Of a stretch of DNA of 64,000 nt, positions 1 through 64,000 are shown piece by piece. Positions within the stretch are counted from its first letter, which is position 1, and every line of letters starts with the position of its first letter. The stretch is from Anaerolineae bacterium (GTDB lineage: Bacteria > Chloroflexota > Anaerolineae > Promineifilales > Promineifilaceae): assembly GCA_019637635.1 (NCBI GenBank), contig JAHBVI010000016.1, positions 1 through 64,000 on the forward strand, read 5' to 3'. The notes below the pieces were generated by a model. It was not told the DNA's origin. It made no database searches and saw only the letters and a program-made list of their open reading frames with translations. The position numbers were made by a program, and so were the translations under genes.

Positions 1-7
1 CAATAGT

Positions 8-1045
8 ATGGGCGAATTTCTTGAAAGTGAAAAGCTCCGTTATGCACAATTCAAACAAATATCCCCCTATTTCTCCGTAGCAGCTCGTATCGAAGGAATC
101 TATAAGGGCAAACCTCGTCCGTTTTGTCTGCCCCTCGGTCTTGCTGAAGAAAATCTCTTTCCTAAAATTCGCCGGACTGCTCTGGCGCATTTTGCACTGC
201 ACAGCATCAAATGGCACGATGGTCAAAACGGTAAACCAAGCAATCATCTTTGTGACTCGCAGGTTTGCTGTGTGAATTTTCTTTTTTCGTTTGCCGACAA
301 ACCACAGGCTTTGAGCAATGTGTTACGGCCGATCTTTCCCGCAATTAGTGAAATACTACCGATAGAAAACGGGCACTATGTCACTTTTGAATGGATAGGT
401 CAGGCGAATTATTTAGGTGAGAAAATTTCTCGTAATGGTATCCGAACACGTGGGGCAAATTTCACCAGTGCTGACGCGGCCGTTTTGTTCGAGCGAACAG
501 ACGGAAAGCGGCAAATGGTGCTAATTGAGTGGAAATATACCGAATCTTACGGCCGTACATCCTTAAAAATTGCCAAAAGCGGCACAGATCGCACCAAAAT
601 ATACGAACCGCTTTTTAGCCGAGACGATTGCCCAATCAACAAAGATTTGCTGCCTGACTTTGATGCGCTTTTCTACGAACCATTCTATCAACTAATGCGG
701 CAACAATTGTTAGCCCATGAAATGGAGCGGGCAAAAGAAATGGGGGCAGATACAGTTAGCGTATTGCATATAGCCCCGGCCCACAATCTTGATTTTCGCA
801 AGGTGACCTCACCTCAACTTGTAGCGCTGGGGACAACGCCAATCGATGTCTGGAAAAAACTCACAAAACCTGATGGTAGGTTTATCAGCATCAGTACAGA
901 GGAGCTTTTTGGGAGTTTGTCTGCTGATCATCTACCCGAAGTGCAGGACTGGCTAGACTATATCGGCGCGAGATATGCATGGATACATGATGAGCGAGCA
1001 TTTGAGGATGCTCACTCCTCCGACCACTTTGAAACCCATCTTTAA
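8..1045 (+). CDS. Putative PD-(D/E)XK nuclease, PGN_0703-like
   Basis: A 345-residue protein that I relate, from memory of the family, to the PGN_0703 putative restriction endonucleases. The supporting core is an Asp in SADAAVLFE (near residue 155) followed by IEWKYTE (near 175), the spacing and E-x-K form of a PD-(D/E)XK active site. SQVCCVNFLF near residue 80 is another conserved-looking stretch. The role would be DNA cleavage in the cytoplasm, but no methyltransferase is visible. The frame is open to the left edge of the window, so the ATG at 8 may not be the start; no ribosome site is seen. Its stop codon overlaps that of the convergent epimerase. Only one ACGGCCGT copy lies in it. Confidence 0.55.
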   Translation: MGEFLESEKLRYAQFKQISPYFSVAARIEGIYKGKPRPFCLPLGLAEENLFPKIRRTALAHFALHSIKWHDGQNGKPSNHLCDSQVCCVNFLFSFADKPQALSNVLRPIFPAISEILPIENGHYVTFEWIGQANYLGEKISRNGIRTRGANFTSADAAVLFERTDGKRQMVLIEWKYTESYGRTSLKIAKSGTDRTKIYEPLFSRDDCPINKDLLPDFDALFYEPFYQLMRQQLLAHEMERAKEMGADTVSVLHIAPAHNLDFRKVTSPQLVALGTTPIDVWKKLTKPDGRFISISTEELFGSLSADHLPEVQDWLDYIGARYAWIHDERAFEDAHSSDHFETHL

Positions 1046-1938
1046 CTCATGGTTAAAGTCTGTTGAATACCCTGTTCAAGAGTCACGGCCGTACCCCACC
1101 CAATACGCTCACGAGTGTGCCCGGCATTGGCCGCCTGCACTTCTACCTCGCCGGGACGGGAGGGCAGGGCGCCGGGCAACGGCCGTCCGCCCCGCCCCGC
1201 CAGCCGGTACACAAGCTGCACCACATCCAGCAGGCTGGTGGCCTGCCCGCTGCCCAATTCCACCGTCTCTCCCGGTTCAAGCGCCGCCGTGAGCATGGCG
1301 GACAATCCCGCCACCACATCCGTCACATAAATCCAGTCGCGCCGCTGCGTGCCCACCGTCATGGGAAAATCTTGCCCGGCGCGGGCGGCAGCCACGGCCG
1401 CCGGCACCAGGTTGCGCGGCGACTGCCCCGGCCCGTAGGCCTGAAAGACCATCGCCCCGTGAATGGGCCACTGTTGGGTACGGCCGTATAGCTGGCAAAA
1501 GTTCCAGGCCGCCGCTTTACTGGCCGCGTAAACGTTCATGCTGGCTAATTCACCAGGCGAACGAGCCACGATCAGCTGTTGGCTGGTGGTTGTCTTTTCA
1601 AAACAGGCGCGCAGCAGGTTGAGCGTACCGTGGAGGTTGTGGCGCACGGCCGTGTCTACCGGCAAAAACGGATCGGCCACCCCCACCGCCGCCAGATGAA
1701 TGACGGCATCCGGTTGGGCGCGGCGCACGGCGCGCACCGTCAGTTGAAAGTTGCGTAAATCAGCATAGACAACATCAATTTGGGAACGCACGGCCGTGAT
1801 CTCCGGCGGCCAGCCCGTTTCGGCATATCCCTCACGCGCCAGCGCCGTCACCGCGTAGCCCTGCTGCACCAGATGCGGCACCAACAGCCGCCCAATAAAC
1901 CCGGTCGCCCCGGTGACAAGAATTCGTGTATGTGCCAA
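1042..1938 (-). CDS. NAD-dependent epimerase/dehydratase (extended SDR)
   Basis: A 298-residue extended short-chain dehydrogenase/reductase. The Rossmann motif GATGFIG is at residues 10-16 and the catalytic pair YxxxK at Tyr137/Lys141. Such enzymes act on nucleotide sugars (4-epimerases, 4,6-dehydratases, 4-reductases) in the cytoplasm; the exact substrate cannot be read from the sequence. The start is a TTG preceded by GGGAGG about six bases upstream. The 3' end overlaps the stop of the convergent nuclease-like gene, and the 5' end nearly touches the divergent zincin-like gene. No other sugar-nucleotide genes are nearby. Confidence 0.85.
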   Translation of the reverse strand: MAHTRILVTGATGFIGRLLVPHLVQQGYAVTALAREGYAETGWPPEITAVRSQIDVVYADLRNFQLTVRAVRRAQPDAVIHLAAVGVADPFLPVDTAVRHNLHGTLNLLRACFEKTTTSQQLIVARSPGELASMNVYAASKAAAWNFCQLYGRTQQWPIHGAMVFQAYGPGQSPRNLVPAAVAAARAGQDFPMTVGTQRRDWIYVTDVVAGLSAMLTAALEPGETVELGSGQATSLLDVVQLVYRLAGRGGRPLPGALPSRPGEVEVQAANAGHTRERIGWGTAVTLEQGIQQTLTMS

Positions 1939-2900
1939 ATTGCCTCCCTATTCGTGTTGAACGTTTTTGCCAGATCATTGTCAGGCATTTGCCAGAAAAA
2001 TGCACGGCCGTTACCTACTTCCACAAATCGCCCCACATTCGGGTGATCCCCTACGCGCCGGTGGCACTTGTGGGCGTTCCTCCCACCTGCCTGACCACTG
2101 CCCGCGACTTGCTGGCAATTCCGCACGAGGTCGGCCATTTTGTTTACCACCACGCGCCGGGCCTGGCCGCTGCCCTGCACGAATTCATCCCCCTTGATCC
2201 CCCCTGGATGAACCATTGGATTGAAGAGGTGTTTGCCGATGTGTATGGCTGCCTGGTGGCGGGGCCAGTCATTGGCCTTAGCTGCCAGGACTTGATCTAT
2301 GACAATGCCTACGACAGTCTGGTGGCGGATGATGGGGAACATCCGGTGGACGCCATACGGCCGTTTGCTTACAGCACGGCGTTGGCAGAACTGAATTATG
2401 ATCAGGCGGCCCCGGCCCTCACCACCCGCTGGCAAACGCGGCTGCGCGCCCGGCATAACCCGACCAATTTTGTTCCCTTTGGCGCCAACACACCGGTCAG
2501 CTTGCAAGAGGCGTTAACGGCCGTAAACAGCACCACCATCCGCTTTGTGAACTATCTGGAAAACACACGGCGCGTGCAGCAGCCCCGCCCCTGGTCAAAC
2601 GACACCGCCAGCCTGAGCGCACTGTACATTCAATTTGAAGAATGGGTGATAACGCCGCCGGAAACGGCCGTGTACACCCTCAAAACATTGGGCGATACAA
2701 AAGTAGGGCTGGTGCATAATGGCAGCGCCCCCGTCAGCGTCCGCTGCAAAGGGGAAACCAAAACCTGGCGCGACTGGTTCAAAGCTACCGCAACCCATTA
2801 CGACGGCCTCATTGCCTGGAATGGCTGGCTGCCCATCTTCACCAGCGGTTTTTGGCCCACCAAAGGCCCAGACGACAACAGCGACGGCGGCAATCCATAA
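1926..2900 (+). CDS. Zincin-like protein with HEVGH motif
   Basis: A protein of up to 324 residues with HEVGH at about 67-71 and EEVFADVYG at about 100-108. This is the spacing of a zinc metalloprotease HExxH site plus a downstream glutamate ligand. I do not recognise the family beyond that. The reading frame starts at an ATG inside the divergent epimerase gene, and the first ~25 residues look like poor protein; a TTG near 1989 is an alternative start, or the 5' end was lost. There is no signal peptide, so a cytoplasmic or non-classical location is likely. It is followed by a short hairpin before the convergent SARP gene. Confidence 0.55.
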   Translation: MYVPNCLPIRVERFCQIIVRHLPEKCTAVTYFHKSPHIRVIPYAPVALVGVPPTCLTTARDLLAIPHEVGHFVYHHAPGLAAALHEFIPLDPPWMNHWIEEVFADVYGCLVAGPVIGLSCQDLIYDNAYDSLVADDGEHPVDAIRPFAYSTALAELNYDQAAPALTTRWQTRLRARHNPTNFVPFGANTPVSLQEALTAVNSTTIRFVNYLENTRRVQQPRPWSNDTASLSALYIQFEEWVITPPETAVYTLKTLGDTKVGLVHNGSAPVSVRCKGETKTWRDWFKATATHYDGLIAWNGWLPIFTSGFWPTKGPDDNSDGGNP

Positions 2901-2922
2901 CGATATGAAACGTGATGGCTGA

Positions 2923-2959
2923 GAGGTGAGGAGTGACCAGAGAATTCACGCCTCACCTC
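2923..2959. repeat. Intergenic hairpin, GAGGTGAGGAGTG arms
   Basis: Arms 2923-2935 and 2947-2959 are near-perfect inverted copies around an 11-base loop. It sits between the convergent zincin-like and SARP genes and probably terminates both. It covers the last codons of the SARP gene. Confidence 0.7.
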
Positions 2960-5919
2960 GTCTGGCTGAGCCGCTTTTGTAGATCATGTGTCCAACCGGG
3001 CAGGCACAATTCCTCGGCCAGGGCCAGCGCCCGGCGCCAGTTTTGGCTGGCGTCTGGCACACGGCCCAACGCTTCCAGGCAATCACCGGCGTGAAAACAA
3101 ACGAACATGATGTTTTGTTTGTACCCCAACTCCTCGAACACAGGTAAACAAAGCGCGGCCTGAGCCAGGGCTGCCTGATATGCTCCGGCTGTCTTGTGAA
3201 TCAGCAGGTATTGAAACTGCACCAATGCCTGTGACTTACGGTCGCCTATTTTTTTTAACAAGGCCATGCTGAAATCGGCCGATTGGCGGGCGGCGGCCAG
3301 ATCTCCGTTGCGCCAATGAATCTGGGCCAGGCCCCGGTGGGCCATGGCCAGTTCGTTGATATCATTGAGTTCTTCGGCCAGCGTGAGGGCACGGCCGTTC
3401 ACCATTCTGGCCACTTCCAAATCCCGTCTGGCAATGGCGATGAAGGTTTGCAGGCGCAAGGTACGCACCAGCCCACGCCGGTCGCCGGCCTGGTCTTGCA
3501 TTTCCACCGCCTGCTGCGCCAGTTCCCAGGCAGCCTCGTTTTGTCCCTGGCGATGATGCCGGCGGGCCTGCAAATACAGCAGTTCGGCGGTAATGGCGTC
3601 GTCCGCCAAAATCGTCTGGCTGATGTGCAAACTTTCGGCCAGCAGCGCCTGCACCTCGTCGTAACTGGCGCGGTCCAGGGCAATGCGGGCCAGGTTACGC
3701 TGCACGGCCGTCACGCCCTGATGGTGCTTGAGTTCCCGGTATTGCGCCAGGCTTTGCGTCAGTTTTTGCCAGGCTTCGTCAAAGTCACCCTGTTCCATGC
3801 TGGCCATGCCCGCATACAACCAGGCATCGGCAACGGCCGTATCATCTTCCTGCCGCATCGCCGCTTCGGCCGCCCAACTGAATGCCTGCCGGGCAAAGGT
3901 ATAGCGCCCCCGCGCAAACCAGGCCGGCTGCAAAACGGCCGTATAATCCAACACCATCGCCCACAACTGCCGCTGATAGGCCGCCGCCAGCCCGGCATCC
4001 AGATTGGCCCATTCCGGGCGCAGGGCAGCATAATCCTGGCGGTGATCAGTGGCAAAGGCCAGGAAGTAGGCAGCCATACGGCCGTCGGCCGCCTGGCGCG
4101 TCCCCTCATTCCCCAATTGTTCGCGGGCAAAATCGGCCAACAACGCATGTTGGCGATAGCGTGACCATTCGCCGCCGCCCGGCAAGGAAGTCAGCAGCGA
4201 AAGGCGCACCAGTTCATCCAGCCGATCCAGCGTAGGGTACAGGGTCATTTCGGTAATGGCGGCGGCGGCTTCAGGGGTGAAGGCACGGCCGTTGAATACC
4301 CCCAAATGTCTGAACACGTGCCGCTGTACTTCATCCAAACCCTGCCAGCTAATGGCCAGGGTGGCCCGCACTTCCCGGTTTTCATGCTCCAGACTGAGGC
4401 GGTCGGTTTCCTGGCGCAGTTGGGCGGCAAAGGTTTTCAGGGGACGGTTGGGGCGGTAATTCAGGTAGCCACCCGCCAGCGCCACCGCCAGCGGCAAATT
4501 TTGCAGCAGGTCGCAAATGTCGGCGACGGCGGGCGCGTTGGCTGCGGCCCGCGCCGCGCCAATGTGATGGGACAATAGGTCACGGCCGTCGTCCGGTTCC
4601 AGTTCGGGCAAGGGCATCAGGGTGGCGTCCAGGCCGCGCAGGGTATCTTCACGGCGGCCGGTGAGCAGAATGGCGCAGGCGCCGCTTTCCGGCAGCAGCA
4701 GTTTGATGGGGGCAGCCAGGGTCACATCGTCCACCACCAGCAGCGCCTTCTTTTCGGCCAGCATGGCGCGCAGGGCGGCGCTGCGCGCGGCTAATGTGCC
4801 CTGCCCGGTAAAATCATACCCCAGGGCGGCGGCCCATGATTCGGCAATTTGCATGGGGTCATCGCTGACGGCCGTCGCCCACAAGACGCCGTCGGGAAAA
4901 TGGGGACGCAGCCGGTGGGCCAGATGCACGGCCAGCGTCGTCTTACCCACCCCGCCCATGCCTACAATCCCCAGTCGGGGCGGCGTCTGGCTGGCTGCGC
5001 CTGGCGCTATAAGCGCCGCTTTGAGCGCCGCTTCCAGGTCGGTTAAGACCTGGCTGCGGCCCACAAAATGGGGAGTGAGCGGCGGCGCTTGAAAGGGTGC
5101 GGTGCTTGTTTCGATGGGTAAAAGGGGTGATGGCAGGGGCAACGGCCGTGTGCCGGTGTGGGGCGCGGATTTGATGGCTTCGTAGACGGCCGTTGTTTCC
5201 TCTTCTGGCTCTTCCCCCAATTGCAGCAGCAGCCATTCACGGCACTTTTCATATTGTTCCAGCGCCGCCTGCCGCTGCCCACTGCGCGCCAACAGCCACA
5301 TCAACTGCCGGTGTGTTGGTTCACGCAAGGGATCAATGGTCAACTGCCGGCTGGCGTAGGTGATGCCTTCGGCATATTGCCCGGCAGCAGACAGGTGGTC
5401 TACCAATTCATCCAACGCCGTCAACGCCAGTTCCCGCCAATGCTGGCGCTGGACGACGACCCAATCGTCAAAGTCGGGGGTATCACCTAATGTAAAACCA
5501 TCCAGGAATTCGCCCCGATACAGGTCTACCGCCTGCCGCAGTAAATGGGCATCACCGGCATCATCGCCACGACGGTAGCGCGCCAACAACCGATCAAACG
5601 CTTCGGCGTCACACCAGTAAGCGGAATCCAGATTTAAGGAGAGGGTGTTGTTGGTGATGACCAGGTAAGGTTCCAGCCTGGCGCTTTTGAGGAGGTTAAT
5701 GGCCACACGCAGGCTGCCCTGGGCCAGCTTTTCTGATTTGTCGCCCCAAAATTTACCGGCCAGGTCACGCCGGTAGTGGGTGTGGGTGTTCAGCGCCAGA
5801 TAACAGAGGATGGCCTGGGCTTTTTTAGACCGGGCGAGGTGAGGCGTGAGATCCCCCAAACGGCCGTGCCTGACCTGTAACCCACCCAGCAGAAAAAGTT
5901 TTAGCTCGTCGCTTTCCAA
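2953..5919 (-). CDS. SARP/AfsR-type transcriptional regulator (BTAD, NB-ARC, TPR)
   Basis: A 988-residue regulator. An OmpR-like winged helix (about 5-100) and a bacterial transcriptional activation domain (about 100-250) are followed by an NB-ARC/STAND ATPase with P-loop GIVGMGGVGKTT (318-329) and Walker B LLVVDD (near 395). TPR-type helices run from about 640 to the end. This is the AfsR layout: the N-terminal half binds promoter repeats and the ATPase/TPR half senses a signal or partner. The upstream promoter at 5983-6010 fits this gene. A small conserved-looking gene is transcribed divergently from the same gap and may be its target. Confidence 0.9.
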   Translation of the reverse strand: MESDELKLFLLGGLQVRHGRLGDLTPHLARSKKAQAILCYLALNTHTHYRRDLAGKFWGDKSEKLAQGSLRVAINLLKSARLEPYLVITNNTLSLNLDSAYWCDAEAFDRLLARYRRGDDAGDAHLLRQAVDLYRGEFLDGFTLGDTPDFDDWVVVQRQHWRELALTALDELVDHLSAAGQYAEGITYASRQLTIDPLREPTHRQLMWLLARSGQRQAALEQYEKCREWLLLQLGEEPEEETTAVYEAIKSAPHTGTRPLPLPSPLLPIETSTAPFQAPPLTPHFVGRSQVLTDLEAALKAALIAPGAASQTPPRLGIVGMGGVGKTTLAVHLAHRLRPHFPDGVLWATAVSDDPMQIAESWAAALGYDFTGQGTLAARSAALRAMLAEKKALLVVDDVTLAAPIKLLLPESGACAILLTGRREDTLRGLDATLMPLPELEPDDGRDLLSHHIGAARAAANAPAVADICDLLQNLPLAVALAGGYLNYRPNRPLKTFAAQLRQETDRLSLEHENREVRATLAISWQGLDEVQRHVFRHLGVFNGRAFTPEAAAAITEMTLYPTLDRLDELVRLSLLTSLPGGGEWSRYRQHALLADFAREQLGNEGTRQAADGRMAAYFLAFATDHRQDYAALRPEWANLDAGLAAAYQRQLWAMVLDYTAVLQPAWFARGRYTFARQAFSWAAEAAMRQEDDTAVADAWLYAGMASMEQGDFDEAWQKLTQSLAQYRELKHHQGVTAVQRNLARIALDRASYDEVQALLAESLHISQTILADDAITAELLYLQARRHHRQGQNEAAWELAQQAVEMQDQAGDRRGLVRTLRLQTFIAIARRDLEVARMVNGRALTLAEELNDINELAMAHRGLAQIHWRNGDLAAARQSADFSMALLKKIGDRKSQALVQFQYLLIHKTAGAYQAALAQAALCLPVFEELGYKQNIMFVCFHAGDCLEALGRVPDASQNWRRALALAEELCLPGWTHDLQKRLSQTR

Positions 5920-5982
5920 ACCTGTTCCTCTTCCAATTAACGATCCCTTAACGCTGGCAGGTTATGGTGCTTGTTGTAAACG

Positions 5983-6010
5983 ATTATAGTGCAGCCTTTA
6001 CTTGTGTCCA
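5983..6010 (-). promoter_or_regulatory. Predicted sigma-70 promoter of the SARP gene
   Basis: On the minus strand TGGACA (6005-6010) and a perfect TATAAT (5983-5988) are separated by 16 bases. The expected transcript would have a leader of roughly 55 bases before the start at 5919. Confidence 0.6.
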
Positions 6011-6020
6011 GATAGGGGAA

Positions 6021-6242
6021 ATGATGGCAGATGAGTATATGACCTACGTGGTGCGGATCTGGCCCGGTGGACAGAAACGCCCACTGCCTAAAATTGTGGT
6101 GGAAAATCCACATACAGGCATCAAACTGAGTTTTAACAATTGGGACAATCTGGCTTTGTTTTTGCAGAGCAAAAGTGACAGTTTTAGGGGAGGGGTGCAT
6201 GGTAAAGACCCTGACTTTGCTGAGGGTTTAGGGTCTGGGTGA
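6021..6242 (+). CDS. Small conserved-looking protein beside SARP regulator
   Basis: A 73-residue protein starting MMADEYMTYVVRIW. I chose this start (or the next codon) because AGGGGAA lies just upstream; the longer frame from 5964 has no such site. The pattern, a Y-V-V-R-I-W strand, then a HTG turn, then a short helix with ALFLQ, resembles small proteins that I have seen beside BTAD regulators in Chloroflexota. I cannot assign a function. It is divergent from the SARP gene and ends before a strong terminator at 6351-6389. Confidence 0.5.
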   Translation: MMADEYMTYVVRIWPGGQKRPLPKIVVENPHTGIKLSFNNWDNLALFLQSKSDSFRGGVHGKDPDFAEGLGSG

Positions 6243-6350
6243 GGTGTGCGGCACTGCTGGGCCGGCGACAACAAGAGGGGAAATGGGTGAAAACCTGTTG
6301 ATCTGGCAGTATCCGGTTGTCGCACGTTAGCGGCTGTCGGTCGCGCGTTT

Positions 6351-6389
6351 GGAAAACGGCCGTTCTGAGGCGTCAGACGGCCGTTTTCC
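6351..6389. terminator. Rho-independent terminator built on two ACGGCCGT copies
   Basis: GGAAAACGGCCGT (6351-6363) pairs with ACGGCCGTTTTCC (6377-6389). The inner TCTGA/TCAGA also pairs, and CTTTTT follows on the plus strand. It can end the small gene and, in reverse, alkC. Each arm carries one ACGGCCGT. Confidence 0.8.
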
Positions 6390-6403
6390 CTTTTTAGGGA
6401 ATT

Positions 6404-6442
6404 AATTGGGTGATTGGGTAATTGCGCAATTACTCAATTACC
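6404..6442. repeat. Iterated-word hairpin (AATTGGGT type)
   Basis: Words of the form AATTGGGT/GATTGGGT run into their inverted copies centred on TTGCGCAA near 6422. The last codons of alkC, V-I-E-stop, are written by this repeat (GTA ATT GAG TAA on the minus strand). Confidence 0.75.
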
Positions 6443-7542
6443 AGTTCAAAATCTGCCCCAGCCAATGTCTGTCCATTTACCTGAATGTCTACCCGGTGAA
6501 TACCGGGGTAGTAGCGGCGGGTGGTGATGGGTTTGAAGGGGTGGTTTTTGCGGATGGGGAGAGATTGACGGCCGTCTAGCGACACATTACGCAGTTTGAA
6601 CACTTTGGGGGCGGCACGGCCGTTGGCCTTCACAAAATGAATCACATAATCCACCACTAAATCCTGGCGTTCATCTACTTCGCTTTGCAGGGTAAACGCT
6701 ATTTCCAGTGCATTGCCAAAGGTTATTTCCGGCGGCGAAAGGGTGATCTGCGGCACGCTGACCTGCGCCTGCCCAAAGCCGAGCAGCCGCAGCGCCGCCG
6801 GGTCGCCCGCCTTCACCAGCGAGCGCAGCGCATGGCGGGTAATCCACTGCCGTTCCGGGGTGGCGTTTTCCTGCCAGCGGGCCAGCGTCTCCAACACCAA
6901 CTGCGGATTGTCTTTGGTGATGTCGTTCAGGTGGTTGGCCACGGAACGGCGCACATACTCGGAGGGGTCATCTTTTAGCTTTTCCAGCAAGGCCAGCGTG
7001 GGTGTGGGGTCGGCGATGAACTGGTGCAGCCGCATCCCCCAGGGCAGGCGGGGGCGTGTGCCCTCGCTCACCAGGCGGCGCACGTGATGGTTTTCGTCCT
7101 GCGTCCACTGGTGCAGCACGGCCAATGTGCGTTCGGGGTAACGGATGAGAAACGGCCGTATGGCAAATTCGGCCGTATGGCGTCTGGTAATCTCGTGCAT
7201 GGCTGTCACTGCCACCTCAAAATCGTCCAGCCCATATAGTTCAATCAACTGCGCCATCGGCCAATAATGCCAGCCGTCATCCAACACCACATCTGTTGGC
7301 TCGGCGTCCAACGCAGCTTGCAGCACCGCCCAGGCCGCCGGGAAACCGGGCGGCAGATGGTCGTGCAAGGCGTGGGTAAAGATAAGGGTGCGCGCTTTCA
7401 TCTCCTGCCCGTCCAGCTGTGGCGCAATCTGGGCCACAAAGGCGGCGGCGGCAAAGGTGGGGAATACGGCCGTGATCCGCGCTGCCATTCGTTCGGCCAG
7501 GCCCAGGTTGTAGTAATCTTTGAAGAGGGTGGATTCGGTCAT
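6430..7542 (-). CDS. alkC: AlkC-type 3-methyladenine DNA glycosylase / DNA alkylation repair protein
   Basis: A 370-residue protein of the AlkC/AlkD superfamily. HEAT-like helical repeats occupy roughly residues 20-260, with RRLVSEGTRPRLPWG near 155-170 and SEYVRRSVANHLND near 190-205 as the most typical stretches. A C-terminal beta-rich domain (about 270-370) matches the Ig-like domain known for AlkC. It should excise N-alkylated purines in the cytoplasm without base flipping. The start ATG at 7542 follows the iterated repeat 7545-7597, and its stop lies in another repeat. No other ada/alk genes are close. Confidence 0.8.
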   Translation of the reverse strand: MTESTLFKDYYNLGLAERMAARITAVFPTFAAAAFVAQIAPQLDGQEMKARTLIFTHALHDHLPPGFPAAWAVLQAALDAEPTDVVLDDGWHYWPMAQLIELYGLDDFEVAVTAMHEITRRHTAEFAIRPFLIRYPERTLAVLHQWTQDENHHVRRLVSEGTRPRLPWGMRLHQFIADPTPTLALLEKLKDDPSEYVRRSVANHLNDITKDNPQLVLETLARWQENATPERQWITRHALRSLVKAGDPAALRLLGFGQAQVSVPQITLSPPEITFGNALEIAFTLQSEVDERQDLVVDYVIHFVKANGRAAPKVFKLRNVSLDGRQSLPIRKNHPFKPITTRRYYPGIHRVDIQVNGQTLAGADFELVIE

Positions 7543-7544
7543 GG

Positions 7545-7597
7545 GAATTGGGAATTAGGAATTATGAATTAGGAATTATGAATTATGAATTAGGAAG
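7545..7597. repeat. Iterated GAATTAG/GAATTAT heptamers
   Basis: About seven tandem copies of a 7-base word (GAATTAG, GAATTAT, GAATTGG) fill the gap between the GH99-like gene and alkC. This copy has no clear opposing arm. Confidence 0.8.
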
Positions 7598-7602
7598 ACT
7601 CG

Positions 7603-9558
7603 TTAACGCCGCCGGGCCAGGAGGAGGAAGCCGGCGCCGGCCAGGAAGAGCAGGCCGATCACGGCCAGGGCGTAGGGGATGATGGCGTTAAAATCAAACG
7701 GGGCGGCGGTGGGCGCCGCTGAGCCGGTGGAGGCGGCGGCGACCGGCGTGGGCATGCTGGTGGGCGTCACGACGCTGGCGATGGTTTGCACGGTAGCGGT
7801 GGGTGGGGGCGTCATGGTTGCGGCGGCGGGGTAAGCGGCCTGGGTGGGTGTGTGGCTGGGGGCAATGGTCGGCTCACTGGTGGCGTCGGTGAGAGCGGGG
7901 GCGGCGTTACGGCCGTCGGTCGAAGAACCGCCTACTTCCTGTGGCTGTGGTTTGTGGCCGACAATTACTTCCTGGTTCACCTGCAACAACGTATCCTCCG
8001 CCAGCCCGCTAACCGTCAACAGTTCCGCCAGCGTCAACCCATAAATGGCAGCAATGCCAAACATGGTATCGCCGCTTTGCACCATGTGAACTATCGAGCC
8101 ATCCGGCTTTTGCCGCGCCTGGGGAAAACCGGGCAGCAAGGTGGAGCCATCGGGCAGCACACTGTAACCGAGCATGATTTCCTGCCCCACCGACAGCAGC
8201 GAATCGGCCGTCAAATTATTGAGGGTATACAGGTCAGCCACCGGCACACCAAAGCGGTCGGCGATGACGAGCAAGGTGTCGCCGGGTTGGATGATGTAGA
8301 GGATACGGCCGTCGGCTACGGCCGTGGGTGAAGCAATAGGCGTTTGCGTGGCGGTGGGCGGCGGTGTATTGGTCGGCGGCATGGTGGGCGCAGGGGAGGC
8401 AATTTGTGTGGGTGTGGGGGACGGACCGGGGGTCACGGTGGCCGGCGCGGTGGTCGGCGTGGCATTAGGGTCAACGGTGGGATCGCCGGCAGGCAATGGA
8501 TACGTGGGTAACGAACCGGCTCTGTAGGCGGCGATCAATTCGGCCGTCAACTGCAAATAAAACTCCCCGTGTTCCACGCTTGGCTCAATGTTGCTGCCCT
8601 CGCGCCACTCATTAAACGAGGTGATGATCAGCATATCTGGGGCGCTGGCCGCCGCGCCGCCAAAGCTGGAGCGGTAATAGTTGCCGTCGGCTCGATTGCG
8701 CACAAAGGCAGCATCCCCCCGCCCCGTTAGTGTATCGTCCCAACCGGGCATGGCAGTGGCTACCCAGTATTTGTAACCGCCGTAGGTAGCGGCCGCAGCG
8801 CGGGTATTGGCAGCCCAGGTCACGGCCGTGCCCGCCGGGTTGCTCGACCAGGCTATGTTATACAAATGCAACCCATCAAACGCATTCAGGTAACTGGTAT
8901 TGCCGCCCTCGGCAATCCAGATCATGTTGCGGTCTGGGTCTACGGCGCTGCGAATGGTTACCCAATCGGCCGGAGTGAGTACCCAATTGGCCCAGAAGAA
9001 GACAACGGGTTTGCCGTCAACGCGCAAATAAGCGGGATGATTGGCGTGGGTATCCCGCAAGGCGCGCAAGGCGTTAATGCGGTCATCGTTGTTGGCAAAG
9101 AAGGGGCCGGCCGTTTCAAAATCTACGGCCGCTTTGAAGCCGCTGCCGGCGGCAATGTTGAGCAATGTTTGAAAGTTGGTTTCGGTCTGATTATTGGTTG
9201 TTTGTGGGCCGTACCAGCTTTGCACAAAACCGTTAATACCGGCGGCCTGCGCCTGGCTCACCTGGCGCTGGATAACGCCCGCGTCGGTGGAATAATAAGG
9301 CGCGGGCGGCTGCCAGGGAGTGATGCCGGGGCCAAAAGAGCCGGGGCTGTACCAGGCATAATAGAAGGCCAGCACCAGCCCGGTTTGCCCCTGCGCCGCT
9401 GCCGGGGCTGCGGACGGCCGTAGCAGCAGCACCGTCAGTAGGACAACAAACAAGGCCACCCCAAACCGGCCGCAGATGCTATGAACTTTATCTCTGGTAC
9501 ATGTGGGCGCGTTCCGCGTTCTTTGCAGATTTTTCAGAAAACTCATGGTTGTTTTCAA
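7603..9558 (-). CDS. Secreted GH99-like glycoside hydrolase with two LysM domains
   Basis: A 651-residue exported protein. After an N-terminal signal segment (hydrophobic 33-55) comes a domain of about 60-345 resembling glycoside hydrolase family 99 and WbsX-like proteins, with FYYAWYSP at 65-72 and [14 protein letters not shown] at 314-327. Pro/Thr-rich linkers surround two LysM repeats (419-464 and 489-534). A last hydrophobic segment (about 625-648) ends in ARRR, a plausible membrane or wall anchor without an LPXTG box. The LysM repeats should hold it on peptidoglycan or another GlcNAc polymer. The start overlaps the stop of sppA by four bases, so the two are co-transcribed. The fusion is uncommon. 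Confidence 0.8.
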
Positions 9559-10625
9559 TTAGCGCCTGGCCCGATGTAGCGGTATTCAATTTGGGGCGTC
9601 ATTAACGTCGTTACCAGTTCCAGGGTGCGCTCCGCTTCGCTCTTGCGCACGCTGGCGGAGAAGCCAGCCAGGAAGTCCCGCAGACCGGGCACATGTTCAT
9701 ACTCCACAATGCGCGGTTCGCCAGTAATGCCGCCTAACGCGGCTGCTTTAGCAATGGCGTCGTGAAGGTCGCCCAATTCGTCTACCAGGCCGAGAGCTAA
9801 TGCCTGGCTGCCGCTGTAGATACGGCCGTCGGCCAACACCCGCACCTCCTCTTCCGGCAGTTGACGGCCGTCTATAATCACCTGCACAAAGCCATCATAC
9901 GCCTCGTCGGCGATGGATTGCAAAATGGCCTCCTGCTCGGACGTCAGCGGTTCCCAGGGGCTGCCAATGGTCTTGTTGGGGCCGCTGGTGAGGCTGGTGA
10001 CATCCACGCCCACTTTGTCCATCAGGTCGGTCACATTATAAAGCGTCAGCACCACGCCCAGGCTGCCGGTGGTGGTATCGGCGCGGGCAAAAATGTAGTC
10101 GGCGGGGGCGCTGACGTAATAACCACCCGATGCGGCCGTACCGGCCATGCTGACCACCACCGGCTTTTCCATTTGCGCCAAAGCCTCATAGATTTGGGCG
10201 GAGCCGGTGACGGTGCCGCCAGGACTGTCTACCCGCAGCACAATCGCCTTGACGGTGTCGTCGGCAGCGGCGGTACGTAGATCATTGATCACCGTGCCGC
10301 TGACGGCGCCGAGGGCACTTTGGGTATCATCGCTGTGGGTGATGGTCCCTTCTACGCGCACAATGGCCACCGCATCGCCAAATCCGCCGGACCCGGCGGT
10401 GGAACCAAAACCGCCGGACAGCGCCAGGCTAAAAAAGAATGTAGCCATCAGCACGCCACAGGCGCACACCGGCAGCAAAAAACCCAGGCTGACACCCGCC
10501 AACACCCAGGCGGGGGTACGGCCGTTGCCGTCGCTTTTCACGTGAATGACAGTGGGGACAGGTGGGGGTGGGGACACGGCCGTGTCAGCCACAGTTGATA
10601 TGGGATTGCTGCTTTCTTCGTTCAT
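9555..10625 (-). CDS. sppA: Signal peptide peptidase SppA (S49 family)
   Basis: A membrane-anchored S49 serine protease of 356 residues that digests leftover signal peptides and membrane peptides. A hydrophobic segment is at about 40-70. The S49 core begins near VRVEGTI; the nucleophile Ser is in TAASGGYYV (about 166) and the general-base Lys in SGPNKTIGS (about 218). I chose the ATG at 10625 because GAGG lies five bases upstream; the longer frame to 10652 lacks a ribosome site. It has the short bacterial length with one catalytic domain and overlaps the GH99-like gene downstream. Confidence 0.88.
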
Positions 10626-10714
10626 AAAGCCTCGGAAATATTTGGGAAACAAAGGGTAATTATACGGCGACGGCCGTGCCTGTTAAAAAACACTCATCTT
10701 GCCCTTGTGAAAAA

Positions 10715-10742
10715 AATAATTTGTGCTATTATCCCCCCCCGT
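10715..10742 (+). promoter_or_regulatory. Predicted promoter of rpsF-ssb-rpsR
   Basis: TTGTGA (10715-10720) and TATTAT (10737-10742) are 16 bases apart, followed by a C-run. They lie 109 bases before rpsF, in the gap divergent to sppA. The ~100-base leader could hold S6/S18 feedback regulation, but I see no clear match to the known motif. Confidence 0.6.
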
Positions 10743-10850
10743 TGCACAGCAAACAACTTTATATTCTGCTGCTTTCCGCTCTTACAGCCACCAAGAGGGC
10801 AAAAAGGGCAAAGCTCGCTAGAGTAATTCCAAGGAAAGGAGGTATGCAAC

Positions 10851-11144
10851 GTGCGTGAGTACGAGGTAACCATTATTGTTCAGCCCAATTTAGAAGAGGC
10901 CGCTCGCAACGAGTTGATCGAGCGTGTATCCACCTGGTTGACCCATGGCGAAGGCGAAGAAGCCAAACCTGTAGCCAACCATTGGGGCATGCGGCAGCTC
11001 GCCTACCCCATCAGAAAATTCAAGCAGGGTTATTACGTCTTCTTTGAAGCCAACCTGGACCCCGCTCGGGTGGCCGATAGTGAGCGAAACATGCGTTACG
11101 TAGAAGATTTGCTACGTTTCCTGTTTATTCGCAAAGAGGACTAA
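10851..11144 (+). CDS. rpsF: 30S ribosomal protein S6
   Basis: A 97-residue S6 with the usual opening R-E-Y-E and the RQLAYPIRK segment near 43-53. It binds 16S rRNA with S18 in the platform of the small subunit. The start is GTG, fixed by a perfect AAGGAGGT at 10835-10842, eight bases upstream. It heads the rpsF-ssb-rpsR cluster found in most bacteria; rplI, often fourth, is absent here. No ACGGCCGT copy lies in the gene. Confidence 0.97.
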   Translation: MREYEVTIIVQPNLEEAARNELIERVSTWLTHGEGEEAKPVANHWGMRQLAYPIRKFKQGYYVFFEANLDPARVADSERNMRYVEDLLRFLFIRKED

Positions 11145-11153
11145 TTGCATTGC

Positions 11154-11186
11154 AGAGTCTAAGGGTTTTGGAAACCCTTAGACTCT
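11154..11186. terminator. Perfect 15-bp hairpin between rpsF and ssb
   Basis: Arms 11154-11168 and 11172-11186 (AGAGTCTAAGGGTTT and its complement) enclose TGG and are followed by TCTT. Position inside an operon suggests partial termination or mRNA end protection rather than a full stop. Confidence 0.75.
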
Positions 11187-11204
11187 TCTTGCTGGGAGAA
11201 CGCC

Positions 11205-11555
11205 ATGAACAGAGGGCTAAATAAGGTCATGCTAATTGGTTGGGTGGATGGGCAACCCGAAGTGCGACAAACGCCCACTGGCCGAGCAGTAGCAACCTTT
11301 ACGCTGGCAACCTCCCGCAGTTGGACTTCATCTGAAGGGGAGCACCACGAGGAAACCGAGTGGTTTAATGTGGTTGCCTGGGGCAGCCTGGCCGAAATTT
11401 GCGAGAAGCGCGTGGGGCATGAGCAGCATGTCTACGTGGAAGGTCGCTTGCAAACCCGAAGCTGGGAAGATAACCAGGGCCGCAAACATTTCCGCACGGA
11501 AGTGGTGGCGCATGATTTAATTGTTTTGACCGATACTGGAGGTTTATATGAATGA
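11205..11555 (+). CDS. ssb: Single-stranded DNA-binding protein, short form
   Basis: A 116-residue SSB consisting of the OB fold only: [12 protein letters not shown] at the start, WFNVVAWG near 55-62 and [11 protein letters not shown] near 78-88. The protein coats single-stranded DNA at replication and repair sites. Bacterial SSBs normally end in an acidic tail (D-D-I-P-F type) that recruits partners; here the protein ends GGLYE right after the OB fold, so that tail is missing. The 3' end overlaps rpsR by eight bases, indicating translational coupling. A second, tailed SSB may exist elsewhere. Confidence 0.93.
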
Positions 11556-11769
11556 GCAAAAAGTGCGTAAGAAGACTTGTGCTTTCTGCGCCGATAAAAA
11601 CAGAGTCATTGATTACAAGCAGGCTGATTTGATGCTGCGCTATGTGAACGAATTTGGCCGTATGCGGCCCCGCCGTCAGACGGGTGTATGCGCCAAACAC
11701 CAACGCGCGTTGGCCCAGGCGATTAAACGCGCCCGCCACATCGCCCTGGTGCCCTTTGTCCAGGAATAA
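11548..11769 (+). CDS. rpsR: 30S ribosomal protein S18
   Basis: A 73-residue S18. It has CAFCADKN near 11-18, the cysteine-containing N-terminal version, and [28 protein letters not shown] at the end, which is the family signature. It partners S6 in the small subunit. The start ATG lies within the last codons of ssb. Sixteen bases separate it from the foldase gene, so all four genes probably share a transcript. Confidence 0.96.
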
Positions 11770-11784
11770 GGCCTACCGCGCACT

Positions 11785-13119
11785 ATGACCAAGAAGCAAA
11801 CAAAAACGGTTGGCGAAGACCAACAACGTCAGTCGCGCAAAGAGGTGCTGATCGCTCGTAAGGAACGGGAACAAAAACGAACCATTTATATAGCGACGGC
11901 CGTCGTCGGCGGCATTTTGCTGTTGGTGCTGCTAATAGCCGTTATCAATGAGTTTTTCATCTCCCCCAACCGGGCCGTAGCTGAGGTCAGTGGTGAAGCT
12001 ATTAGCCTGCGTGAATGGCAAGATCGGGTGCGCCTGGAACGCGCGCAGCGTATTTTGTTGCTGGAAAATCAGCTAGAAACGTTTGGCGATGTGGGTTTGA
12101 TCCAGCAGTTTTACGGCCAGTTAATTAACGAACTGCTGCAAACAGAGCAGATGGGGCAGACAGTTTTGAATCAGATGGCGGAAGATGTGATTGTGCTGCG
12201 GGCGGCGCGTGATCGGGGTATCACCGTCACCGATGCCGAGGTAGACGAATCCATTGGCGAGTCATTTAACTATTTTGGCGGTCAGTCACCCACGCCGTTA
12301 CCGGCGCCAACGGAAACGATCATGCCCACGCCATCTATTACGCCCATTCCTACGGCCGTGATCACCGAACTACTGCCCACCAATACCCCCTTCCCCACGC
12401 CAACCCTGGGGCCAACCGTCACGCCGGCGCCCACGGCCACGCCTGTGTCCGAAACCGCCTTCCGTGAACAGCTAAACGATTTGTTGGCCGAGTACCGGGA
12501 TTTGGGTATTTCCGAAGCACAGTACCGCGCCTATGTCCGGTTGCAGCTTTACCGCGAAAAGCTGGCCGATGCGCTGGCGACTGAGTTCAATTTGCCCACG
12601 GCAGCGCCACACGCCAGTTTTTACTTTATGGCCTTTGATGCGGAAGAAGCCGCCAATGAAGCAGCCGCCCTGGTGGAGGAAAATGGCTATCTGCAAACGT
12701 GGAACGAACTGCGCAGCCAGCCATTTGACCCGGAAGCCACGTCTACGCCTATTGTGTCGGAGATATTGTGGCGCACGCAGTCAGACCTGGAGCAAACGTT
12801 TGGCGCGGACGCAACAGCCACTATCTTTGCGCAACCATTGAATGAACCAACGGCCGTCCTGGTGCATCAGGTAGATGAGGAGACCAACCGGTACTACCTC
12901 ATTATGGTGACGGGACGAGAGTCACGGCCGTTGAGTGAGTCTGCCATTAACCAGGCCAAACAGCAGCAGTTGACCAGTTTTATTGACGGCCGTCTCACCG
13001 GCAATCTCACCTTCACCGAGTTTGATCGGGGCCGCACGCCGGAAACGCCGCGCCTCGACCCCATCTTCTACACCGCCCCCACCGCCACCCCGGTAATACC
13101 GGCCACGGCGGCGCCGTAA
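11785..13119 (+). CDS. SurA/PrsA-like membrane-anchored foldase
   Basis: A 444-residue protein with a charged N-terminus (1-35), one transmembrane segment (about 36-58) and a SurA N-terminal-like chaperone domain beginning VAEVSGEAISLREW. That domain is interrupted at about 170-230 by an unusually long Pro/Thr linker. The C-terminal part (about 270-420) is shaped like a parvulin or degenerate parvulin domain, with EILWRTQSDLEQ and YYLIMVTGRESRPL. It would assist folding of exported proteins on the outer face of the membrane. It follows rpsR closely and ends at a hairpin. Confidence 0.72.
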   Translation: MTKKQTKTVGEDQQRQSRKEVLIARKEREQKRTIYIATAVVGGILLLVLLIAVINEFFISPNRAVAEVSGEAISLREWQDRVRLERAQRILLLENQLETFGDVGLIQQFYGQLINELLQTEQMGQTVLNQMAEDVIVLRAARDRGITVTDAEVDESIGESFNYFGGQSPTPLPAPTETIMPTPSITPIPTAVITELLPTNTPFPTPTLGPTVTPAPTATPVSETAFREQLNDLLAEYRDLGISEAQYRAYVRLQLYREKLADALATEFNLPTAAPHASFYFMAFDAEEAANEAAALVEENGYLQTWNELRSQPFDPEATSTPIVSEILWRTQSDLEQTFGADATATIFAQPLNEPTAVLVHQVDEETNRYYLIMVTGRESRPLSESAINQAKQQQLTSFIDGRLTGNLTFTEFDRGRTPETPRLDPIFYTAPTATPVIPATAAP

Positions 13120-13128
13120 ACAAATAAA

Positions 13129-13160
13129 ATGTAGGGCGATATTGAAAAATCGCCCTACAT
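13129..13160. terminator. Bidirectional hairpin ATGTAGGGCGAT
   Basis: Twelve-base arms at 13129-13140 and 13149-13160 with an eight-base loop, between two convergent genes. On the minus strand it is followed by ATTTTATTTG, so it best fits the end of the 13173 gene. Confidence 0.75.
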
Positions 13161-13172
13161 TCAATCCATCCC

Positions 13173-14285
13173 TTACAACACCCCACCCGGAATACACCCC
13201 GCCAGCATACCGGCTACCTGCACCGGCACAAACGGCGGCTGGAAAAGATCGGCGTTTTGTTGGTGACTGCGGAAGAAGTCGGCAATAAAGTGCATCCGGT
13301 CTTCCAGGCGCGCCCAATTCACGGCAGCCGTGCCGGTGAGCGTTTCGTCGCTAAAATCCCAGCGATCCAGCAGTTGGCGTAGACGGCCGTTTTGAATGGA
13401 CACCAATGCCGGTGGGAATTTATACGCGCCCACCGGTGGTTTGACGTTTTGCCCCAGGCGCAGTTCCCCGGCAGGGATGGTGATGAACATCATGCTGCGC
13501 GTGAGAAGCTGCTGCCCCATGCGACGCGCCATTTTCCAGGCCGAAGCAGGTAAAACATCGCCTAACCTGGCCGCCGGTTGGGCGCGCAGCGCGGCCACGG
13601 GTGCTTCCAACGCTTCGGCAATGTGCGGCTGTAGGCGAATTTGCTCATGCAAACCAACGAGCAGGTTTGCCAGCAGCATGGCCTGGGCCTTTTGGGCCGC
13701 GTCGTCCATGAAGCGCGCCTGATAGTAGCTGGTAAATGCTTCAATCAGGTAGTCCTGGCCCTCTTCTTTAATCGGGCCAGGGCGGAATTGGGCCAGGAAG
13801 TAGTGCAAATGGTTTTCGTCGTAGGTTGCGTCCTGCCCCAGTTCGGTGATGAAGCGGTGGAAGGGATGGGCGAGTTCGGCAAAGACACGGCCGTTGCCAA
13901 TAGACACGCTCAGGCTAATACAGTCGAGAATGCTTTCCACCACCCCCTCGTCCTCTACCATCAGGCGACGGGTCGGGTCGGTGAGGTAGGTGTGCAGGCG
14001 GGTAGTAACACGATCTGCTTTGAGTCTGTCGGCTCTGAGCCGGTCGAAGGGGCCATCCGCCCAGGCAAACGCCAGCGCCAACTTATCCGGCAGCCGGTCA
14101 TGCCGGATGGCATAACCGGCCGTTTTAGAGGCATACGTGGCGAAACTGCACCAATTGGTGTTCTCCTGCCCCAACACCTGGGCCATACCCTGCGACAACT
14201 CATAATAAGCCTGGGTAATGCGCAAATTCCGCAAAATCAGGTTGGGCATACGAATAATCTGGTCAATGTCCGTTCGGGTCAACAT
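13173..14285 (-). CDS. Hypothetical protein with NWCSFATYASKTAG motif
   Basis: A 370-residue, mostly helical soluble protein with no signal peptide. I do not know its function. The N-terminal stretch NLILRNLRITQAYYELSQG and the motif NWCSFATYASKTAGYAIR (about 44-61) look strongly conserved, as in a widespread but uncharacterised family. An odd segment, FDRLRADRLKADR at about 78-90, appears to be a repeat element read in frame (14011-14054). Residues 280-320 contain a basic/hydrophobic region. The gene stands alone between terminators. Confidence 0.65.
   Translation of the reverse strand: MLTRTDIDQIIRMPNLILRNLRITQAYYELSQGMAQVLGQENTNWCSFATYASKTAGYAIRHDRLPDKLALAFAWADGPFDRLRADRLKADRVTTRLHTYLTDPTRRLMVEDEGVVESILDCISLSVSIGNGRVFAELAHPFHRFITELGQDATYDENHLHYFLAQFRPGPIKEEGQDYLIEAFTSYYQARFMDDAAQKAQAMLLANLLVGLHEQIRLQPHIAEALEAPVAALRAQPAARLGDVLPASAWKMARRMGQQLLTRSMMFITIPAGELRLGQNVKPPVGAYKFPPALVSIQNGRLRQLLDRWDFSDETLTGTAAVNWARLEDRMHFIADFFRSHQQNADLFQPPFVPVQVAGMLAGCIPGGVL
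14011..14054 (-). repeat. Short repeat element inserted in frame in a CDS
   Basis: It encodes F-D-R-L-R-A-D-R-L-K-A-D-R. Near-identical peptides of the FDRLRA/FDKLRA type are produced by small dispersed palindromic repeats in several environmental bacterial genomes. The TCTGTCGGCTC/GAGCCGGTCGA core is partly self-complementary. Confidence 0.5.
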
Positions 14286-14325
14286 GAGATGATCCTTTAG
14301 AGTTGGCTGTCAAATAAGTTGAACA

Positions 14326-14359
14326 AAACCTGACAGGTCTTTGGCGACCTGTCAGGTTT
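14326..14359. terminator. AAACCTGACAGGTC hairpin
   Basis: Perfect 14-base arms (14326-14339 and 14346-14359) with a six-base loop. It belongs to a family that recurs at 22739, 28489, 32048 and, longer, at 35969 and 58839. It follows the 13173 gene's start and precedes the end of the beta-helix gene. Confidence 0.8.
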
Positions 14360-14388
14360 GAAAGTCCAGGTTATTAAGTCGCCAACCC

Positions 14389-15792
14389 TTAGCGTTGAAT
14401 AGTTGGTAGATAAATATAGTGTGTCAGCGTGGGCGATGGTGTGGGCGTCGGCGGTTCGGTCGGCGCTGAGTTGTACTCGGCCGCGCCCATATCGCAGCGG
14501 GCCACACCACTGCCGCCATCCACATGCCGGGGATACTCGCGCTGATCGGTAAGCAACATGCCCCCCACGTTATCACCGGCGCAGCCGGCCGGGTTTCCGG
14601 CGTCAATCACCGGGCTAAGGCTGCCGGGCAGGCGGGTGTGGGTGGGGCCGCCGTTATCCATCAGGTTACTGAGCAGCGGATCCATATTGGTCAGGTTGCC
14701 GGTGGTCACGCCGGTCAGGTCACACCCACTTAGCGTCTTAACCAGATTGTAGCCGCCAGAGGTGATCGTCCCGGCACAATCGTTGTTCATCGGGTTGGTA
14801 AAAAAGCGCAGCCGGTTGTTGGCCACAATACTATTGTGCATATAAACGGTGGGTACATGGCCGTAGAAGGTGGAGACAGCAATGCCACCGCCCACGCCGG
14901 TATCGTTTTGGTCGGAATCGGCAATGTTGTCCATGACCGTCACGTTGTACAGGTAAACGGCCGTTGGGTAGTTAGCCACTGATTGAGTGATGTAGATACC
15001 GCCGCCATGCAACGTAGCCTGGTTATTGACAATGGTGGAGTTCATGATCGTGATGGTGCCATTACTGGCGTCTACACCACCGCCATTGCTGAAGCCAGAT
15101 GAATTATTGTTGTTTATGGTACTGTTGCGTATGGTCAATGTGCCGCCACCCGAGTTAGTGAGCGCCACAAAACCACCGGTATGATTGGCGTAAGTGACTG
15201 CATTCAGTTCAGCGACACCGCTATTGAGCAAGCCGCCTTCTTGATTGCTGAGTAACCGGGCATATTCCAGTGTCAAAGAGCCGCGATTCAGAATACCACC
15301 AGAAGTGCCGGAAATGCCGGATGTGGTCTCATGGGTGCCATTACGCATGGTCAGATGGGATATATGGACGTAAACGCCACTGAAAATGTCAAAGATACGG
15401 CCGTTGGTCACATTCCGGTTGCCGTCAATAATCGTTTGGGTTGCGCCTGCGCCGACGATGACCACACTATCAGTCAGGTCGAGATCGCCATCAAGCGCAT
15501 AATTCTCGGCCGTGCTGGGAATGGTCAGGTAATAGGTACCGGCGGGAATGACGATGGTGTCCATGCCAGGAGAAGCATTGGCTTCCATGACGGCAGCGCG
15601 CAGGGTGCAGGCATTATTGCCAGGGGACGTCTCGCAAATGCCGTTGCCCGGATTCACGTCTACGGCATCGGCCAGGGTGGTGTTCACGGTTAAGGTCAAC
15701 GCGGCCGGCGCGGCGTTGGTGAAGCGCGTCATGGCAAAACCAGCGGCCACCAACGCCAGGAGTAAAGGGAGAACAAATTTTAATTTCATCAT
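14389..15792 (-). CDS. Secreted beta-helix protein, CSLREA and choice-of-anchor Q type
   Basis: A 467-residue exported protein. It has a signal peptide (1-28), then CTLRAAVMEANA near 62-73, which is the CSLREA-type motif. A right-handed parallel beta-helix with N/G-rich turns follows (about 110-330), then a segment NLVKTLSGCDL...DPLLSNLMDNGGPT of choice-of-anchor Q proteins (about 345-400). After a Pro/Thr linker it ends HYIYLPTIQR. The same kind of ending is found in the next gene. Such proteins usually act as surface adhesins or polysaccharide binders or lyases; no catalytic residues could be assigned. It probably forms a unit with the neighbouring secreted protein. Confidence 0.8.
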   Translation of the reverse strand: MMKLKFVLPLLLALVAAGFAMTRFTNAAPAALTLTVNTTLADAVDVNPGNGICETSPGNNACTLRAAVMEANASPGMDTIVIPAGTYYLTIPSTAENYALDGDLDLTDSVVIVGAGATQTIIDGNRNVTNGRIFDIFSGVYVHISHLTMRNGTHETTSGISGTSGGILNRGSLTLEYARLLSNQEGGLLNSGVAELNAVTYANHTGGFVALTNSGGGTLTIRNSTINNNNSSGFSNGGGVDASNGTITIMNSTIVNNQATLHGGGIYITQSVANYPTAVYLYNVTVMDNIADSDQNDTGVGGGIAVSTFYGHVPTVYMHNSIVANNRLRFFTNPMNNDCAGTITSGGYNLVKTLSGCDLTGVTTGNLTNMDPLLSNLMDNGGPTHTRLPGSLSPVIDAGNPAGCAGDNVGGMLLTDQREYPRHVDGGSGVARCDMGAAEYNSAPTEPPTPTPSPTLTHYIYLPTIQR

Positions 15793-15806
15793 GATTACAC
15801 TCGCAA

Positions 15807-17147
15807 TTATTTTTGAATAAAAGGCAGGTAAACCTGCTCCGGCGGTGACACGGGGGCGGGTTCAAAGGCCAGCAGCAGGTCGCCGTGGTTGGCGTCGTAG
15901 TAGGCAATGTGGACACGGCCGTCTACCACTACCGCATCCAGCGCCTTGCCCACACTGACAAAACCACCGCCGCGCGCGCCGTCATCTACCACCGCACAGA
16001 CATAACTGTTATTGGGGCCGCAGTTGCCGCCATCGGCCTGAGGCCAGGCTATTTTGACAATGCTGTTCGCCTGGTCGTTCAAATCCTGGTAAACGATGAC
16101 CGGCTGCGAACCGACCACCACCAGGGCAATGCCCAGGGAGCCGTAATTGGCCGTCTGCCCCACACTGTCAATAACTGAGCAGCGCCAGTTTGTGTTATTC
16201 GGACAGTTGCCCTGACCGCCGCCCACGTACACCGCGTGTTTAATCTGTTGGCCCATGTAGTCATAGTAGGCGATCTGAGTGGGTGTGCCGCACGGTAAAA
16301 ACAGGCAGCGGGGCATATACAGAGAGGTGCCATAGGCAGAGCCATTATCCAGGCTGTCACATTGCCATTTGCCGCCGCCACAATTACCGCCGCTGTTCAC
16401 CGGGTGCGCGTAGCCTAAAAACCCGCCAATCCCGTTGTAGGCAATGCCAATGGCCCCCAACAGGGAGACATCCATGGAAATGTTATCGGCATAGTTTTGC
16501 ACGGCCGTACAATTCCAGGCCAGGGTGCAGTTTCCCGCACTGCCTATGCGTTTGGCATACCCAAAAGCCACACCGCCGCCAATGCCCCGGTGGTAGGCCA
16601 CATGGGGTGCGTTAGCGGTGTCATAAACCAGCGCCGTATGCCGCCCGACCGTCGCACCGGCTACATATTCGATGACTTCGCCATGCAGACCATCGGCCGG
16701 GCTGGTGTAGCGGTTCACCCCGTTGACGGCGTCAAAGTAGGCCACCCCATACGCGCCATCCAGGCGATAGGCCAGCGAAACGTACTGCCCCACGTCGGCG
16801 CTGGAGGTGTTGTCCAGGATGGTGCAGTTCCATTCCTGGTTGGGGCCACAGTTACCGGGGGTTTGCTTCGCCAGTTTCAAGGCGCCGGCCGTAGCGTCGT
16901 AATAGGCAATGGTGGGCGCGCCGCTGGTGGGATCAACCGCCATGGAGAGATAACTGCCCACGTCATTCTGGTCATCCAGAATCACAATTTCCCAGGGGCC
17001 GTAATCGCTTACCTGGAACGTGCTGTCGGCGGACTGGGGGGCAATGGCGGGCGGCAACGGCTCGACTGTTTCTTGCGCTTTCGCCAGACCGGAAACTACC
17101 AGTAAAATAAGAATGAAAAAAGGGGTATATATCCGTGTACGTTTCAT
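15807..17147 (-). CDS. Secreted propeller-like protein with YLPFIQK C-terminus
   Basis: A 446-residue exported protein with a signal peptide (about 1-25, starting MKRTRIYTPFF). Repeated units of the form IAYYDATAGALKLA, VAYFDAVNG and IAYYDYMGQQIKHA recur roughly every 50-60 residues, as in beta-propellers. Cysteines occur in pairs within loops such as GNCGPN...WNCTILD. The end, EQVYLPFIQK, matches the terminal motif of the neighbouring beta-helix protein. I chose the ATG at 17147 over a TTG six codons earlier. Function unknown; a surface or binding role is likely. Nothing beyond likely promoter DNA was seen at 17148-17364. Confidence 0.7.
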   Translation of the reverse strand: MKRTRIYTPFFILILLVVSGLAKAQETVEPLPPAIAPQSADSTFQVSDYGPWEIVILDDQNDVGSYLSMAVDPTSGAPTIAYYDATAGALKLAKQTPGNCGPNQEWNCTILDNTSSADVGQYVSLAYRLDGAYGVAYFDAVNGVNRYTSPADGLHGEVIEYVAGATVGRHTALVYDTANAPHVAYHRGIGGGVAFGYAKRIGSAGNCTLAWNCTAVQNYADNISMDVSLLGAIGIAYNGIGGFLGYAHPVNSGGNCGGGKWQCDSLDNGSAYGTSLYMPRCLFLPCGTPTQIAYYDYMGQQIKHAVYVGGGQGNCPNNTNWRCSVIDSVGQTANYGSLGIALVVVGSQPVIVYQDLNDQANSIVKIAWPQADGGNCGPNNSYVCAVVDDGARGGGFVSVGKALDAVVVDGRVHIAYYDANHGDLLLAFEPAPVSPPEQVYLPFIQK

Positions 17148-17364
17148 AAGTAAGTTTTCAACCAACGAAGGTCGGCTTTGCTTTGTGTAGGTGCAGATTT
17201 ATCTGCCACCGCAAGCCATATTTTGAATTTCTGATGAACGGCCGTATCCTACCAGATGGCCGTCCTTACCCTGTCCGGCAACCGTCCGAAAACTGTCCAC
17301 TTGCAACTGGCAACCGGCCCTCAGCGTACAAAAGGCCAGATCATACCCCTGGAGGACTTCCATT

Positions 17365-18342
17365 ATGCTGCCTGAACCAACCCGATACCCCCAATTCACC
17401 TGGCGACCGCTGACCACAGCCGACGCCGATGCCATGCACCAGACGGCCGTTGCCGACATCGCCGCCGATGGCGCTGACTCGGCGCAAACGGTGGAAGATA
17501 TACAACCGCTGTTGGAATTTCTGCAAAAAGACCTGCCCCATGACTCCCTGGCCGCCTTTACGCCTGAGGGCACATTAGCAGCCGAGGCGATGCTCTTTTT
17601 GCCACCGGCGGCCGAAGGCGAAAGCCTGCGCTTTAATGCCAACGGCACGGTGCATCATACCTACCGCGGCCTGGGCATTGGCGCTTTTCTGATGTCCTGG
17701 ATAGAGGCCCGCGCCCGGCAAAAAGCGGACGGCCGTCCTGCCCTTATCCAGACAAGCTGCCGCGACCACAACCAGGATCGTATTGACCTGTTTACGCAGC
17801 AAGGTTTCCGGCCAACCCGTTACTTTTACCGGATGCAGCGCGATTTGCACCAGCCGATTCCCGATGTGTCCTTGCCAGAAGGATTGCAGTTACGGCCGTG
17901 GCAGACTGAACTGGACAACGCTACCCGGCTGGCCTTCAACGATTCCTTTCAAGATCATTATGGCTTCTTTCCCGTGAATGAAGAAATCTGGCACGTAGGT
18001 TTTAGCGGCAAGCCGGAATTTCGCGGCGACCTGACCCGGCTGGCGCTGGATGACGCCGATAACGTGATCGGCTTTTGCCTCTGCTCTGTGAGTGTCGGAC
18101 GCAACGAGCAAACCGGCTGGAATGAAGGCATTCTGGAAGACATTGGTGTCATTCAGGGCTGGCGCAAAAAGGGGATCGCCTCGGCGCTGATTGTGGCCGC
18201 CATGCGCGCCCTCAAAGAGGCCGGGCTGGACAAGGCCGCCCTGGGCGTAGACACCGAAAACCCCACCGGGGCGCTGCGCCTATATGAAAATTTAGGCTTT
18301 TATGCCATGCGCCGCAGCATAACATTTACAAAGGCACTGTAG
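17365..18342 (+). CDS. Double-GNAT acetyltransferase
   Basis: A 325-residue protein with two GNAT folds, in the manner of mycothiol synthase-like and other twin acetyltransferases. The C-terminal domain has the acetyl-CoA loop V-I-Q-G-W-R-K-K-G-I-A at about 265-275 and NPTGALRLYENLGFY at about 298-312. The N-terminal domain has HTYRGLGIGAFL near 97-108. It would transfer an acetyl group to an unidentified amine. GGAGG sits ten bases before the ATG. The stop codon is part of the palindrome 18340-18375. Confidence 0.85.
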   Translation: MLPEPTRYPQFTWRPLTTADADAMHQTAVADIAADGADSAQTVEDIQPLLEFLQKDLPHDSLAAFTPEGTLAAEAMLFLPPAAEGESLRFNANGTVHHTYRGLGIGAFLMSWIEARARQKADGRPALIQTSCRDHNQDRIDLFTQQGFRPTRYFYRMQRDLHQPIPDVSLPEGLQLRPWQTELDNATRLAFNDSFQDHYGFFPVNEEIWHVGFSGKPEFRGDLTRLALDDADNVIGFCLCSVSVGRNEQTGWNEGILEDIGVIQGWRKKGIASALIVAAMRALKEAGLDKAALGVDTENPTGALRLYENLGFYAMRRSITFTKAL

Positions 18343-18375
18343 AGTGCCGGGTTTTTGCAAAAACCCGGCACTCTA
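18340..18375. terminator. Perfect 36-base palindrome terminator
   Basis: Arms 18340-18357 and 18358-18375 are exact inverted copies (GAGTGCCGGGTTTTTG type) with the T-run inside the stem. It lies between the convergent acetyltransferase and zinc-binding lipoprotein genes and contains the stop TAG of the former. Confidence 0.88.
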
Positions 18376-18379
18376 CGGT

Positions 18380-19435
18380 CTAACGCAGCCCCTCTACTAC
18401 CGCATCCACATTAGCCCGGAACATGCCGATGTAGCTGTCTGCACCGCTGCCCGGCGCGCCCAGGGCGTCGGTATAAAGCTGGCTGACCTGCACCCCCCCA
18501 GCGCACGTTTTCAATTCCGCCGCTACCGCCGCCGCCAGGTTGGTATTGCTGGTATTCTCGGCAAAGATGGTGCAGATGCCATGCTCCGTCATAAGGCTGA
18601 CCAGGGCCGCCAGGCTGGTAGCGGAACTCTCGGCCAGCGTACTGCCGCCCGGCACCACGGTGCCTAGAATTTCAAAATTGTAGGCGTGGGCAAAGTAAGC
18701 CAGGGCGTCATGGTTGGTGATCAAGACGCGATTTTCGGCGGGAATAGCGGCTAACTGCCCCTGGGCATACGCTTCCAGATCGGCCAGTGCGGCCAAATAG
18801 GCGGCGGCATTTTGTTCGTACACGGCCGTGTTCGCCGGGTCCAACGCACTCAACACTTGCTGCGCATTATTCACCCACTGCATCACATTCGGCGCCGCCT
18901 GCCAGACGTGCGGGTCTGCGCCTTCATGGTCATGGGCGTCATGCGCGTCCTCGTCTTCGGCCTCATCGTGCCCGCCCGCGCCAAAAGCGAGCGGCTGGAT
19001 ATTGGCGGAAATGGGTACAAAGATGGCCTTTTCGCCCACGCTTTCCAGGTTCCGCACCAGCGCCTCCTCCAAATCCCAACCATTGATGAAGATGACGTCG
19101 GCGTTGGCAACGGCCGTGAGCTGGCGCGCTCCTGGTTGGTAACTGTGCGGGTCTTGCCCCGGCCCCATCAGCGTGGTCAGGGCAATGGCCTCCCCGCCCA
19201 CCTGGGCCACTACGTCGCCAATAATGCTGGTGGTGGCGACCACGTTCAGCGGTTCGCCCTCACGGGCTACGGCCGTTAACGCCGGCAGAGACAGCACCCC
19301 CATTTCCGCGGTCGGATTGGTGGTGGGCACGGCCGTTGCCGCTGGCGCGGCCCCACCCGCACAACCCGCAGCCAGCAGGCCCAAAAGCAGCAGTCCAATC
19401 AGTAGCGTCCAGCGGCGTTTCATCAGGATCATCAT
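18380..19435 (-). CDS. Zinc/manganese ABC transporter substrate-binding lipoprotein (ZnuA-like)
   Basis: A 351-residue lipoprotein: lipobox LLAAGC near residue 23, then the cluster-9 metal-binding fold. Metal ligands are the His in DPHSYQPG, the His in ADPHVWQ, the acidic site in TIFAENTS and the Asp in GAPGSGADSY. The His/Asp-rich loop GGHDEAEDEDAHDAHDHEG (about 150-170) is typical of zinc rather than manganese binders. I chose the second in-frame ATG because GGAG lies seven bases before it. No permease or ATPase gene is adjacent, so it is an orphan receptor here. An inverted repeat upstream (19449-19483) may be a metal-regulator operator. Confidence 0.85.
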   Translation of the reverse strand: MMILMKRRWTLLIGLLLLGLLAAGCAGGAAPAATAVPTTNPTAEMGVLSLPALTAVAREGEPLNVVATTSIIGDVVAQVGGEAIALTTLMGPGQDPHSYQPGARQLTAVANADVIFINGWDLEEALVRNLESVGEKAIFVPISANIQPLAFGAGGHDEAEDEDAHDAHDHEGADPHVWQAAPNVMQWVNNAQQVLSALDPANTAVYEQNAAAYLAALADLEAYAQGQLAAIPAENRVLITNHDALAYFAHAYNFEILGTVVPGGSTLAESSATSLAALVSLMTEHGICTIFAENTSNTNLAAAVAAELKTCAGGVQVSQLYTDALGAPGSGADSYIGMFRANVDAVVEGLR

Positions 19436-19448
19436 TTTCATACTCCTT

Positions 19449-19483
19449 ATTGATACTTTATATCGTTGGTATTTTGTATCAAT
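19449..19483 (-). promoter_or_regulatory. Inverted repeat ATTGATAC-N19-GTATCAAT upstream of ZnuA-like gene
   Basis: Eight-base perfect arms at 19449-19456 and 19476-19483, AT-rich between, immediately before the ribosome site AAGGAG. It overlaps a TTGATA-like -35 on the minus strand. It could be an operator for a Zur/Fur or DtxR-type repressor. Confidence 0.45.
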
Positions 19484-19532
19484 TATATCGAATGAAAAGG
19501 GTTGGGCAAATTTGACGATGGAAAATAAAAAG

Positions 19533-19561
19533 ACATCCGATTTCTTGAAGAAATCGGATGT
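19533..19561 (-). terminator. ACATCCGATTTCT terminator of the alpha-glucosidase gene
   Basis: Thirteen-base arms with loop TGA, followed on the minus strand by CTTTTTATTTTC. The same stem sequence recurs at 58556-58588. Confidence 0.85.
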
Positions 19562-19590
19562 GTGGCAGCAATCAAGTTCCCGGAAAATAA

Positions 19591-21282
19591 TTACCGCAGC
19601 CGGTAGACGCGGGCTTCATACGGGCGCAGATTGAGCAGGCGAATGTCGTCATCCGGGCTGACCGCATAGTTGGCGATGAGCAGTTCGTGGTGGGCAAAGG
19701 TGATGTGGGGGGGGAGTGTGAACACGGCCGTGTCCGCCGAAAAGTTCAACATCACCAGCAGCCGCTCCTCGTCCAATGTTCGGGTGAATGCATAAATCTG
19801 CTCGTGGGCGTCTAACATCAAGTCATATGTGCCATAGACGATAACCGGATATTGTTTTCGCAGCCGAATCAACTGTTGATAGTAGTAAAAAATAGAATGG
19901 GGATCGACCAACGCCTGCGCTACGTTTATGTCCGGGTAATTCGGGTTGGCCTTGATCCAGGGATCGCCGCCAGTGAAGCCGCCGTGTGGGTCGTCGTTCC
20001 ACTGCATCGGCGTGCGGGCGTTATCGCGGCCTTTGGCATGAATGAGGGGCAGGACGGCTGCCGGATCCATTCCTTTTTCTTCCGTTAATTCACGGTACAG
20101 ATTCAGCGTTTCGATGTCCCGGTAATCGGTTATCGAGTCAAAGGCCACATTGGTCATGCCGATCTCTTCCCCCTGGTAAATGTAGGGGGTGCCTTGCAGC
20201 ATGTGGGTGAAGGTTGCCAGCAGTTTGGCGGATTCGACGCGGTAACGGCCGTCGTTGCCAAAACGGGAAACGGCGCGGGGCTGGTCATGGTTGCTCAGAT
20301 AAATGCTGTTCCAGCCGCCGTTTTCCAAATCCTTCTGCCACCGGCTCATAATCTGCTTGAGTTCCCGCAGGCTCCAGGCTTTCACGCTGCGCCGGGCGGC
20401 GTCGCCGCCCTTTTCCGCGTCCAAATCCATATGCTCAAACTGAAACAACATATTCAGCGCGCCGGTTTCTTCATGGGTGATCTCGATGCCGTTTTCGGTT
20501 GAAACCAGCGGCGTTTCACCTACGGTGAGGATGTCGTAGTGGGACAAGACGTTTTCTTTCATCTCGCGCAGAAATTCCATCAGACGGGGGCCGTTGATGA
20601 AATGCGCGCCGCCAAATTGGTAACGCCCGGTAGTGGCAGCGGGCACATCAGGCAAACCCGGCACTTTGGAAATCATGTTGATGACATCCATGCGGAAACC
20701 GTCAATCCCTTTTTGCAGCCACCAGTGCATCATATCGTACACGGCCGTGCGCACCTGTGGATTTTCCCAATTGAGATCGGGCTGTTTGCGCGAAAAGAGG
20801 TGCAAGTAATACTCGCCGGTCAGGTCGTCATATTGCCAGGCGGAGCCGCTGAAAAAGGAGGCCCAATTGTTGGGTTCACGGCCGTCCTTCGCTGGCCGCC
20901 AGATGTACCAATCCCGATACGGGTTGTTTTTGGATTGGCGCGACGCCTGAAACCAGGGATGTTCGTCTGATGTGTGATTTACCACTAAATCCATTACCAG
21001 CTTGATGCCACGCTGGTGCATCCCTTCCAGCATCTCCTCCCAATCGGCCAGTGTGCCAAATTCGGCCATAATCGCCTGATAATCACTAATGTCGTAGCCG
21101 TTATCATCATTCGGCGACCGGTATACCGGCGACAGCCAGACCACGTTGACGCCCAACTCTTGCAAATAATCAAGTTTCTGGATAATCCCCTGCAGGTCGC
21201 CAATGCCATCGCCGTTACTATCATAAAAACTGTGCGGATAAATCTGATACACCACGCTCTCTTTCCACCATACACGCTTCAT
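19591..21282 (-). CDS. GH13 alpha-glucosidase (oligo-1,6-glucosidase type)
   Basis: A 563-residue cytoplasmic GH13 enzyme hydrolysing short alpha-glucosides (isomaltose, maltose, trehalose-phosphate or sucrose types). It shows VVYQIYPHSFYDSNGDGIGDL at the start, DLVVNHTSDEH at about 98-108, the nucleophile Asp199 in GFRMDVIN, the acid/base Glu256 in LTVGETP and the transition-state Asp333 in LSNHDQPR. Length and motifs match subfamilies around MalL/TreC; the substrate within that group is uncertain. It is a single gene ended by the terminator at 19533-19561. Confidence 0.92.
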   Translation of the reverse strand: MKRVWWKESVVYQIYPHSFYDSNGDGIGDLQGIIQKLDYLQELGVNVVWLSPVYRSPNDDNGYDISDYQAIMAEFGTLADWEEMLEGMHQRGIKLVMDLVVNHTSDEHPWFQASRQSKNNPYRDWYIWRPAKDGREPNNWASFFSGSAWQYDDLTGEYYLHLFSRKQPDLNWENPQVRTAVYDMMHWWLQKGIDGFRMDVINMISKVPGLPDVPAATTGRYQFGGAHFINGPRLMEFLREMKENVLSHYDILTVGETPLVSTENGIEITHEETGALNMLFQFEHMDLDAEKGGDAARRSVKAWSLRELKQIMSRWQKDLENGGWNSIYLSNHDQPRAVSRFGNDGRYRVESAKLLATFTHMLQGTPYIYQGEEIGMTNVAFDSITDYRDIETLNLYRELTEEKGMDPAAVLPLIHAKGRDNARTPMQWNDDPHGGFTGGDPWIKANPNYPDINVAQALVDPHSIFYYYQQLIRLRKQYPVIVYGTYDLMLDAHEQIYAFTRTLDEERLLVMLNFSADTAVFTLPPHITFAHHELLIANYAVSPDDDIRLLNLRPYEARVYRLR

Positions 21283-21431
21283 GTCCCATTCTCCTCGTAT
21301 CCATCATTTACAGATGACGCAAATTTAAGCCTGCAATTATACGGCCGTGCCTGACCTTACACATCTTTTTGTATGGAATTGAGTATGATACACTTCGCCC
21401 GAAACGAAATGAGATCATTGGGCCATTGAGC

Positions 21432-22745
21432 ATGGAAGCGCCCCCTGGCACAATGACGCGAAACAGTATGAACCACACCTCTCTCACCGACATGATCACC
21501 CAGGCTAACGAAGCCAGACGAACCCATAATACGGCCAGGGCAATTGAACTGTACACGGCCGTACTGGAAGAAACCGACGCCAAAACCGACGACCCCGCGA
21601 TTGTGGAGATGCGTCTGCTGGCGCTGCGCCAGCGAGGGTTATTGCAGCGCCGCCTGGGGCATCAGGAAGCGGCCATGAGCAGTTACCGGCAGTTCCGCCA
21701 GGAGGCGCGCACCAGCCAGCAAACCGTATTGAGTACAGAGTTGGTAGCGCAGCAGCACAGCAGCATGGGGGAACATGACCAGGCAATGGGGCTGCACCGG
21801 GAGGCGCTGCAACTGGCGGAAACAATTAATTTTACCTACGGCCGTGCCCTCACCAGGCAAGGTCTGGCAGCCACTTACTTTTATCTGGGCCGACATGAAG
21901 AAGCGTTGTCCCACATCGAAAAGGCGCTGTCGCTGTTCCGCCAGTTGGAAGATGTGGAAGAAAAAATGCGCACCTGGAACTGGAAGGGCATGATTCACCA
22001 GCGGCAGGGGCAGCTTGATAAAAGTATCGTGGCCTTCCAGGCCGCTTTAGTGGATGGGCGGCAGGTGGGGGAAATGGAAACGGCCGTGATCCTCACCAAC
22101 CTCGGCGAAAGTTACCAGCTTCTTTACGACATGCAGCAAGCCCTCGTTTACCACCGCGAAGCCCTCACCCTGGCCGAAAAAATAGACCTGCCCTCGATGG
22201 AAGTGGATATGAAGCGCAACCTGGGCATAGAAATGGCCTATTTGGGACAAATCGCCGAAGGCATTGAGAACCTGCGCCAATCGCTGCGCCTGAGCGAAGT
22301 AGTCGGCCAGCCATTTTTAACCTATCAGGCCATCTACTCCCTGGCGCTGGCCGAATATGCCGGCGGCCACATTGCCAAAGCGGCCGAATATGGGCAGCGG
22401 CTGCATGACCTGGCCGACCAAAACAACGCCCGCGACTTCCGCGCCCAGGCCATGCACATCTTAGGACTGTGCGCCCAGGCAGAGGGCGACCCGGTGCGCG
22501 CCGAGCAATGGTGGCAGCAAGCCCTCTTCCTGGCGCATGAAACGGGCCAGCAAACGCTCCTGTGGCAGCTTCACGCCGCCCTGGCCGAAATCGCCCCCAA
22601 TCCGGCCCTGGCCAATACCCATTGCCGCATAGCCGCCGAAGTGCTGGAACAAATCATCTACCCCATTGAAGACGAAGCTCTACGCCAGACCTTCCTGACC
22701 GCGCCGCCGGTGAAGGCTGTGTTTGATCACCTTTCTCAGACCTGA
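21432..22745 (+). CDS. TPR repeat protein
   Basis: A protein of about 437 residues made almost wholly of tetratricopeptide-type helix pairs (for example NTARAIELYTAVLEE, YFYLGRHEEALSHIEKALSLF, AKAAEYGQRLHDLADQ). It would act as a protein-binding scaffold in the cytoplasm; the repeats resemble those at the C-terminus of SARP regulators. The start is uncertain: ATGs at 21369, 21432, 21453 and 21468 are all possible and none has a good ribosome site. The stop is in the hairpin 22739-22770. It precedes mrp by 36 bases. Confidence 0.75.
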   Translation: MEAPPGTMTRNSMNHTSLTDMITQANEARRTHNTARAIELYTAVLEETDAKTDDPAIVEMRLLALRQRGLLQRRLGHQEAAMSSYRQFRQEARTSQQTVLSTELVAQQHSSMGEHDQAMGLHREALQLAETINFTYGRALTRQGLAATYFYLGRHEEALSHIEKALSLFRQLEDVEEKMRTWNWKGMIHQRQGQLDKSIVAFQAALVDGRQVGEMETAVILTNLGESYQLLYDMQQALVYHREALTLAEKIDLPSMEVDMKRNLGIEMAYLGQIAEGIENLRQSLRLSEVVGQPFLTYQAIYSLALAEYAGGHIAKAAEYGQRLHDLADQNNARDFRAQAMHILGLCAQAEGDPVRAEQWWQQALFLAHETGQQTLLWQLHAALAEIAPNPALANTHCRIAAEVLEQIIYPIEDEALRQTFLTAPPVKAVFDHLSQT

Positions 22746-22770
22746 CAGGTTTTTTGAAACCTGCCAGGTC
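22739..22770. terminator. GACCTGACAGGTTT hairpin
   Basis: Arms 22739-22752 and 22757-22770 with one mismatch, followed by TTT. It contains the TPR gene's stop TGA and stands just before mrp. Confidence 0.8.
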
Positions 22771-22781
22771 TTTACATCCCC

Positions 22782-23597
22782 ATGAATCATAAAATCTATT
22801 TACCCGGTGTAAAACGTGTCATTGTGGTGGCCAGCGGCAAAGGGGGTGTGGGCAAAACGACGGTGACGGTGAATCTGGCCCTGGCGATGCAGCGCAGCGG
22901 GGCCAACGTGGGCGTTTTTGACGCCGATATTTACGGCCCCAATGTGCCCCTGATGTTAGGCGTTCATCGCCGCAAAGCCAGCCAGGGCTATATGGCCGTG
23001 GCCCGCCGCAAAGAGGCGCTGCCCTACATCCAGCCCCTCACCCGCTTTGGCCTGAAGGTGATGTCCATTGGCCTGCTGGTGGGCGAAGATGAGGTGATTG
23101 ATCCGGCGCGCAGCCCGGATGCAGTGGGGCAGTTGGTGGTGCAAACGTTGAAGGATGTGGTCTGGGGGGAACTGGATTACCTGTTCATTGACCTGCCGCC
23201 CTCGGCCGGGCAGCCGCAGGCGTCACTGGTAGCCCATGTGCCTATTGATGGCGTGGTGATTGTGACCACGCCGCAGGATTTGAGCCTGCTGGACGCCGGC
23301 CGTTCCCTGCGCCTGTTTCAGCAAGGGGACATCCCTATTTTGGGGATTGTGGAGAATATGAGCTACTTCATCTGCCCGGAATGCGGGCAGCGGCACGAGA
23401 TTTTTCAGCGATCAGACAAATGGCGGCCCCCTAATCTGGAAGAGACGCCCATTCTGGGGCGCATCCCGCTAACGCCGATCATTTCCAAGGGGATTAACAA
23501 GGCTGACCCGCTGATGCACGACCACCCGGATGATCCCGTGGCGGCGGCATTTTGGGAGGTCACGGCCGTGATCCAAGACCTGCTGAAGAGAGATTAG
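22782..23597 (+). CDS. mrp: Mrp/NBP35-family iron-sulfur carrier ATPase
   Basis: A 271-residue P-loop ATPase of the Mrp/ApbC group. The deviant Walker A SGKGGVGKTT is at 18-27, the DADIYGPNVP switch at about 48-57, and the Fe-S binding C-P-E-C at about 207-210. It carries or inserts Fe-S clusters in the cytoplasm. It lacks the N-terminal DUF59 domain found in many Mrp proteins. Its final codons, R-D-stop, are written by the iterated hairpin 23588-23634, across which lies the convergent spoVR gene. Confidence 0.9.
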   Translation: MNHKIYLPGVKRVIVVASGKGGVGKTTVTVNLALAMQRSGANVGVFDADIYGPNVPLMLGVHRRKASQGYMAVARRKEALPYIQPLTRFGLKVMSIGLLVGEDEVIDPARSPDAVGQLVVQTLKDVVWGELDYLFIDLPPSAGQPQASLVAHVPIDGVVIVTTPQDLSLLDAGRSLRLFQQGDIPILGIVENMSYFICPECGQRHEIFQRSDKWRPPNLEETPILGRIPLTPIISKGINKADPLMHDHPDDPVAAAFWEVTAVIQDLLKRD

Positions 23598-23634
23598 AGA
23601 TTGGAGATTGCAGGAATCTCCAATCTCCAATCTC
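23588..23634. repeat. Iterated AGAGATT/GGAGATT hairpin
   Basis: Three 7-base words in one arm and their complements in the other, between the convergent mrp and spoVR genes. It supplies mrp's stop and touches spoVR's stop. Confidence 0.85.
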
Positions 23635-25164
23635 CTACGCATATTGCACAAGCTGACCGAGACGCTCTAGCAGGGCACGGCCGTTCATCCCCCCCATCAC
23701 CTGCACACTCCCCCCATCCGGCCCGTAACTAAACACAACCGGCCCCTTATCTTCCAACTCCGTTTCCAGGTGTACGGGCCGGTTCCAGATGGCATACAGG
23801 TTAGTCAACGTCGCTTCCAGATACGGCCGATCCAGGTCAATGCCTTCATAATGGTGGCGCAAATATAGCTCACCCCGGTTCTCAAAATTCGCATCTATCA
23901 CATCCACAATCGGCTGCCCAAAATTGGTTAGCTGGAACAACAGCTTTTGTTTTACGGCGTCAAAGTCACGGCTGGAAATCTCATATTCGTTGATATGCTC
24001 ATTGTACTCAAACACAAACAACTTATGCTTGCGGGCAAACTCTTCGGTGAGGAAGGCGTCAATAAAACCGACATCGTTGTAAATGCGGCGCACCGAAAAC
24101 ACCTTTTCCATGCCCTGCCCCAATTTTTTGTCCCACTGGCTGCGCGCCACCCGGTCGGTGCAATTGTCATACTCCGGCCCAAACGCGCCCCGGTTCCAGC
24201 GGTCTTCAATGTCCAGAAACAATTCATACCCCAACCGATAGGGGTTCAAACGGCCAGGATGGGCCGCCACCGTGCCCGAATGATGCTCGGCATAATCAAT
24301 CAATTCACTGGACTGCAATAGATGGTTGGTCATCAGGCGCGTGTGCCAGAAGACGGCCCAGCCTTCGTTCATAATTTTCGTCTGGCGCTGCGGCGCAAAG
24401 TAATACGCTTCTTCGCGCACAATGCCCAACACGTCTCGCTGCCAGTTTTCCAACGGCGCATACTCCTGCAAGAAGAGCAGCACATCCCGTTCTGGTTCGG
24501 CCGGGAAGTTTTTCATTTGTTCCCGTTCGGCCGTTAGCCGGCGCTGCTGTTCGGCCAAAAATTCCGGCGGGTTGATATAGCTGTCCATGTAATCTTTGGC
24601 CTTCATCTTCTTCACGGTCTGCGGCGTTTCGTCTTCTTCAACAACAACAGCCCGGCGTTGCACACCAGGGGCATGAATGTCAATCAGGTTATCCAGCGAC
24701 AGGCAGGCGTCCATAAAATTCTCTACCGTCTCCTGTCCATAGCGATCCATGTAGTTGCGGACACGGGCGGCGTGGTTGGCAACCTCGTCCAGCATTTTGC
24801 GGTTGGTGTGGGCGAACCAATAATTGTTAGCAAAAAAGTCGGCGTGCCCACACACGTGGGCCATCACCAGCTTTTGATCCACCATCAGGTTGCTTTGTAG
24901 CAGGTAGGCGTAAATCGGCTCAGTGTTGATCACCATTTCGTAGATGCGATGCAGGCCGTAGGCGTAACTTTTGGAGAGACGTTCATACTCCATGCCAAAA
25001 CGCCAGTGCGGATAACGGATGGGAAAACCGTCGTAAGCCGCCAGCAGGTTGACGGTTTTATAATCCACCATCTCATAACGCACTTCGGGGAAGGTCAGCC
25101 CGTAGTCGCGGGCAATCTTTTCAATCTCTTTTTGCAGCGCCGCCAGTTCGCCGGTAATTAACAT
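23635..25164 (-). CDS. spoVR: SpoVR family protein
   Basis: A 509-residue SpoVR protein (YcgB in Escherichia coli). Typical stretches are YPHWRFGMEYERLSKSYAYG near 55-75, VMAHVCGHADFFANN near 103-117 and NEGWAVFWH near 265. Its biochemistry is not known; in Bacillus it affects spore cortex, and it is widely co-inherited with prkA and yhbH. I chose the ATG at 25164 because the longer frame (to 25215) only reads through the iterated repeat. It is the last gene of a prkA-yhbH-spoVR unit on the minus strand. Confidence 0.95.
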   Translation of the reverse strand: MLITGELAALQKEIEKIARDYGLTFPEVRYEMVDYKTVNLLAAYDGFPIRYPHWRFGMEYERLSKSYAYGLHRIYEMVINTEPIYAYLLQSNLMVDQKLVMAHVCGHADFFANNYWFAHTNRKMLDEVANHAARVRNYMDRYGQETVENFMDACLSLDNLIDIHAPGVQRRAVVVEEDETPQTVKKMKAKDYMDSYINPPEFLAEQQRRLTAEREQMKNFPAEPERDVLLFLQEYAPLENWQRDVLGIVREEAYYFAPQRQTKIMNEGWAVFWHTRLMTNHLLQSSELIDYAEHHSGTVAAHPGRLNPYRLGYELFLDIEDRWNRGAFGPEYDNCTDRVARSQWDKKLGQGMEKVFSVRRIYNDVGFIDAFLTEEFARKHKLFVFEYNEHINEYEISSRDFDAVKQKLLFQLTNFGQPIVDVIDANFENRGELYLRHHYEGIDLDRPYLEATLTNLYAIWNRPVHLETELEDKGPVVFSYGPDGGSVQVMGGMNGRALLERLGQLVQYA

Positions 25165-25183
25165 GGTAGAAGTACCTTTTGAG

Positions 25184-25241
25184 GGAGATTGGAGATTAGA
25201 GATTGGAGATAACAAAATCTCTAATCTCCAATCTCTAATCT
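25184..25241. repeat. Iterated GGAGATT/AGAGATT hairpin
   Basis: Arms 25184-25210 and 25217-25241, heptamer words with inverted copies, between yhbH and spoVR. The stop TGA of yhbH lies at its edge. Inside an operon it may stabilise or partly end the mRNA. Confidence 0.85.
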
Positions 25242-26347
25242 CATAACCCCTTTCCCAAAAACTCTTTTATCGCGTCAAAAATCGCGTCGCGGTCGCTGAT
25301 TTTGACGCCGACTAATTTTTCGTCTTCCATTTGGGCGATGGTTTCCATAAACATACGGCCGTAGCCCCCCGGCACCTGCCCATAGCCAAACAAATTCATC
25401 ACCGGCAGCAGCCTCTCTTCCAATAGTTCCGCGCACAACTTGTCGTCCTGTCCACCAAAATTCTCGCCGTCCGAAAAATGGAAGGCATATATATTCCACT
25501 CCGCCGGGTCATACTCCTCGGCAATCAGTCGGCTGCACAGGTGGTACGCCGAGGAAATTTTGGTGCCGCCACTTTCCCGCAAATGGTAAAAGGTATGCTG
25601 GTCAACTTCTTTGGCGGCGGCGTCATGCACAATGTAGCGCACCGTCAGGCTCTTGTAATTGTGGCGCAGCCACGTATCAATCCAAAACGCCGTCAGCCGC
25701 ACCAACTCCTTCTTTTGCCGGGTCATACTGCCAGACACATCCATCATGTAAAAGATGACGGCGCTGTTTTGCGGCTGCGGGTACACGTTCCACGAACGGT
25801 AACGCACGTCATCCCGGATAGGAATGACCACCGGCCTCTCTGGGTTATACAGCCCGGCCGACATCTGCCGCTTCAGCGCGGCGCGATAGGTGCGCCGGAA
25901 AGAGCGCAAACTCTCCGGCCCCACGCGACGAATGCCGGTGTAGCGCACCTTACCCCCTTCCACATTTTTTTTGCCTTTGGGTTCAATGCGCGGCAGCGCC
26001 AGTTCTTCACCTAAAATTTCGGCCAGTTCCTCCAGGCTCATTTCCACTTCCAGGATGTGCGCGCCGGGTTGGTCACCGGCGCCCTGGCTGCCGTCCTGGT
26101 CGCCCGGCCCCAGCGTTGTGCCGATGTCACCATCCCCCTGCCCCACGCCGCCCGCCTGCTTGCCGCCAAAACGAATGCGCGGCAGGTCAATTTGGGGCAC
26201 AGGAATGCTCACCAGGTCTTTCCCCTGGCGTCCGATCAATTCGCCATTGGACACATATTTGCGCAAATTCTGGCGCACATGCCCCTGCACAATCTGGCGA
26301 AACCGTTTCGCGTCCTGGTCAATGCGGTGTGCGGTGGAGTAACTCAT
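25241..26347 (-). CDS. yhbH: YhbH/YeaH family protein (DUF444)
   Basis: A 368-residue DUF444 protein. The N-terminus DQDAKRFRQIVQGHVRQNLRKY and the glycine-rich GGKQAGGVGQGDGDIG segment are typical. A von Willebrand A-like domain starts at FYMMDVSGSM (about 205) with a MIDAS-like DxSxS, and GGTKISSAY is at about 265. Its partner PrkA/YeaG is a kinase; both respond to starvation and stress in enterobacteria. It is the middle gene of the prkA-yhbH-spoVR unit. Confidence 0.94.
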   Translation of the reverse strand: MSYSTAHRIDQDAKRFRQIVQGHVRQNLRKYVSNGELIGRQGKDLVSIPVPQIDLPRIRFGGKQAGGVGQGDGDIGTTLGPGDQDGSQGAGDQPGAHILEVEMSLEELAEILGEELALPRIEPKGKKNVEGGKVRYTGIRRVGPESLRSFRRTYRAALKRQMSAGLYNPERPVVIPIRDDVRYRSWNVYPQPQNSAVIFYMMDVSGSMTRQKKELVRLTAFWIDTWLRHNYKSLTVRYIVHDAAAKEVDQHTFYHLRESGGTKISSAYHLCSRLIAEEYDPAEWNIYAFHFSDGENFGGQDDKLCAELLEERLLPVMNLFGYGQVPGGYGRMFMETIAQMEDEKLVGVKISDRDAIFDAIKEFLGKGL

Positions 26348-26362
26348 AGCTTACCTTTGGAA

Positions 26363-26418
26363 GGTAATCAGTAATCAGTAATCGGTCAAAAGCTACCGAT
26401 AACCGATTACCGATTACT
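26363..26418. repeat. Iterated GTAATCA/CGGTAAT hairpin
   Basis: Heptamer words GGTAATCAGTAATCAGTAATC face complements across an eight-base loop between prkA and yhbH. prkA's stop TAG touches it. Confidence 0.85.
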
Positions 26419-28456
26419 AACTCCGCTGCTGCGTATCACCCCGCGCAAAGATGCTGGCAACGTAGTTCAGCACGTCAGTGGCGCAGATTTCGCAGTAGCC
26501 CATGTTTTTGATCATCCGGCTTTTCACCACTTCAATCTTCTCCTGCGTTTCCTGGTCAATGACGTTGGAAACCAGGCTGGTGAGCTTGATGGAATCTTTC
26601 TGGTCTTCAAACAGTTTCAGTTCCAGGGCGCGGCGCAGCCGTTCGTTGGAATCCCAGGTAAACTGTTTGCCATCAATGGCCAACGCGCCGATGTAGTTCA
26701 TAATCTCGCGGCGGAAGTCGTCTTTGCGGCTTTCGGGGATTTCGATTTTCTCTTCGATGGCCCGCATCAGCCGTTCGTCGGGCGGTTCGTCTTGCCCGGT
26801 GTAGGGGTTGCGCACTTTTTGTTTCTGGGTGTACGCCTTCACGTTATCAATGTAGTTGGCGGAGAGGCGTTTGATCGCTTCTTCGTCGGCCGTTATCGCC
26901 CGCTGCACCTCGTTTTTGACAATCTCGTCATACTCGGCGCGGACAACGGAGAGCAGGTCACGGAAATGTTTGCGCTGATCTTTGCTGGTGATGAGGGAGT
27001 GATGGCGCAGCCCGCTTTCCAATTCCCGCATGATCATAAAGGGATTGAGGCAGCTGCGACTGCTATCGCCCACGAGAGCGTTGGAGATTTTGTCCTGGAT
27101 GTAACGCGGGGAGATGCCAAACATGCCTTCGTGGGCCGACTCCTCTTGCAGTTCGATGACGGTATCTTCGGTAAAGCCGGGCAGGGAACGGCCGTCATAC
27201 AACCGCAACTTCTGCACCAGCGAAATACCGGCCCGTTTTGGCTCTTCCAGCCGCGTCAGAATGGCCCAAAACGCCGCCAGTTGCAGCGTGTGGGGGGCGA
27301 TGTGTTTGCCGATCACCTTCTCCTGGCTGAAGTCACGCTGGTAAATTTTCACTTCGTCCTGAAAACGAATGTTGTAGGGAATGTCAATTTTGATGGTGCG
27401 GTCGCGCAGCGCCTCCATGTACTCGTTGTTGAGCAAACGCCGGTATTCGGCTTCGTTGGTGTGGCCTAAAATCACCTCATCAATGTCGGTGTGGGCGAAT
27501 TTTTTGGGCTTGATTTTGTGTTCCTGGGAGGCGGTCAACAGGTCATAGAGAAAGGCCACGTCCAGCTTGAGGATTTCGATGAACTCCACCAATCCCCGGT
27601 TGGCGATGTTCAGTTCGCCATCAAAGTTGAAGGCGCGGGGATCGGAATCGGAGCCGTACTCGGCGATTTTGCGGTAGTTGATGTCGCCGGTCAATTCCGT
27701 TGAGTCCTGGTTCTTTTCGTCTTTCGGTTGGAAAGTGCCAATGCCCACGCGGTCTTTTTCGGAGAGCAGGATGCGTTTGACCTTGACCTGGTTGATCACG
27801 GCCGTCCAATCCCCATCCGCCTGCTCCAACAATTCATTGAAGATAAAGCGGCAGGCGGGGCACAGGTCGCCTTCAATGGTGATGCGCTCCATACCGGTAC
27901 GGCCGTCGTTCAACTCCTCCAGCGCCGCTTCCCGGAACTGGGGAGGTATCAGGTGCAGTGGGTCTTCGTGCATGGGGCAGTCCATCGGTTCATCATCGGT
28001 TGGTTCCCAGCGAAAACTGTAGAGACGGCCGTCGTCCAACCGTGTGTAATGCTCCATCCCCTTTTTCAGCAGGCGCACGATGGTGCTTTTGGCCGTGCCC
28101 ACCGGCCCATGCAACAAAATCACCCGCCGTTCTGTGCCATACCGGTGCGCGGCCGAACGGAAAATTTGCACCAGATCCATCAACTGTTTATCAATGCCAA
28201 AAACGGCATCCTTGCCATTTTCAAAGGGATCATCAAAAAAATAGTAATGAATCAGTTTTTCCCGGTTGCGGCTGTACTCTTCAGACCCATAGGAGATGAT
28301 CATGTCATACAACCGCTGGTAGGCTGTTCGCGCCACACGCGGGTCTTCCCGCACAATGTCCAGATATTCAGCAAAAGAACCTTCCCAATGGAGATTGCGA
28401 AAATTCGTCAGGTCTTGCAACCCGGCAATCCTGGCCATGATGTCATTTTTTTTCAT
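26417..28456 (-). CDS. prkA: PrkA family serine protein kinase / AAA ATPase
   Basis: A 679-residue PrkA (YeaG) protein. The N-terminal AAA module has P-loop [10 protein letters not shown] at about 115-124; the C-terminal PrkA domain follows from about 430. [13 protein letters not shown] near 160 and CPACRFIFN near 200 are conserved family stretches. It has been described as a serine kinase, and in Bacillus also as an ATP-dependent protease. GGAGG precedes the start by eight bases. First gene of the three-gene unit with yhbH and spoVR. Confidence 0.95.
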
Positions 28457-28488
28457 CTTACATACCTCCGCATAAACGTAACCGTTTA

Positions 28489-28520
28489 GACCTGACAGGT
28501 TTTTGGAAACCTGTCAGGTC
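28489..28520. terminator. GACCTGACAGGTTT hairpin upstream of prkA
   Basis: Perfect 14-base arms at 28489-28502 and 28507-28520, loop TTGG. It lies between the sigma-factor group and prkA and is a copy of the dispersed family. Confidence 0.8.
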
Positions 28521-28532
28521 TCCATAAACACA

Positions 28533-28573
28533 AAGAGGGTCAACCCAGATCAAAAAGACCTGGCGACCCTCTT
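28533..28573. terminator. AAGAGGGTC...GACCCTCTT hairpin
   Basis: Outer nine-base arms (28533-28541, 28565-28573) and inner CCAGATC/GACCTGG pairing with a short loop, followed by TCCTTCC. Likely a terminator. Confidence 0.6.
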
Positions 28574-28915
28574 CCTTCCGAAATCAGCTAAACTGTATAT
28601 GTTCAAAATAGCCCACAGCTTTGCCCACTGTAAACTACCGCTGATGAAGCGCGCGGCGAACCGCATTTACAAACTTCGGCTTCATCTCTCCTGACAGTTT
28701 CGGCGTTGTGGAGCAATGATACCCTTTGCCCACAACTGTCGGGAAGCATGGCCGCCCTATAGCAGTTTGTAGATAAGATGAAAAAATAGGGGATTTCTTA
28801 CAAAGTTGGGGGTGTTACTTTTGACCCAATTCAGGCCAGCTTTTTTTGTGTATCCTGGCAAAAGGATGATCTGGCCTTTGTCACTCTGTCAGGCAAGCGG
28901 CCGGGTCTCCAGGGA
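28574..28915. other. Intergenic stretch without a convincing gene
   Basis: About 340 bases between the hairpins and the anti-sigma-like gene. A 63-codon frame at 28503-28694 runs through two hairpins and lacks protein character. An imperfect inverted repeat (CCTGACAGTT near 28690, AACTGTCGGG near 28735) is present. The prkA promoter must lie upstream of 28457, but I could not fix it. Confidence 0.6.
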
Positions 28916-29212
28916 TTAGTCGCCAATGGGCACGGCCGTGTCCGCAGCCGTGTCCGACGACCAGGTTTCCGCCAACTCCGCCTTCACCACGAATAATAGA
29001 CCCTGGTAAATTTCTTCACAGTCCGGGCATTGATGCAAGTGGGTGGTGAGTACGGCCGTGTGCCCCAGCCGCTCGCCCATCACTTCGGCCTCCACAAAGG
29101 CAGGCAAATAGCTTTGAAACTGTTTGCAATCAATCTCGTGTTCTTGTGTTTCAAAAAGTGTTTCAATCCAGCGGGTAAAAGTCTTCTGTTCCAAGTTTTC
29201 CTTCCCAGACAC
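28916..29212 (-). CDS. Zinc-finger anti-sigma-like protein
   Basis: A 98-residue soluble protein with the pattern HEIDCKQFQSYLPAF then HLHQCPDCEEIYQG. That spacing (Cys, then His-x3-Cys-x2-Cys) is the zf-HC2 fold of zinc-binding anti-sigma factors. It has no transmembrane segment, so it would bind the sigma factor in the cytoplasm. It starts 39 bases after the ECF sigma gene on the same strand, the usual pairing. A function as the anti-sigma factor is inferred from fold and position. Confidence 0.7.
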   Translation of the reverse strand: MSGKENLEQKTFTRWIETLFETQEHEIDCKQFQSYLPAFVEAEVMGERLGHTAVLTTHLHQCPDCEEIYQGLLFVVKAELAETWSSDTAADTAVPIGD

Positions 29213-29251
29213 CAGGTTTGCATAGATAGGATGTAAAAAAATCGTATATTC

Positions 29252-29902
29252 TTACCACAAGGCGTCAAATAAGCCCAATATATCACCGGCGCTGTAGTGT
29301 TGGGCCAATAAGCTGGCCTTAATTTTCTTGCGAGCATCGTGCAGCATCTTGTATAAGGTATTGGGCGTCGTTTCCAAAATTTCGGCCACCTCCTGCATGG
29401 AGCGCCCTTGAAAATGAACGCTTAACAAGGCCAATCGCTGCCGCTCGTTCAAATCATTTTCCAAAATCTGCCACAACAATTGCAGAAATTCTTCCCGTTC
29501 CGCCTTCACATCCGGGTCGCCGCCGGTAACGGGGCCAAGCAGCGAAGCAAACACGGCCGTTTCCTGCCCGGCCACATCTTCCCAGGAAAAATCGCGGCGC
29601 CGCCGCCGCAAATCGGCCGCCGCTTCATTGATGACAAACCGGTAAGCCCAGGTAGTAAACTGGGCGTCACCGCGAAACTTGTCCAGATTTTCCTGAATGG
29701 CCAGCAGCGCATTTTGGGCATAATCCTCGGCCATCTCATACAGCGTATCGGTGGAAAGCAGCAGCAAATCGGAACGGCCGTCGCGCAAATAGACAAATGC
29801 CGTTCGCACCAGATAGTCGCGCAATTCCAGCAGAGCCTCTTGTTGGCTCTCCCCCGCCCCCTGGAGTGCGTCTAACCACGCCTCGTTGCTTCGTTTCGCC
29901 AT
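29252..29902 (-). CDS. ECF-type RNA polymerase sigma factor
   Basis: A 216-residue sigma-70 family protein. Region 2 is at about 45-105 (ALLAIQENLDKFRGDAQFTTWAYRFVINEAAADLRRRRR), region 4 at about 145-200 (LNERQRLALLSVHFQGRSMQEVAEILETTPNTLYKMLHDARKKIKASL). I chose the ATG at 29902 (MAKRSNEAW) over one six codons earlier. A longer-than-usual region between 2 and 4 is seen. It is followed by the zinc-finger partner. Target genes are unknown. Confidence 0.9.
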   Translation of the reverse strand: MAKRSNEAWLDALQGAGESQQEALLELRDYLVRTAFVYLRDGRSDLLLLSTDTLYEMAEDYAQNALLAIQENLDKFRGDAQFTTWAYRFVINEAAADLRRRRRDFSWEDVAGQETAVFASLLGPVTGGDPDVKAEREEFLQLLWQILENDLNERQRLALLSVHFQGRSMQEVAEILETTPNTLYKMLHDARKKIKASLLAQHYSAGDILGLFDALW

Positions 29903-29956
29903 GCGCAGAGTATGGCACAAATAAGTTAAAATGACATTAAGGAAGCGTTCAAAGAG

Positions 29957-30026
29957 GTTGGAGATTAGAGATAGAGATTAGGGATTGGAGATTGTTGAAT
30001 CTCTCATCTCCCATCTCTAATCTCTG
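29957..30026. repeat. Iterated GGAGATT/AGAGATT hairpin
   Basis: About five words on the left arm and complements on the right. It writes the last codons, AGA GAT TAG, of the esterase gene. The same final codons end mrp at its own copy. Confidence 0.85.
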
Positions 30027-30730
30027 CTCAACCGTTCCTGCCACCAACTCTGCAACTTCCGCATGCCGGCGGCGTCCAATTTATGGCCGGTTTCATATTC
30101 GCGGTATTCCAGGAAAGCGCCCATTGCCTGCACGGCGGCGGCGCTGTTTTGGGCCACAGCCAGCGGCACGCGGTCATCTTGCGTCCCGGCGGCCATGAAG
30201 ACGGGCATATCACGCAGCGCCGCCCGGTTGATTGCCTCGTCCACTTGCCGCGGCACAAAGCCCACCAGACTGGCAATGCCCTGCACCAGGCCAGGGTTTT
30301 GCAGCGCCACCGCAAAAGCGACGGCCGCACCTTGGCTAAACCCCATCAAATACACCTGGCTCAGATCAACGGCATACAGAGTGGGTAGAGCGTGGATGAA
30401 ATTGGTCACGGCCGTGACCGCCTCATCAAACTGCGCCAATACCGGCCACTCATTCTCCAGACGTGGCTGCCAGGTAAAACTTTTCTGGCCAACCGGCACA
30501 ATCGCTCTAGGCGCAACCAACACACAGGTGGATGGCACAGTCTGGGCAAAAACCCACATCACATCTTCATTACCCAAATGACCATGCAGCATCACAACTA
30601 CCGGATGTGGACCGGTTGTTTCCGGCACGGCCGTCTCCGGCCCAACCGTCTCCGGTCGCCATACCCGGTGCACCAACCCGGCCGTTTCCAAAGCCAAACC
30701 ATTGTCAATCAGTTGCGGAGATTTGTTCAT
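30017..30730 (-). CDS. Phospholipase/carboxylesterase, alpha/beta hydrolase
   Basis: A 237-residue serine hydrolase of the carboxylesterase/acyl-protein thioesterase type. HGHLGNEDVMW forms the oxyanion region, the nucleophile is the Ser in LMGFSQGAAVAF (about 130), the Asp is in GTQDDRVP (about 185) and the His in YETGHKLD (about 216). It hydrolyses short esters in the cytoplasm; the substrate is unknown. A TTG at 30739 is an alternative start three codons longer. The stop codon is in the iterated repeat. Confidence 0.85.
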   Translation of the reverse strand: MNKSPQLIDNGLALETAGLVHRVWRPETVGPETAVPETTGPHPVVVMLHGHLGNEDVMWVFAQTVPSTCVLVAPRAIVPVGQKSFTWQPRLENEWPVLAQFDEAVTAVTNFIHALPTLYAVDLSQVYLMGFSQGAAVAFAVALQNPGLVQGIASLVGFVPRQVDEAINRAALRDMPVFMAAGTQDDRVPLAVAQNSAAAVQAMGAFLEYREYETGHKLDAAGMRKLQSWWQERLSRD

Positions 30731-30754
30731 AGGGGGCAAATAGGCAAAAAAAAT

Positions 30755-30791
30755 GAGGTGGCAGACTAACGGGCGCTAGTCCGACCACCTC
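30755..30791 (-). terminator. Rho-independent terminator of the repeat-protein gene
   Basis: GAGGTGG/CCACCTC and inner GACTA/TAGTC pair; on the minus strand an eight-base T-run follows. It ends the 30884-31948 gene before the esterase. Confidence 0.85.
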
Positions 30792-30883
30792 TGGGGGGGG
30801 AGCCAATTAGAGTATATCACCCTTCCCGTATAGCGTCAACAAATTCGCAAAAATTCGTGTCACCAATTTTCGCAGACCGATCA

Positions 30884-31948
30884 TCAGGCGGCTTTGGGGT
30901 CAATACCCGCCGCCTTCAGCGCCTTGTTATATTCGGACTTCAGCTTAGAGTTTTGAATACGGGCCTTACGCACTTCATCCGGGGACATATCGTCGGTGAT
31001 TTCAATGTAGTTTGGTTCCGGCACGGCCGACGCCACGGCTGCTGGCGCAGCCACAGGAGCGGCCACAGCTTCCGCTTCATCAACCGCCGCTGCTGCGGGC
31101 GCGGCCATCACTGGCGCGCCGCCGGGAATTACGACCTGACCATCCACAATTTCCACGTCTTTGGGGTCAATACCGGCTGCTTTGAGCGCCTTGTTAAAGG
31201 CCGAGGTGGCTTTAGAGTTGGCAATGCGCGCTTTGCGCACATCGTCAGGGGACATACCGTCGGTGATTTCAATGAGTTGCGGTGGTTCAATGGCTACGGC
31301 CGTAGCCACTGGCGCTGCTGCCGCCACAGGCTGCACCACGCCCGGTTCAGCCACCGCAGCAGCAGTCGGAACGCCCGCTGCTTTGGCCGCTTTAGCCGCC
31401 GCCGACTTCGCTTTGGCATTGGCAATACGCGCCTTGCGGATTTCTTCCGGCGACATGCTGTCGGTGATGGCAATAACAGGGAAATCCTTGCCGGGGGTGG
31501 CGGCTGCCGGCGCGCTGGCGGCTTTAGCGACGGGGGCGGCGGCCGCGGGCGCGGCCGTTACCGCCACGGCCCCGGTGCGGGCGCCGTCCCATCCATGATG
31601 CGCAGCAATGCGCACGGCCGTGACCGGATCACGTTGCAGGGCATCAGCACGGCCGGCCGTAACCAGATTCTCTTCGCCTGACCGGCCAATCTGCATATTG
31701 GCCCCGCGCGGCATGGCTGCCGCCTGTTTGGCCGCCAACCGGCGCGCCTCAACCAACTGCGCTTCGGGATCCGCCTGAGCCTTAATTTTGTGCCCAAACG
31801 TCAGCGCCGGGTTATACCCTTTGTCTTTCTCTTCCAGTTCCACTTTGGTTGTGTTGACACGGGTGTCCATGCCCGCGATCACCCAGGCCAGAAACCCACC
31901 CAGGAGAACCGGTAATAGTATAGCCAGACAAGCAATTAAAAATACCAT
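30884..31948 (-). CDS. Membrane-anchored Ala-rich protein with three 30-residue repeats
   Basis: A 354-residue protein with one N-terminal transmembrane segment (about 3-26) and a long Ala/Pro-rich body. Three copies of a charged repeat are embedded at about residues 158-190, 225-255 and 320-352: I-T-D-x-M-S-P-[ED]-[ED]-[VI]-R-K-A-R-I, then A/Q-N-[AS]-K, then AxKAxKAAGI. I know no domain with this exact pattern. Ala/Pro linkers suggest a tethered, extended arm facing one side of the membrane. It is monocistronic with its own terminator; upstream is a tandem 21-base repeat. Confidence 0.65.
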   Translation of the reverse strand: MVFLIACLAILLPVLLGGFLAWVIAGMDTRVNTTKVELEEKDKGYNPALTFGHKIKAQADPEAQLVEARRLAAKQAAAMPRGANMQIGRSGEENLVTAGRADALQRDPVTAVRIAAHHGWDGARTGAVAVTAAPAAAAPVAKAASAPAAATPGKDFPVIAITDSMSPEEIRKARIANAKAKSAAAKAAKAAGVPTAAAVAEPGVVQPVAAAAPVATAVAIEPPQLIEITDGMSPDDVRKARIANSKATSAFNKALKAAGIDPKDVEIVDGQVVIPGGAPVMAAPAAAAVDEAEAVAAPVAAPAAVASAVPEPNYIEITDDMSPDEVRKARIQNSKLKSEYNKALKAAGIDPKAA

Positions 31949-31952
31949 GGGA

Positions 31953-31994
31953 ATCCCTTTTTGTTTGAAATCAATCCCTCTTTGTTTGAAATCA
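31953..31994. repeat. Tandem 21-base direct repeat
   Basis: ATCCCTTTTTGTTTGAAATC-A (31953-31973) is followed at once by the same unit with one change (31974-31994). It lies directly upstream of the 30884 gene's start codon (31948), where its translation signals should be. Confidence 0.85.
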
Positions 31995-32047
31995 GCTATT
32001 GGGCGGCAATTATACCTTTTGTGCCGAATTTCTCAAACATAAAAAAA

Positions 32048-32078
32048 GACCTGACAGGTATCTAAAACCTGTCAGGTC
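32048..32078 (-). terminator. Terminator of tRNA-Leu
   Basis: GACCTGACAGGT (32048-32059) and ACCTGTCAGGTC (32067-32078); on the minus strand followed by seven T residues, directly after the tRNA 3' end. It belongs to the ACCTGACAGG hairpin family. Confidence 0.9.
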
Positions 32079-32083
32079 TAAGG

Positions 32084-32167
<84 letters not shown>

Positions 32168-32242
32168 TCAGAACAGGCGGTAGTTTACCAACTCATGGAC
32201 AAAAGTCAACTATATTTTAGATGCGCCTTCGTGGTACAATGA

Positions 32243-32301
32243 GGCTGGTCGTTGGTAGCCGGTGGCTGGTAAGAATAGCTACTAACCACCGGCCACCAGC
32301 C
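32243..32301. repeat. Iterated GGTGGCTGGT hairpin
   Basis: Words of the form GGCTGGT/GGTAGCC on the left face CCACCGGCCACCAGC on the right, around 32272. It stands upstream of the cyclic-nucleotide-binding gene. Confidence 0.7.
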
Positions 32302-32336
32302 ATAATTTTTTCTGAAATTGGCAAAAGGAGGACGTG

Positions 32337-32774
32337 ATGTCTGTTACCCTATTACTCAAACGTGTACATTTATTTCGTGGCTTGAACAGTGAAGAGTTAG
32401 CCCAGATTGAGGCCATCTGCCAGCACGTGATTTTACAACCAGGCGAGTTGATCATCGAGCAAAATACAACTGGTAAAGAAATGTACGTCATCGCCAGCGG
32501 GTCGGTAGATGTGTTTGTGCAGGGATTGGAAAATGCACGGGGTTTAGTGATGCTGGGTAAGGGGCAGGTCATTGGCGAAATGGCGTTGATTGATCAGGGG
32601 TATCGGTCAGCATCAGTCAAGGCGACGGACGAGGGCGCCTCACTCTATCTCATTGATAGTGATTCTTTTTATGCTTTGTGCAATGAACACAACCGTATTG
32701 GGTTTTTGGTGATGCGAAATCTGGCTACAGATGTGGCCTTTAAGCTGCGTCACCGCAATCTGGCCGATTTGTAG
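32337..32774 (+). CDS. Cyclic nucleotide-binding domain protein
   Basis: A 145-residue protein that is a single CRP-like sensor domain: LLLKRVHLFRGLNSEELAQI at the start, a G-E-L-I-I-E-Q strand, the phosphate-binding-cassette region GQVIGEMALIDQGYRSASV at about 76-94. No helix-turn-helix follows, so it is a stand-alone sensor and not a transcription factor. The ATG at 32337 is favoured over the GTG just before it because AGGAGG lies five bases upstream. The stop is followed by an iterated repeat. Confidence 0.88.
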   Translation: MSVTLLLKRVHLFRGLNSEELAQIEAICQHVILQPGELIIEQNTTGKEMYVIASGSVDVFVQGLENARGLVMLGKGQVIGEMALIDQGYRSASVKATDEGASLYLIDSDSFYALCNEHNRIGFLVMRNLATDVAFKLRHRNLADL

Positions 32775-32779
32775 AGGTC

Positions 32780-32812
32780 AGAGATTGGAGATTGGGAGAT
32801 TTGAGATTGAAC
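32780..32812. repeat. One-armed iterated GAGATTG words
   Basis: Four imperfect copies of GAGATTG/GAGATTT follow the cyclic-nucleotide-binding gene. No opposing arm is present, so it looks like a decayed or incomplete hairpin. Confidence 0.7.
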
Positions 32813-32858
32813 CGAACTTCAATCATGCATCTACAGAGCAGCGGAGGGACATTTAACC

Positions 32859-33071
32859 ATGATAAATGAGGATGAAATTTTTTATCAGGTCAGTTTTGTG
32901 GTGGTAGGCAGCCCACATCCGGGAGCGATTATGAGCGTGGATAAACGGCCGGAGGTAGGCGAAATTGTACGGTTTGGGGGTGAAAATTTTGAGGTGCTGG
33001 AAGTGCAAGAATTAACGCCTGTAACCGGTAATTTTGGTTTTTTGCATGTCACCTGCCGCCGGAAGCCATAA
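32859..33071 (+). CDS. Small hypothetical beta-rich protein
   Basis: A 70-residue protein beginning MINEDEIFYQVSFVVV, with GEIVRFGGENFEVLEVQEL in the middle. The alternation of strands and the R-F-G-G-E-N-F turn suggest a small beta-barrel. GGAGG lies ten bases before the ATG, which supports translation. I do not recognise the family. It follows the cyclic-nucleotide-binding gene on the same strand and may be co-transcribed. Confidence 0.6.
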   Translation: MINEDEIFYQVSFVVVGSPHPGAIMSVDKRPEVGEIVRFGGENFEVLEVQELTPVTGNFGFLHVTCRRKP

Positions 33072-33073
33072 GC

Positions 33074-33110
33074 CAATACTGATTACCGATAACGGAATAC
33101 CGATTACCGG
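33074..33110. repeat. Iterated GATTACC words
   Basis: Copies of GATTACCG and its variant on one strand, partly self-pairing with AACGG. It writes D-R-stop (GAC CGG TAA) at the end of the RNase H gene. Confidence 0.75.
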
Positions 33111-33967
33111 TCTGGCACGGCCGTGACCGCCAATGTTCCCGCCTCATCTAACCCGGCTAACGTTTGCCCTTTGGCATTGATCCAGCGAATGGAGTAAGCG
33201 GACGCCAGCCGGTCCAACGCCTGCCATAAATCGGCATTGGCGATGGGCGTCTCCCCTTTTTTTTGCCAGTTGCGTTTGCGCCAACCGTGAATCCACTGCG
33301 TGATCCCCTGGTACACGTAATCTGAAGTAGTAAAAATCTGCACATCGCTGCCCGGCGGCAGCAGCAGCAGCCCCTCAATGGCGGCCATCAGCTCCATGCG
33401 GTTATTGGTGGTTTGGGGCATAGAGCCGCTGGCCTGAGTGGTTTCATCGTCTTGTTCCAGCACCACCCCCCAGCCACCAGGGCCAGGGTTGCCTTTGCAA
33501 GACGCACGCAGATAAAGCCGGGGAATATAGGGATCAATTTCTTCCGGGGGAGTGATTTCCAGCCGCGCCTGCCGCGCCAACACGTCTACCCGTTCGTTAT
33601 ACTCATTCCCGGCATGGCCTTTGACCCAATGCCATTCTATCTGGTGTTTTTGCACCAACGGCCATAACTGCTGCCACAGGTCGGCGTTGGCCACATCTTT
33701 CCACTTCTTGGCCGCCCATTTGTCAATGTATTCGGTGATGCCTTTGCGCAGATATTCGGAATCGGTGTAGAAGTTGATAGTACACGGCCGTGTCAGCGCC
33801 CGTAACGCGGCTATCGCTGCCGTCAGTTCCATGCGGTTGTTGGTGCTGGACGGCTCATTGCCGGTCAGCGTCTTTTCGTGTTCGCCATATTTTAGAATGG
33901 CCGCCCAGCCGCCAATACCGGGGTTGGGGTCGCAGCCGCCGTCGGTGTAGATGGTGATGGTGTTCAT
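33104..33967 (-). CDS. rnhA: Ribonuclease H, tandem domains with degenerate second copy
   Basis: A 287-residue protein with two RNase HI folds. Domain 1 (about 1-135) has the full active site: Asp9 in YTDGG, Glu47 in NNRMEL, Asp69 in YTDSEY, His118 in KGHAGNE and Asp128. It cuts the RNA strand of RNA-DNA hybrids. Domain 2 (about 150-285) keeps NNRMEL, but the first Asp is replaced (LRASCKGN), the YTDS site reads FTTSDY and the GHxGN loop is missing. It is probably a non-catalytic, hybrid-binding or structural copy. The stop is written by an iterated repeat. Confidence 0.88.
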   Translation of the reverse strand: MNTITIYTDGGCDPNPGIGGWAAILKYGEHEKTLTGNEPSSTNNRMELTAAIAALRALTRPCTINFYTDSEYLRKGITEYIDKWAAKKWKDVANADLWQQLWPLVQKHQIEWHWVKGHAGNEYNERVDVLARQARLEITPPEEIDPYIPRLYLRASCKGNPGPGGWGVVLEQDDETTQASGSMPQTTNNRMELMAAIEGLLLLPPGSDVQIFTTSDYVYQGITQWIHGWRKRNWQKKGETPIANADLWQALDRLASAYSIRWINAKGQTLAGLDEAGTLAVTAVPDR

Positions 33968-33970
33968 CTG

Positions 33971-34020
33971 TTTAGGTGTTCAGGTGTTCACGTGGGCACT
34001 TGAACACGTGAATACCTGAA
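33971..34020. repeat. Iterated GGTGTTCA hairpin
   Basis: Eight-base words GGTGTTCA face complements TGAACACC-like across a short loop between the RNase H and reductase genes. Period is 8 here. Confidence 0.8.
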
Positions 34021-34024
34021 CGCC

Positions 34025-35422
34025 TTACTTCCCTAATGCGACCAGCATCTCTTCGACACGGGTGAATTTGAGGCGGGGGCGACCACAGGCGGCGCCATTG
34101 GTTTCTTCCAGTTCGTTCAGACGCAGCCAGTCTTCGTAGGTGACGTAACGGGGCTGGTGCTCCTGGATGAAGGATTGCACGGCCGTGAATGTGGGCGATT
34201 GCGGCGACAGCAGTTTACCCGCCTGCACGTCGGCCAGCAGACATTCCACCGTTTCAATGGCGTCTGGTTTGTTGGTGCCAATCACGCCGGAAGGGCCGCG
34301 TTTGATCCAACCGGCGGTGTATTCACCCACAACCGGCTGGCTGGTCTGCGGGTCTATCACCCGCCCCGCCTCGTTGAGGATGACGCCCCACCGTTCGTGG
34401 AAGGGCACGCCGGGAATGGGTACACCCTCATAGCCGATGGAACGGAATACCAGGCCAACGGGTATTTCTTCAAACCGGTCGGTGGCCCTTGAGCGAATGG
34501 AACCGGATTCGGTCTTATACAGTTCGTTGTGGACCAGGCGCATGGCGCAGACGCGGCCGTCGGCATCCCCCATCAACTCTACCGGCGACACCAGGAAACG
34601 GAGCGTCAGGCAGCGTGGTTTGCCGGTACACGGCCGTCCGGCATACTCCTGCACAATCTCAATTTTACGCATCGTGCCCCGGTCGGCCTCGGCCAACGAT
34701 TCCAGACTCACCGGGTCTAGTTCCGCTTCGGCCGGCGGTACGGTGACGTGCGCGCCAGCCATTTCACCCAGTTCTTTCACCTCGGCAGTGGTAAAGGCGG
34801 CCTGGGCCACGCCGCGCCGCCCCAACATATACACTTCCTTTACCCGGCTGTGGCGCAAGGCTTCCAGCGCGTGTTCGGCAATATCCGTCTCCATCAACTC
34901 TTCCGGCGTCCGGCACAAAATACGGGCCACATCTACGGCCACATTGCCGATGCCCACCACCGCCACCCGCTCTTGCGACAGGTCAAATTGGCAATCGCGG
35001 TAATCAGGATGGCCGTTATACCAGGCCACAAATTCGGTGGCGGCGTGGCTGTTTTGCAGATCAATACCGGGAATATCCAGACCTTTGTCCGTTTGGGCGC
35101 CGGTGGTGTAGATGATGGCATGGTAAAAACGGCGCAGGTCATCCACCTGCACATCTTGCCCAATCGTCACATTGCCAAAAAAGTGAAACTGTGGCTGCGC
35201 CGCCAGTTTGTCAAACACCTTGGTGACAGATTTGATCTTTTGATGGTCGGGGGCCACACCGGCCCGCACCAGGCCATACGGGGTGGGCAGGCGGTCGTAC
35301 AAATCGGCTTCGATGGTTAGATTTTTTTCTTTGAAAAGGCGTTCGATGGCATAAAAACCGGCGGGGCCGGCGCCAATGACGGCCACGCGCAGGGGGGATT
35401 CTGGGGTTCCAGTGGGGGACAT
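34025..35422 (-). CDS. fprA: FAD-dependent ferredoxin-NADP reductase (FprA/adrenodoxin reductase type)
   Basis: A 465-residue flavoprotein that moves electrons between NADPH and ferredoxin. The FAD Rossmann motif is VAVIGAGPAGFYA (about 12-25), YGLVRAGVAPDH is at about 48-59, and the NADP motif VAVVGIGNVAVDVARIL is at about 152-168. GEYTAGWIKRGPSGVIGTNKPDA is at about 366-388. These are the signature stretches of the adrenodoxin reductase/FprA family. No ferredoxin gene is adjacent. A CBS-domain gene lies upstream on the same strand, separated by an iterated hairpin. Confidence 0.93.
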   Translation of the reverse strand: MSPTGTPESPLRVAVIGAGPAGFYAIERLFKEKNLTIEADLYDRLPTPYGLVRAGVAPDHQKIKSVTKVFDKLAAQPQFHFFGNVTIGQDVQVDDLRRFYHAIIYTTGAQTDKGLDIPGIDLQNSHAATEFVAWYNGHPDYRDCQFDLSQERVAVVGIGNVAVDVARILCRTPEELMETDIAEHALEALRHSRVKEVYMLGRRGVAQAAFTTAEVKELGEMAGAHVTVPPAEAELDPVSLESLAEADRGTMRKIEIVQEYAGRPCTGKPRCLTLRFLVSPVELMGDADGRVCAMRLVHNELYKTESGSIRSRATDRFEEIPVGLVFRSIGYEGVPIPGVPFHERWGVILNEAGRVIDPQTSQPVVGEYTAGWIKRGPSGVIGTNKPDAIETVECLLADVQAGKLLSPQSPTFTAVQSFIQEHQPRYVTYEDWLRLNELEETNGAACGRPRLKFTRVEEMLVALGK

Positions 35423-35440
35423 GGGGTTCTCCTTCGTCGG

Positions 35441-35506
35441 CCCGTAATCCGTGAACCGTAATCCGTAATCCGTTTACGGGTTACGGTTCACGGGTTACGG
35501 ATTACG
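35441..35506. repeat. Iterated CGTAATC hairpin
   Basis: Heptamers CGTAATC/CGTGAAC on the left and complementary TTACGGG/TTACGGA words on the right. It writes the last codon and stop (TCG TAA) of the CBS gene. Confidence 0.85.
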
Positions 35507-35936
35507 ATTTATCGGCCAGTATTTGTGTTTCCAGGGTGTCAATTTCGCCGCGATATTGGTCGCGTTGGGCTTTGAGGACGTCGCCGATGGAGATGATGCC
35601 GATGAGACGGCCGTCTTCCAGCACCGGCAAATGGCGAATGCGGCGTTCGGTCATGGTGTGGGCCACAGACATCAGGTCGTCGTCGGGCACGGCCGTGATC
35701 ACCTGTGTGGTCATCAGCAGTTGTACCGGCGTTGCCAAAATTTGCTCAAATTCCGGCAGGCGGCGCACAATGTCGCGTTCGGAGAGGATGCCAGCCAGAC
35801 GGCCGTCGGCCGTCACCACCGGCAGCGCGCCAATATTGTGGGCGCGGAACAAAGTCACCACTTCGGATACGGTTTGTTCCGGCTGTACCGTAATCAATTG
35901 ATGACTTTTCGTCATAAGGATATTGCTGATTTTCAT
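35502..35936 (-). CDS. CBS-domain protein
   Basis: A 144-residue protein made of two CBS motifs: about 10-60 (MTKSHQLITVQPEQTVSEVV, AGILSERDIVR) and about 70-125 (MTTQVITAVPDDDLMSVAHTM, LIGIISIGDVLKAQRDQY). The pair forms one Bateman module that senses adenine nucleotides or similar ligands. It has no effector domain, so it must regulate a partner. The gene is close to fprA on the same strand, but a hairpin separates them. Confidence 0.92.
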   Translation of the reverse strand: MKISNILMTKSHQLITVQPEQTVSEVVTLFRAHNIGALPVVTADGRLAGILSERDIVRRLPEFEQILATPVQLLMTTQVITAVPDDDLMSVAHTMTERRIRHLPVLEDGRLIGIISIGDVLKAQRDQYRGEIDTLETQILADKS

Positions 35937-35968
35937 AATAAACCTATACCTTTAGAGTAACCATTCAA

Positions 35969-36031
35969 GCCTGACAGATTTTTTACCAGTTCGTTTGAAA
36001 CTTCACAAGTCAAAAAAAAACCTGTCGGGAC
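35969..36031. repeat. Long form of the CCTGACAG dispersed repeat
   Basis: GCCTGACAGATTTTTTACCAG, then CGTTTGAAACTT, then CCTGTCGGGA. The same order of words occurs at 58839-58900, so these two are copies of one roughly 62-base element with CCTGACAG/CTGTCAGG ends. Confidence 0.7.
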
Positions 36032-36166
36032 TATCCACGTTTGGAAACTGCTGCTAACAGGCGTCATTATAACGGGCTGTTCGCCTGGCGAAAACTGAGG
36101 AATGTCATCAAAGCCGCCGCCGCCCCTAGACGGTTGTCAAATAGACAGGTTGTCAATCGGCAAAAA

Positions 36167-37348
36167 ATGAACACAATCGTAACCATGACCTGTACCCGTT
36201 GGCGCTGGCTGCTATTTTCCCTCTGGCTCGGTTTCTGGCACACCGGCTGCGCCACCGCCGTTGCGCCAACGGCCGTTACTGACGCCACCCCACCAGCCAC
36301 CGCTCCCCATACGGCCGTGCCCACCCTTACCCACACAGCCACAGCCACACCCGTGCCGCCAACGGCCGTGCCCCCTTCCCCCATACCACCTACGGCCATA
36401 CCCACCGCTACCCCCGATCTGCTGTACCCCTTCACGCTGGATGCCTTGCGGGCACGCGATTATCCCGACGGCGCCATTCGCATCCAGGCGGTGTTGACCG
36501 AGACGGCCACCTTCACCCGCCATTACATCACCTACCCCAGCGACGACCTGACCATCACCGGCATTATGCAGACGCCGCCGGGCGCAGGGCCATTCCCGGT
36601 CATCATCATGCTGCATGGCTATTATGACCGGAAGGATTACTGGTCTGGTTGGGGCACCTGGCAGGCGGCCGAATATCTGAACCGGCGGGGCTACCTGACC
36701 ATTGCTCCCGATTTGCGCAGTTGGGGCCAATCGGATGTGGGCGTCAGCCTGTTTCACACCGGGCTGCTGCTGGATGTGCTGCATTTACTCAGCGCCCTGC
36801 CGTCTGTGCCCCAGGCGGACAGCGAACGGGTGGGTTTGTGGGGGCACAGCATGGGCGGCGGCATTATCACCAAGCTGTTGGTGGTGGATGACCGGGCGCG
36901 GGCGGCCGTGTTATATGCCCCCAACAGCGCCGACGACGCTGACCTGATCGCCCGTTGGGGGCCGGGTTGCCTGCCGGAACAATTGGATCCGGAGGCGGAT
37001 CATTGTAATCCGGGCGAGGTGATCCCGCCCGATCTGGCGGCGGAAGTGGTGGCGGCATATCTGGACACGGCCGTGAACCCCACGGCCTTGCAACGATTCG
37101 CGCCCTATTATCACCTGTCCCACATTGCCGCCCCCGTGCAAATTCACGTGGGCCTGGCCGATGGGCAAGAGTGGGTGGAGACGCCGCCGGAATGGTCGGA
37201 TAAACTGTATGCCGCGCTGCAAGCCGCCGGTAAGGAGGCCACCCTGTACCAATATGAGGAGCAGGGGCATTTTTTTTACGACATGGGTTGGACGGTTTTT
37301 ATGGAACGGGTGGCGGCTTTTTTTGATGAACATCTGGCACGGCCGTAA
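36167..37348 (+). CDS. Lipoprotein alpha/beta hydrolase (dienelactone/prolyl-oligopeptidase type)
   Basis: A protein of about 393 residues. It has a lipobox-like GFWHTGC after a short hydrophobic stretch, a Pro/Thr-rich linker (about 30-80), then an alpha/beta hydrolase. The oxyanion strand is VIIMLHGYYDRKDYW, the nucleophile Ser is in GLWGHSMGGGII (about 230), the Asp lies in HVGLADGQEWVE and the His in EEQGHFFYD (about 365). It should be a surface-anchored esterase or peptidase. I chose the ATG at 36167, the nearest before the signal peptide; 36185 is possible. It is followed 34 bases later by the transporter receptor. Confidence 0.8.
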   Translation: MNTIVTMTCTRWRWLLFSLWLGFWHTGCATAVAPTAVTDATPPATAPHTAVPTLTHTATATPVPPTAVPPSPIPPTAIPTATPDLLYPFTLDALRARDYPDGAIRIQAVLTETATFTRHYITYPSDDLTITGIMQTPPGAGPFPVIIMLHGYYDRKDYWSGWGTWQAAEYLNRRGYLTIAPDLRSWGQSDVGVSLFHTGLLLDVLHLLSALPSVPQADSERVGLWGHSMGGGIITKLLVVDDRARAAVLYAPNSADDADLIARWGPGCLPEQLDPEADHCNPGEVIPPDLAAEVVAAYLDTAVNPTALQRFAPYYHLSHIAAPVQIHVGLADGQEWVETPPEWSDKLYAALQAAGKEATLYQYEEQGHFFYDMGWTVFMERVAAFFDEHLARP

Positions 37349-37382
37349 AAGTTGCGGTTGGGGCCTCATTGAAGAGGAGAAT

Positions 37383-38603
37383 ATGCACGAAAAGAGGATT
37401 CCCGCCCTTTCGCGGCGGCAGTTTTTACAGGTAGCGGGGGGCACGGCCGTTGCCCTTTCCCTGCCCGGCGTTCTGACGGCCTGCCGCCGCCAGGAGGCCG
37501 GGCCGCTCAAAATTGGCGTCTTGCTGCCCTACTCCGGTATCTACGCCGTCCTGGGAGAAAGCATTACTCAGGGGATGCAGCTCTATTTTGACGCTTTGGG
37601 CAATGAAGTCGCCGGTCGTCCGATTGAGTTGATCACCGCCGATACGGAAATTAACCCCGACGTGGCCCAACAAAAGGTGCGGCGGCTGGTGGAACAAGAC
37701 GAAGTTGCCTTTGTCACCGGCATCGTCAGTTCCGGCGTCTTGGCCGGGCTGCGCGACTATTTCCACGATAATCAGGTGTTATGCCTTTGCTCTAATGCTG
37801 GCTCCAACGCCCACAGCCGCGCCGCCAAGACCCCTTACATCTGGCGTACTTCCTTCACCAACTGGATGGCCCCTCACGCCATGGGCACGTGGGCGGCGGA
37901 AAATGTGGGGCGCACGGCCGTGATCAGCGTACCCGATTATGCCGCCGGGGAGAACAACGTCACCAGTTTCACCCACAGTTTCACCGCTGCCGGTGGCGAG
38001 GTGGTGGCCGTGCAGCGCACCCCCTTCCCCAACATGGGCGACCCGGCCCCCTTTATGGCCGAATTAGCAGCCACGGGCGCAGAGTTAATTTACGCCTTCT
38101 ACAGCGGCAGCGCCGCCGTCACCTTCGTCAAGGCATATCACGACTTTGGCCTGGGGCAGCAGATTCCGCTGACGGGGGCCGGTTTTATTGTGGAAGAAGA
38201 CGTACTGCCGGAGCAAGGGGAAGCCGCTCAGGGCGTGAAAAGTACGCTCTTCTGGTCATACGTGCTGGACAATCCACAAAATGCCCAGTTCAAAACGGAC
38301 TTCCACGCCTTCACAAATCGTGACGCCGACGTGTTTGCCGTGCAGGGTTACGACACGGCCCGTGTGATTGACGAGATGCTCCAACGAACGGAGGGGGACA
38401 CGGCCGTAGACCAACTCATTGCCGCCCTGGATGGCATTACCTTCGACAGTCCGCGCGGCCCCTTCCGCCTGGATGCCCATTCGCAGGCCCCTGAACACAA
38501 CATGTACGCCCGCGACGTGCAGCCGGTAGACGGCACATTGCGCAACGTCATTCTGGAAAATCTGGGGCCAATTGTAGACCCTGGGGATGATTCGATGGGA
38601 TAG
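37383..38603 (+). CDS. livJ: Branched-chain amino-acid-type ABC transporter receptor (Tat lipoprotein)
   Basis: A 406-residue periplasmic-binding-type lipoprotein of the LivJ/type 1 receptor family. The N-terminus LSRRQFLQVAGGTA is a twin-arginine signal followed by a lipobox Cys in GVLTAC (about 35). The mature part has IGVLLPYSGIYAVLGESITQG and AFVTGIVSSGVLAGL, typical of the fold. GAGGAG precedes the ATG. It delivers an amino acid or amide-type ligand to LivHMG encoded downstream; the ligand cannot be told. Confidence 0.88.
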   Translation: MHEKRIPALSRRQFLQVAGGTAVALSLPGVLTACRRQEAGPLKIGVLLPYSGIYAVLGESITQGMQLYFDALGNEVAGRPIELITADTEINPDVAQQKVRRLVEQDEVAFVTGIVSSGVLAGLRDYFHDNQVLCLCSNAGSNAHSRAAKTPYIWRTSFTNWMAPHAMGTWAAENVGRTAVISVPDYAAGENNVTSFTHSFTAAGGEVVAVQRTPFPNMGDPAPFMAELAATGAELIYAFYSGSAAVTFVKAYHDFGLGQQIPLTGAGFIVEEDVLPEQGEAAQGVKSTLFWSYVLDNPQNAQFKTDFHAFTNRDADVFAVQGYDTARVIDEMLQRTEGDTAVDQLIAALDGITFDSPRGPFRLDAHSQAPEHNMYARDVQPVDGTLRNVILENLGPIVDPGDDSMG

Positions 38604-38606
38604 GGA

Positions 38607-38685
38607 AGTGTCATGTGTCATGTGTCATGTGTCATGTGTCAGCCAACTTGACACTTGACACCTAAGCACCTGACGCCTGACACAT
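38607..38685. repeat. Iterated TGTCATG/TTGACAC hairpin
   Basis: About five copies of the heptamer TGTCATG, then copies of TGACACC/TTGACAC forming the opposite arm, between livJ and livH. livH has no visible ribosome site after it, so translation may be coupled or leaderless. Confidence 0.85.
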
Positions 38686-38693
38686 GGGTACCT

Positions 38694-39578
38694 ATGGACA
38701 ACTTCCTGCTGCAACTGCTCAACGGCCTGGTAGCCAGTATGCTGCTTTTTATTATGGCGGCGGGGCTGTCGTTGATTTTTGGGCAGATGCGGGTGATTAA
38801 CCTGAGTCATGGCGCGTTTTATCTGGTGGGCGGGTATATGGGGCTGACGGCCGTGAAACAATGGAACGCCTTCTGGCCCGCCTTGCTCCTCACCCCATTG
38901 CTGGTAGGGGCCATGGGCTGGCTGGTGGAACGGTTTTTGCTGCGCGGGCGCTACGGCCACGGGCGCTACGGCCGCGAACACCAACTGCAACAAGTCCTGC
39001 TCACCTTCGGCGTGGCCCTGGTCTTGTCTGATCTGGCCGAATGGCGTTGGGGCGCGTATACCCAAACCGTGTCGCCGCCGGCATTCCTGGCCACGGCCGT
39101 GCCCCTCTTTGGCCTGCAATTCCCCCTCTACCGGCTGGCGATTATTGGCATGGGTCTGCTGCTGGCACTGGTGCTGGCCCTTTTCCTGGGGTACACCCGC
39201 CTGGGGGCCATCCTCCGCGCCGGCGTCACCCATCCGCAGACGGTCAGCGGCCTGGGCATTAACGTGGAGCGCGTGTTTGCCGCCACCTTTGCCGGGGGCG
39301 TAGCCCTGGCGGCGCTGGCTGGCGTCCTGGGGTCGCCCATCACCACCCTCTACCCCGGACTGGACTTCGAGATTTTGATCCTCACCATTGTGGTTGTGGT
39401 CATTGGCGGGTTGGGGTCACTGCGCGGCGCGTTTGTGGGCGCGCTGCTCATTGGCCTGACGGACACCTTTGGCAAGGCGCGGCTGCCGGAGTTTTCCCTC
39501 TTTCTGATTTTTGCAGTGATGGCGGCGGTGCTGCTGGTACGGCCGTCGGGCTTGTTTGGGGTGGAAGAGGGTCATTGA
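38694..39578 (+). CDS. livH: ABC transporter permease LivH
   Basis: A 294-residue polytopic permease of the branched-chain amino acid type. Family landmarks are LSLIFGQMRVINLSHGAFYLVGGYMGL (about 22-48) and GLDFEILILTIVVVVIGGLGSLRGAFVGALLIGL (about 220-255). I count about eight transmembrane segments. I chose the ATG at 38694 because the frame further upstream reads through the repeat. Its stop is followed at once by another iterated hairpin. Confidence 0.9.
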   Translation: MDNFLLQLLNGLVASMLLFIMAAGLSLIFGQMRVINLSHGAFYLVGGYMGLTAVKQWNAFWPALLLTPLLVGAMGWLVERFLLRGRYGHGRYGREHQLQQVLLTFGVALVLSDLAEWRWGAYTQTVSPPAFLATAVPLFGLQFPLYRLAIIGMGLLLALVLALFLGYTRLGAILRAGVTHPQTVSGLGINVERVFAATFAGGVALAALAGVLGSPITTLYPGLDFEILILTIVVVVIGGLGSLRGAFVGALLIGLTDTFGKARLPEFSLFLIFAVMAAVLLVRPSGLFGVEEGH

Positions 39579-39580
39579 GG

Positions 39581-39624
39581 AATTGGGTAATTGGGTAATT
39601 GCTCAATTACCCAATTACCCAATT
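39581..39624. repeat. Iterated AATTGGGT hairpin
   Basis: 21-base perfect arms (39581-39601 and 39604-39624) around CT, each arm made of two and a half AATTGGGT words. The sequence lies between livH and livM. It is one of the cleanest members of the family. Confidence 0.9.
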
Positions 39625-39637
39625 ACATATCACACCG

Positions 39638-40642
39638 ATGCGACTTCCTGTTACCAAAATTCTCTTGCCGGTATTGCTGCTGGCGGCGCTGCTGCTGCCG
39701 TGGGGGGCACGGCCGTATGTCCTGAGCCTGGCCATTGAGGTGATGGCTTTTGCCATTTTTGCCATGAGCCTGGATTTGCTGCTTGGTTACACCGGCCTGC
39801 CTTCGTTTGGGCACGCCGCCTTTTTTGGCCTGGGGGCGTATACGGCCGCGTATCTGTCCAGCAATCATCCGTTGGCCTTAGGATTGACGGCGAATTTGCT
39901 GCTGCTGCTGCCGGTGGTGGTGCTGGTCACGGCCGTGACCGCCGCCATCATCGGCTTTTTTGCCCTGCGCACCAGCGGTGTTTACTTCCTGATGATCACT
40001 CTCGCCTTTGCCCAGATGCTCTTTAGCGTGGCCATTCGCTGGACGGCCGTGACCGGCGGTTCCGACGGTCTGCCCGGCATCCCCGCCCCGCACATCACCC
40101 TCGGCCCACTGCAATGGCTCATCAACAGCCGCCAGGCGTATTACTTTCTGGCGCTGGCCTTTTTTGTGCTGGCCTACTGGCTGCTGCGCCGCCTGGTGAA
40201 CAGTCCCTTTGGCTGGACGCTGCGTGGCATCCGCGAAAACGAAGTGCGAATGCAGGCGCTTGGTTACGCCACCTTTCGCTACAAAATGGCCGTTTTTGTT
40301 ATTGCCGGGGTCTTTGCCGGGCTGGGCGGGATGCTGCTCGCGCTCTATTTCCGCCACGCCTCCCCGGAAAATCTGTATTGGACCATCTCCGGGCAGGTGA
40401 TGGTCATGGTCATCATCGGCGGCGCGGGCACGTTAACCGGCCCCATCTTGGGCGCCCTGCTGGTGCGCCTCTTCCCCCAAATCGCCAGCAGCTATCTCGA
40501 CCGTTGGGAAACGGTGGAGGGCATCATCTTCATCCTCTTTGTCCTCTTTGCGCCACGCGGCATTCTCAGCCTGTGGCAAAGGGTGGTGTCGGGTGTTCAA
40601 GTGTCAGGTGTCAAGTGGATGCATTACGAGTCGAAGGATTGA
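39638..40642 (+). CDS. livM: ABC transporter permease LivM
   Basis: A 334-residue second permease of the transporter. Landmarks are MSLDLLLGYTGLPSFGHAAFFGLGAYTAAYL near 45-75, LAFAQMLFSVAIRWTAVTGGSDGLPGIP near 130 and NPFGWTL-like NSPFGWTLRGIRENE near 205. The C-terminal VSGVQVSGVKWMHYESKD is translated from iterated GTGTCAA/GTGTCAG words, so the tail is not family sequence. The 3' end overlaps livG by 28 bases. Confidence 0.9.
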   Translation: MRLPVTKILLPVLLLAALLLPWGARPYVLSLAIEVMAFAIFAMSLDLLLGYTGLPSFGHAAFFGLGAYTAAYLSSNHPLALGLTANLLLLLPVVVLVTAVTAAIIGFFALRTSGVYFLMITLAFAQMLFSVAIRWTAVTGGSDGLPGIPAPHITLGPLQWLINSRQAYYFLALAFFVLAYWLLRRLVNSPFGWTLRGIRENEVRMQALGYATFRYKMAVFVIAGVFAGLGGMLLALYFRHASPENLYWTISGQVMVMVIIGGAGTLTGPILGALLVRLFPQIASSYLDRWETVEGIIFILFVLFAPRGILSLWQRVVSGVQVSGVKWMHYESKD

Positions 40643-41358
40643 GCCATCGTTTTGATGGGGTGCAGGCGTTAACGGCCGTCAACCTGCACATCGCTCCCGG
40701 TGAACGGCGGGCGATTATTGGGCCAAATGGGGCGGGTAAAAGCACACTGTTTAACCTGATTGCCGGGGCGCCGCCGGTACAAACGGGGCGGGTGTGGCTG
40801 CACGGCCGTGACATCACCCACCTGTCCGTCCCCGCCCGCGCCAATCTGGGGGTGGGCCGCACCTTCCAGCGCAACAACCTGTTTGCCGGGCTGACGTCCC
40901 TGGAAAATGCGCGGCTGGCCGTGCAGCATCGGGAACGGATCAATCGTCATTGGTTCAAGCCTATCAGGGGGTTTACGGCCGTACACACTGCGGCTACGGC
41001 CGTTCTGCAACAGGTCGGCTTAGCCGAACAGGCCCACGTCAAAGCAGGCGATCTGGCTTACGGCCAGCAGCGCGCCCTGGAAGTGGCGTTGGCGCTGGCG
41101 CTCAATCCCCGCCTGCTGCTGCTGGATGAACCCACCGCCGGTATGTCCCCCGCCGAAACGGCCGACATGATCCGCCTCATCCAATCCCTGCCTCGCGACC
41201 TGACCCTGCTCATCGTCGAACATGACATGGATGTCATTTTCACCCTGGCCGACCAGATCACCGTGCTACACTACGGCCAGGTCATTCACACCGGCCCCCC
41301 GGCGGAAGTGCAGGCGGATGAGCGGGTGCAGGGGGTTTATTTGGGGGGTAATCGGTAA
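40615..41358 (+). CDS. livG: ABC transporter ATPase LivG
   Basis: A 247-residue ATP-binding subunit. Walker A is GPNGAGKSTLFN (about 39-50), the Q-loop region GRTFQRNNLF, signature LAYGQQRALEVA (about 146-157, a variant of LSxGQ), Walker B LLLLDEPTAGM (about 168-178) and switch His in IVEHDMD. I chose GTG at 40615, in the last codons of livM; no better start exists. The partner ATPase livF, normally next, is absent: the gene ends in an iterated hairpin followed by the duplicated aminotransferase fragment. Its last four codons, G-G-N-R, are partly repeat. Confidence 0.9.
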   Translation: MDALRVEGLSHRFDGVQALTAVNLHIAPGERRAIIGPNGAGKSTLFNLIAGAPPVQTGRVWLHGRDITHLSVPARANLGVGRTFQRNNLFAGLTSLENARLAVQHRERINRHWFKPIRGFTAVHTAATAVLQQVGLAEQAHVKAGDLAYGQQRALEVALALALNPRLLLLDEPTAGMSPAETADMIRLIQSLPRDLTLLIVEHDMDVIFTLADQITVLHYGQVIHTGPPAEVQADERVQGVYLGGNR

Positions 41359-41427
41359 TCGGTTATCGGTAATCGGTTATCGGTGAAAAGCCTTACCGAT
41401 TACCGGGCACCGATTACCGATTACCGG
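41349..41427. repeat. Iterated GGTAATC/GGTTATC hairpin at duplication junction
   Basis: Left words GGTAATCGGTTATC repeated, right words complementary, about 79 bases. It writes G-N-R-stop for livG on the plus strand and G-N-R-stop for the aminotransferase remnant on the minus strand. Confidence 0.9.
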
Positions 41428-41504
41428 CATCATACTCCGCCGAGGCCAGCTTAATACACGCCGCCACCACCGTCATCGCCTGTTCCACTTCGGCCACGGG
41501 GGGA
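41428..41504 (-). pseudogene. Duplicated C-terminal remnant of the aminotransferase gene
   Basis: On the minus strand it reads P-P-V-A-E-V-E-Q-A-M then V-V-A-A-C-I-K-L-A-S-A-E-Y-D, identical in protein to the end of the intact gene at 48215-48290. The DNA differs at about five of 76 positions. After E-Y-D the remnant continues A-G-N-R-stop and the intact gene G-R-H-P-stop. No upstream part of the gene is present. Confidence 0.92.
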
Positions 41505-41765
41505 TCCTGCTCCAGCGCGGTCTTTCTGGGTCGCTGTGGCCGATCTCACCACCGCGCCACATTCGTTGGCAGCCGCCGGCCCGTCTACGGCCGTTCGCTG
41601 CTTCGTTTTACGGAAGCCGTCCAACTTCGTCGGGATATCTTCCCAACGGCCGGCCGGGTAACTTTCCCAGGCAAAATAAGGCGCCTGCCTCATGACAAAG
41701 GAAGGGGGCATCAGCTACAGTAAACGCAATGGCATCCTTTTGTTGAAGCGTGAGGCAAGCTGACG
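41505..41765. other. Left edge of the island, no convincing gene
   Basis: About 260 bases. A minus-strand frame from 41711 (AWESYPAGRWEDIPTKLDG...) runs into the aminotransferase remnant in another phase; it could be a decayed gene piece. One ACGGCCGT copy is at about 41587. The promoter of the cytochrome gene is probably here. Confidence 0.5.
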
Positions 41766-42653
41766 ATGAAAAACATATTCAAGTGGATTGGCATTATTTT
41801 GGGCAGTGTAATCGTTTTGGTAGCCCTTGCCGCTCTCGCCCTGAGTGTGGCTGGGGAGAGGCGGCTCAACAAGACACATGATGATATTCGGGCCGAAACG
41901 ATCATCATACCCACCGATGATACGGCCGTGGCGCGCGGCGATCATCTCGTTCACGTGGCCTGCACCTCCTGTCACGGACCTGATTTGACCGGCCAGGCAA
42001 TGATTAACGACCCGTCTATTGGCACAGTATATGCGGCTAACCTCACCGGTTTAGCTGAGACGCACACGGAGGCCGACCTGGTACGGGCGATTCGTCATGG
42101 CCTGGATACAGACGGCCGTCAACTCATGATCATGCCGGCCGAGGTGTTCATCTATTTCAGTGAAGAGGACCTGGCGTCCATCATCGCCTATCTGAAGACG
42201 CTGCCCCAACAGGGTAATGAGACACCCAAACCAGCCCTGACCCTGCTCGGCCGTATGCTGGTAGGGGCCGGGCAGTTTGGTAATGTGTTCCCGGCTGAGT
42301 ATATCAACCACGATTTACCTTTTCCGGAAATGCCAACAGTCGGCGCCAATGAGGCTTACGGCCACTATCTGGCCGGGTTGTGCCGGAGCTGTCATGGGAC
42401 GGAACTGGCCGGCGGCCAACCGGGCGAGCCGGATGCGCCGCCCGCACCCAACCTGACACCGGGCGGCGAGCTTCAGGGCTGGACAGAAGAGGATTTCATC
42501 ACGGCGATGCGCACCGGTATGATCCCAAACGGCCGTCAACTAGACCCCATGTTTATGCCCTGGCAATCGGTTGGCAAGTTGGACGATGACGAGTTACGCG
42601 CCCTCTGGTTGTACCTGGCGTCACTCCCACCACAGCAGTCGGCCGTCAAGTAA
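41766..42653 (+). CDS. Membrane-anchored diheme c-type cytochrome
   Basis: A 295-residue protein with an N-terminal transmembrane anchor (about 5-28) and two cytochrome c domains. The haem sites are C-T-S-C-H (Cys66, Cys69, His70) and C-R-S-C-H (Cys206, Cys209, His210). Candidate axial Met ligands lie in MIMPAEVF and MFMPWQS, in the matching place of each domain. It should shuttle electrons on the outer side of the membrane. It is first in a plus-strand row of genes in the island. It does not resemble the fused alcohol dehydrogenase or oxidase subunits. Confidence 0.9.
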   Translation: MKNIFKWIGIILGSVIVLVALAALALSVAGERRLNKTHDDIRAETIIIPTDDTAVARGDHLVHVACTSCHGPDLTGQAMINDPSIGTVYAANLTGLAETHTEADLVRAIRHGLDTDGRQLMIMPAEVFIYFSEEDLASIIAYLKTLPQQGNETPKPALTLLGRMLVGAGQFGNVFPAEYINHDLPFPEMPTVGANEAYGHYLAGLCRSCHGTELAGGQPGEPDAPPAPNLTPGGELQGWTEEDFITAMRTGMIPNGRQLDPMFMPWQSVGKLDDDELRALWLYLASLPPQQSAVK

Positions 42654-42720
42654 AAATGAGGGGCCGCCAGATTACTGGCAACCTTTCACGAGGTCATGAC
42701 CAGAAAAGGTGAAAAACAGC

Positions 42721-43281
42721 ATGAACGGGCAGGTTTTATTATCCGAGCGCCAAATCACAGCGATTCTGCTCATTGCTTGTGGCCTTATTTTTACTGTCGG
42801 CGGCATCCTCTATACCGGCCGGGCCATCTGGCAGTGGCCGGCCAGCGCGACCGCTGTTTATCTGCGCTGGGAACGGGGTAGTGTCATCCTGGCTATTCTG
42901 GTTACTGCCTGGGGATTGGTTCTGCTGGAGGATCTCCTGCGAGCGGCCGGCGACCCGGTCATAGCGCGGTTAGGCATGGTCACTTATCTGATCGGCGCGG
43001 TTGTCGTCATCGTTGCCGAAACAGCCTATCTTTACAATCGCCAGTGGGTCTATTCCCAGACCGTGTTGTATGTGATACTGGCCTTGCTGGCTCAGGCAGC
43101 CTTTGGTCTATCGCTCCTTCAGACCCGGCTTGTGCCGGGGTGGGCCGGCTGGACGGCCCTGATTTGGAACCTGTTTTGGCTGATCGTCTTACCCATCGCT
43201 GCTCGAGATGACATGTACTATCCGGCGCTACATCATGTCGCCCCCTTCGTCATCGGCATTGCCCTGCTTACCTCCAGTTGA
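42721..43281 (+). CDS. Six-TM hypothetical membrane protein
   Basis: A 186-residue integral membrane protein with about six hydrophobic segments (starting ITAILLIACGLIFTVGGILY) and no recognised motif. I chose the ATG at 42721 over a GTG four codons earlier; AAAAGG lies twelve bases before it. The layout resembles small DUF-type membrane proteins found next to sensor genes. It is between the cytochrome and the propeller gene with short gaps, which suggests one transcript. Confidence 0.65.
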   Translation: MNGQVLLSERQITAILLIACGLIFTVGGILYTGRAIWQWPASATAVYLRWERGSVILAILVTAWGLVLLEDLLRAAGDPVIARLGMVTYLIGAVVVIVAETAYLYNRQWVYSQTVLYVILALLAQAAFGLSLLQTRLVPGWAGWTALIWNLFWLIVLPIAARDDMYYPALHHVAPFVIGIALLTSS

Positions 43282-43308
43282 CGGTGCATACCTCCAGAGA
43301 ATGAGCCT

Positions 43309-44301
43309 ATGAATGACAAAATTTTCCTGGCTGCTTTTGATAAAGGGATCACCCGCGCTGAATGTGACCGCCACGGCGATTGGCGCGTGGAACGCCTTAT
43401 CCCCGATCACCAGGTAACTTGCCTGGCGAACAACCCGGCGAACCCGGCAATTGTCTATGCCGGAACCCGCCATGGCGTCTTACGCTCTGATGATTGCGGC
43501 TATACCTGGCGCGCCAGTGGTATGGCGGGGTGGGTCGTCAAGTCGTTGGCCGTTAGCCCGCACGACGGCAACATTGTCTATGCGGGCACAAAACCAGCCC
43601 TGCTGTTTATCTCCAGCGATGGCGGCCAAACCTGGGCCGAATTGGAAGGATTCCGCCGCATTCCCAACCGTTGGTGGTGGTTCTCGCCGGCCGAACTACC
43701 CGACCGGCGTCCCTACGTCTTTGCCATCGCCCCTTCACCGGCCAAACCTGGAACGCTGCTGGCCGGAGTCGAACTGGGGGCGGTGGTGCGGAGTGATGAT
43801 AACGGCCGAACCTGGTCGCGCCACCGGCGCGGCGCGCTCCGTGACTGCCATTCGCTCAAATACCACGCCACCAATAGCAACTGGGTTTACGAAGCCGGTG
43901 GCAGCGGTGGCGGGGCCGCCTTTAGCCAGGATGGCGGCGAAACCTTTCGCAAGGCCAGGCAGGGGTTGGCGAAAAACTATGGCCTGGTTTGTGCAGCCGA
44001 TCCGGAAAACCCGGAAATCTGGTATATCTGCGTCGCCCCCAGCCCGTTTAACGCCTTTGGCAAAGCGCCGGAAATCTATCTTTACCGCACGATGGACGGC
44101 GCAGGCTGGCAGCCCATTGGCTGGCAATCCCACCCACTCCCCGTCGCCGCGACGGTTCTCACGACTATTCCGGGCGCGCCGGGCCATTTATACGCCGGAC
44201 TGGTCAACGGCGACATCTGGCACACGGCCGATTATGGCGATTCCTGGGTGAAAATGCCTTTCAACGTTGCCGGTATCTGGTTTTCGCTGCTTGTTATCTG
44301 A
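43309..44301 (+). CDS. BNR/sialidase-like beta-propeller protein
   Basis: A 330-residue protein with repeats of the form IVYAGTRHGVLRSDDCGYTWR, NIVYAGTKPALLFISSDGGQTWAE and VVRSDDNGRTWSR. The Asp-box (S-x-D-x-G-x-T-W) is plain in at least four copies, as in BNR/sialidase-like propellers and photosystem II stability factor-like proteins. There is no signal peptide, so it is probably cytoplasmic. It is not a glycosidase on the evidence here because no catalytic set is visible. It sits in the middle of the island. Confidence 0.82.
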   Translation: MNDKIFLAAFDKGITRAECDRHGDWRVERLIPDHQVTCLANNPANPAIVYAGTRHGVLRSDDCGYTWRASGMAGWVVKSLAVSPHDGNIVYAGTKPALLFISSDGGQTWAELEGFRRIPNRWWWFSPAELPDRRPYVFAIAPSPAKPGTLLAGVELGAVVRSDDNGRTWSRHRRGALRDCHSLKYHATNSNWVYEAGGSGGGAAFSQDGGETFRKARQGLAKNYGLVCAADPENPEIWYICVAPSPFNAFGKAPEIYLYRTMDGAGWQPIGWQSHPLPVAATVLTTIPGAPGHLYAGLVNGDIWHTADYGDSWVKMPFNVAGIWFSLLVI

Positions 44302-44340
44302 ACTGCTGGCAGAAAGTTCTGGAAAAAATTGAGGTATGCC

Positions 44341-44721
44341 ATGCCCATCACAGCTTCCCGCCAAAGTAAAACCGCCCTGGTGGCCGCGTTGGTCTTTCTG
44401 TCCTGGTTGGGCGCTTATGTCCATACTACCCTCGAATTAGAACTGCCCGTTTGGCGCTGGGAAAACAGCTTTCCGGCGCTGATGGGGCTGGTGTTATTCC
44501 TCGGCTGGTGGAGGCAGCCCCACCGGCGCCGGTTATGGGCCTGGCTGCTGATAGCTTGGACCTTCGGCGCGCACCTCGTAATCGGTGCGCTCCTCTCTGT
44601 TTTGCCTATCCCACTCTGGCCGTTCTATCCTGAGCAATCGCTGGGCCATTACGTTTCCCACCTGATCTATGCCGTAGCCCAGTTACCCCTCATTTGGGTG
44701 CTTTGGCAGGAAATCAAATAG
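44341..44721 (+). CDS. Four-TM hypothetical membrane protein
   Basis: A 126-residue protein with about four hydrophobic segments (for example TALVAALVFLSWLGAYVHTTL and AWLLIAWTFGAHLVIGALLSVL). I chose the ATG at 44341, seven bases after TTGAGG. I do not recognise the family. It is followed 18 bases later by another small membrane-protein gene, so the two may work together. Confidence 0.6.
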   Translation: MPITASRQSKTALVAALVFLSWLGAYVHTTLELELPVWRWENSFPALMGLVLFLGWWRQPHRRRLWAWLLIAWTFGAHLVIGALLSVLPIPLWPFYPEQSLGHYVSHLIYAVAQLPLIWVLWQEIK

Positions 44722-44739
44722 CGCAAAGGATGCCTACCG

Positions 44740-45321
44740 ATGACTAAGACAGCTTTTCGTTGGAGTGGAATCTTCTTAATAGTGGGTGCCTCGCTGCAAG
44801 GGGTGGCAACCGTACTCCTGGCGATGCAACCGGTGATGAACCAACCGTTGTCGCCGGGCATCAGTCTGATCTTCCTGCTGGCCGGGATATTTCTCCTTTT
44901 GTCATTACCGGCCGTCTATGCCCGGCAGGCAAATCGAGCTGGATGGTCAGGTCTTGTCGGTCATGGGCTGCTGCAAACTGGTATCCTTCTGTGGATCGTT
45001 CTGGCTGCCCCACCCCTTCTCTATCCTTCACTTAACCTGATTCCCGGCGAAAACGGGCTGTTTTTTTCCCTGGGTGTAGCCCTCACAATGGGCTTTCTCC
45101 TGACCGGAATCGTAACCATTCGGGCCGAAGTCTTTCCGCGCCGGGCCGGCATCCTGCTGCTGGCGGCCACCGGCGGCTTCTTCTTCTCTTTTTTCATTGC
45201 CGAGTTCCTGCCACCGGTGACCGGGCAGATCGGTTCGGCCACCTTCGCCGTTCTCCTCGCGCTGGCCCTGGCCTGGCTGGGTCGCACGCTGTGGCTTGGC
45301 ACACCTGGGCCAACGCGATGA
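44740..45321 (+). CDS. Six-TM hypothetical membrane protein
   Basis: A 193-residue protein with about six hydrophobic segments, starting FRWSGIFLIVGASLQGVATVLLAM. No motif is recognised. Size and spacing resemble the 42721 membrane protein, but sequence similarity is not obvious by eye. It lies directly before the histidine kinase gene (73 bases). Confidence 0.65.
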   Translation: MTKTAFRWSGIFLIVGASLQGVATVLLAMQPVMNQPLSPGISLIFLLAGIFLLLSLPAVYARQANRAGWSGLVGHGLLQTGILLWIVLAAPPLLYPSLNLIPGENGLFFSLGVALTMGFLLTGIVTIRAEVFPRRAGILLLAATGGFFFSFFIAEFLPPVTGQIGSATFAVLLALALAWLGRTLWLGTPGPTR

Positions 45322-45394
45322 CGACGGCATTGCCTTCGGCTGGACTTTAGTAAGCAGCTTTGTTATCCCGTAAGGACGCCACGAATATGGTAAA

Positions 45395-47512
45395 ATGATG
45401 AGTATGAAACGGCCGTATCAGCCTCAGTCGGCCCCTATGCCCACCATCAATCGGACACCGAGCCGCCTGGCCTGGTCGCTGGCGCTGCTTGCCACTATGC
45501 TCTCCCTGGCGGGGGTGGTGCTGATCGTCTACTTCGCCCTCACCTCCGGCGACATGAGCCATCTCCTTTCCCACGCGGCCTTGAACCCTTTTATCGCCAT
45601 CGTCTACGGGATTGTGGGCGCGTTGGTCGCCTCACGACACCCCCGCAATACGATTGGCTGGATTTTTGTCTCCGTTGCCGTTCTCTCTGCCTTGAATATC
45701 GCGGTTGGGGCTTACGGCCGTTATGCCACCGCCTCCTTGAACATGGGCATGACCGGCCTCGCCCTGGCGAACTGGCTCGGGAGTTGGTTCTGGCTTCCCG
45801 CCTTCTTTTTGCCGACGATATTCGTCTTCTATCTATTTCCCGACGGCCGTTTACCATCCCGTCACTGGGTCATCCCCTTCTGCTCGGCCGCGGCCGGGCT
45901 GTTTATGGTCACCGCCGGGGTAGCTCTCCATCCCGGCCCGCTGGCGTTGTGGAAAACTGGCCCGAACCCCTATGGCCTGCCGGCGGCTGTTGACCTCCTC
46001 AATGTGGCTAATCAGGCTGGAGCTGGGCTGCTAACGGTAGGCTTCCTGGGGGCCATCGCGGCCTTTGGCCTGCGCTTCCGTCGCTCCCACGGCATCGAGC
46101 GGGAACAGATGAAATGGCCCCTTTACGCGCTGGGTTTATTTCTGTTGGGTGTGGCCGGCAGCGCAGTTGCCGGGCTTGTCTGGACAGAGAATCAATGGCT
46201 GCTGGAGTTGAGCATTGCCGGCAGCAACCTGACTGTCCTGGCGGTGGCGGTGGCTGCCGGCATTGCCATCCTGCGTCACCAGCTTTACGACATCAATCTC
46301 GTCATTTACCGCACGCTGCTCTACGGGGCGCTCACGGTCAGCGTGGTTGTTATCTACGTGTTGGTTGTCAGCGGGCTGGGAATCTTATTGCAGGCGCGTG
46401 GCCACCCCGTCATCGCTCTGCTGGCCACGGGGCTGGTGGCCGTCCTCTTTCATCCGTTACAGGAGTGGTTACAGCGCGGCGTCAACCGGCTTTTCTACGG
46501 GGAGCGAGACGATCCCCTGGCCGCCCTCTCTAAACTGGGTAAGCGGCTGGAAGCGGCCCTCGCCCCTGACGTGGTATTACCGACCCTGGTAGAGACGATT
46601 GCCCAGACCTTGAAGCTGCCCTACGTGGCCATCAGCATACGCGCCGGTGAGGAGATTAAGACGGCCGCTGTAGTCGGCAATGAGGTCGAAAACACGCTGC
46701 GTCTGCCTCTGATCTACCAGGGGGAAAAGGTGGGGGAACTGATTGCCGGCGCCCGCAGTGTGGACGAGCGTTTCAGCCAGACAGATCACCATCTGTTGGA
46801 ACACATCGCCCACCAGGCTGGCCCGGCCGTTCACGCCGTCCAGTTAACGGCCGCCTTGCAACATTCACGCTTGCAGATGGTCCGAACGCGGGAAGAAGAG
46901 CGTCGTCGCCTGCGGCGTGATTTGCACGACGGCCTGGGAGCCACCCTGGCTGCCCTGAACCTGGAGGCGGGCGTTTTGCGCCGCGCGATCCGCAGCGATC
47001 CAGAGGAAGCGGAAGCGTTAGTGGATGAACTGCGGCTGGAGATTCGAGCGATGATTGACGATATTCGCCGCCTCGTCTATGCCCTGCGGCCACCCACCCT
47101 GGATCAATTGGGCCTGGTTGTGGCCGTGCGCGCCCTTGCCAGTCAGTGCAGCCGCCCCGGCGAGAATGGGCAGGCCAGCCTGCACGTCCAGATCGAATCG
47201 CCAGAGGAATTGCCATCTTTGCCCGCGGCGGTGGAAGTGGCTGCCTATCGCATCGCCCAGGAAGCCCTGACAAACGTTGTCCGCCATGCCCAGGCCCACC
47301 ACTGCCTGGTTCGTCTTGAGCTAAATGGCGCGCTAAACATTGAGATTGTGGATGATGGTGTGGGCCTCCCGGCCGGCGGCCGCCAAAATGGTGGCCTGGG
47401 ACTCCTTTCGATGCGGGAGCGGGCGGTGGAGTTGGGTGGCGCCTGTGTCATTGAGCCGGCCTCCGGTGGCGGCGTCCGGGTTCTGGCATCGCTTCCCTTG
47501 TCCAAGGCGTAA
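45395..47512 (+). CDS. Sensor histidine kinase with seven-TM-like N-terminus and GAF-like domain (NarX/DesK class)
   Basis: A 705-residue kinase. About eight hydrophobic segments fill residues 25-350, then a GAF-like domain (about 370-480), a HisKA_3 dimerisation helix with REEERRRLRRDLHDGLGATLAALNLE and the phospho-accepting His at about 510, and an HATPase_c domain (N box EALTNVVRHAQA near 630, G boxes DDGVGLPA and GGLGLLSMRERA). It should sense a membrane-associated or redox signal. Its response regulator starts three bases after its stop, so the two are translationally linked. Confidence 0.92.
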   Translation: MMSMKRPYQPQSAPMPTINRTPSRLAWSLALLATMLSLAGVVLIVYFALTSGDMSHLLSHAALNPFIAIVYGIVGALVASRHPRNTIGWIFVSVAVLSALNIAVGAYGRYATASLNMGMTGLALANWLGSWFWLPAFFLPTIFVFYLFPDGRLPSRHWVIPFCSAAAGLFMVTAGVALHPGPLALWKTGPNPYGLPAAVDLLNVANQAGAGLLTVGFLGAIAAFGLRFRRSHGIEREQMKWPLYALGLFLLGVAGSAVAGLVWTENQWLLELSIAGSNLTVLAVAVAAGIAILRHQLYDINLVIYRTLLYGALTVSVVVIYVLVVSGLGILLQARGHPVIALLATGLVAVLFHPLQEWLQRGVNRLFYGERDDPLAALSKLGKRLEAALAPDVVLPTLVETIAQTLKLPYVAISIRAGEEIKTAAVVGNEVENTLRLPLIYQGEKVGELIAGARSVDERFSQTDHHLLEHIAHQAGPAVHAVQLTAALQHSRLQMVRTREEERRRLRRDLHDGLGATLAALNLEAGVLRRAIRSDPEEAEALVDELRLEIRAMIDDIRRLVYALRPPTLDQLGLVVAVRALASQCSRPGENGQASLHVQIESPEELPSLPAAVEVAAYRIAQEALTNVVRHAQAHHCLVRLELNGALNIEIVDDGVGLPAGGRQNGGLGLLSMRERAVELGGACVIEPASGGGVRVLASLPLSKA

Positions 47513-47515
47513 ACC

Positions 47516-48160
47516 ATGAGTTCCCTGACTGTCTTGATCGCTGATGATCACCCCCTCTTCCGCAAAGGGATGCAGGCCCTTCTCAAATCCATGCCCGGTA
47601 TTGAGCTCGTTGGCGAGGCCAAGAGTGGCAAAGAAGCGGTCAGCATGGCCCTGGCCCAACAACCGGACGTTGTTTTGATGGACTTACAGATGCCGGATGG
47701 CAGCGGCCTGGCAGCCACACGGGAACTGAGCCAGAGCAGCCCAACCGTTCGCATCCTGGTTGTCACGCTTTTTGAAGATGACGAATCCATCTTTGCCGCG
47801 CTGCGCGCCGGGGCGCGCGGCTACATCCTGAAGGATGCCGACGAAGAGGAAATGATGCGCGCGATTCGCGCGGTTGGGGAGGGTGAAGCCATTTTCAGTC
47901 CCACGATTGCGTCCCGCCTGATGGAGTACTTTGCCACAACTCGCAGCCTCGTGCCTCAAGGCGTCTTCCCCGAACTAAGCGACCGCGAGCGGGAGATCTT
48001 AACGCTGATCGCCCGCGGGGAGGCGAACGCGGCTATCGCCGAACAGTTGAGCATCACCTTGAAAACAGTCCGCAACCATGTTTCCAACATCTACAGCAAA
48101 TTGCAGGTAGCCGACCGCGCCCAGGCTGCCATCCGGGCGCGAGAAGCTGGTTTAGGCTAA
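47516..48160 (+). CDS. NarL/FixJ-type response regulator
   Basis: A 214-residue regulator. The receiver domain has acidic pair Asp10/Asp11, phospho-acceptor Asp56 in VLMDLQMPDG, Thr/Ser near 84 and Lys in YILKDA (about 106). A LuxR-type helix-turn-helix is at about 148-210 (LSDREREILTLIARGEANAAIAEQLSITLKTVRNHVSNIYSKL). It binds DNA when phosphorylated by the kinase encoded just upstream. Targets may include the cytochrome and membrane genes of the same island. Confidence 0.95.
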   Translation: MSSLTVLIADDHPLFRKGMQALLKSMPGIELVGEAKSGKEAVSMALAQQPDVVLMDLQMPDGSGLAATRELSQSSPTVRILVVTLFEDDESIFAALRAGARGYILKDADEEEMMRAIRAVGEGEAIFSPTIASRLMEYFATTRSLVPQGVFPELSDREREILTLIARGEANAAIAEQLSITLKTVRNHVSNIYSKLQVADRAQAAIRAREAGLG

Positions 48161-48167
48161 GAAGACA

Positions 48168-48211
48168 ACCGTAATCCGACTTCGGGTCACGGATGACGGG
48201 TTACGGATGAC
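48168..48211. repeat. Iterated CGTAATC/CGGATGA words
   Basis: Imperfect heptamers (CGGATGACGGGTTACGGATGACG) after the response regulator. They write R-H-P-stop of the aminotransferase gene on the minus strand. Confidence 0.75.
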
Positions 48212-49457
48212 GACCATCATATTCTGCCGAGGCCAGCTTAATACACGCCGCCACCACTGTCATCGCCTGTTCCACTTCGGCGACGGGCGGGCGGCTGGGG
48301 GCCAGGCGGATATTGCGATTGTGGGGGTCACGGCCGTAGGGATATGTCGCCCCCGCCGGCGTTAACGAAACGCCGGCCGCATTGGCCAGCGCCACCACCT
48401 GGTCAGCCACCGGGCGCGCCGTGTCCAGGCTGACGAAGTAGCCCCCCTTTGGCTCTGCCCAGGTTGCCAGACCAGAGTTCCCCAACTCCTGCGCCAAGAT
48501 GCGGTAAACGGCCTCAAACTTGGGGCGCAGCAGGTTGGCATGATCCTGCATCAGGCCAGGAATGCCGCCGGGATAGAGTTGCAGGAAGCGCACATGGCGA
48601 TACTGCTCCACCTTGTTCGGGCCGATGGATTGCGCTCCCATCAGGCCGGTGATGTACTTCACATTCGCCACGCTGGTGGCAAAAAAGCCCACGCCCGCTC
48701 CGGCAAAGGTCATCTTGGAAGTGGAGCCATACACATACACCCGGTCGGGATGCCCGGCGGCGGCACACAGGTGCAGCAGGTTGGGCGGCGCGGGGTAGTC
48801 ATCGGTGAGGTGATGGACGCGGTAGGCGTCGTCGGCCAGGATGGTGAAATCGGGCACGGCCGTTTCCATACCCGCCAACCGCTGCGCCACTTCGTCGGTA
48901 ATCGTTTCGCCGGTGGGGTTGCTGTAAGTAGGCACAAAAAAGATGCCTTTCACCGCCGGATCACTTTTTGCCAGTCGTTCCACGGCGTCCATATCCGGGC
49001 CATCCGGCGTCATCTCCACCGCGACCATCTCAATGCCCAGCTTTTCCAGCAGGTAAAAGTGGCGGTCATACCCCGGCACGGTCACGATCATTTTGGGTTT
49101 GTCTTGGGCCCACGGCCGTGGGCTATCTTTCAGGCCACGCAGCATGGCCCACATCAGCGTATTGGCCATCAGTTCCAGGCTGGCGTTGTTCCACACCACC
49201 ATCTCTTCCGGTTGGGCATCCAGCACGGTGGCAAAGAGGGCGCGCGCCTCCGGCAACCCGCTGACGCCGCCGGGGTAATTGCGAATATCAATGCCACCCG
49301 GCGTCAACAGCGTGTCCTCATTGACAATGGTCAACATCTCGTTTGAGAGGTCAAAATCGGCGTCACTCGGCTGGCCGCGCTGCATGTTTAGCTTGAGGCC
49401 AAGCCTTTTATAAGCATCATATTGTTCCTGGTATGTGTGCAAATCGGTCACAGTCAA
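48201..49457 (-). CDS. PLP-dependent aminotransferase, aspartate aminotransferase type Ic (PF12897-like)
   Basis: A 418-residue fold-type I aminotransferase. Signature stretches are LNMQRGQPSDADFDLSNEML (about 23-42), RNYPGGVSGLPEARALF (59-75), FVPTYSNPTGET (174-185), LADDAYRVHHL (208-218), and the PLP Lys248 in YGSTSKMTFAG. These match the aspartate aminotransferase group Ic known from actinobacteria. It would make aspartate/glutamate or a related amino acid. The last ~26 codons are duplicated at 41428-41504 across the island. Confidence 0.88.
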   Translation of the reverse strand: MTVTDLHTYQEQYDAYKRLGLKLNMQRGQPSDADFDLSNEMLTIVNEDTLLTPGGIDIRNYPGGVSGLPEARALFATVLDAQPEEMVVWNNASLELMANTLMWAMLRGLKDSPRPWAQDKPKMIVTVPGYDRHFYLLEKLGIEMVAVEMTPDGPDMDAVERLAKSDPAVKGIFFVPTYSNPTGETITDEVAQRLAGMETAVPDFTILADDAYRVHHLTDDYPAPPNLLHLCAAAGHPDRVYVYGSTSKMTFAGAGVGFFATSVANVKYITGLMGAQSIGPNKVEQYRHVRFLQLYPGGIPGLMQDHANLLRPKFEAVYRILAQELGNSGLATWAEPKGGYFVSLDTARPVADQVVALANAAGVSLTPAGATYPYGRDPHNRNIRLAPSRPPVAEVEQAMTVVAACIKLASAEYDGRHP

Positions 49458-49474
49458 CTCTCCAATCAGGGATA

Positions 49475-49511
49475 ATAGAAACCGGGTTTTTGAGAAAAAC
49501 CCGGTTTCTAT
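49475..49511. terminator. ATAGAAACCGGGTTTTT hairpin
   Basis: Perfect 17-base arms at 49475-49491 and 49495-49511, loop GAG. It stands between the nucleoside kinase and the aminotransferase and probably ends the former. Confidence 0.8.
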
Positions 49512-49573
49512 CTTATTCTACCTCAGACAACCCAAAGCAACCTGCGGCAAATTGCACGAGTGGGGAAGAGTGG

Positions 49574-49612
49574 TGATTGGAGATTAGAGATTGGAGCAAT
49601 CTCCAATCTCTA
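49574..49612. repeat. Iterated GGAGATT hairpin
   Basis: GATTGGAGATTAGAGATTGG and its complement around CA. The kinase gene's stop TAG lies at its right edge. Confidence 0.85.
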
Positions 49613-51337
49613 TAACAGCAGCCCCGGCTCGTAATGCTCCAAAAGGGAGCCGCCGATGAATTCGCGCAGGATGGAATCGCCGGGAATGTGGGCGCGCAGT
49701 TCGGGGGGCAGGGGGTCGAACCATTGTAAAAAGGCGCGGAGGCGGTTGGCCTCGATGCGTTCGGGGGCGTCTGGCTCCACTTGCACCAGCAGCGGCTCGG
49801 CAAAGGGTTTGAGCGCGGCCAGTTCATACACCAGGGCGGAGTTGAAAAAGACATCAGCGTTGCTTTGGTGCGGGAAGATGTGCCGCTTTTCGCCGCGCCG
49901 CACACTGGGCCAACGGGCAATGGTGTCGGCGGCGGTGTAGCCGCGATGGGTGGCGTCGCGCACGATGCGGCGCAGCAGGCGGGTGTCGGTGGTGGGGATG
50001 CGGTTGTGTTTGTCCAGGTTGAGTTGAGTGAAGGCGGAGATGAAGATGCGGTAGACGGCTTCGGGGGGGACGTTTTGCACCAGGCGGGGGTTGAGGCCGT
50101 GAATGCCTTCGATGAGGATGATATGTTCCGGGCCAATTGTCAACGGGTCGCCTGCTTCGCGGCGGCCGGTGTGGAAATTGAAACGGGGTTGGATGATGGT
50201 TTCGCCTTGCAGCAGTTGGCGCATTTGTTGTTGGAAGAAGGCCACATCTACTGCTTCCAGAGCTTCAAAATCAAACGCGCCGGTTTCATCACGGGGGGTC
50301 TCTTCCCGATTGACGAAATAGTTGTCCATGCCCACCGTGATGGGGCGAATGCCCCGCGCCAGCAGTTGAATGGCCAGCCGTTTGCTGAAGGTGGTTTTGC
50401 CGGCGGAGGTGGGGCCAGAGATGAGGACGATGCGCACGGCCGTGTGCCGTTCGTCTGAACGCCGTTCAGCAATCTCGTTGGCAATGCGGTTCAACTGGCG
50501 CTGGTGCAGGGCCTCGGATACCAGGATGGCTTGCAGGATACGGCCGTTGCTCAATGTCTCGTTTAGCGCCGCCACTTTGGGCACACCAATGAGGGACAGC
50601 CATTGGGCGTACTCTTGAAAGACGCGCGCCAGCACCGGCTCGTCCTCAAACGATTGCAGCACATCTGGCTGGTGGCGGCGGGGGAATTGCAAGATGAAGC
50701 CATTGTTATACGGCCGGAGATCAAACGGTTCCAGATAACTGGTGCGCGGCGCCATAAAACCATGAAAGTAATCCCGTTCGCCGTTTAGTTCATAGAGCGT
50801 CAGGTAATCCTTGCGCCGTTTGGCAAATAGTTCGGCCTTCTCTTCATCCCCCCAATCGCGGAACAGTTGCAGCGCCTCGTCCAACGGCACCCGCACCTGG
50901 TTGATGGGCAGGTCGGCCGCCACCAACTCCCGCATCCGCTTTTTGAGCGCGTCCAGATCAACCTGGGTCGCCCGCACGCCGTCAAATTCACAGTAGTACC
51001 CGCCAAAAGGCATGGAGTGCATGATGGTGATGGTATAGGCTGGGAACAGTTCGGCGGCGGCGGCCACCATCAGGAAAGAGAGCGAGCGGCGGTAAATACG
51101 CGAGCCATCGGAGTCGGCGGTGGTGATGGGGACGAGGTCGGCGTCGGTTTGCAGGGAAATGGAAAGTTCACGCAGGCGGCGATTCATCAACACGGCCACG
51201 GTACGGCCGTGGCCCGGCCGCTCCAATTCGGCGGCCTGCACAAAGGCTTCAATGGGGGTACCGACCGGCGCTTCAAAGGCACGGCCGTCCGGGAAACGGG
51301 CCTGGATGGTCTGGCGGGGGGGGGTGGGGATAACCAT
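49610..51337 (-). CDS. Nucleoside kinase with TGS/SAD-like N-terminus
   Basis: A 575-residue protein. The N-terminus (about 10-75) is TGS-like, followed by a threonyl-tRNA synthetase-like SAD segment (about 85-200, with HSMPFGGYYCEFDG in place of the editing motif). The C-terminal half (about 300-500) is a uridine kinase/phosphoribulokinase fold with P-loop ISGPTSAGKTTFSKRL and DNYFVNREETPRDE. It phosphorylates nucleosides, probably uridine or cytidine; the function of the TGS/SAD part is unknown. This domain order is a known bacterial type. Its start lies in an iterated repeat. Confidence 0.88.
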   Translation of the reverse strand: MVIPTPPRQTIQARFPDGRAFEAPVGTPIEAFVQAAELERPGHGRTVAVLMNRRLRELSISLQTDADLVPITTADSDGSRIYRRSLSFLMVAAAAELFPAYTITIMHSMPFGGYYCEFDGVRATQVDLDALKKRMRELVAADLPINQVRVPLDEALQLFRDWGDEEKAELFAKRRKDYLTLYELNGERDYFHGFMAPRTSYLEPFDLRPYNNGFILQFPRRHQPDVLQSFEDEPVLARVFQEYAQWLSLIGVPKVAALNETLSNGRILQAILVSEALHQRQLNRIANEIAERRSDERHTAVRIVLISGPTSAGKTTFSKRLAIQLLARGIRPITVGMDNYFVNREETPRDETGAFDFEALEAVDVAFFQQQMRQLLQGETIIQPRFNFHTGRREAGDPLTIGPEHIILIEGIHGLNPRLVQNVPPEAVYRIFISAFTQLNLDKHNRIPTTDTRLLRRIVRDATHRGYTAADTIARWPSVRRGEKRHIFPHQSNADVFFNSALVYELAALKPFAEPLLVQVEPDAPERIEANRLRAFLQWFDPLPPELRAHIPGDSILREFIGGSLLEHYEPGLLL

Positions 51338-51416
51338 AGGTGTCAGGTGTTTGGGTGTCAGGTGTCAAGTGTCAAGTGTCACGTAACTTGACACTTGACA
51401 CCTGATACTTGACACG
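51338..51416. repeat. Iterated GTGTCAA/GTGTCAG hairpin
   Basis: About six heptamers on the left face TTGACAC-type words on the right. It writes the last ~12 codons, including V-K-Y-Q-V-S-S-V-K-L, and the stop of the phospholipase-like gene. Confidence 0.88.
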
Positions 51417-52175
51417 CATCTCTCCGTGTAAGTATTCGTGAATGAGTTGGATGCTTTGGGGCACGGCCGTTTGCAGAATGGCTTGAATCTCCGCGATGGG
51501 CAGTTTGCCAAAGAGATGTTCGGCCATCCAGGCCGGGTCGTGCAGGGCGGCGGCAAATTCGGCCGGGGACAGCCCTAACCGCCCGGCGTAGATTTCCACC
51601 GTTTGGGACGGCGCGCCGGGTGCTAACTGGTCGGTGAGCAGTTCCCGCCACTGAATCAGGATGTCATCGGCGGCAAAGGGCAGCCAGTGGTCGGGGTGGG
51701 CGTGGGCGAGGGTGGTTACGGCCGTGTCCGGCAGTTCCGCCCGCGCCAGCGAATCCAGGTAGGTGAGCAGAATGAAATGAATCAGGCGGCGCTGTTTGGG
51801 TGGCCCCAGATGGTCAGCCTGGAAAAAGTAGGGCCAGGCAATCTGGCGCAGCCAGATCAGGTCATATAACAAATGGGCGCTGTAAGCGGCCACAAACATG
51901 CGCTGCCCGGCGGCCAATTGCCGGGGTTGGGCTAACTGCGGGAACTGTGTCCACATCTCCCGATAGGCGTCCGCGGCAGGCAGCGGCGGCAAATCATAAA
52001 AGTGGGTGGCGGGGCGGGGCAGTTCGCTGATGGCGTTGACGTCCGGGGCGACGCTGCCCAGGTAAAAAGCGGGCCATTCGGCGATCAGGATGTCGGCCAG
52101 ACGGCCGTGACCGTTGGCGGCGGCTTCGCAGCGAATCTGTTCGGCAATGTGCAGGTGCATGAAGGGGGTGGGCAT
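51372..52175 (-). CDS. Zinc-dependent phospholipase C-like protein
   Basis: A 267-residue protein of the Zn-dependent phospholipase C (PF00882-like) group. H-L-H-I-A-E-Q near 7-13, AFYLGSVAPDVN near 36-47, and the helical H-x-x-Y-D-L-I-W near 101-108 carry metal ligands. Such proteins may cleave phospholipids or act on other esters; the substrate is unknown. No signal peptide is present. The C-terminal 12 residues are repeat-encoded. The gene sits between the nucleoside kinase and a lytic transglycosylase. Confidence 0.78.
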   Translation of the reverse strand: MPTPFMHLHIAEQIRCEAAANGHGRLADILIAEWPAFYLGSVAPDVNAISELPRPATHFYDLPPLPAADAYREMWTQFPQLAQPRQLAAGQRMFVAAYSAHLLYDLIWLRQIAWPYFFQADHLGPPKQRRLIHFILLTYLDSLARAELPDTAVTTLAHAHPDHWLPFAADDILIQWRELLTDQLAPGAPSQTVEIYAGRLGLSPAEFAAALHDPAWMAEHLFGKLPIAEIQAILQTAVPQSIQLIHEYLHGEMRVKYQVSSVKLRDT

Positions 52176-52181
52176 GGAAAC

Positions 52182-52246
52182 TAGAGATTAGGGGATTGGG
52201 AGATTGAGAGATTAGCAATCTCCTAATCTCTCAATCTCCAAATCTC
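52182..52246. repeat. Iterated GAGATTAGG/GATTGAG hairpin
   Basis: Five words left, five complementary right, centred on TTAGCAATCT. Between the phospholipase-like and transglycosylase genes. Confidence 0.85.
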
Positions 52247-52251
52247 ATTTC

Positions 52252-53190
52252 TTAACGGTCAGAGATCGCACAATTGGAAGGCGCAAACCAGCGGGTGCTG
52301 GCCTGCCCGCGCAGGCGATCCAGCGTGGGCAGGCAGGCCATGAGTACGTGCGGGCTGTTATCCGTTGTTTTAACGCCCTCGGTTAACGGCCGTGCTTGCG
52401 GATACAAATCCAGATCACTGGTCTGGTTTACGGCCATGGCAGCCAACCCGCTGTTGACCGGCTGAGCCAGGACAACCGGCACCGCGTAGGCCACCACGTA
52501 ATAGGCTTTTCCGGCGGCATCAATGGAACGGTAGATAATATGTTTGCCCAGCAGATGCAGTCCCGTTTGGGGTTGGCTGCCCAATATCAACAAGGGTTCG
52601 GCGGGCACATGCCCCCTGGTGATTTCCACGGCAATTGTCCACTGGGTAGCAATATCGGGGGATTGGCCGGTGCGGGCGGCTACGGCACGGCCGTAACTGT
52701 CTAATACCCGGCTGGCATAGGCGCGGGGCACCCGGTTATTGGCCTGCATCCAGCCGCCGCTGTAAGCGGCTAAGGCGGCATACACATCGCCCCCCGATTG
52801 ACGCACCACTTCGGCCAAAATACCTACGCCCCACCGTAAATTGACCGCCGGGTTTTGCAGATCAGCGGCCGATGGCCGCCATTCCAGGCCTGGGCCGGTG
52901 GGCATAACGCCCATCAACCCCACCGCGCCCGCTTCGCTAACCAGATCGACACGGCCGTTGGACTCTTCCTTGATAACGGCGGCGATGAAGTCCGGGTCCA
53001 GCCCATACACGTCGGCCAGAACGGCAATATGCGCCGACCACTGCTGAATGTTTGGCCCCCAAACGGGCGAGAGGATAGACGGCTGGGATTGGGCCGCAGC
53101 CTCCGGGCGCGCCCCAACCGCCTGCACAAACGCCAGCAGCGCCAACAGGCAGCCGGTTAATAAAATCAGAGCGGGTTTGGGTCGTTTCAT
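52252..53190 (-). CDS. Lytic transglycosylase (SLT family)
   Basis: A 312-residue exported peptidoglycan-cleaving enzyme. It has a signal peptide (1-33), then an SLT domain from about 45, with catalytic Glu75 in AVIKEESNGR and typical downstream motifs GAVGLMGVMP and AYSGG (about 88-97 and 147-151). A C-terminal extension (about 200-312) has no clear family. It cuts glycan strands during wall remodelling. Directly upstream is a one-sided iterated repeat. Confidence 0.88.
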   Translation of the reverse strand: MKRPKPALILLTGCLLALLAFVQAVGARPEAAAQSQPSILSPVWGPNIQQWSAHIAVLADVYGLDPDFIAAVIKEESNGRVDLVSEAGAVGLMGVMPTGPGLEWRPSAADLQNPAVNLRWGVGILAEVVRQSGGDVYAALAAYSGGWMQANNRVPRAYASRVLDSYGRAVAARTGQSPDIATQWTIAVEITRGHVPAEPLLILGSQPQTGLHLLGKHIIYRSIDAAGKAYYVVAYAVPVVLAQPVNSGLAAMAVNQTSDLDLYPQARPLTEGVKTTDNSPHVLMACLPTLDRLRGQASTRWFAPSNCAISDR

Positions 53191-53193
53191 GTG

Positions 53194-53262
53194 ACCGGTG
53201 GTCGGTTATCTGTGAACGGTAAACGGTAAACGGTTATCGGTTATCGGTTATCGGTTATCGGT
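53194..53262. repeat. One-sided iterated GGTTATC/ACGGTAA heptamers
   Basis: Five exact copies of GGTTATC follow two copies of ACGGTAA, all on the same strand, with no opposing arm. Upstream of the transglycosylase start. Confidence 0.9.
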
Positions 53263-53292
53263 AGCCTGAAGTCGGACTTCGGGCATCCTCTG

Positions 53293-53811
53293 TTAAAGAA
53301 AATCAAAGCTCTGGGTGGCTGGCGGAATGGCCCACCAGCTAACGGCGGCTTTGGGTAAGGGGGCGGGCAGGTGCGACGGCCGTTTCCCTTTCTGTGGTGT
53401 GGTGGTGGTGTCATCGGGCAGCAGGACGGCCGTGAGCAGTTTGCCATCCGCTACCGGCGTCTGTTTACCGGCATAGGCATAACAGGGCAGACGGGCATAC
53501 AATTCCAGCGCCCGCACAAAACATTGCGTTTCTGTGCCATCGGGGTCAAACCCAAAAATCTCGGTGCGCGGGAAACGGTGGCCTTCCTCTTCCAGCCAGG
53601 TGTACACATCCAGACCGCGCTTTTCAATACCCCAATCATCCTTCACCACTGCCGGGAGGATGTGGTCTTCTGGCCCCTGCACCACAACGGCAAAACAGAG
53701 ATAAAGGGAGGTGTCCGTCGGTACTTCCGGGGTAGGGTTGGTAAGCAGCAGGGCGTAACGGCCGTTGGCCTCAATGATCTGTCCCTGTACATGCTGCAAG
53801 ATGAGTTTCAT
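53293..53811 (-). CDS. Hypothetical protein
   Basis: A 172-residue soluble protein starting MKLILQHVQGQIIEANGRYALLL. I chose this start because the longer frame to 53847 reads upstream sequence of no protein character. The middle (WLEEEGHRFPRTEIFGFDPDG, about 75-95) looks folded and acidic. It has no signal peptide and I do not recognise it. It lies alone between the transglycosylase and the alcohol dehydrogenase. Confidence 0.6.
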   Translation of the reverse strand: MKLILQHVQGQIIEANGRYALLLTNPTPEVPTDTSLYLCFAVVVQGPEDHILPAVVKDDWGIEKRGLDVYTWLEEEGHRFPRTEIFGFDPDGTETQCFVRALELYARLPCYAYAGKQTPVADGKLLTAVLLPDDTTTTPQKGKRPSHLPAPLPKAAVSWWAIPPATQSFDFL

Positions 53812-53860
53812 AACCCACAACTTACCAGAATTACCAGGGGGAAGCAAGTGGATTTGGTGT

Positions 53861-53930
53861 GTTTAGGTGTCAGGTGTCAAGTGCCAGGTGATTACCAGTG
53901 ATTGCCTGACACTTGACACCTGGCACTTGC
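53861..53930. repeat. Iterated GGTGTCAA/GTGCCAG hairpin
   Basis: Words GTGTCAGGTGTCAAGTGCCAG face TGACACTTGACACCTGGCAC; between the hypothetical and alcohol dehydrogenase genes, just before the latter's start. Confidence 0.85.
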
Positions 53931-53963
53931 ATACCTTTGAAACGCTGTCTATCATTGCGCCCT

Positions 53964-55007
53964 ATGAAAGCTCTCGTTTTTCACCAACATGGCGATTTAG
54001 ATCAAGTGCGTGTGGCCGATATTCCCGAACCGGAAATGGGGCCAGATGAGGTGCTGCTGTCTGTGCAGGCGGCGGCGCTGAACCGGTTGGATTTGTGGGT
54101 GTTGGCCGGTTGGCCGGCGCTGAAATTGAAGCTGCCGCACGTGATGGGCAGCGACGGCGCAGGCGTGGTAGCCCAGGTTGGGGCCAATGTGACCCGCTTC
54201 CAGCCCGGCGACCGGGTGGCCGTAAACCCCACCCTCTGGAACCCGGACGACTATTTTGCCCGCATTGGCCGGGACAACATGACGGACGGTCATAGCATTA
54301 TCGGGGAACATGTGGATGGGTTTGCGGCGGAGTACATCACCCTACCGGCCCGTAACCTGATGAAAATGCCCGACCACGTCTCTTTTGCCGAGGCAGCAGC
54401 CGCTTCCCTGGTGTTTGTTACGGCCTGGCATTCGCTCATCGCGCGCGGCGGCCTGCAAGCGGGGGAGACGGTGCTGATTGTGGGCGCGGGTGGCGGCGTG
54501 AACACCGCTTCTATTCAGATTGCCAAACTGGCCGGGGCGGGCCGCATCTATGTGGTTGGCTCTGATGAAAAAAAGCTGGCGCTGGCGCGGCAGTTAGGCG
54601 CAGATGTGACCATTAACCGGCAGGAAGAGGATTGGGGCAAGGCGATCTTCAAATTGACCAACCGGCTGGGGGTGGATGTGGTGGTGGATAATGTGGGCGC
54701 AGCCACGTACCATACCTCGCTGCGGGCGCTGAAACGGGGCGGGCGGCTGCTGACGGTGGGCAATACCAGCGGCGCGAAGTTTGAGTTTGATAACCGGCTG
54801 ATGTTTGGCAAACATTTGAGCATCATCGGCAGCACGATGGGCACCCACGCAGATTATGAAAAAGTGATGGGGATGGTATTCGACGGCCGTCTCCGCCCCA
54901 TTATTGATTCCATCTACCCGCTTGACGAAGGGGTGACCGCTTTACAACGGCTGCAAGCGGGGGAGGTGATGGGAAAATTGGTGTTGTCGGTGAACGGTAA
55001 TTCGTAA
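53964..55007 (+). CDS. Zinc-type alcohol dehydrogenase / quinone oxidoreductase (MDR)
   Basis: A 347-residue medium-chain dehydrogenase. It has MKALVFHQHGDLDQVRV at the start, GSDGAGVVAQVGANVTRFQPGDRV near 61-85, and the NAD(P) motif VLIVGAGGGVNTASIQIAKLAG near 170-190. The N-terminal catalytic zinc ligands are partly changed, so it may be a zinc-free reductase. I chose the ATG at 53964, since the longer frame reads through a repeat. The stop lies in the next iterated hairpin. Confidence 0.85.
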   Translation: MKALVFHQHGDLDQVRVADIPEPEMGPDEVLLSVQAAALNRLDLWVLAGWPALKLKLPHVMGSDGAGVVAQVGANVTRFQPGDRVAVNPTLWNPDDYFARIGRDNMTDGHSIIGEHVDGFAAEYITLPARNLMKMPDHVSFAEAAAASLVFVTAWHSLIARGGLQAGETVLIVGAGGGVNTASIQIAKLAGAGRIYVVGSDEKKLALARQLGADVTINRQEEDWGKAIFKLTNRLGVDVVVDNVGAATYHTSLRALKRGGRLLTVGNTSGAKFEFDNRLMFGKHLSIIGSTMGTHADYEKVMGMVFDGRLRPIIDSIYPLDEGVTALQRLQAGEVMGKLVLSVNGNS

Positions 55008-55066
55008 TTTGTTAGCCGTAATCCGTGAACCGTAAACGGATTACGGCTAACGGATTACGGCTAACG
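54997..55066. repeat. Iterated CGTAATC/CGTGAAC hairpin
   Basis: Shared by the convergent dehydrogenase and YbaK genes. It writes N-S-stop of the former and the final A-V-I-R-stop of the latter. Confidence 0.88.
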
Positions 55067-55526
55067 CCGCCGTCTCCGGCCCAACCACCCGCCGCAACTC
55101 CGCTACTGTCAGTTTCATCAAGGCATTGATGTCCCCACCGCCGCCGTAGATGTGGGGGTGTGAGAGGGAGGGGACGGCCGTTTCCACCACCGTGCGAATC
55201 GGCTGCACATAAGCAAACGGCGGCACCGACCCGGCCACGTAACCGGTAAGAGCCAATACCTCATCCGGCCCGGCAATTTTCACCTGCCGCCGCGATAGGC
55301 CCAGATAATCGGCCAGCAATTTGTAATTCAGCCGCGCCAGCCCGCTGGCAATGACCACCACCGGCTCTTTGTCCGCCAGAAACAGCACCGATTTGATAAT
55401 TTGCTCCGGCAGCACGCCTAACGCCAGAGCCGCCGCTTCCACAGTGGGCGTTTCTACTGCCAGAAACAAAATTTCGGCTTCGATATTATTTTCGATGAGA
55501 AAGGTTTGCAGGTTGGCGCTGTTCAT
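55047..55526 (-). CDS. YbaK/EbsC family aminoacyl-tRNA deacylase
   Basis: A 159-residue YbaK-type protein that hydrolyses mischarged aminoacyl-tRNAs (proline/cysteine type). TVEAAALALGV and QIIKSVLFLA mark the N-terminal half, and GSVPPFAY near 105 is the loop typical of the family. The last residues, A-L-A-V-I-R, come from an iterated repeat. Start at 55526 is the first ATG. Confidence 0.9.
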   Translation of the reverse strand: MNSANLQTFLIENNIEAEILFLAVETPTVEAAALALGVLPEQIIKSVLFLADKEPVVVIASGLARLNYKLLADYLGLSRRQVKIAGPDEVLALTGYVAGSVPPFAYVQPIRTVVETAVPSLSHPHIYGGGGDINALMKLTVAELRRVVGPETAALAVIR

Positions 55527-55585
55527 AGAGCAGGGGCGATCAGGAATTGGCGGTTCGGTGTATTGTTTGCATCCAGGCTATCTCA

Positions 55586-55936
55586 TCAGCGGAAAGCTCT
55601 GACGGCGTCTCGTACCTCGACGCTGGCAATACGCAAGGGAACAGGGTTCATTAAGGGCAGCGTGATGGGGGCAACCAGATCGGCAGATAGCGCGGGGGCC
55701 GGTTCATGGAGGGTAGACGGCCGTTGCGCCAGCAACACCTCCACATCCGGGTACATCACCCCAATTTCCACCTCCGGGTACACATCTTCCACCACCGTAA
55801 TTTCCAGCCGCGCCACGTAACGTGGGCGGATTTGCGCTCCCAGCCGCCGGGCAATTTCTGAAGCCAGCCGATGGAGGACATCCGGCCACAAATACCCTTC
55901 CAGATAGGGATCCATTCCCAGAAATGGTGAGGGCAT
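55586..55936 (-). CDS. DUF4058 protein, truncated
   Basis: A 116-residue piece of a DUF4058 protein: MPSPFLGMDPYLEGYLWPDVLHRLASEIARRL at the start is diagnostic. Known members are about twice this length and continue into a second domain; here the frame stops after EVRDAVRAFR. It is probably a 3'-truncated remnant, though stable expression cannot be excluded. I chose the ATG at 55936 over a longer frame. It follows the PIN gene. Confidence 0.75.
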   Translation of the reverse strand: MPSPFLGMDPYLEGYLWPDVLHRLASEIARRLGAQIRPRYVARLEITVVEDVYPEVEIGVMYPDVEVLLAQRPSTLHEPAPALSADLVAPITLPLMNPVPLRIASVEVRDAVRAFR

Positions 55937-55943
55937 AATAAAT

Positions 55944-56366
55944 TCATTGGCTCCAATCTTCAAATTTTAGATTTGGAACCAGCCCAAAATGTCGCACATT
56001 ACTGGTAACTAATACCGCATTATGCGCCAGAGTTATAGCAGCTATGCGCAAATCCTGTGACCCAATGCGCAGCTTCTGGGCATCCAATTTTTGATACTGG
56101 CTAACAGCTTCATTCTCAAAAGCTAAAATGGGAACCCGGCAAAAATACAGTTGTGTCAATTGCAGCTTTTGAAATGCTGACTTCAATTGCTCTGGGGATT
56201 GTTTGCGGTTTATAGCAGCTAAACGGCCACGCATTTGCTCATACACAGTGACGATGGTTGTAGCGACCTCATTTGGTGAAAGCTGTTGGAAACGCCTGAT
56301 CACCGGCTCTCGACCCAACTGATGATAGGTCACTGTGTCCGTATCTAAAATATATCGGATGGTCAA
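55944..56366 (-). CDS. PIN-domain toxin (VapC-like)
   Basis: A 140-residue PIN-domain protein. The acidic active site begins at LDTDT (Asp8, Asp10), further acidic positions are near 42 (VYEQ) and at QDLRIAAI (about 105), and VTSNVRHF near 122 is typical of the C-terminal strand. It should be a Mg-dependent ribonuclease toxin. It starts four bases inside the end of the upstream HicB-like gene, the arrangement of a toxin-antitoxin pair. No ACGGCCGT copy is present. Confidence 0.87.
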   Translation of the reverse strand: MTIRYILDTDTVTYHQLGREPVIRRFQQLSPNEVATTIVTVYEQMRGRLAAINRKQSPEQLKSAFQKLQLTQLYFCRVPILAFENEAVSQYQKLDAQKLRIGSQDLRIAAITLAHNAVLVTSNVRHFGLVPNLKFEDWSQ

Positions 56367-56662
56367 TCTGTTATCTCCGTGGCTCGAACCTTATATATCT
56401 CATGCAGCATTGGCTCCAATGTCTCATCATCAGCAAATAGACCTGCTGTTGTTAGCCAGGGATTGGGAGCAACCGTCTCCGGTGCAACGGAAATATCAAC
56501 ATACACCAGCTCTGTCGTGGTCATAACGCCCTGAATCGCTTCTTGTATTTCCTGCAGCGTCTCCTGGCGTGAATTACCCACTTTGGTTAGACCTGGCATA
56601 AGTGGAACAGTAGCTTCATATTTCCCATCCTTACGGCGTTGTAATAAAATTGCGTATTGCAT
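56363..56662 (-). CDS. HicB-like antitoxin
   Basis: A 99-residue protein with the partial RNase H-fold of HicB: MQYAILLQRRKDGKYEATVPLMPGLTKVGNSRQETLQEIQEAI at 1-43. No DNA-binding domain is clear at the C-terminus. I chose the ATG at 56662. It precedes and overlaps the PIN toxin by four bases, so it is probably its antitoxin; HicB relatives are more usually paired with HicA. Confidence 0.75.
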   Translation of the reverse strand: MQYAILLQRRKDGKYEATVPLMPGLTKVGNSRQETLQEIQEAIQGVMTTTELVYVDISVAPETVAPNPWLTTAGLFADDETLEPMLHEIYKVRATEITD

Positions 56663-56764
56663 GATCACCTCTGTACCTGAATTGACAAAACAGCTAAGCC
56701 ACAATTCTTTAACAGTGTTGGATTATACCAGATAATCAAGTACCACCTGAAACAGGAATGTAGT

Positions 56765-58384
56765 ATGAGTCAACTAATCAGCCATATCAATACAAACAGC
56801 CCCGAATATAAGGGTAATTTTGCCCACAACCAGGCTTTGGCGGCGCAATTGCATGAACGGCAGCAAGAGGTGGCAGCGGCACGGCCGTCGCGCACCATCG
56901 AGCGCCACCGGGAGCGGGGCAAACTGCTCGTCCACGAACGCATAGACGCCATCCTGGACGAGGGCAGCCCCTTTCTGGAACTATCACCACTGGCCGCCTG
57001 GGAAATGCACGACGGGGAAGCACCCGGCGCGGGCATTGTCACCGGAATCGGCCGTATTCAGGGGCTAGAGTGCCTGATTATCGCCAATGACCCCACCGTG
57101 AAAGGCGGCACCTATTTCCCGGAAACGGTCAAGAAGCATTTACGCGCCCAGACCATTGCCGAAGAAAACTGCCTGCCCACCATCTACCTGGTGGATTCCG
57201 GCGGTGCATTTTTGCACTTGCAGGCAGATGTGTTCCCGGATAAGGAGCATTTTGGCCGTATTTTCTACAACATCGCCCGCATGTCCGGCAAGGGGATTAC
57301 GCAAATTGCGGCCGTATTGGGAAGCTGCACCGCCGGGGGTGCCTATATCCCGGCGATGTGTGATGAAACCATTATTGTCAAGGGCAACGGCACGATTTTC
57401 CTGGGCGGGCCGCCGTTGGTGAAGGCGGCGACGGGTGAAGAGGTCACGGCCGAAGAGCTAGGCGGCGCGGATGTGCATACCCGGCTCAGTGGCGTGGCCG
57501 ACCATTTTGCCGAGGATGAGCATGAGGCGCTGGCGCAGGTGCGGCAGATTGTGGCCCACCTGAACCGGCGCAAAACGATGCCGGTGGTGATGCAAGAGCC
57601 GGAAGAACCGGCCTATGACCCGCAGGAGTTATATGGGGTCATCCCCGCCGACCAGCGCACCCAATATGACGTGCGCGAAGTGATTGCCCGGCTGGTGGAT
57701 GGTAGCCGTTTGCATGAATTTAAGGTGCGCTATGGGCCGCAGGTGGTGTGTGGTTTTGCCCATATTCTGGGCATCCCGGTGGGCATTGTGGCGAACAATG
57801 GCTTGCTGTTTAGCGAATCAGCCTTGAAGGCCACCCACTTTATCCAGCTATGCGGGCAGCGGGGCACGCCGCTGCTGTTTTTGCAAAACATTGCCGGCTT
57901 TATGGTAGGGCGGCAGTATGAAAACGGGGGGATTGCCAAGGATGGGGCGAAGATGGTCACGGCCGTGAGCAATGTCAACGTGCCCCGCATCACCCTGCTG
58001 CATGGGGCCAGTCATGGTGCTGGCAACTACGGCATGAGCGGCCGGGCCTATGACCCGCGTTTCCTCTTTAGCTGGCCCAACAGCCGCATCAGCGTGATGA
58101 GCGGTGAAGCGGCGGCGGGCGTTTTGTGGACGGTGGGGCAGGCGTCGGCGCTGCGCGGCCTGGCCGACCCCACGCCGGAACAAATTGCCGCCGCCGAAGC
58201 CGAATTCAAACGCCCCATCCTGGCACAGTATGAACATGAAAGCAGCCCCTACTTTGCCACCGCCCGCCTGTGGGATGACGGCATCCTCGACCCGGCGCAG
58301 ACGCGCACGGCGCTGGGGCTGGCCTTCGCCATTACCCTCAACGCACCGCTGCCAGCTGCCCGGTACGGCACATTCAGGATGTAA
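56765..58384 (+). CDS. Acyl-CoA carboxylase, carboxyltransferase beta subunit
   Basis: A 539-residue biotin-dependent carboxyltransferase of the methylcrotonyl/propionyl/geranyl-CoA type. [15 protein letters not shown] (about 45-60), [19 protein letters not shown] (about 112-130), [14 protein letters not shown], and the C-terminal [25 protein letters not shown] (about 420-445) are all typical of the MccB group. It transfers carboxyl from biotin to an acyl-CoA. The biotin carboxylase subunit is not in the window. A 600-base gap follows. Confidence 0.93.
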
Positions 58385-58389
58385 CGACA

Positions 58390-58498
58390 GCGGATGAGAG
58401 CGAATAAGCGGATAGTTTATCCGCTGCGGTTACAGGGCAACGGATGTGAACGGATAAGCGGATGGTCTATTCGTTTATCAGCTTGCTATCCGCTGCCC
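58390..58498. repeat. Iterated GGATAAGC words
   Basis: Imperfect GCGGATAG, CGGATGTGAACGGATAAGCGG and reverse words after the carboxylase gene, forming a loose hairpin. Confidence 0.6.
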
Positions 58499-58555
58499 CA
58501 AACATGTTGCAATGCCACGTCTCTTATGGAAATGAAGTTTCCACTCGTTCGTGTG

Positions 58556-58588
58556 AGACATCCGATTTCTCAAAGAAATCGGATGTCT
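58556..58588. terminator. ACATCCGATTTCT hairpin, second copy
   Basis: AGACATCCGATTTCT (58556-58570) pairs with 58574-58588 around CAA. The stem is nearly identical to the terminator at 19533-19561. Confidence 0.8.
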
Positions 58589-58619
58589 GGTTGCTACTCA
58601 ATATCTCGTGGAGGAGTGC

Positions 58620-58647
58620 GCATCCTCAGATGCGCATCTGAGGATGC
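58620..58647. repeat. 28-base perfect palindrome with flanking GAGGAG/CTCCTC
   Basis: GCATCCTCAGATGC followed directly by its inverse; GAGGAG at 58611-58616 and CTCCTC at 58647-58652 extend the symmetry. Followed by a stretch starting CATTCCGAGCGAACTC. Confidence 0.85.
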
Positions 58648-58838
58648 TCCTCTCACCTCTGTCATTCCGAGCGAACTCTTCGGGGCGAGTATCTCAGACA
58701 CCGGCTTGCCTCCGGCGGCATGACGGCCGTCAGGCTTGACGACCGTCAAACCTGTCAACAAGAAATCCGCCCACCCTGCCCAAATTCCTTCTCGAAATTT
58801 CCTGTCGGTCATGCTACAATGTTTGACATAACCGTTCA

Positions 58839-58900
58839 GACCTGACAGATTTCTTAACAGTCCAACTTGAAACTTTGCAGGTCAAAACCCTGTCAGGTCT
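58839..58900. repeat. Long CCTGACAG repeat, second copy
   Basis: GACCTGACAGATTTCTTAACAG, AACTTGAAACTT, CAGGTCAAAA, CCTGTCAGGTC, in the same order as the copy at 35969-36031. Ends are inverted repeats. Confidence 0.75.
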
Positions 58901-58952
58901 GTATAGTAGACATTATCAGGAATAAGCATCTCCTATGATTGTGTCATTCCGT

Positions 58953-58958
58953 TATAAT
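58953..58958 (+). promoter_or_regulatory. Perfect TATAAT -10 box before the TPR-membrane gene
   Basis: TATAAT 28 bases before the ATG at 58986, with AGGAGAG as the ribosome site. No good -35 is seen at the usual distance. Confidence 0.45.
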
Positions 58959-58985
58959 TCCTAACAAGTTGCAGGAGAGACAAAA

Positions 58986-59687
58986 ATGGACCAGGTATTA
59001 GCAGAGGCAATCGCCGCCACCCGCGCCAATGACAAACGCAAAGCCCAACTCTTGCTGGCCAACAACCTCAAAGAAAACCCGGAAAGCGTGCAATCCTGGT
59101 ACTTGCTCAGTATGCTGGTAGATTCCAAAGAGAAACAGGCGCTCTACCTGGGCAAGGCATTGGCGCTGGACCCCCACCATCCCAAAGCCCAGGAACGGCT
59201 GGCCCGGCTGCAAACGGCCGAAACCATCGCCATCTCCGACGAGCCGTTGGACTTCCTGGCACAATCAGAAGGCGCCACCCTGCCCAACTGGTTGGCCGGG
59301 GACGCCGGGGCGCTGCAACTAGACAAAATGGGGATGCGGGCCGCCCCCGGTATGGTGGCCGAAGAAGAAGCGGACGTCACGGCCGTAGCCCCCACCATCG
59401 CCAAAGAGGTGCCCGACTGGCTGCAAGAAGACGTCAGCCCCACCTGGGTCTCCCAGGAACCACCCACCCAGGTATCCCCCTTCCCCGCCGAGAAGAAAGC
59501 GCCACCCAAAGCCAAACCAGCCCCCGCCGCCCAGGCCAAACCCGCCCCTCGCAAAAAACCGGCGGCCAAAAAACCCCGCACCAAAAAACAAAAAGCCTCC
59601 CAACTCAATCTGGTCATGGGGGTGATGATAGTTTTCTTCATCCTGGTCGTGCTGTTACTGGCTTATCTAGTCTTGCAGGGTAGTTGA
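58986..59687 (+). CDS. TPR-like, Pro/Lys-rich membrane protein
   Basis: A 233-residue protein. Residues 1-80 are TPR-like helices (NDKRKAQLLLANNLKENPESVQSWYLLSMLVDSKEKQALYLGKALALDP). A middle region holds two P-x-W-L motifs (LPNWLAG, VPDWLQED). A long basic Ala/Pro/Lys linker (about 165-205) precedes a final transmembrane segment (about 209-232). It is a tail-anchored protein whose N-terminus faces the cytoplasm. Function unknown. The PP2C gene follows 104 bases later. Confidence 0.65.
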   Translation: MDQVLAEAIAATRANDKRKAQLLLANNLKENPESVQSWYLLSMLVDSKEKQALYLGKALALDPHHPKAQERLARLQTAETIAISDEPLDFLAQSEGATLPNWLAGDAGALQLDKMGMRAAPGMVAEEEADVTAVAPTIAKEVPDWLQEDVSPTWVSQEPPTQVSPFPAEKKAPPKAKPAPAAQAKPAPRKKPAAKKPRTKKQKASQLNLVMGVMIVFFILVVLLLAYLVLQGS

Positions 59688-59720
59688 GATATGGGGATAT
59701 TAAAAATATCCCCATATCTC
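59686..59720. terminator. GAGATATGGGGATATT hairpin
   Basis: Perfect 16-base arms at 59686-59701 and 59705-59720 around AAA. It begins at the stop codon of the TPR-membrane gene. Confidence 0.85.
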
Positions 59721-59791
59721 CATAAGCCCTTACATTATCCCCACCGAAGTAAGGGTTGCCCTATTGCCCATTTGTGTATATAGTCTCTGGC

Positions 59792-60700
59792 ATGGCAGAA
59801 CTTGGGCAGATTCAGGCCCACCTCACCACCGATACCGGCCTTGTCCGGGAACACAATGAGGATTACATCGCCTGTCGGGAGCCAGTTGATCCCCAAGACA
59901 TTCAACAAAACGGATGGATTTATCTGGTAGCCGATGGCGTTGGCGGCGCGGACGCGGGTGAGGTCGCCAGCCACTTTGCCAGTGAACGCATGATCGCCCA
60001 CTTTGTGGAAAATCAGCAGGAACCGGATTGGGGCCGCCGTTTGCTGGATGCCATGCAGGCCGCCAACAGCGACCTGCGCCAGCTTGTAGCTGAACGAAAC
60101 AATAACAGCCGCATGGCCACCACGATGGTCACGGCCGTATTAAAAGAAAATCAGGTCTTTATCGGCAATGTCGGCGACAGCCGGGCTTATCATTGGCGAA
60201 ATGGACAATTACAACAAATTACAAGAGACCAGAGTCTGGTCGCCAAACTGTTGGAAGAAGGGGCCATTACCGAGGCCGAAGCGGAAGTCCATCCCCGCAA
60301 AAACGTCATCCTCTACAGCCTGGGGTCAGAAAACAAACCCAAGATCGAGCTGTTTACGCTGACGCTGCTGTCGGGAGACATCATCCTGCTTTGTTCCGAT
60401 GGCCTGACGCGCCACGTCAGCGACAGGGAAATCAACGAAACCCTGGGTAAAGAAGCGCCAGATGTGGCCGCGGAATTGCTCATGCAAATGGCACGGCAGC
60501 GCGGCGGCGAGGATAACATTTCCGTGGTGGTTATCCAGTATGGGCAGGCAATCGGCAAAGATATGGGGGACACGGCCGTCACCCGCCCCCAGGCCGCCGC
60601 TGCCCCATCACACCGCTCCTTCCTATGGCTTTACACCGGATTCCTGGCCGTTTTTATGATTGTGTTGATATTTATCGCCTGGCTTGTATTGCGCGTATAA
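59792..60700 (+). CDS. PP2C-family serine/threonine phosphatase with C-terminal TM
   Basis: A 302-residue metal-dependent phosphatase of the bacterial Stp type. GLVREHNEDYIA near 15-26, VADGVGGADAGEVAS near 48-62, NVGDSRAYHWRNGQLQQITRDQS near 125-148, LCSDGLTRHV near 200 and DNISVVVIQYG near 240 are its conserved motifs. A transmembrane segment ends the protein (about 275-300). I chose the ATG at 59792. It would oppose Ser/Thr kinases; none lies in the window except PrkA far away. It precedes the RNase J gene. Confidence 0.92.
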   Translation: MAELGQIQAHLTTDTGLVREHNEDYIACREPVDPQDIQQNGWIYLVADGVGGADAGEVASHFASERMIAHFVENQQEPDWGRRLLDAMQAANSDLRQLVAERNNNSRMATTMVTAVLKENQVFIGNVGDSRAYHWRNGQLQQITRDQSLVAKLLEEGAITEAEAEVHPRKNVILYSLGSENKPKIELFTLTLLSGDIILLCSDGLTRHVSDREINETLGKEAPDVAAELLMQMARQRGGEDNISVVVIQYGQAIGKDMGDTAVTRPQAAAAPSHRSFLWLYTGFLAVFMIVLIFIAWLVLRV

Positions 60701-60810
60701 GGCGGCGGCCAACCCGCCTACCACTATCCTGGTAGCGGCGGCCCCTGCCCAGACTTGCCGGTAAAGACCACTGTATTAAACATCATTTTTATATGAGGCT
60801 TTTTTTCGTA

Positions 60811-60853
60811 ATGCGTGACGTGTGACGTGTGATGTGTATCACACGTCACGCAT
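60811..60853. repeat. Iterated GTGACGT hairpin
   Basis: ATGCGTGACGTGTGACGT, then GTGATGT, then the inverse ACACGTCACGCAT. Period 7. It lies between the phosphatase and RNase J genes. Confidence 0.85.
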
Positions 60854-60880
60854 CATCGGCAACGGCCTCCAGGAGAACCT

Positions 60881-62524
60881 ATGCATCCAAAAGTACGCAT
60901 TATTCCATTAGGCGGATGTGGCGAAATCGGCAAGAACATGACCGTTATTGAGTATGAAGAAGAAATCGTCGTCGTTGACGCCGGTATCATGTTTCCCGAA
61001 AACGACATGCTCGGCGTAGACGCCATCATCCCCGACTATTCCTATCTCAAGGATCGGCTGGATAACATCCTGGCCGTTCTCATCACCCATGGGCACGAAG
61101 ACCACATCGGCGCCATTGCCCACGTGATGCAAGACATCAAAGCGCCCATCTATGCCACCCCGCTCACGGCCGGCCTCACCGAAGTGAAGCTGCGCCAGGG
61201 TGGGCTGCAAAACCAGATCGAAATGCACACCATCGAAGCCGGCGACAAATTTCACCTGGGCCGCCACTTCACCATCGAACCCTTCCACGTGGCCCACAGC
61301 ATTCCCGACTGCGTCGGTTTTGGCATCACCACCCCCGCCGGGTTGATTGTGCATACCGGCGACTACAAATTTGACCATACCCCGTCCGACGGTTGGCCGC
61401 CGGACTTCGCCAAACTGGCCGAATTCTCGGCGCGTGGTGTGTTGGCCCTGCTGGCCGACAGCACCAATGCCGACCGTCCCGGCTGGACAAAATCAGAAAA
61501 AGAGATTGACAAAGCGTTCGACGACCTGTTTCGCAATGCCCAGGGGCGGATCATCGTGGCTACCTTTGCCTCGCTCATCTCCCGCATCCAGCAGGTGGCA
61601 AATATGTGCGTTAAACACGGCCGTTACCTGGCCGTCACCGGGCGCTCCATGCGCGACAACGTGAAAATTGCGCAGCGCCTGGGCTACCTGGAAATTGACG
61701 AGGCCACACTCATAGACATTGAAGACGCCACCTCCCTGCCGCCGCACCGCGTGGCCATCATGGCCACCGGTTCCCAGGGCGAGCCATCGGCCGTCATGGG
61801 CAAACTGGCGCGTGGCCGCCACAACCGGCTGCAAATCCAGGAAGGGGACACCGTCGTCTTTTCCGCCCATGCCATCCCCGGCAACGAGGAACTGGTCTAC
61901 CGCACCATCAACCAACTGCTGCGGCGCGGCGCAAACGTGCTATACGAAGGCATTGCCAACGTCCACGTTTCCGGCCATGCCAGCCAGGAAGAGATGAAGT
62001 TGATGATCAACCTGGTGCGCCCCCAATACCTGGTGCCTGTTCACGGCGAACTGCGTCACCTGAAACAACACGCCGTCATGGCTCAAGAGCTAGGCATCCC
62101 CCGCGAAAATATCGCCGTCATCGAAAACGGCACACCGCTGGAACTGAGCCAGGACAAATTGACGATTATGCCCCGGCTGAAGGGCGGCTACATTTTTGTG
62201 GATGGGGCCAGCGTGGGCGAAGTGGATTGGCCGGTGCTGCGCGACCGCGAACTGCTGTCGCAGGGCGGCGTGTTCTTTGCCTTCCTCACGTTGAACGGTA
62301 ACGGCGCCATGAGCGGCGAACCGGAAATCCTGTCACGCGGCTTCCTGGACATGCGCGACGGCGCGGAAATTGTGGATGGCGCGAAGGAAACCATTGACCG
62401 GGTGGTTAAGCTGCACAAAGAAAACGGCGGCGGCAAACTCAGCACCAAAATTGAGGATGGCCTGTCGCGTTACCTGTACTCGGAAACGGGGCGACGGCCG
62501 TTGGTGCAGGTCATCATCAAGTAA
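60881..62524 (+). CDS. rnj: Ribonuclease J
   Basis: A 547-residue metallo-beta-lactamase/beta-CASP ribonuclease. The zinc motif H-G-H-E-D-H-I-G is at residues 70-77. VVDAGIMFPENDMLGVDAIIPDYSYL near 31-56, VATFASLISRIQQV near 222, GSQGEPSAVMGKLA near 295 and VHGELRHLKQHA near 387 fit RNase J. It degrades and matures RNA by 5'-3' exonuclease and endonuclease action. The ribosome site AGGAGA is before the ATG. Its stop is at the edge of the iterated repeat 62522-62550. Confidence 0.97.
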   Translation: MHPKVRIIPLGGCGEIGKNMTVIEYEEEIVVVDAGIMFPENDMLGVDAIIPDYSYLKDRLDNILAVLITHGHEDHIGAIAHVMQDIKAPIYATPLTAGLTEVKLRQGGLQNQIEMHTIEAGDKFHLGRHFTIEPFHVAHSIPDCVGFGITTPAGLIVHTGDYKFDHTPSDGWPPDFAKLAEFSARGVLALLADSTNADRPGWTKSEKEIDKAFDDLFRNAQGRIIVATFASLISRIQQVANMCVKHGRYLAVTGRSMRDNVKIAQRLGYLEIDEATLIDIEDATSLPPHRVAIMATGSQGEPSAVMGKLARGRHNRLQIQEGDTVVFSAHAIPGNEELVYRTINQLLRRGANVLYEGIANVHVSGHASQEEMKLMINLVRPQYLVPVHGELRHLKQHAVMAQELGIPRENIAVIENGTPLELSQDKLTIMPRLKGGYIFVDGASVGEVDWPVLRDRELLSQGGVFFAFLTLNGNGAMSGEPEILSRGFLDMRDGAEIVDGAKETIDRVVKLHKENGGGKLSTKIEDGLSRYLYSETGRRPLVQVIIK

Positions 62525-62550
62525 TCGGTTATCGGTAAACGGTTATCGGT
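62522..62550. repeat. Iterated CGGTTATCGGTAAA words
   Basis: Three copies of CGGTTAT/CGGTAAA after the RNase J stop codon, one-sided, adjoining the terminator. Confidence 0.85.
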
Positions 62551-62552
62551 AA

Positions 62553-62588
62553 AAAAAGGGTGGTCACGGTTGCGTGACCACCCTTTTT
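62553..62588. terminator. Bidirectional terminator AAAAAGGGTGGTCACG
   Basis: Arms 62553-62568 and 62573-62588 around GTTG, with A/T runs at both ends. Between the convergent RNase J and large secreted protein genes. Confidence 0.93.
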
Positions 62589-62590
62589 CA

Positions 62591-64000
62591 TTAGGGGGGC
62601 GTGGGTGTTGCCGAGGGCAACGGCCGTTCCACGTCCGGCGGCGGCAATGTGGGCGTAGCCTCCGGCGGCGACGAGGGCGTGGGTGTCGGTGTGAACGGTG
62701 GCAGCGTCGGCGTCACCAGCGGCGGCTGTGTAGCCATCTGCCCAGGAGTGGGCGTGCCGGTTGGCAGTACCGGCTCCGGCGTCTGGCGCGGCCCATACTG
62801 CGGCTGCTCGATCAACCCTTCGATGATGGCCCCGGACACGTTGATATTCACCGGGCCAAAGTTGTTATTGTGTTCATTCGGGCATTCATTGACGTGCCGG
62901 TCGGTATCCACCTGTGCCCATAGCTGGTGCCCGCCGCCGCCAAAGATGTAGGTGGCCTGGTAGGTACGGCTGGTACCGGCGGTCATATCCGCGCCCTGCA
63001 CACCCCAGGCAATATCCCCCACCAGATACGGCTGCGGCGTCCGGTCTACGTAGAAGTCCAGGAAGAAGTTATTGCCAAAGGGCACATTTTGCGAACCCTG
63101 GTTGCGAATGGTGACGTACACGGTCGCCGGTTGGCCGGAGATGGGCGCCGCCGGGACTACCTGAATTTGGGTGACGATCAGGTCAATGTTGGTAGGCGGC
63201 GCGCAAGGCGTGGACGTGGGCGTGGGCGTCACCGGGGTTGAAGTGGGCGTGGGCGGTGGAGTGTCGCCGGGGCGCAGGATGATGGGCAGGTAAATGGTGG
63301 GCGGCGTCATATCCACCTCGATGGTGGTGATGTCTCTGGCTATATCCTGTATGTTGCTGTCAGAGAGAGACACGGCCGTCACCGTCGTCACATCCACCAT
63401 ACCATCTGTCGCCGTGCCGGGAACCGTCACCCGCACCACCACATTGGCCGTCTGACCGGGTGTCAGGCGCATAATCGTGCCCGACGCCGGCACCGTCACC
63501 ACCGTCCAACCCTGGCTGGACACGGCCGTGACCACATAATCATCCGTCACCGTGCCCGTGTTGGTCATCTGGTGAATGTACTGCACCGTCGCCCCTGGCG
63601 TTGCTGTGCTCGCATTGTCCGGTTCTAACAAGACGCCCAACGTGCCGGAAACACCGTTGACAAAGGTGGTGTTGATGGCGTTATCGGTAGCGGTGGGGTC
63701 GGTGATGGACACGGCCGTGACCGTCATCACATCCGTCGTGGTCATCACCGCTGCCGGGATGATGAGCGTGGCCGTAATCTGCCGCGACGCGCCCGCCGCC
63801 AGCGTCACCGGCAGCGGATCCGGCGTCGGCCAGCCGTGGCTGCTCTCCGTCGTCAGCGTAAACGTGTCGGTGACACTGCCCGTGTTTGTTACCCAGTGCG
63901 TGTACAAGACCGTGTCGCCGGCATTGGCCGTGCTGGTATTGTCCGGCTCAATGATGACGCCATAATCGGCGTCACCCAATACCGTGGTGGTGTCTATGGC
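62591..64000 (-). CDS. Large secreted DUF11/CARDB protein, 3' part
   Basis: Open to the right edge of the window without a start, so about 469 residues are visible. Two or more DUF11-like units begin G-V-[LI]-[LI]-E-P-D-N-x-S-T-A with TNTGTVTDDY repeats. A CARDB-like domain follows (NIDLIVTQIQVVPAAPISGQPATVYVTIRNQGSQNVP), then a Pro/Thr-rich tail. The internal TIYLPIILRP before the CARDB domain resembles the C-terminal motif YLPxI of the proteins at 14389 and 15807. It is probably a cell-surface protein built from a string of beta-sandwiches. The true start lies beyond the window. Confidence 0.8.
   Translation of the reverse strand, partial: AIDTTTVLGDADYGVIIEPDNTSTANAGDTVLYTHWVTNTGSVTDTFTLTTESSHGWPTPDPLPVTLAAGASRQITATLIIPAAVMTTTDVMTVTAVSITDPTATDNAINTTFVNGVSGTLGVLLEPDNASTATPGATVQYIHQMTNTGTVTDDYVVTAVSSQGWTVVTVPASGTIMRLTPGQTANVVVRVTVPGTATDGMVDVTTVTAVSLSDSNIQDIARDITTIEVDMTPPTIYLPIILRPGDTPPPTPTSTPVTPTPTSTPCAPPTNIDLIVTQIQVVPAAPISGQPATVYVTIRNQGSQNVPFGNNFFLDFYVDRTPQPYLVGDIAWGVQGADMTAGTSRTYQATYIFGGGGHQLWAQVDTDRHVNECPNEHNNNFGPVNINVSGAIIEGLIEQPQYGPRQTPEPVLPTGTPTPGQMATQPPLVTPTLPPFTPTPTPSSPPEATPTLPPPDVERPLPSATPTPP

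Follow-up and report, generated by a model that had tools for sequence, protein, structure and literature searches.

Duplicated gene 3' ends around an acquired gene block and toxin-antitoxin genes in an Anaerolineae genome

Results and discussion

The window, the 64,000-nucleotide stretch of DNA analysed here, belongs to the 7.49-Mb assembly of our source genome (G000) and holds, in this order, a livG-type ABC transporter gene, a second copy of the 3' end of an aspartate-type aminotransferase gene (AAT), a dispersed repeat (X), a block of seven genes and the intact AAT gene (Table 1). G001 to G004 denote congeners of G000, and G031 a genome of another genus of the same family.

Table 1 Features of the AAT site (window positions) and of the four further gene-end duplications in G000 (C, contig; L, locus; positions of the two copies or of the span)
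Feature	Position	Strand	Remarks
livG-type ABC transporter ATPase, left neighbour of the site	40645..41358	+	PF00005, BCA_ABC_TP_C; orthologue next to AAT in G002 and G001
Left hairpin, word GGTAATCGG	41347..41426	.	Inverted repeat, 31-nt arms; overlaps livG end, gives the remnant its stop
Remnant, second copy of the AAT 3' end, 76 bp	41428..41503	-	Continuous with left hairpin and livG, like the empty site of G002
Repeat X, dispersed intergenic repeat of the genus, between remnant and block	41506..41610	.	Several further matches each in G001-G004 and G006
Horizontally acquired block, extent of G031 DNA homology	41626..48167	+	80% DNA identity to G031 (C186)
Cytochrome c protein, two cytochrome c stretches	41766..42653	+	PF00034; 81% to G031
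190-aa protein, probably membrane	42709..43281	+	No Pfam match; 69% to G031
BNR/sortilin-type beta-propeller protein	43309..44301	+	PF15902, PF02012; 84% to G031
130-aa protein	44329..44721	+	No Pfam match; absent from G031 cluster matches
193-aa protein, probably membrane	44740..45321	+	No Pfam match; 84% to G031
Membrane sensor histidine kinase	45395..47512	+	HisKA_3, HATPase_c; 83% to G031
LuxR-type response regulator	47516..48160	+	Response_reg, GerE; 93% to G031
Right hairpin, GTAATCCG...CGGGTTACGG type	48169..48213	.	Gives GRHP-stop tail; similar hairpin and GRNP tail on G001 AAT
Intact copy of the duplicated 3' end	48215..48290	-	Repeat search and copy alignment
Intact aspartate-type aminotransferase (AAT), host gene	48201..49457	-	PF12897; 92-95% in G001, G002, G004
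fhs	C200, L143 10572-10707 / 11342-11475		Insert: ParE-type toxin, RelB-like antitoxin
gltD	C46 46023-46142 / 46787-46905 (L204 6023-6905)		Insert: PemK/MazF toxin, MazE antitoxin
276-aa gene	C101 66803-66904 / 68544-68645 (L206 6803-8645)		Insert: PemK-type toxin, 75-aa putative antitoxin, alpha/beta hydrolase
Large surface-protein-like ORF	C19, L234 11205-11335 / 12011-12138		Insert: ParE-like toxin, putative antitoxin

The two AAT ends agree at 71 of their 76 aligned positions (93%), all five differences are synonymous, and both encode the peptide PPVAEVEQAMTVVAACIKLASAE. They flank the block as a direct repeat of 76 coding bp. A repeat search of the window returned them as a single 95-bp direct repeat (41409-41503 and 48196-48290; 87% identity, spacing 6787). 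When the window was compared with itself this repeat (E 9e-27) was well ahead of the runner-up (6e-10), most of the others being hairpin words, and with hairpin words and dispersed repeats set aside it is the sole substantial direct repeat present; a search of the whole genome found the AAT-end sequence in two copies only. The right copy closes an intact Asp_aminotransf protein (PF12897, E 9e-190), and on the left the homology to AAT stops at 41503 in unrelated sequence, giving a second junction that is non-homologous. A first-pass annotation had described two AAT ends about 93% identical and coding for the same C-terminal residues, the left a remnant and the right the end of the intact gene, with seven genes between them and with differing tails (AGNR-stop and GRHP-stop); each of these points is borne out, the gene list containing exactly seven genes and the tails reading ...EYDAGNR-stop on the left and ...EYDGRHP-stop on the right.

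The same annotation took the differing tails as a sign that the flanking hairpin has changed since the duplication, which is wrong as stated. There are two distinct hairpins, each with a counterpart on the same side in G001, and the stop codon of each AAT copy sits inside its own hairpin; the tails differ because each copy borders its own hairpin, and not through change after duplication. The right hairpin with its GR(H/N)P tail resembles that of G001 (the tail alone also that of G004), the left one resembles the livG-side hairpin of G001, and G002 has a third hairpin sequence. Hairpins built of short iterated words (GGTAATCGG, GTGATGCG, CGGGTTA and others) are found at 41347-41426, 48169-48213, 39571-39626 and 49476-49511 and at many gene ends; the words vary between congeners at orthologous sites, they can provide a stop codon, and the GGTAATCGG-type word has more than 40 matches in the genome.

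Repeat X has a possible stem (GGCGCGGT/ACCGCGCC) and a defined left end (CCTGCTCC). Since it lies between remnant and block and is found at the AAT site of G001 as well, a genome that lacks the block, the left junction is not simply the edge of the block. We also considered X as the end of a mobile element and rejected this, its other copies being dispersed intergenic repeats, with no gene-end remnant beside any of the 18 X loci checked.

The seven genes have a counterpart in G031, where the gene order is that of G000 and only the 130-aa gene was not found. On both sides of the block the DNA homology to G031 breaks off, at 41626 and 48167, and within it the DNA is 80% identical (proteins 69-93%), compared with 69% at the protein level for the kinase gene that flanks AAT. 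In the other congeners the block was not found at this level of identity, the relatives of its proteins reaching 45-58% at best. On this comparison the block is a unit acquired horizontally from elsewhere, presumably from a related genus, in line with the integrated island of the first-pass annotation, and by its content it is predicted to be a regulated membrane or electron-transfer cluster. A recent foreign signature in composition was looked for and rejected: the GC content is 59% compared with 60% in the neighbouring DNA, and 13% of equal-sized chunks of the genome deviate more in their tetranucleotides.

The commonest 8-mer of G000 is the palindrome ACGGCCGT, a HIP1-like iterated octamer with 3909 occurrences in 1.85 Mb (2.1 per kb). 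Its density is similar in the congeners and in G006, and it is absent from 19.9 kb of G031. The acquired block holds six copies, and as none of the aligned G031 positions has the octamer, these six may have been gained after the transfer.

The layout of the site, an intact gene on one side of the insert and a displaced copy of its end on the other, is the classic one of a site-specific genomic island, whose integrase would have acted on an attachment site within the 3' end of AAT before being lost. The annotation had suggested looking for an integrase or an attachment-type sequence, and no such machinery was found: Pfam and tRNA checks of the insert revealed no integrase, transposase, tRNA or excision gene in or at the block. 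Moreover, the scar is shared by five genes that are unrelated to one another and whose cargo is unrelated too (see below), and we regard an island of this kind as very improbable. The repeat search likewise gave no inverted-repeat pair bounding the block of the sort that marks an insertion sequence or a composite transposon.

Comparison with the congeners revealed three states of the AAT site. In G002 (contig JAHDWK010000015.1) it is empty, as the annotation had anticipated for a sister genome: livG and AAT are joined by one hairpin with about 54 bp between the genes and a single copy of the repeated sequence, and the order of AAT, the kinase gene behind it (udk-type, 49610-51337 in the window) and livK-H-M-G is kept. 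In the closest congener G001 (JABFFZ010000081.1; AAT 95% identical) livG and AAT are split by 1.4 kb containing a gene for a Transposase_31 (YhgA/Rpn-type) nuclease and no seven-gene block; next to livG, a hairpin resembling the one in G000 is followed by only 8 bases of the AAT end (CATCATAC), and these by repeat X. The third state is that of G000. Neisseria minimal mobile elements also have differing cargo between the same conserved neighbours, as the empty, nuclease and seven-gene states do here, but their definition does not include a gene-end remnant, which is present at the AAT site.

The 299 contigs and the estimated contamination of 8% of the G000 assembly would leave room for a chimera of two strains within a metagenome bin. 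We hold this to be extremely improbable, because G001, an independent assembly, also splits livG from AAT and has the same hairpins, and because the junctions do not lie in an exact repeat (the longest exact run common to the two AAT ends is about 32 bp). Nor is the duplication a common trait of AAT loci, since it is absent from 33 of the 34 related loci surveyed. At the remaining locus (L084, 11195-11321) 54 bp of the AAT end are repeated exactly and in tandem, but the copy runs into a gap of Ns and is probably an assembly artefact. In G004 (L036, 9116-10369) the aminotransferase gene lies away from the liv and kinase genes; the context of AAT is thus not conserved across the genus.

When the two AAT ends were set against those of G001, G002 and G004, three changes were seen in the right copy only and one in the left copy only; the right copy also has one state in common with G004 alone. 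We estimate the chance of such a pattern under simple drift at about 0.02, a figure based on small counts and on 76 free and about 25 synonymous sites. A freely drifting remnant should change more than a constrained gene and the opposite is seen, which favours the view that the two ends are alleles that diverged as genes and were brought together by recombination. The little-changed remnant also argues against a duplication older than the split of G000 and G001. Yet the presence of both hairpins and of X at the site in G001 suggests that the two ends were separated before these genomes diverged, and this sits badly with the youth of the remnant.

These observations also bear on a two-step history, in which a tandem duplication of the AAT 3' end came first and the space between its two copies was filled afterwards, by X, by the nuclease gene in G001 and by the seven-gene block in G000. 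It would account for a livG/AAT split, hairpins on both sides and X being common to G000 and G001 while the cargo differs. Nevertheless, none of the congeners examined has two adjacent AAT ends, the remnant has changed too little for the event to be old, and four other genes would require the same two-step history, so that we consider it unlikely.

We surveyed 1.85 Mb of the 7.49 Mb of G000, a quarter of the genome, for low-copy direct repeats that pair a gene end with a copy lying outside the gene in question. Four clear cases were found in addition to AAT, at genes that we take from their sequences, and not from a database assignment, to be fhs and gltD, and at one gene each on contigs C101 and C19 (Table 1). 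All four inserts contain a toxin gene of a type II toxin-antitoxin family with a putative antitoxin gene alongside. The gene-end copies measure 92-122 bp at these four sites (coding part 76-122 bp over all five), and the remnant lies downstream of the intact gene at five of five sites. The C19 case is the weakest of the four, as a third similar sequence exists. No clear two-copy case of this kind was seen at a gene 5' end in the 1.85 Mb, and no further clear gene-end case in 0.89 Mb of fetched congener loci, which had been chosen for other reasons and were searched with no copy-number filter.

The further sites also occur in different versions among the relatives. For fhs, the gene end runs straight into the downstream gene in G004 and G003, the arrangement found on the remnant side, and G004 shows it as an empty site; in G002 gene, hairpin and antitoxin gene are joined as on the gene side and there is no remnant. 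The G000 remnant has states in common with G004, the present gene end with other congeners. For gltD, G001 and G003 have the gene and the toxin-antitoxin pair at the same junction without a remnant, and the C101 site is empty in G005 and contains the hydrolase gene and the remnant in G002 and G003. The gene-side junction is thus shared with relatives at fhs and gltD; at AAT only the hairpin and the tail are shared, with G001. Crossovers between strains with differing versions of these sites offer the easiest explanation of this mosaic. Downstream of fhs, and at varying distance from it, a toxin-antitoxin cassette with common ends is found in G000 (L143, 10760-11290), G001 (L201, 3932-4462) and G002 (L199, 11642-11934), the last lacking most of the toxin gene.

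We lean towards the view that the foreign block was inserted at the AAT 3' end by one-sided homologous recombination. The incoming DNA would have consisted of an AAT end followed by foreign downstream DNA. Its AAT end would have recombined with the resident AAT through their shared homology, and its other end would have been joined, without homology, at a point in the resident gene some 76 bp short of the stop codon. AAT itself would stay whole, its end arriving with the incoming DNA, and the resident gene end would be displaced to the far side of the insert to become the remnant. One homologous crossover and one illegitimate join would together account for the intact gene, for the remnant and its direction, and for the differences between the alleles. 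The first-pass annotation had already proposed recombination within the gene end, and this fits. We infer both steps, as well as transformation as the route of entry and the origin of the two AAT ends in different strains, from sequence comparison. The genome encodes ComEC (E 2e-56) and a search for Ku gave no match, and with these two results transformation would fit better than end joining. Because the left junction of G000 recurs in part in G001, beside different cargo, the seven-gene block may have entered later than the first duplication. A donor with the exact AAT junction was not found among the relatives examined, and the similar length of the copies at the five sites (76-122 bp) is not required by one-sided recombination and speaks against it.

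This similar length would agree with both copies having been made from the target when the insert arrived. Such target duplication would also agree with the duplications of the order of 100 bp published for restriction-modification units (PMC3874152). We nevertheless think it rather unlikely, given the absence of a Ku match, the finding that at AAT the coding copy has changed more than the free remnant, the different affinities of remnant and gene end at fhs, and the gltD insert without remnant in two congeners. We give a small chance to a dedicated or strongly biased process of this genus that would spread small addictive modules and other cargo by inserting at gene 3' ends, rebuilding the end and leaving copies of about 75-125 bp, with toxin-antitoxin pairs as the main passengers.

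As a pattern, irrespective of its mechanism, the AAT site matches what is known as insertion with long target duplication (Nobusato et al. 2000; Furuta et al. 2010). This was described for restriction-modification units, first in Helicobacter pylori (PMC3874152, PMC1643837), the duplicated stretch being of the order of 100 bp (PMC3874152, PMC1643837, PMC3031569). Common to those accounts and the AAT site are a transposase-free block, a direct repeat of variable length of that order, and recognition against the empty site of a relative. Unlike in the restriction-modification cases, the cargo here is a seven-gene cluster at AAT and toxin-antitoxin genes at the other four sites, and the insertions are in a Chloroflexota genus and always at gene 3' ends. 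A partial literature search at the level of titles and abstracts revealed no report of toxin-antitoxin modules moving in this way.

The combination of one homologous and one non-homologous join is also known from homology-facilitated illegitimate recombination, and in laboratory conjugation of E. coli single crossovers that involved a partly deleted gene end yielded duplicated lacZ ends of 109-950 bp (PMC3240628), whereas the process proposed here is read from sequence with the donor unseen. The same logic has been proposed for displaced type VI secretion (T6SS) effector genes of Vibrio, where a conserved upstream part serves as anchor and the old downstream part is pushed past the new insert (PMC5361080). 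In contrast to Vibrio, the host genes in G000 are mostly housekeeping genes whose protein is unchanged, and the remnant has no evident function.

Conclusions

How gene blocks and toxin-antitoxin pairs settle in chromosomes without a recombinase is poorly understood. The scar at AAT is the trace of gene gain by a route that involves no integrase and whose kind has been described before; the more interesting part is the series of such sites in one genus, with toxin-antitoxin genes as cargo, a series that rests on five cases. These five sites come from a quarter of one genome, and sister genomes contain empty, filled and remnant-free versions of them, so that target duplication and crossover with a donor gene end can be told apart by sequence alone.
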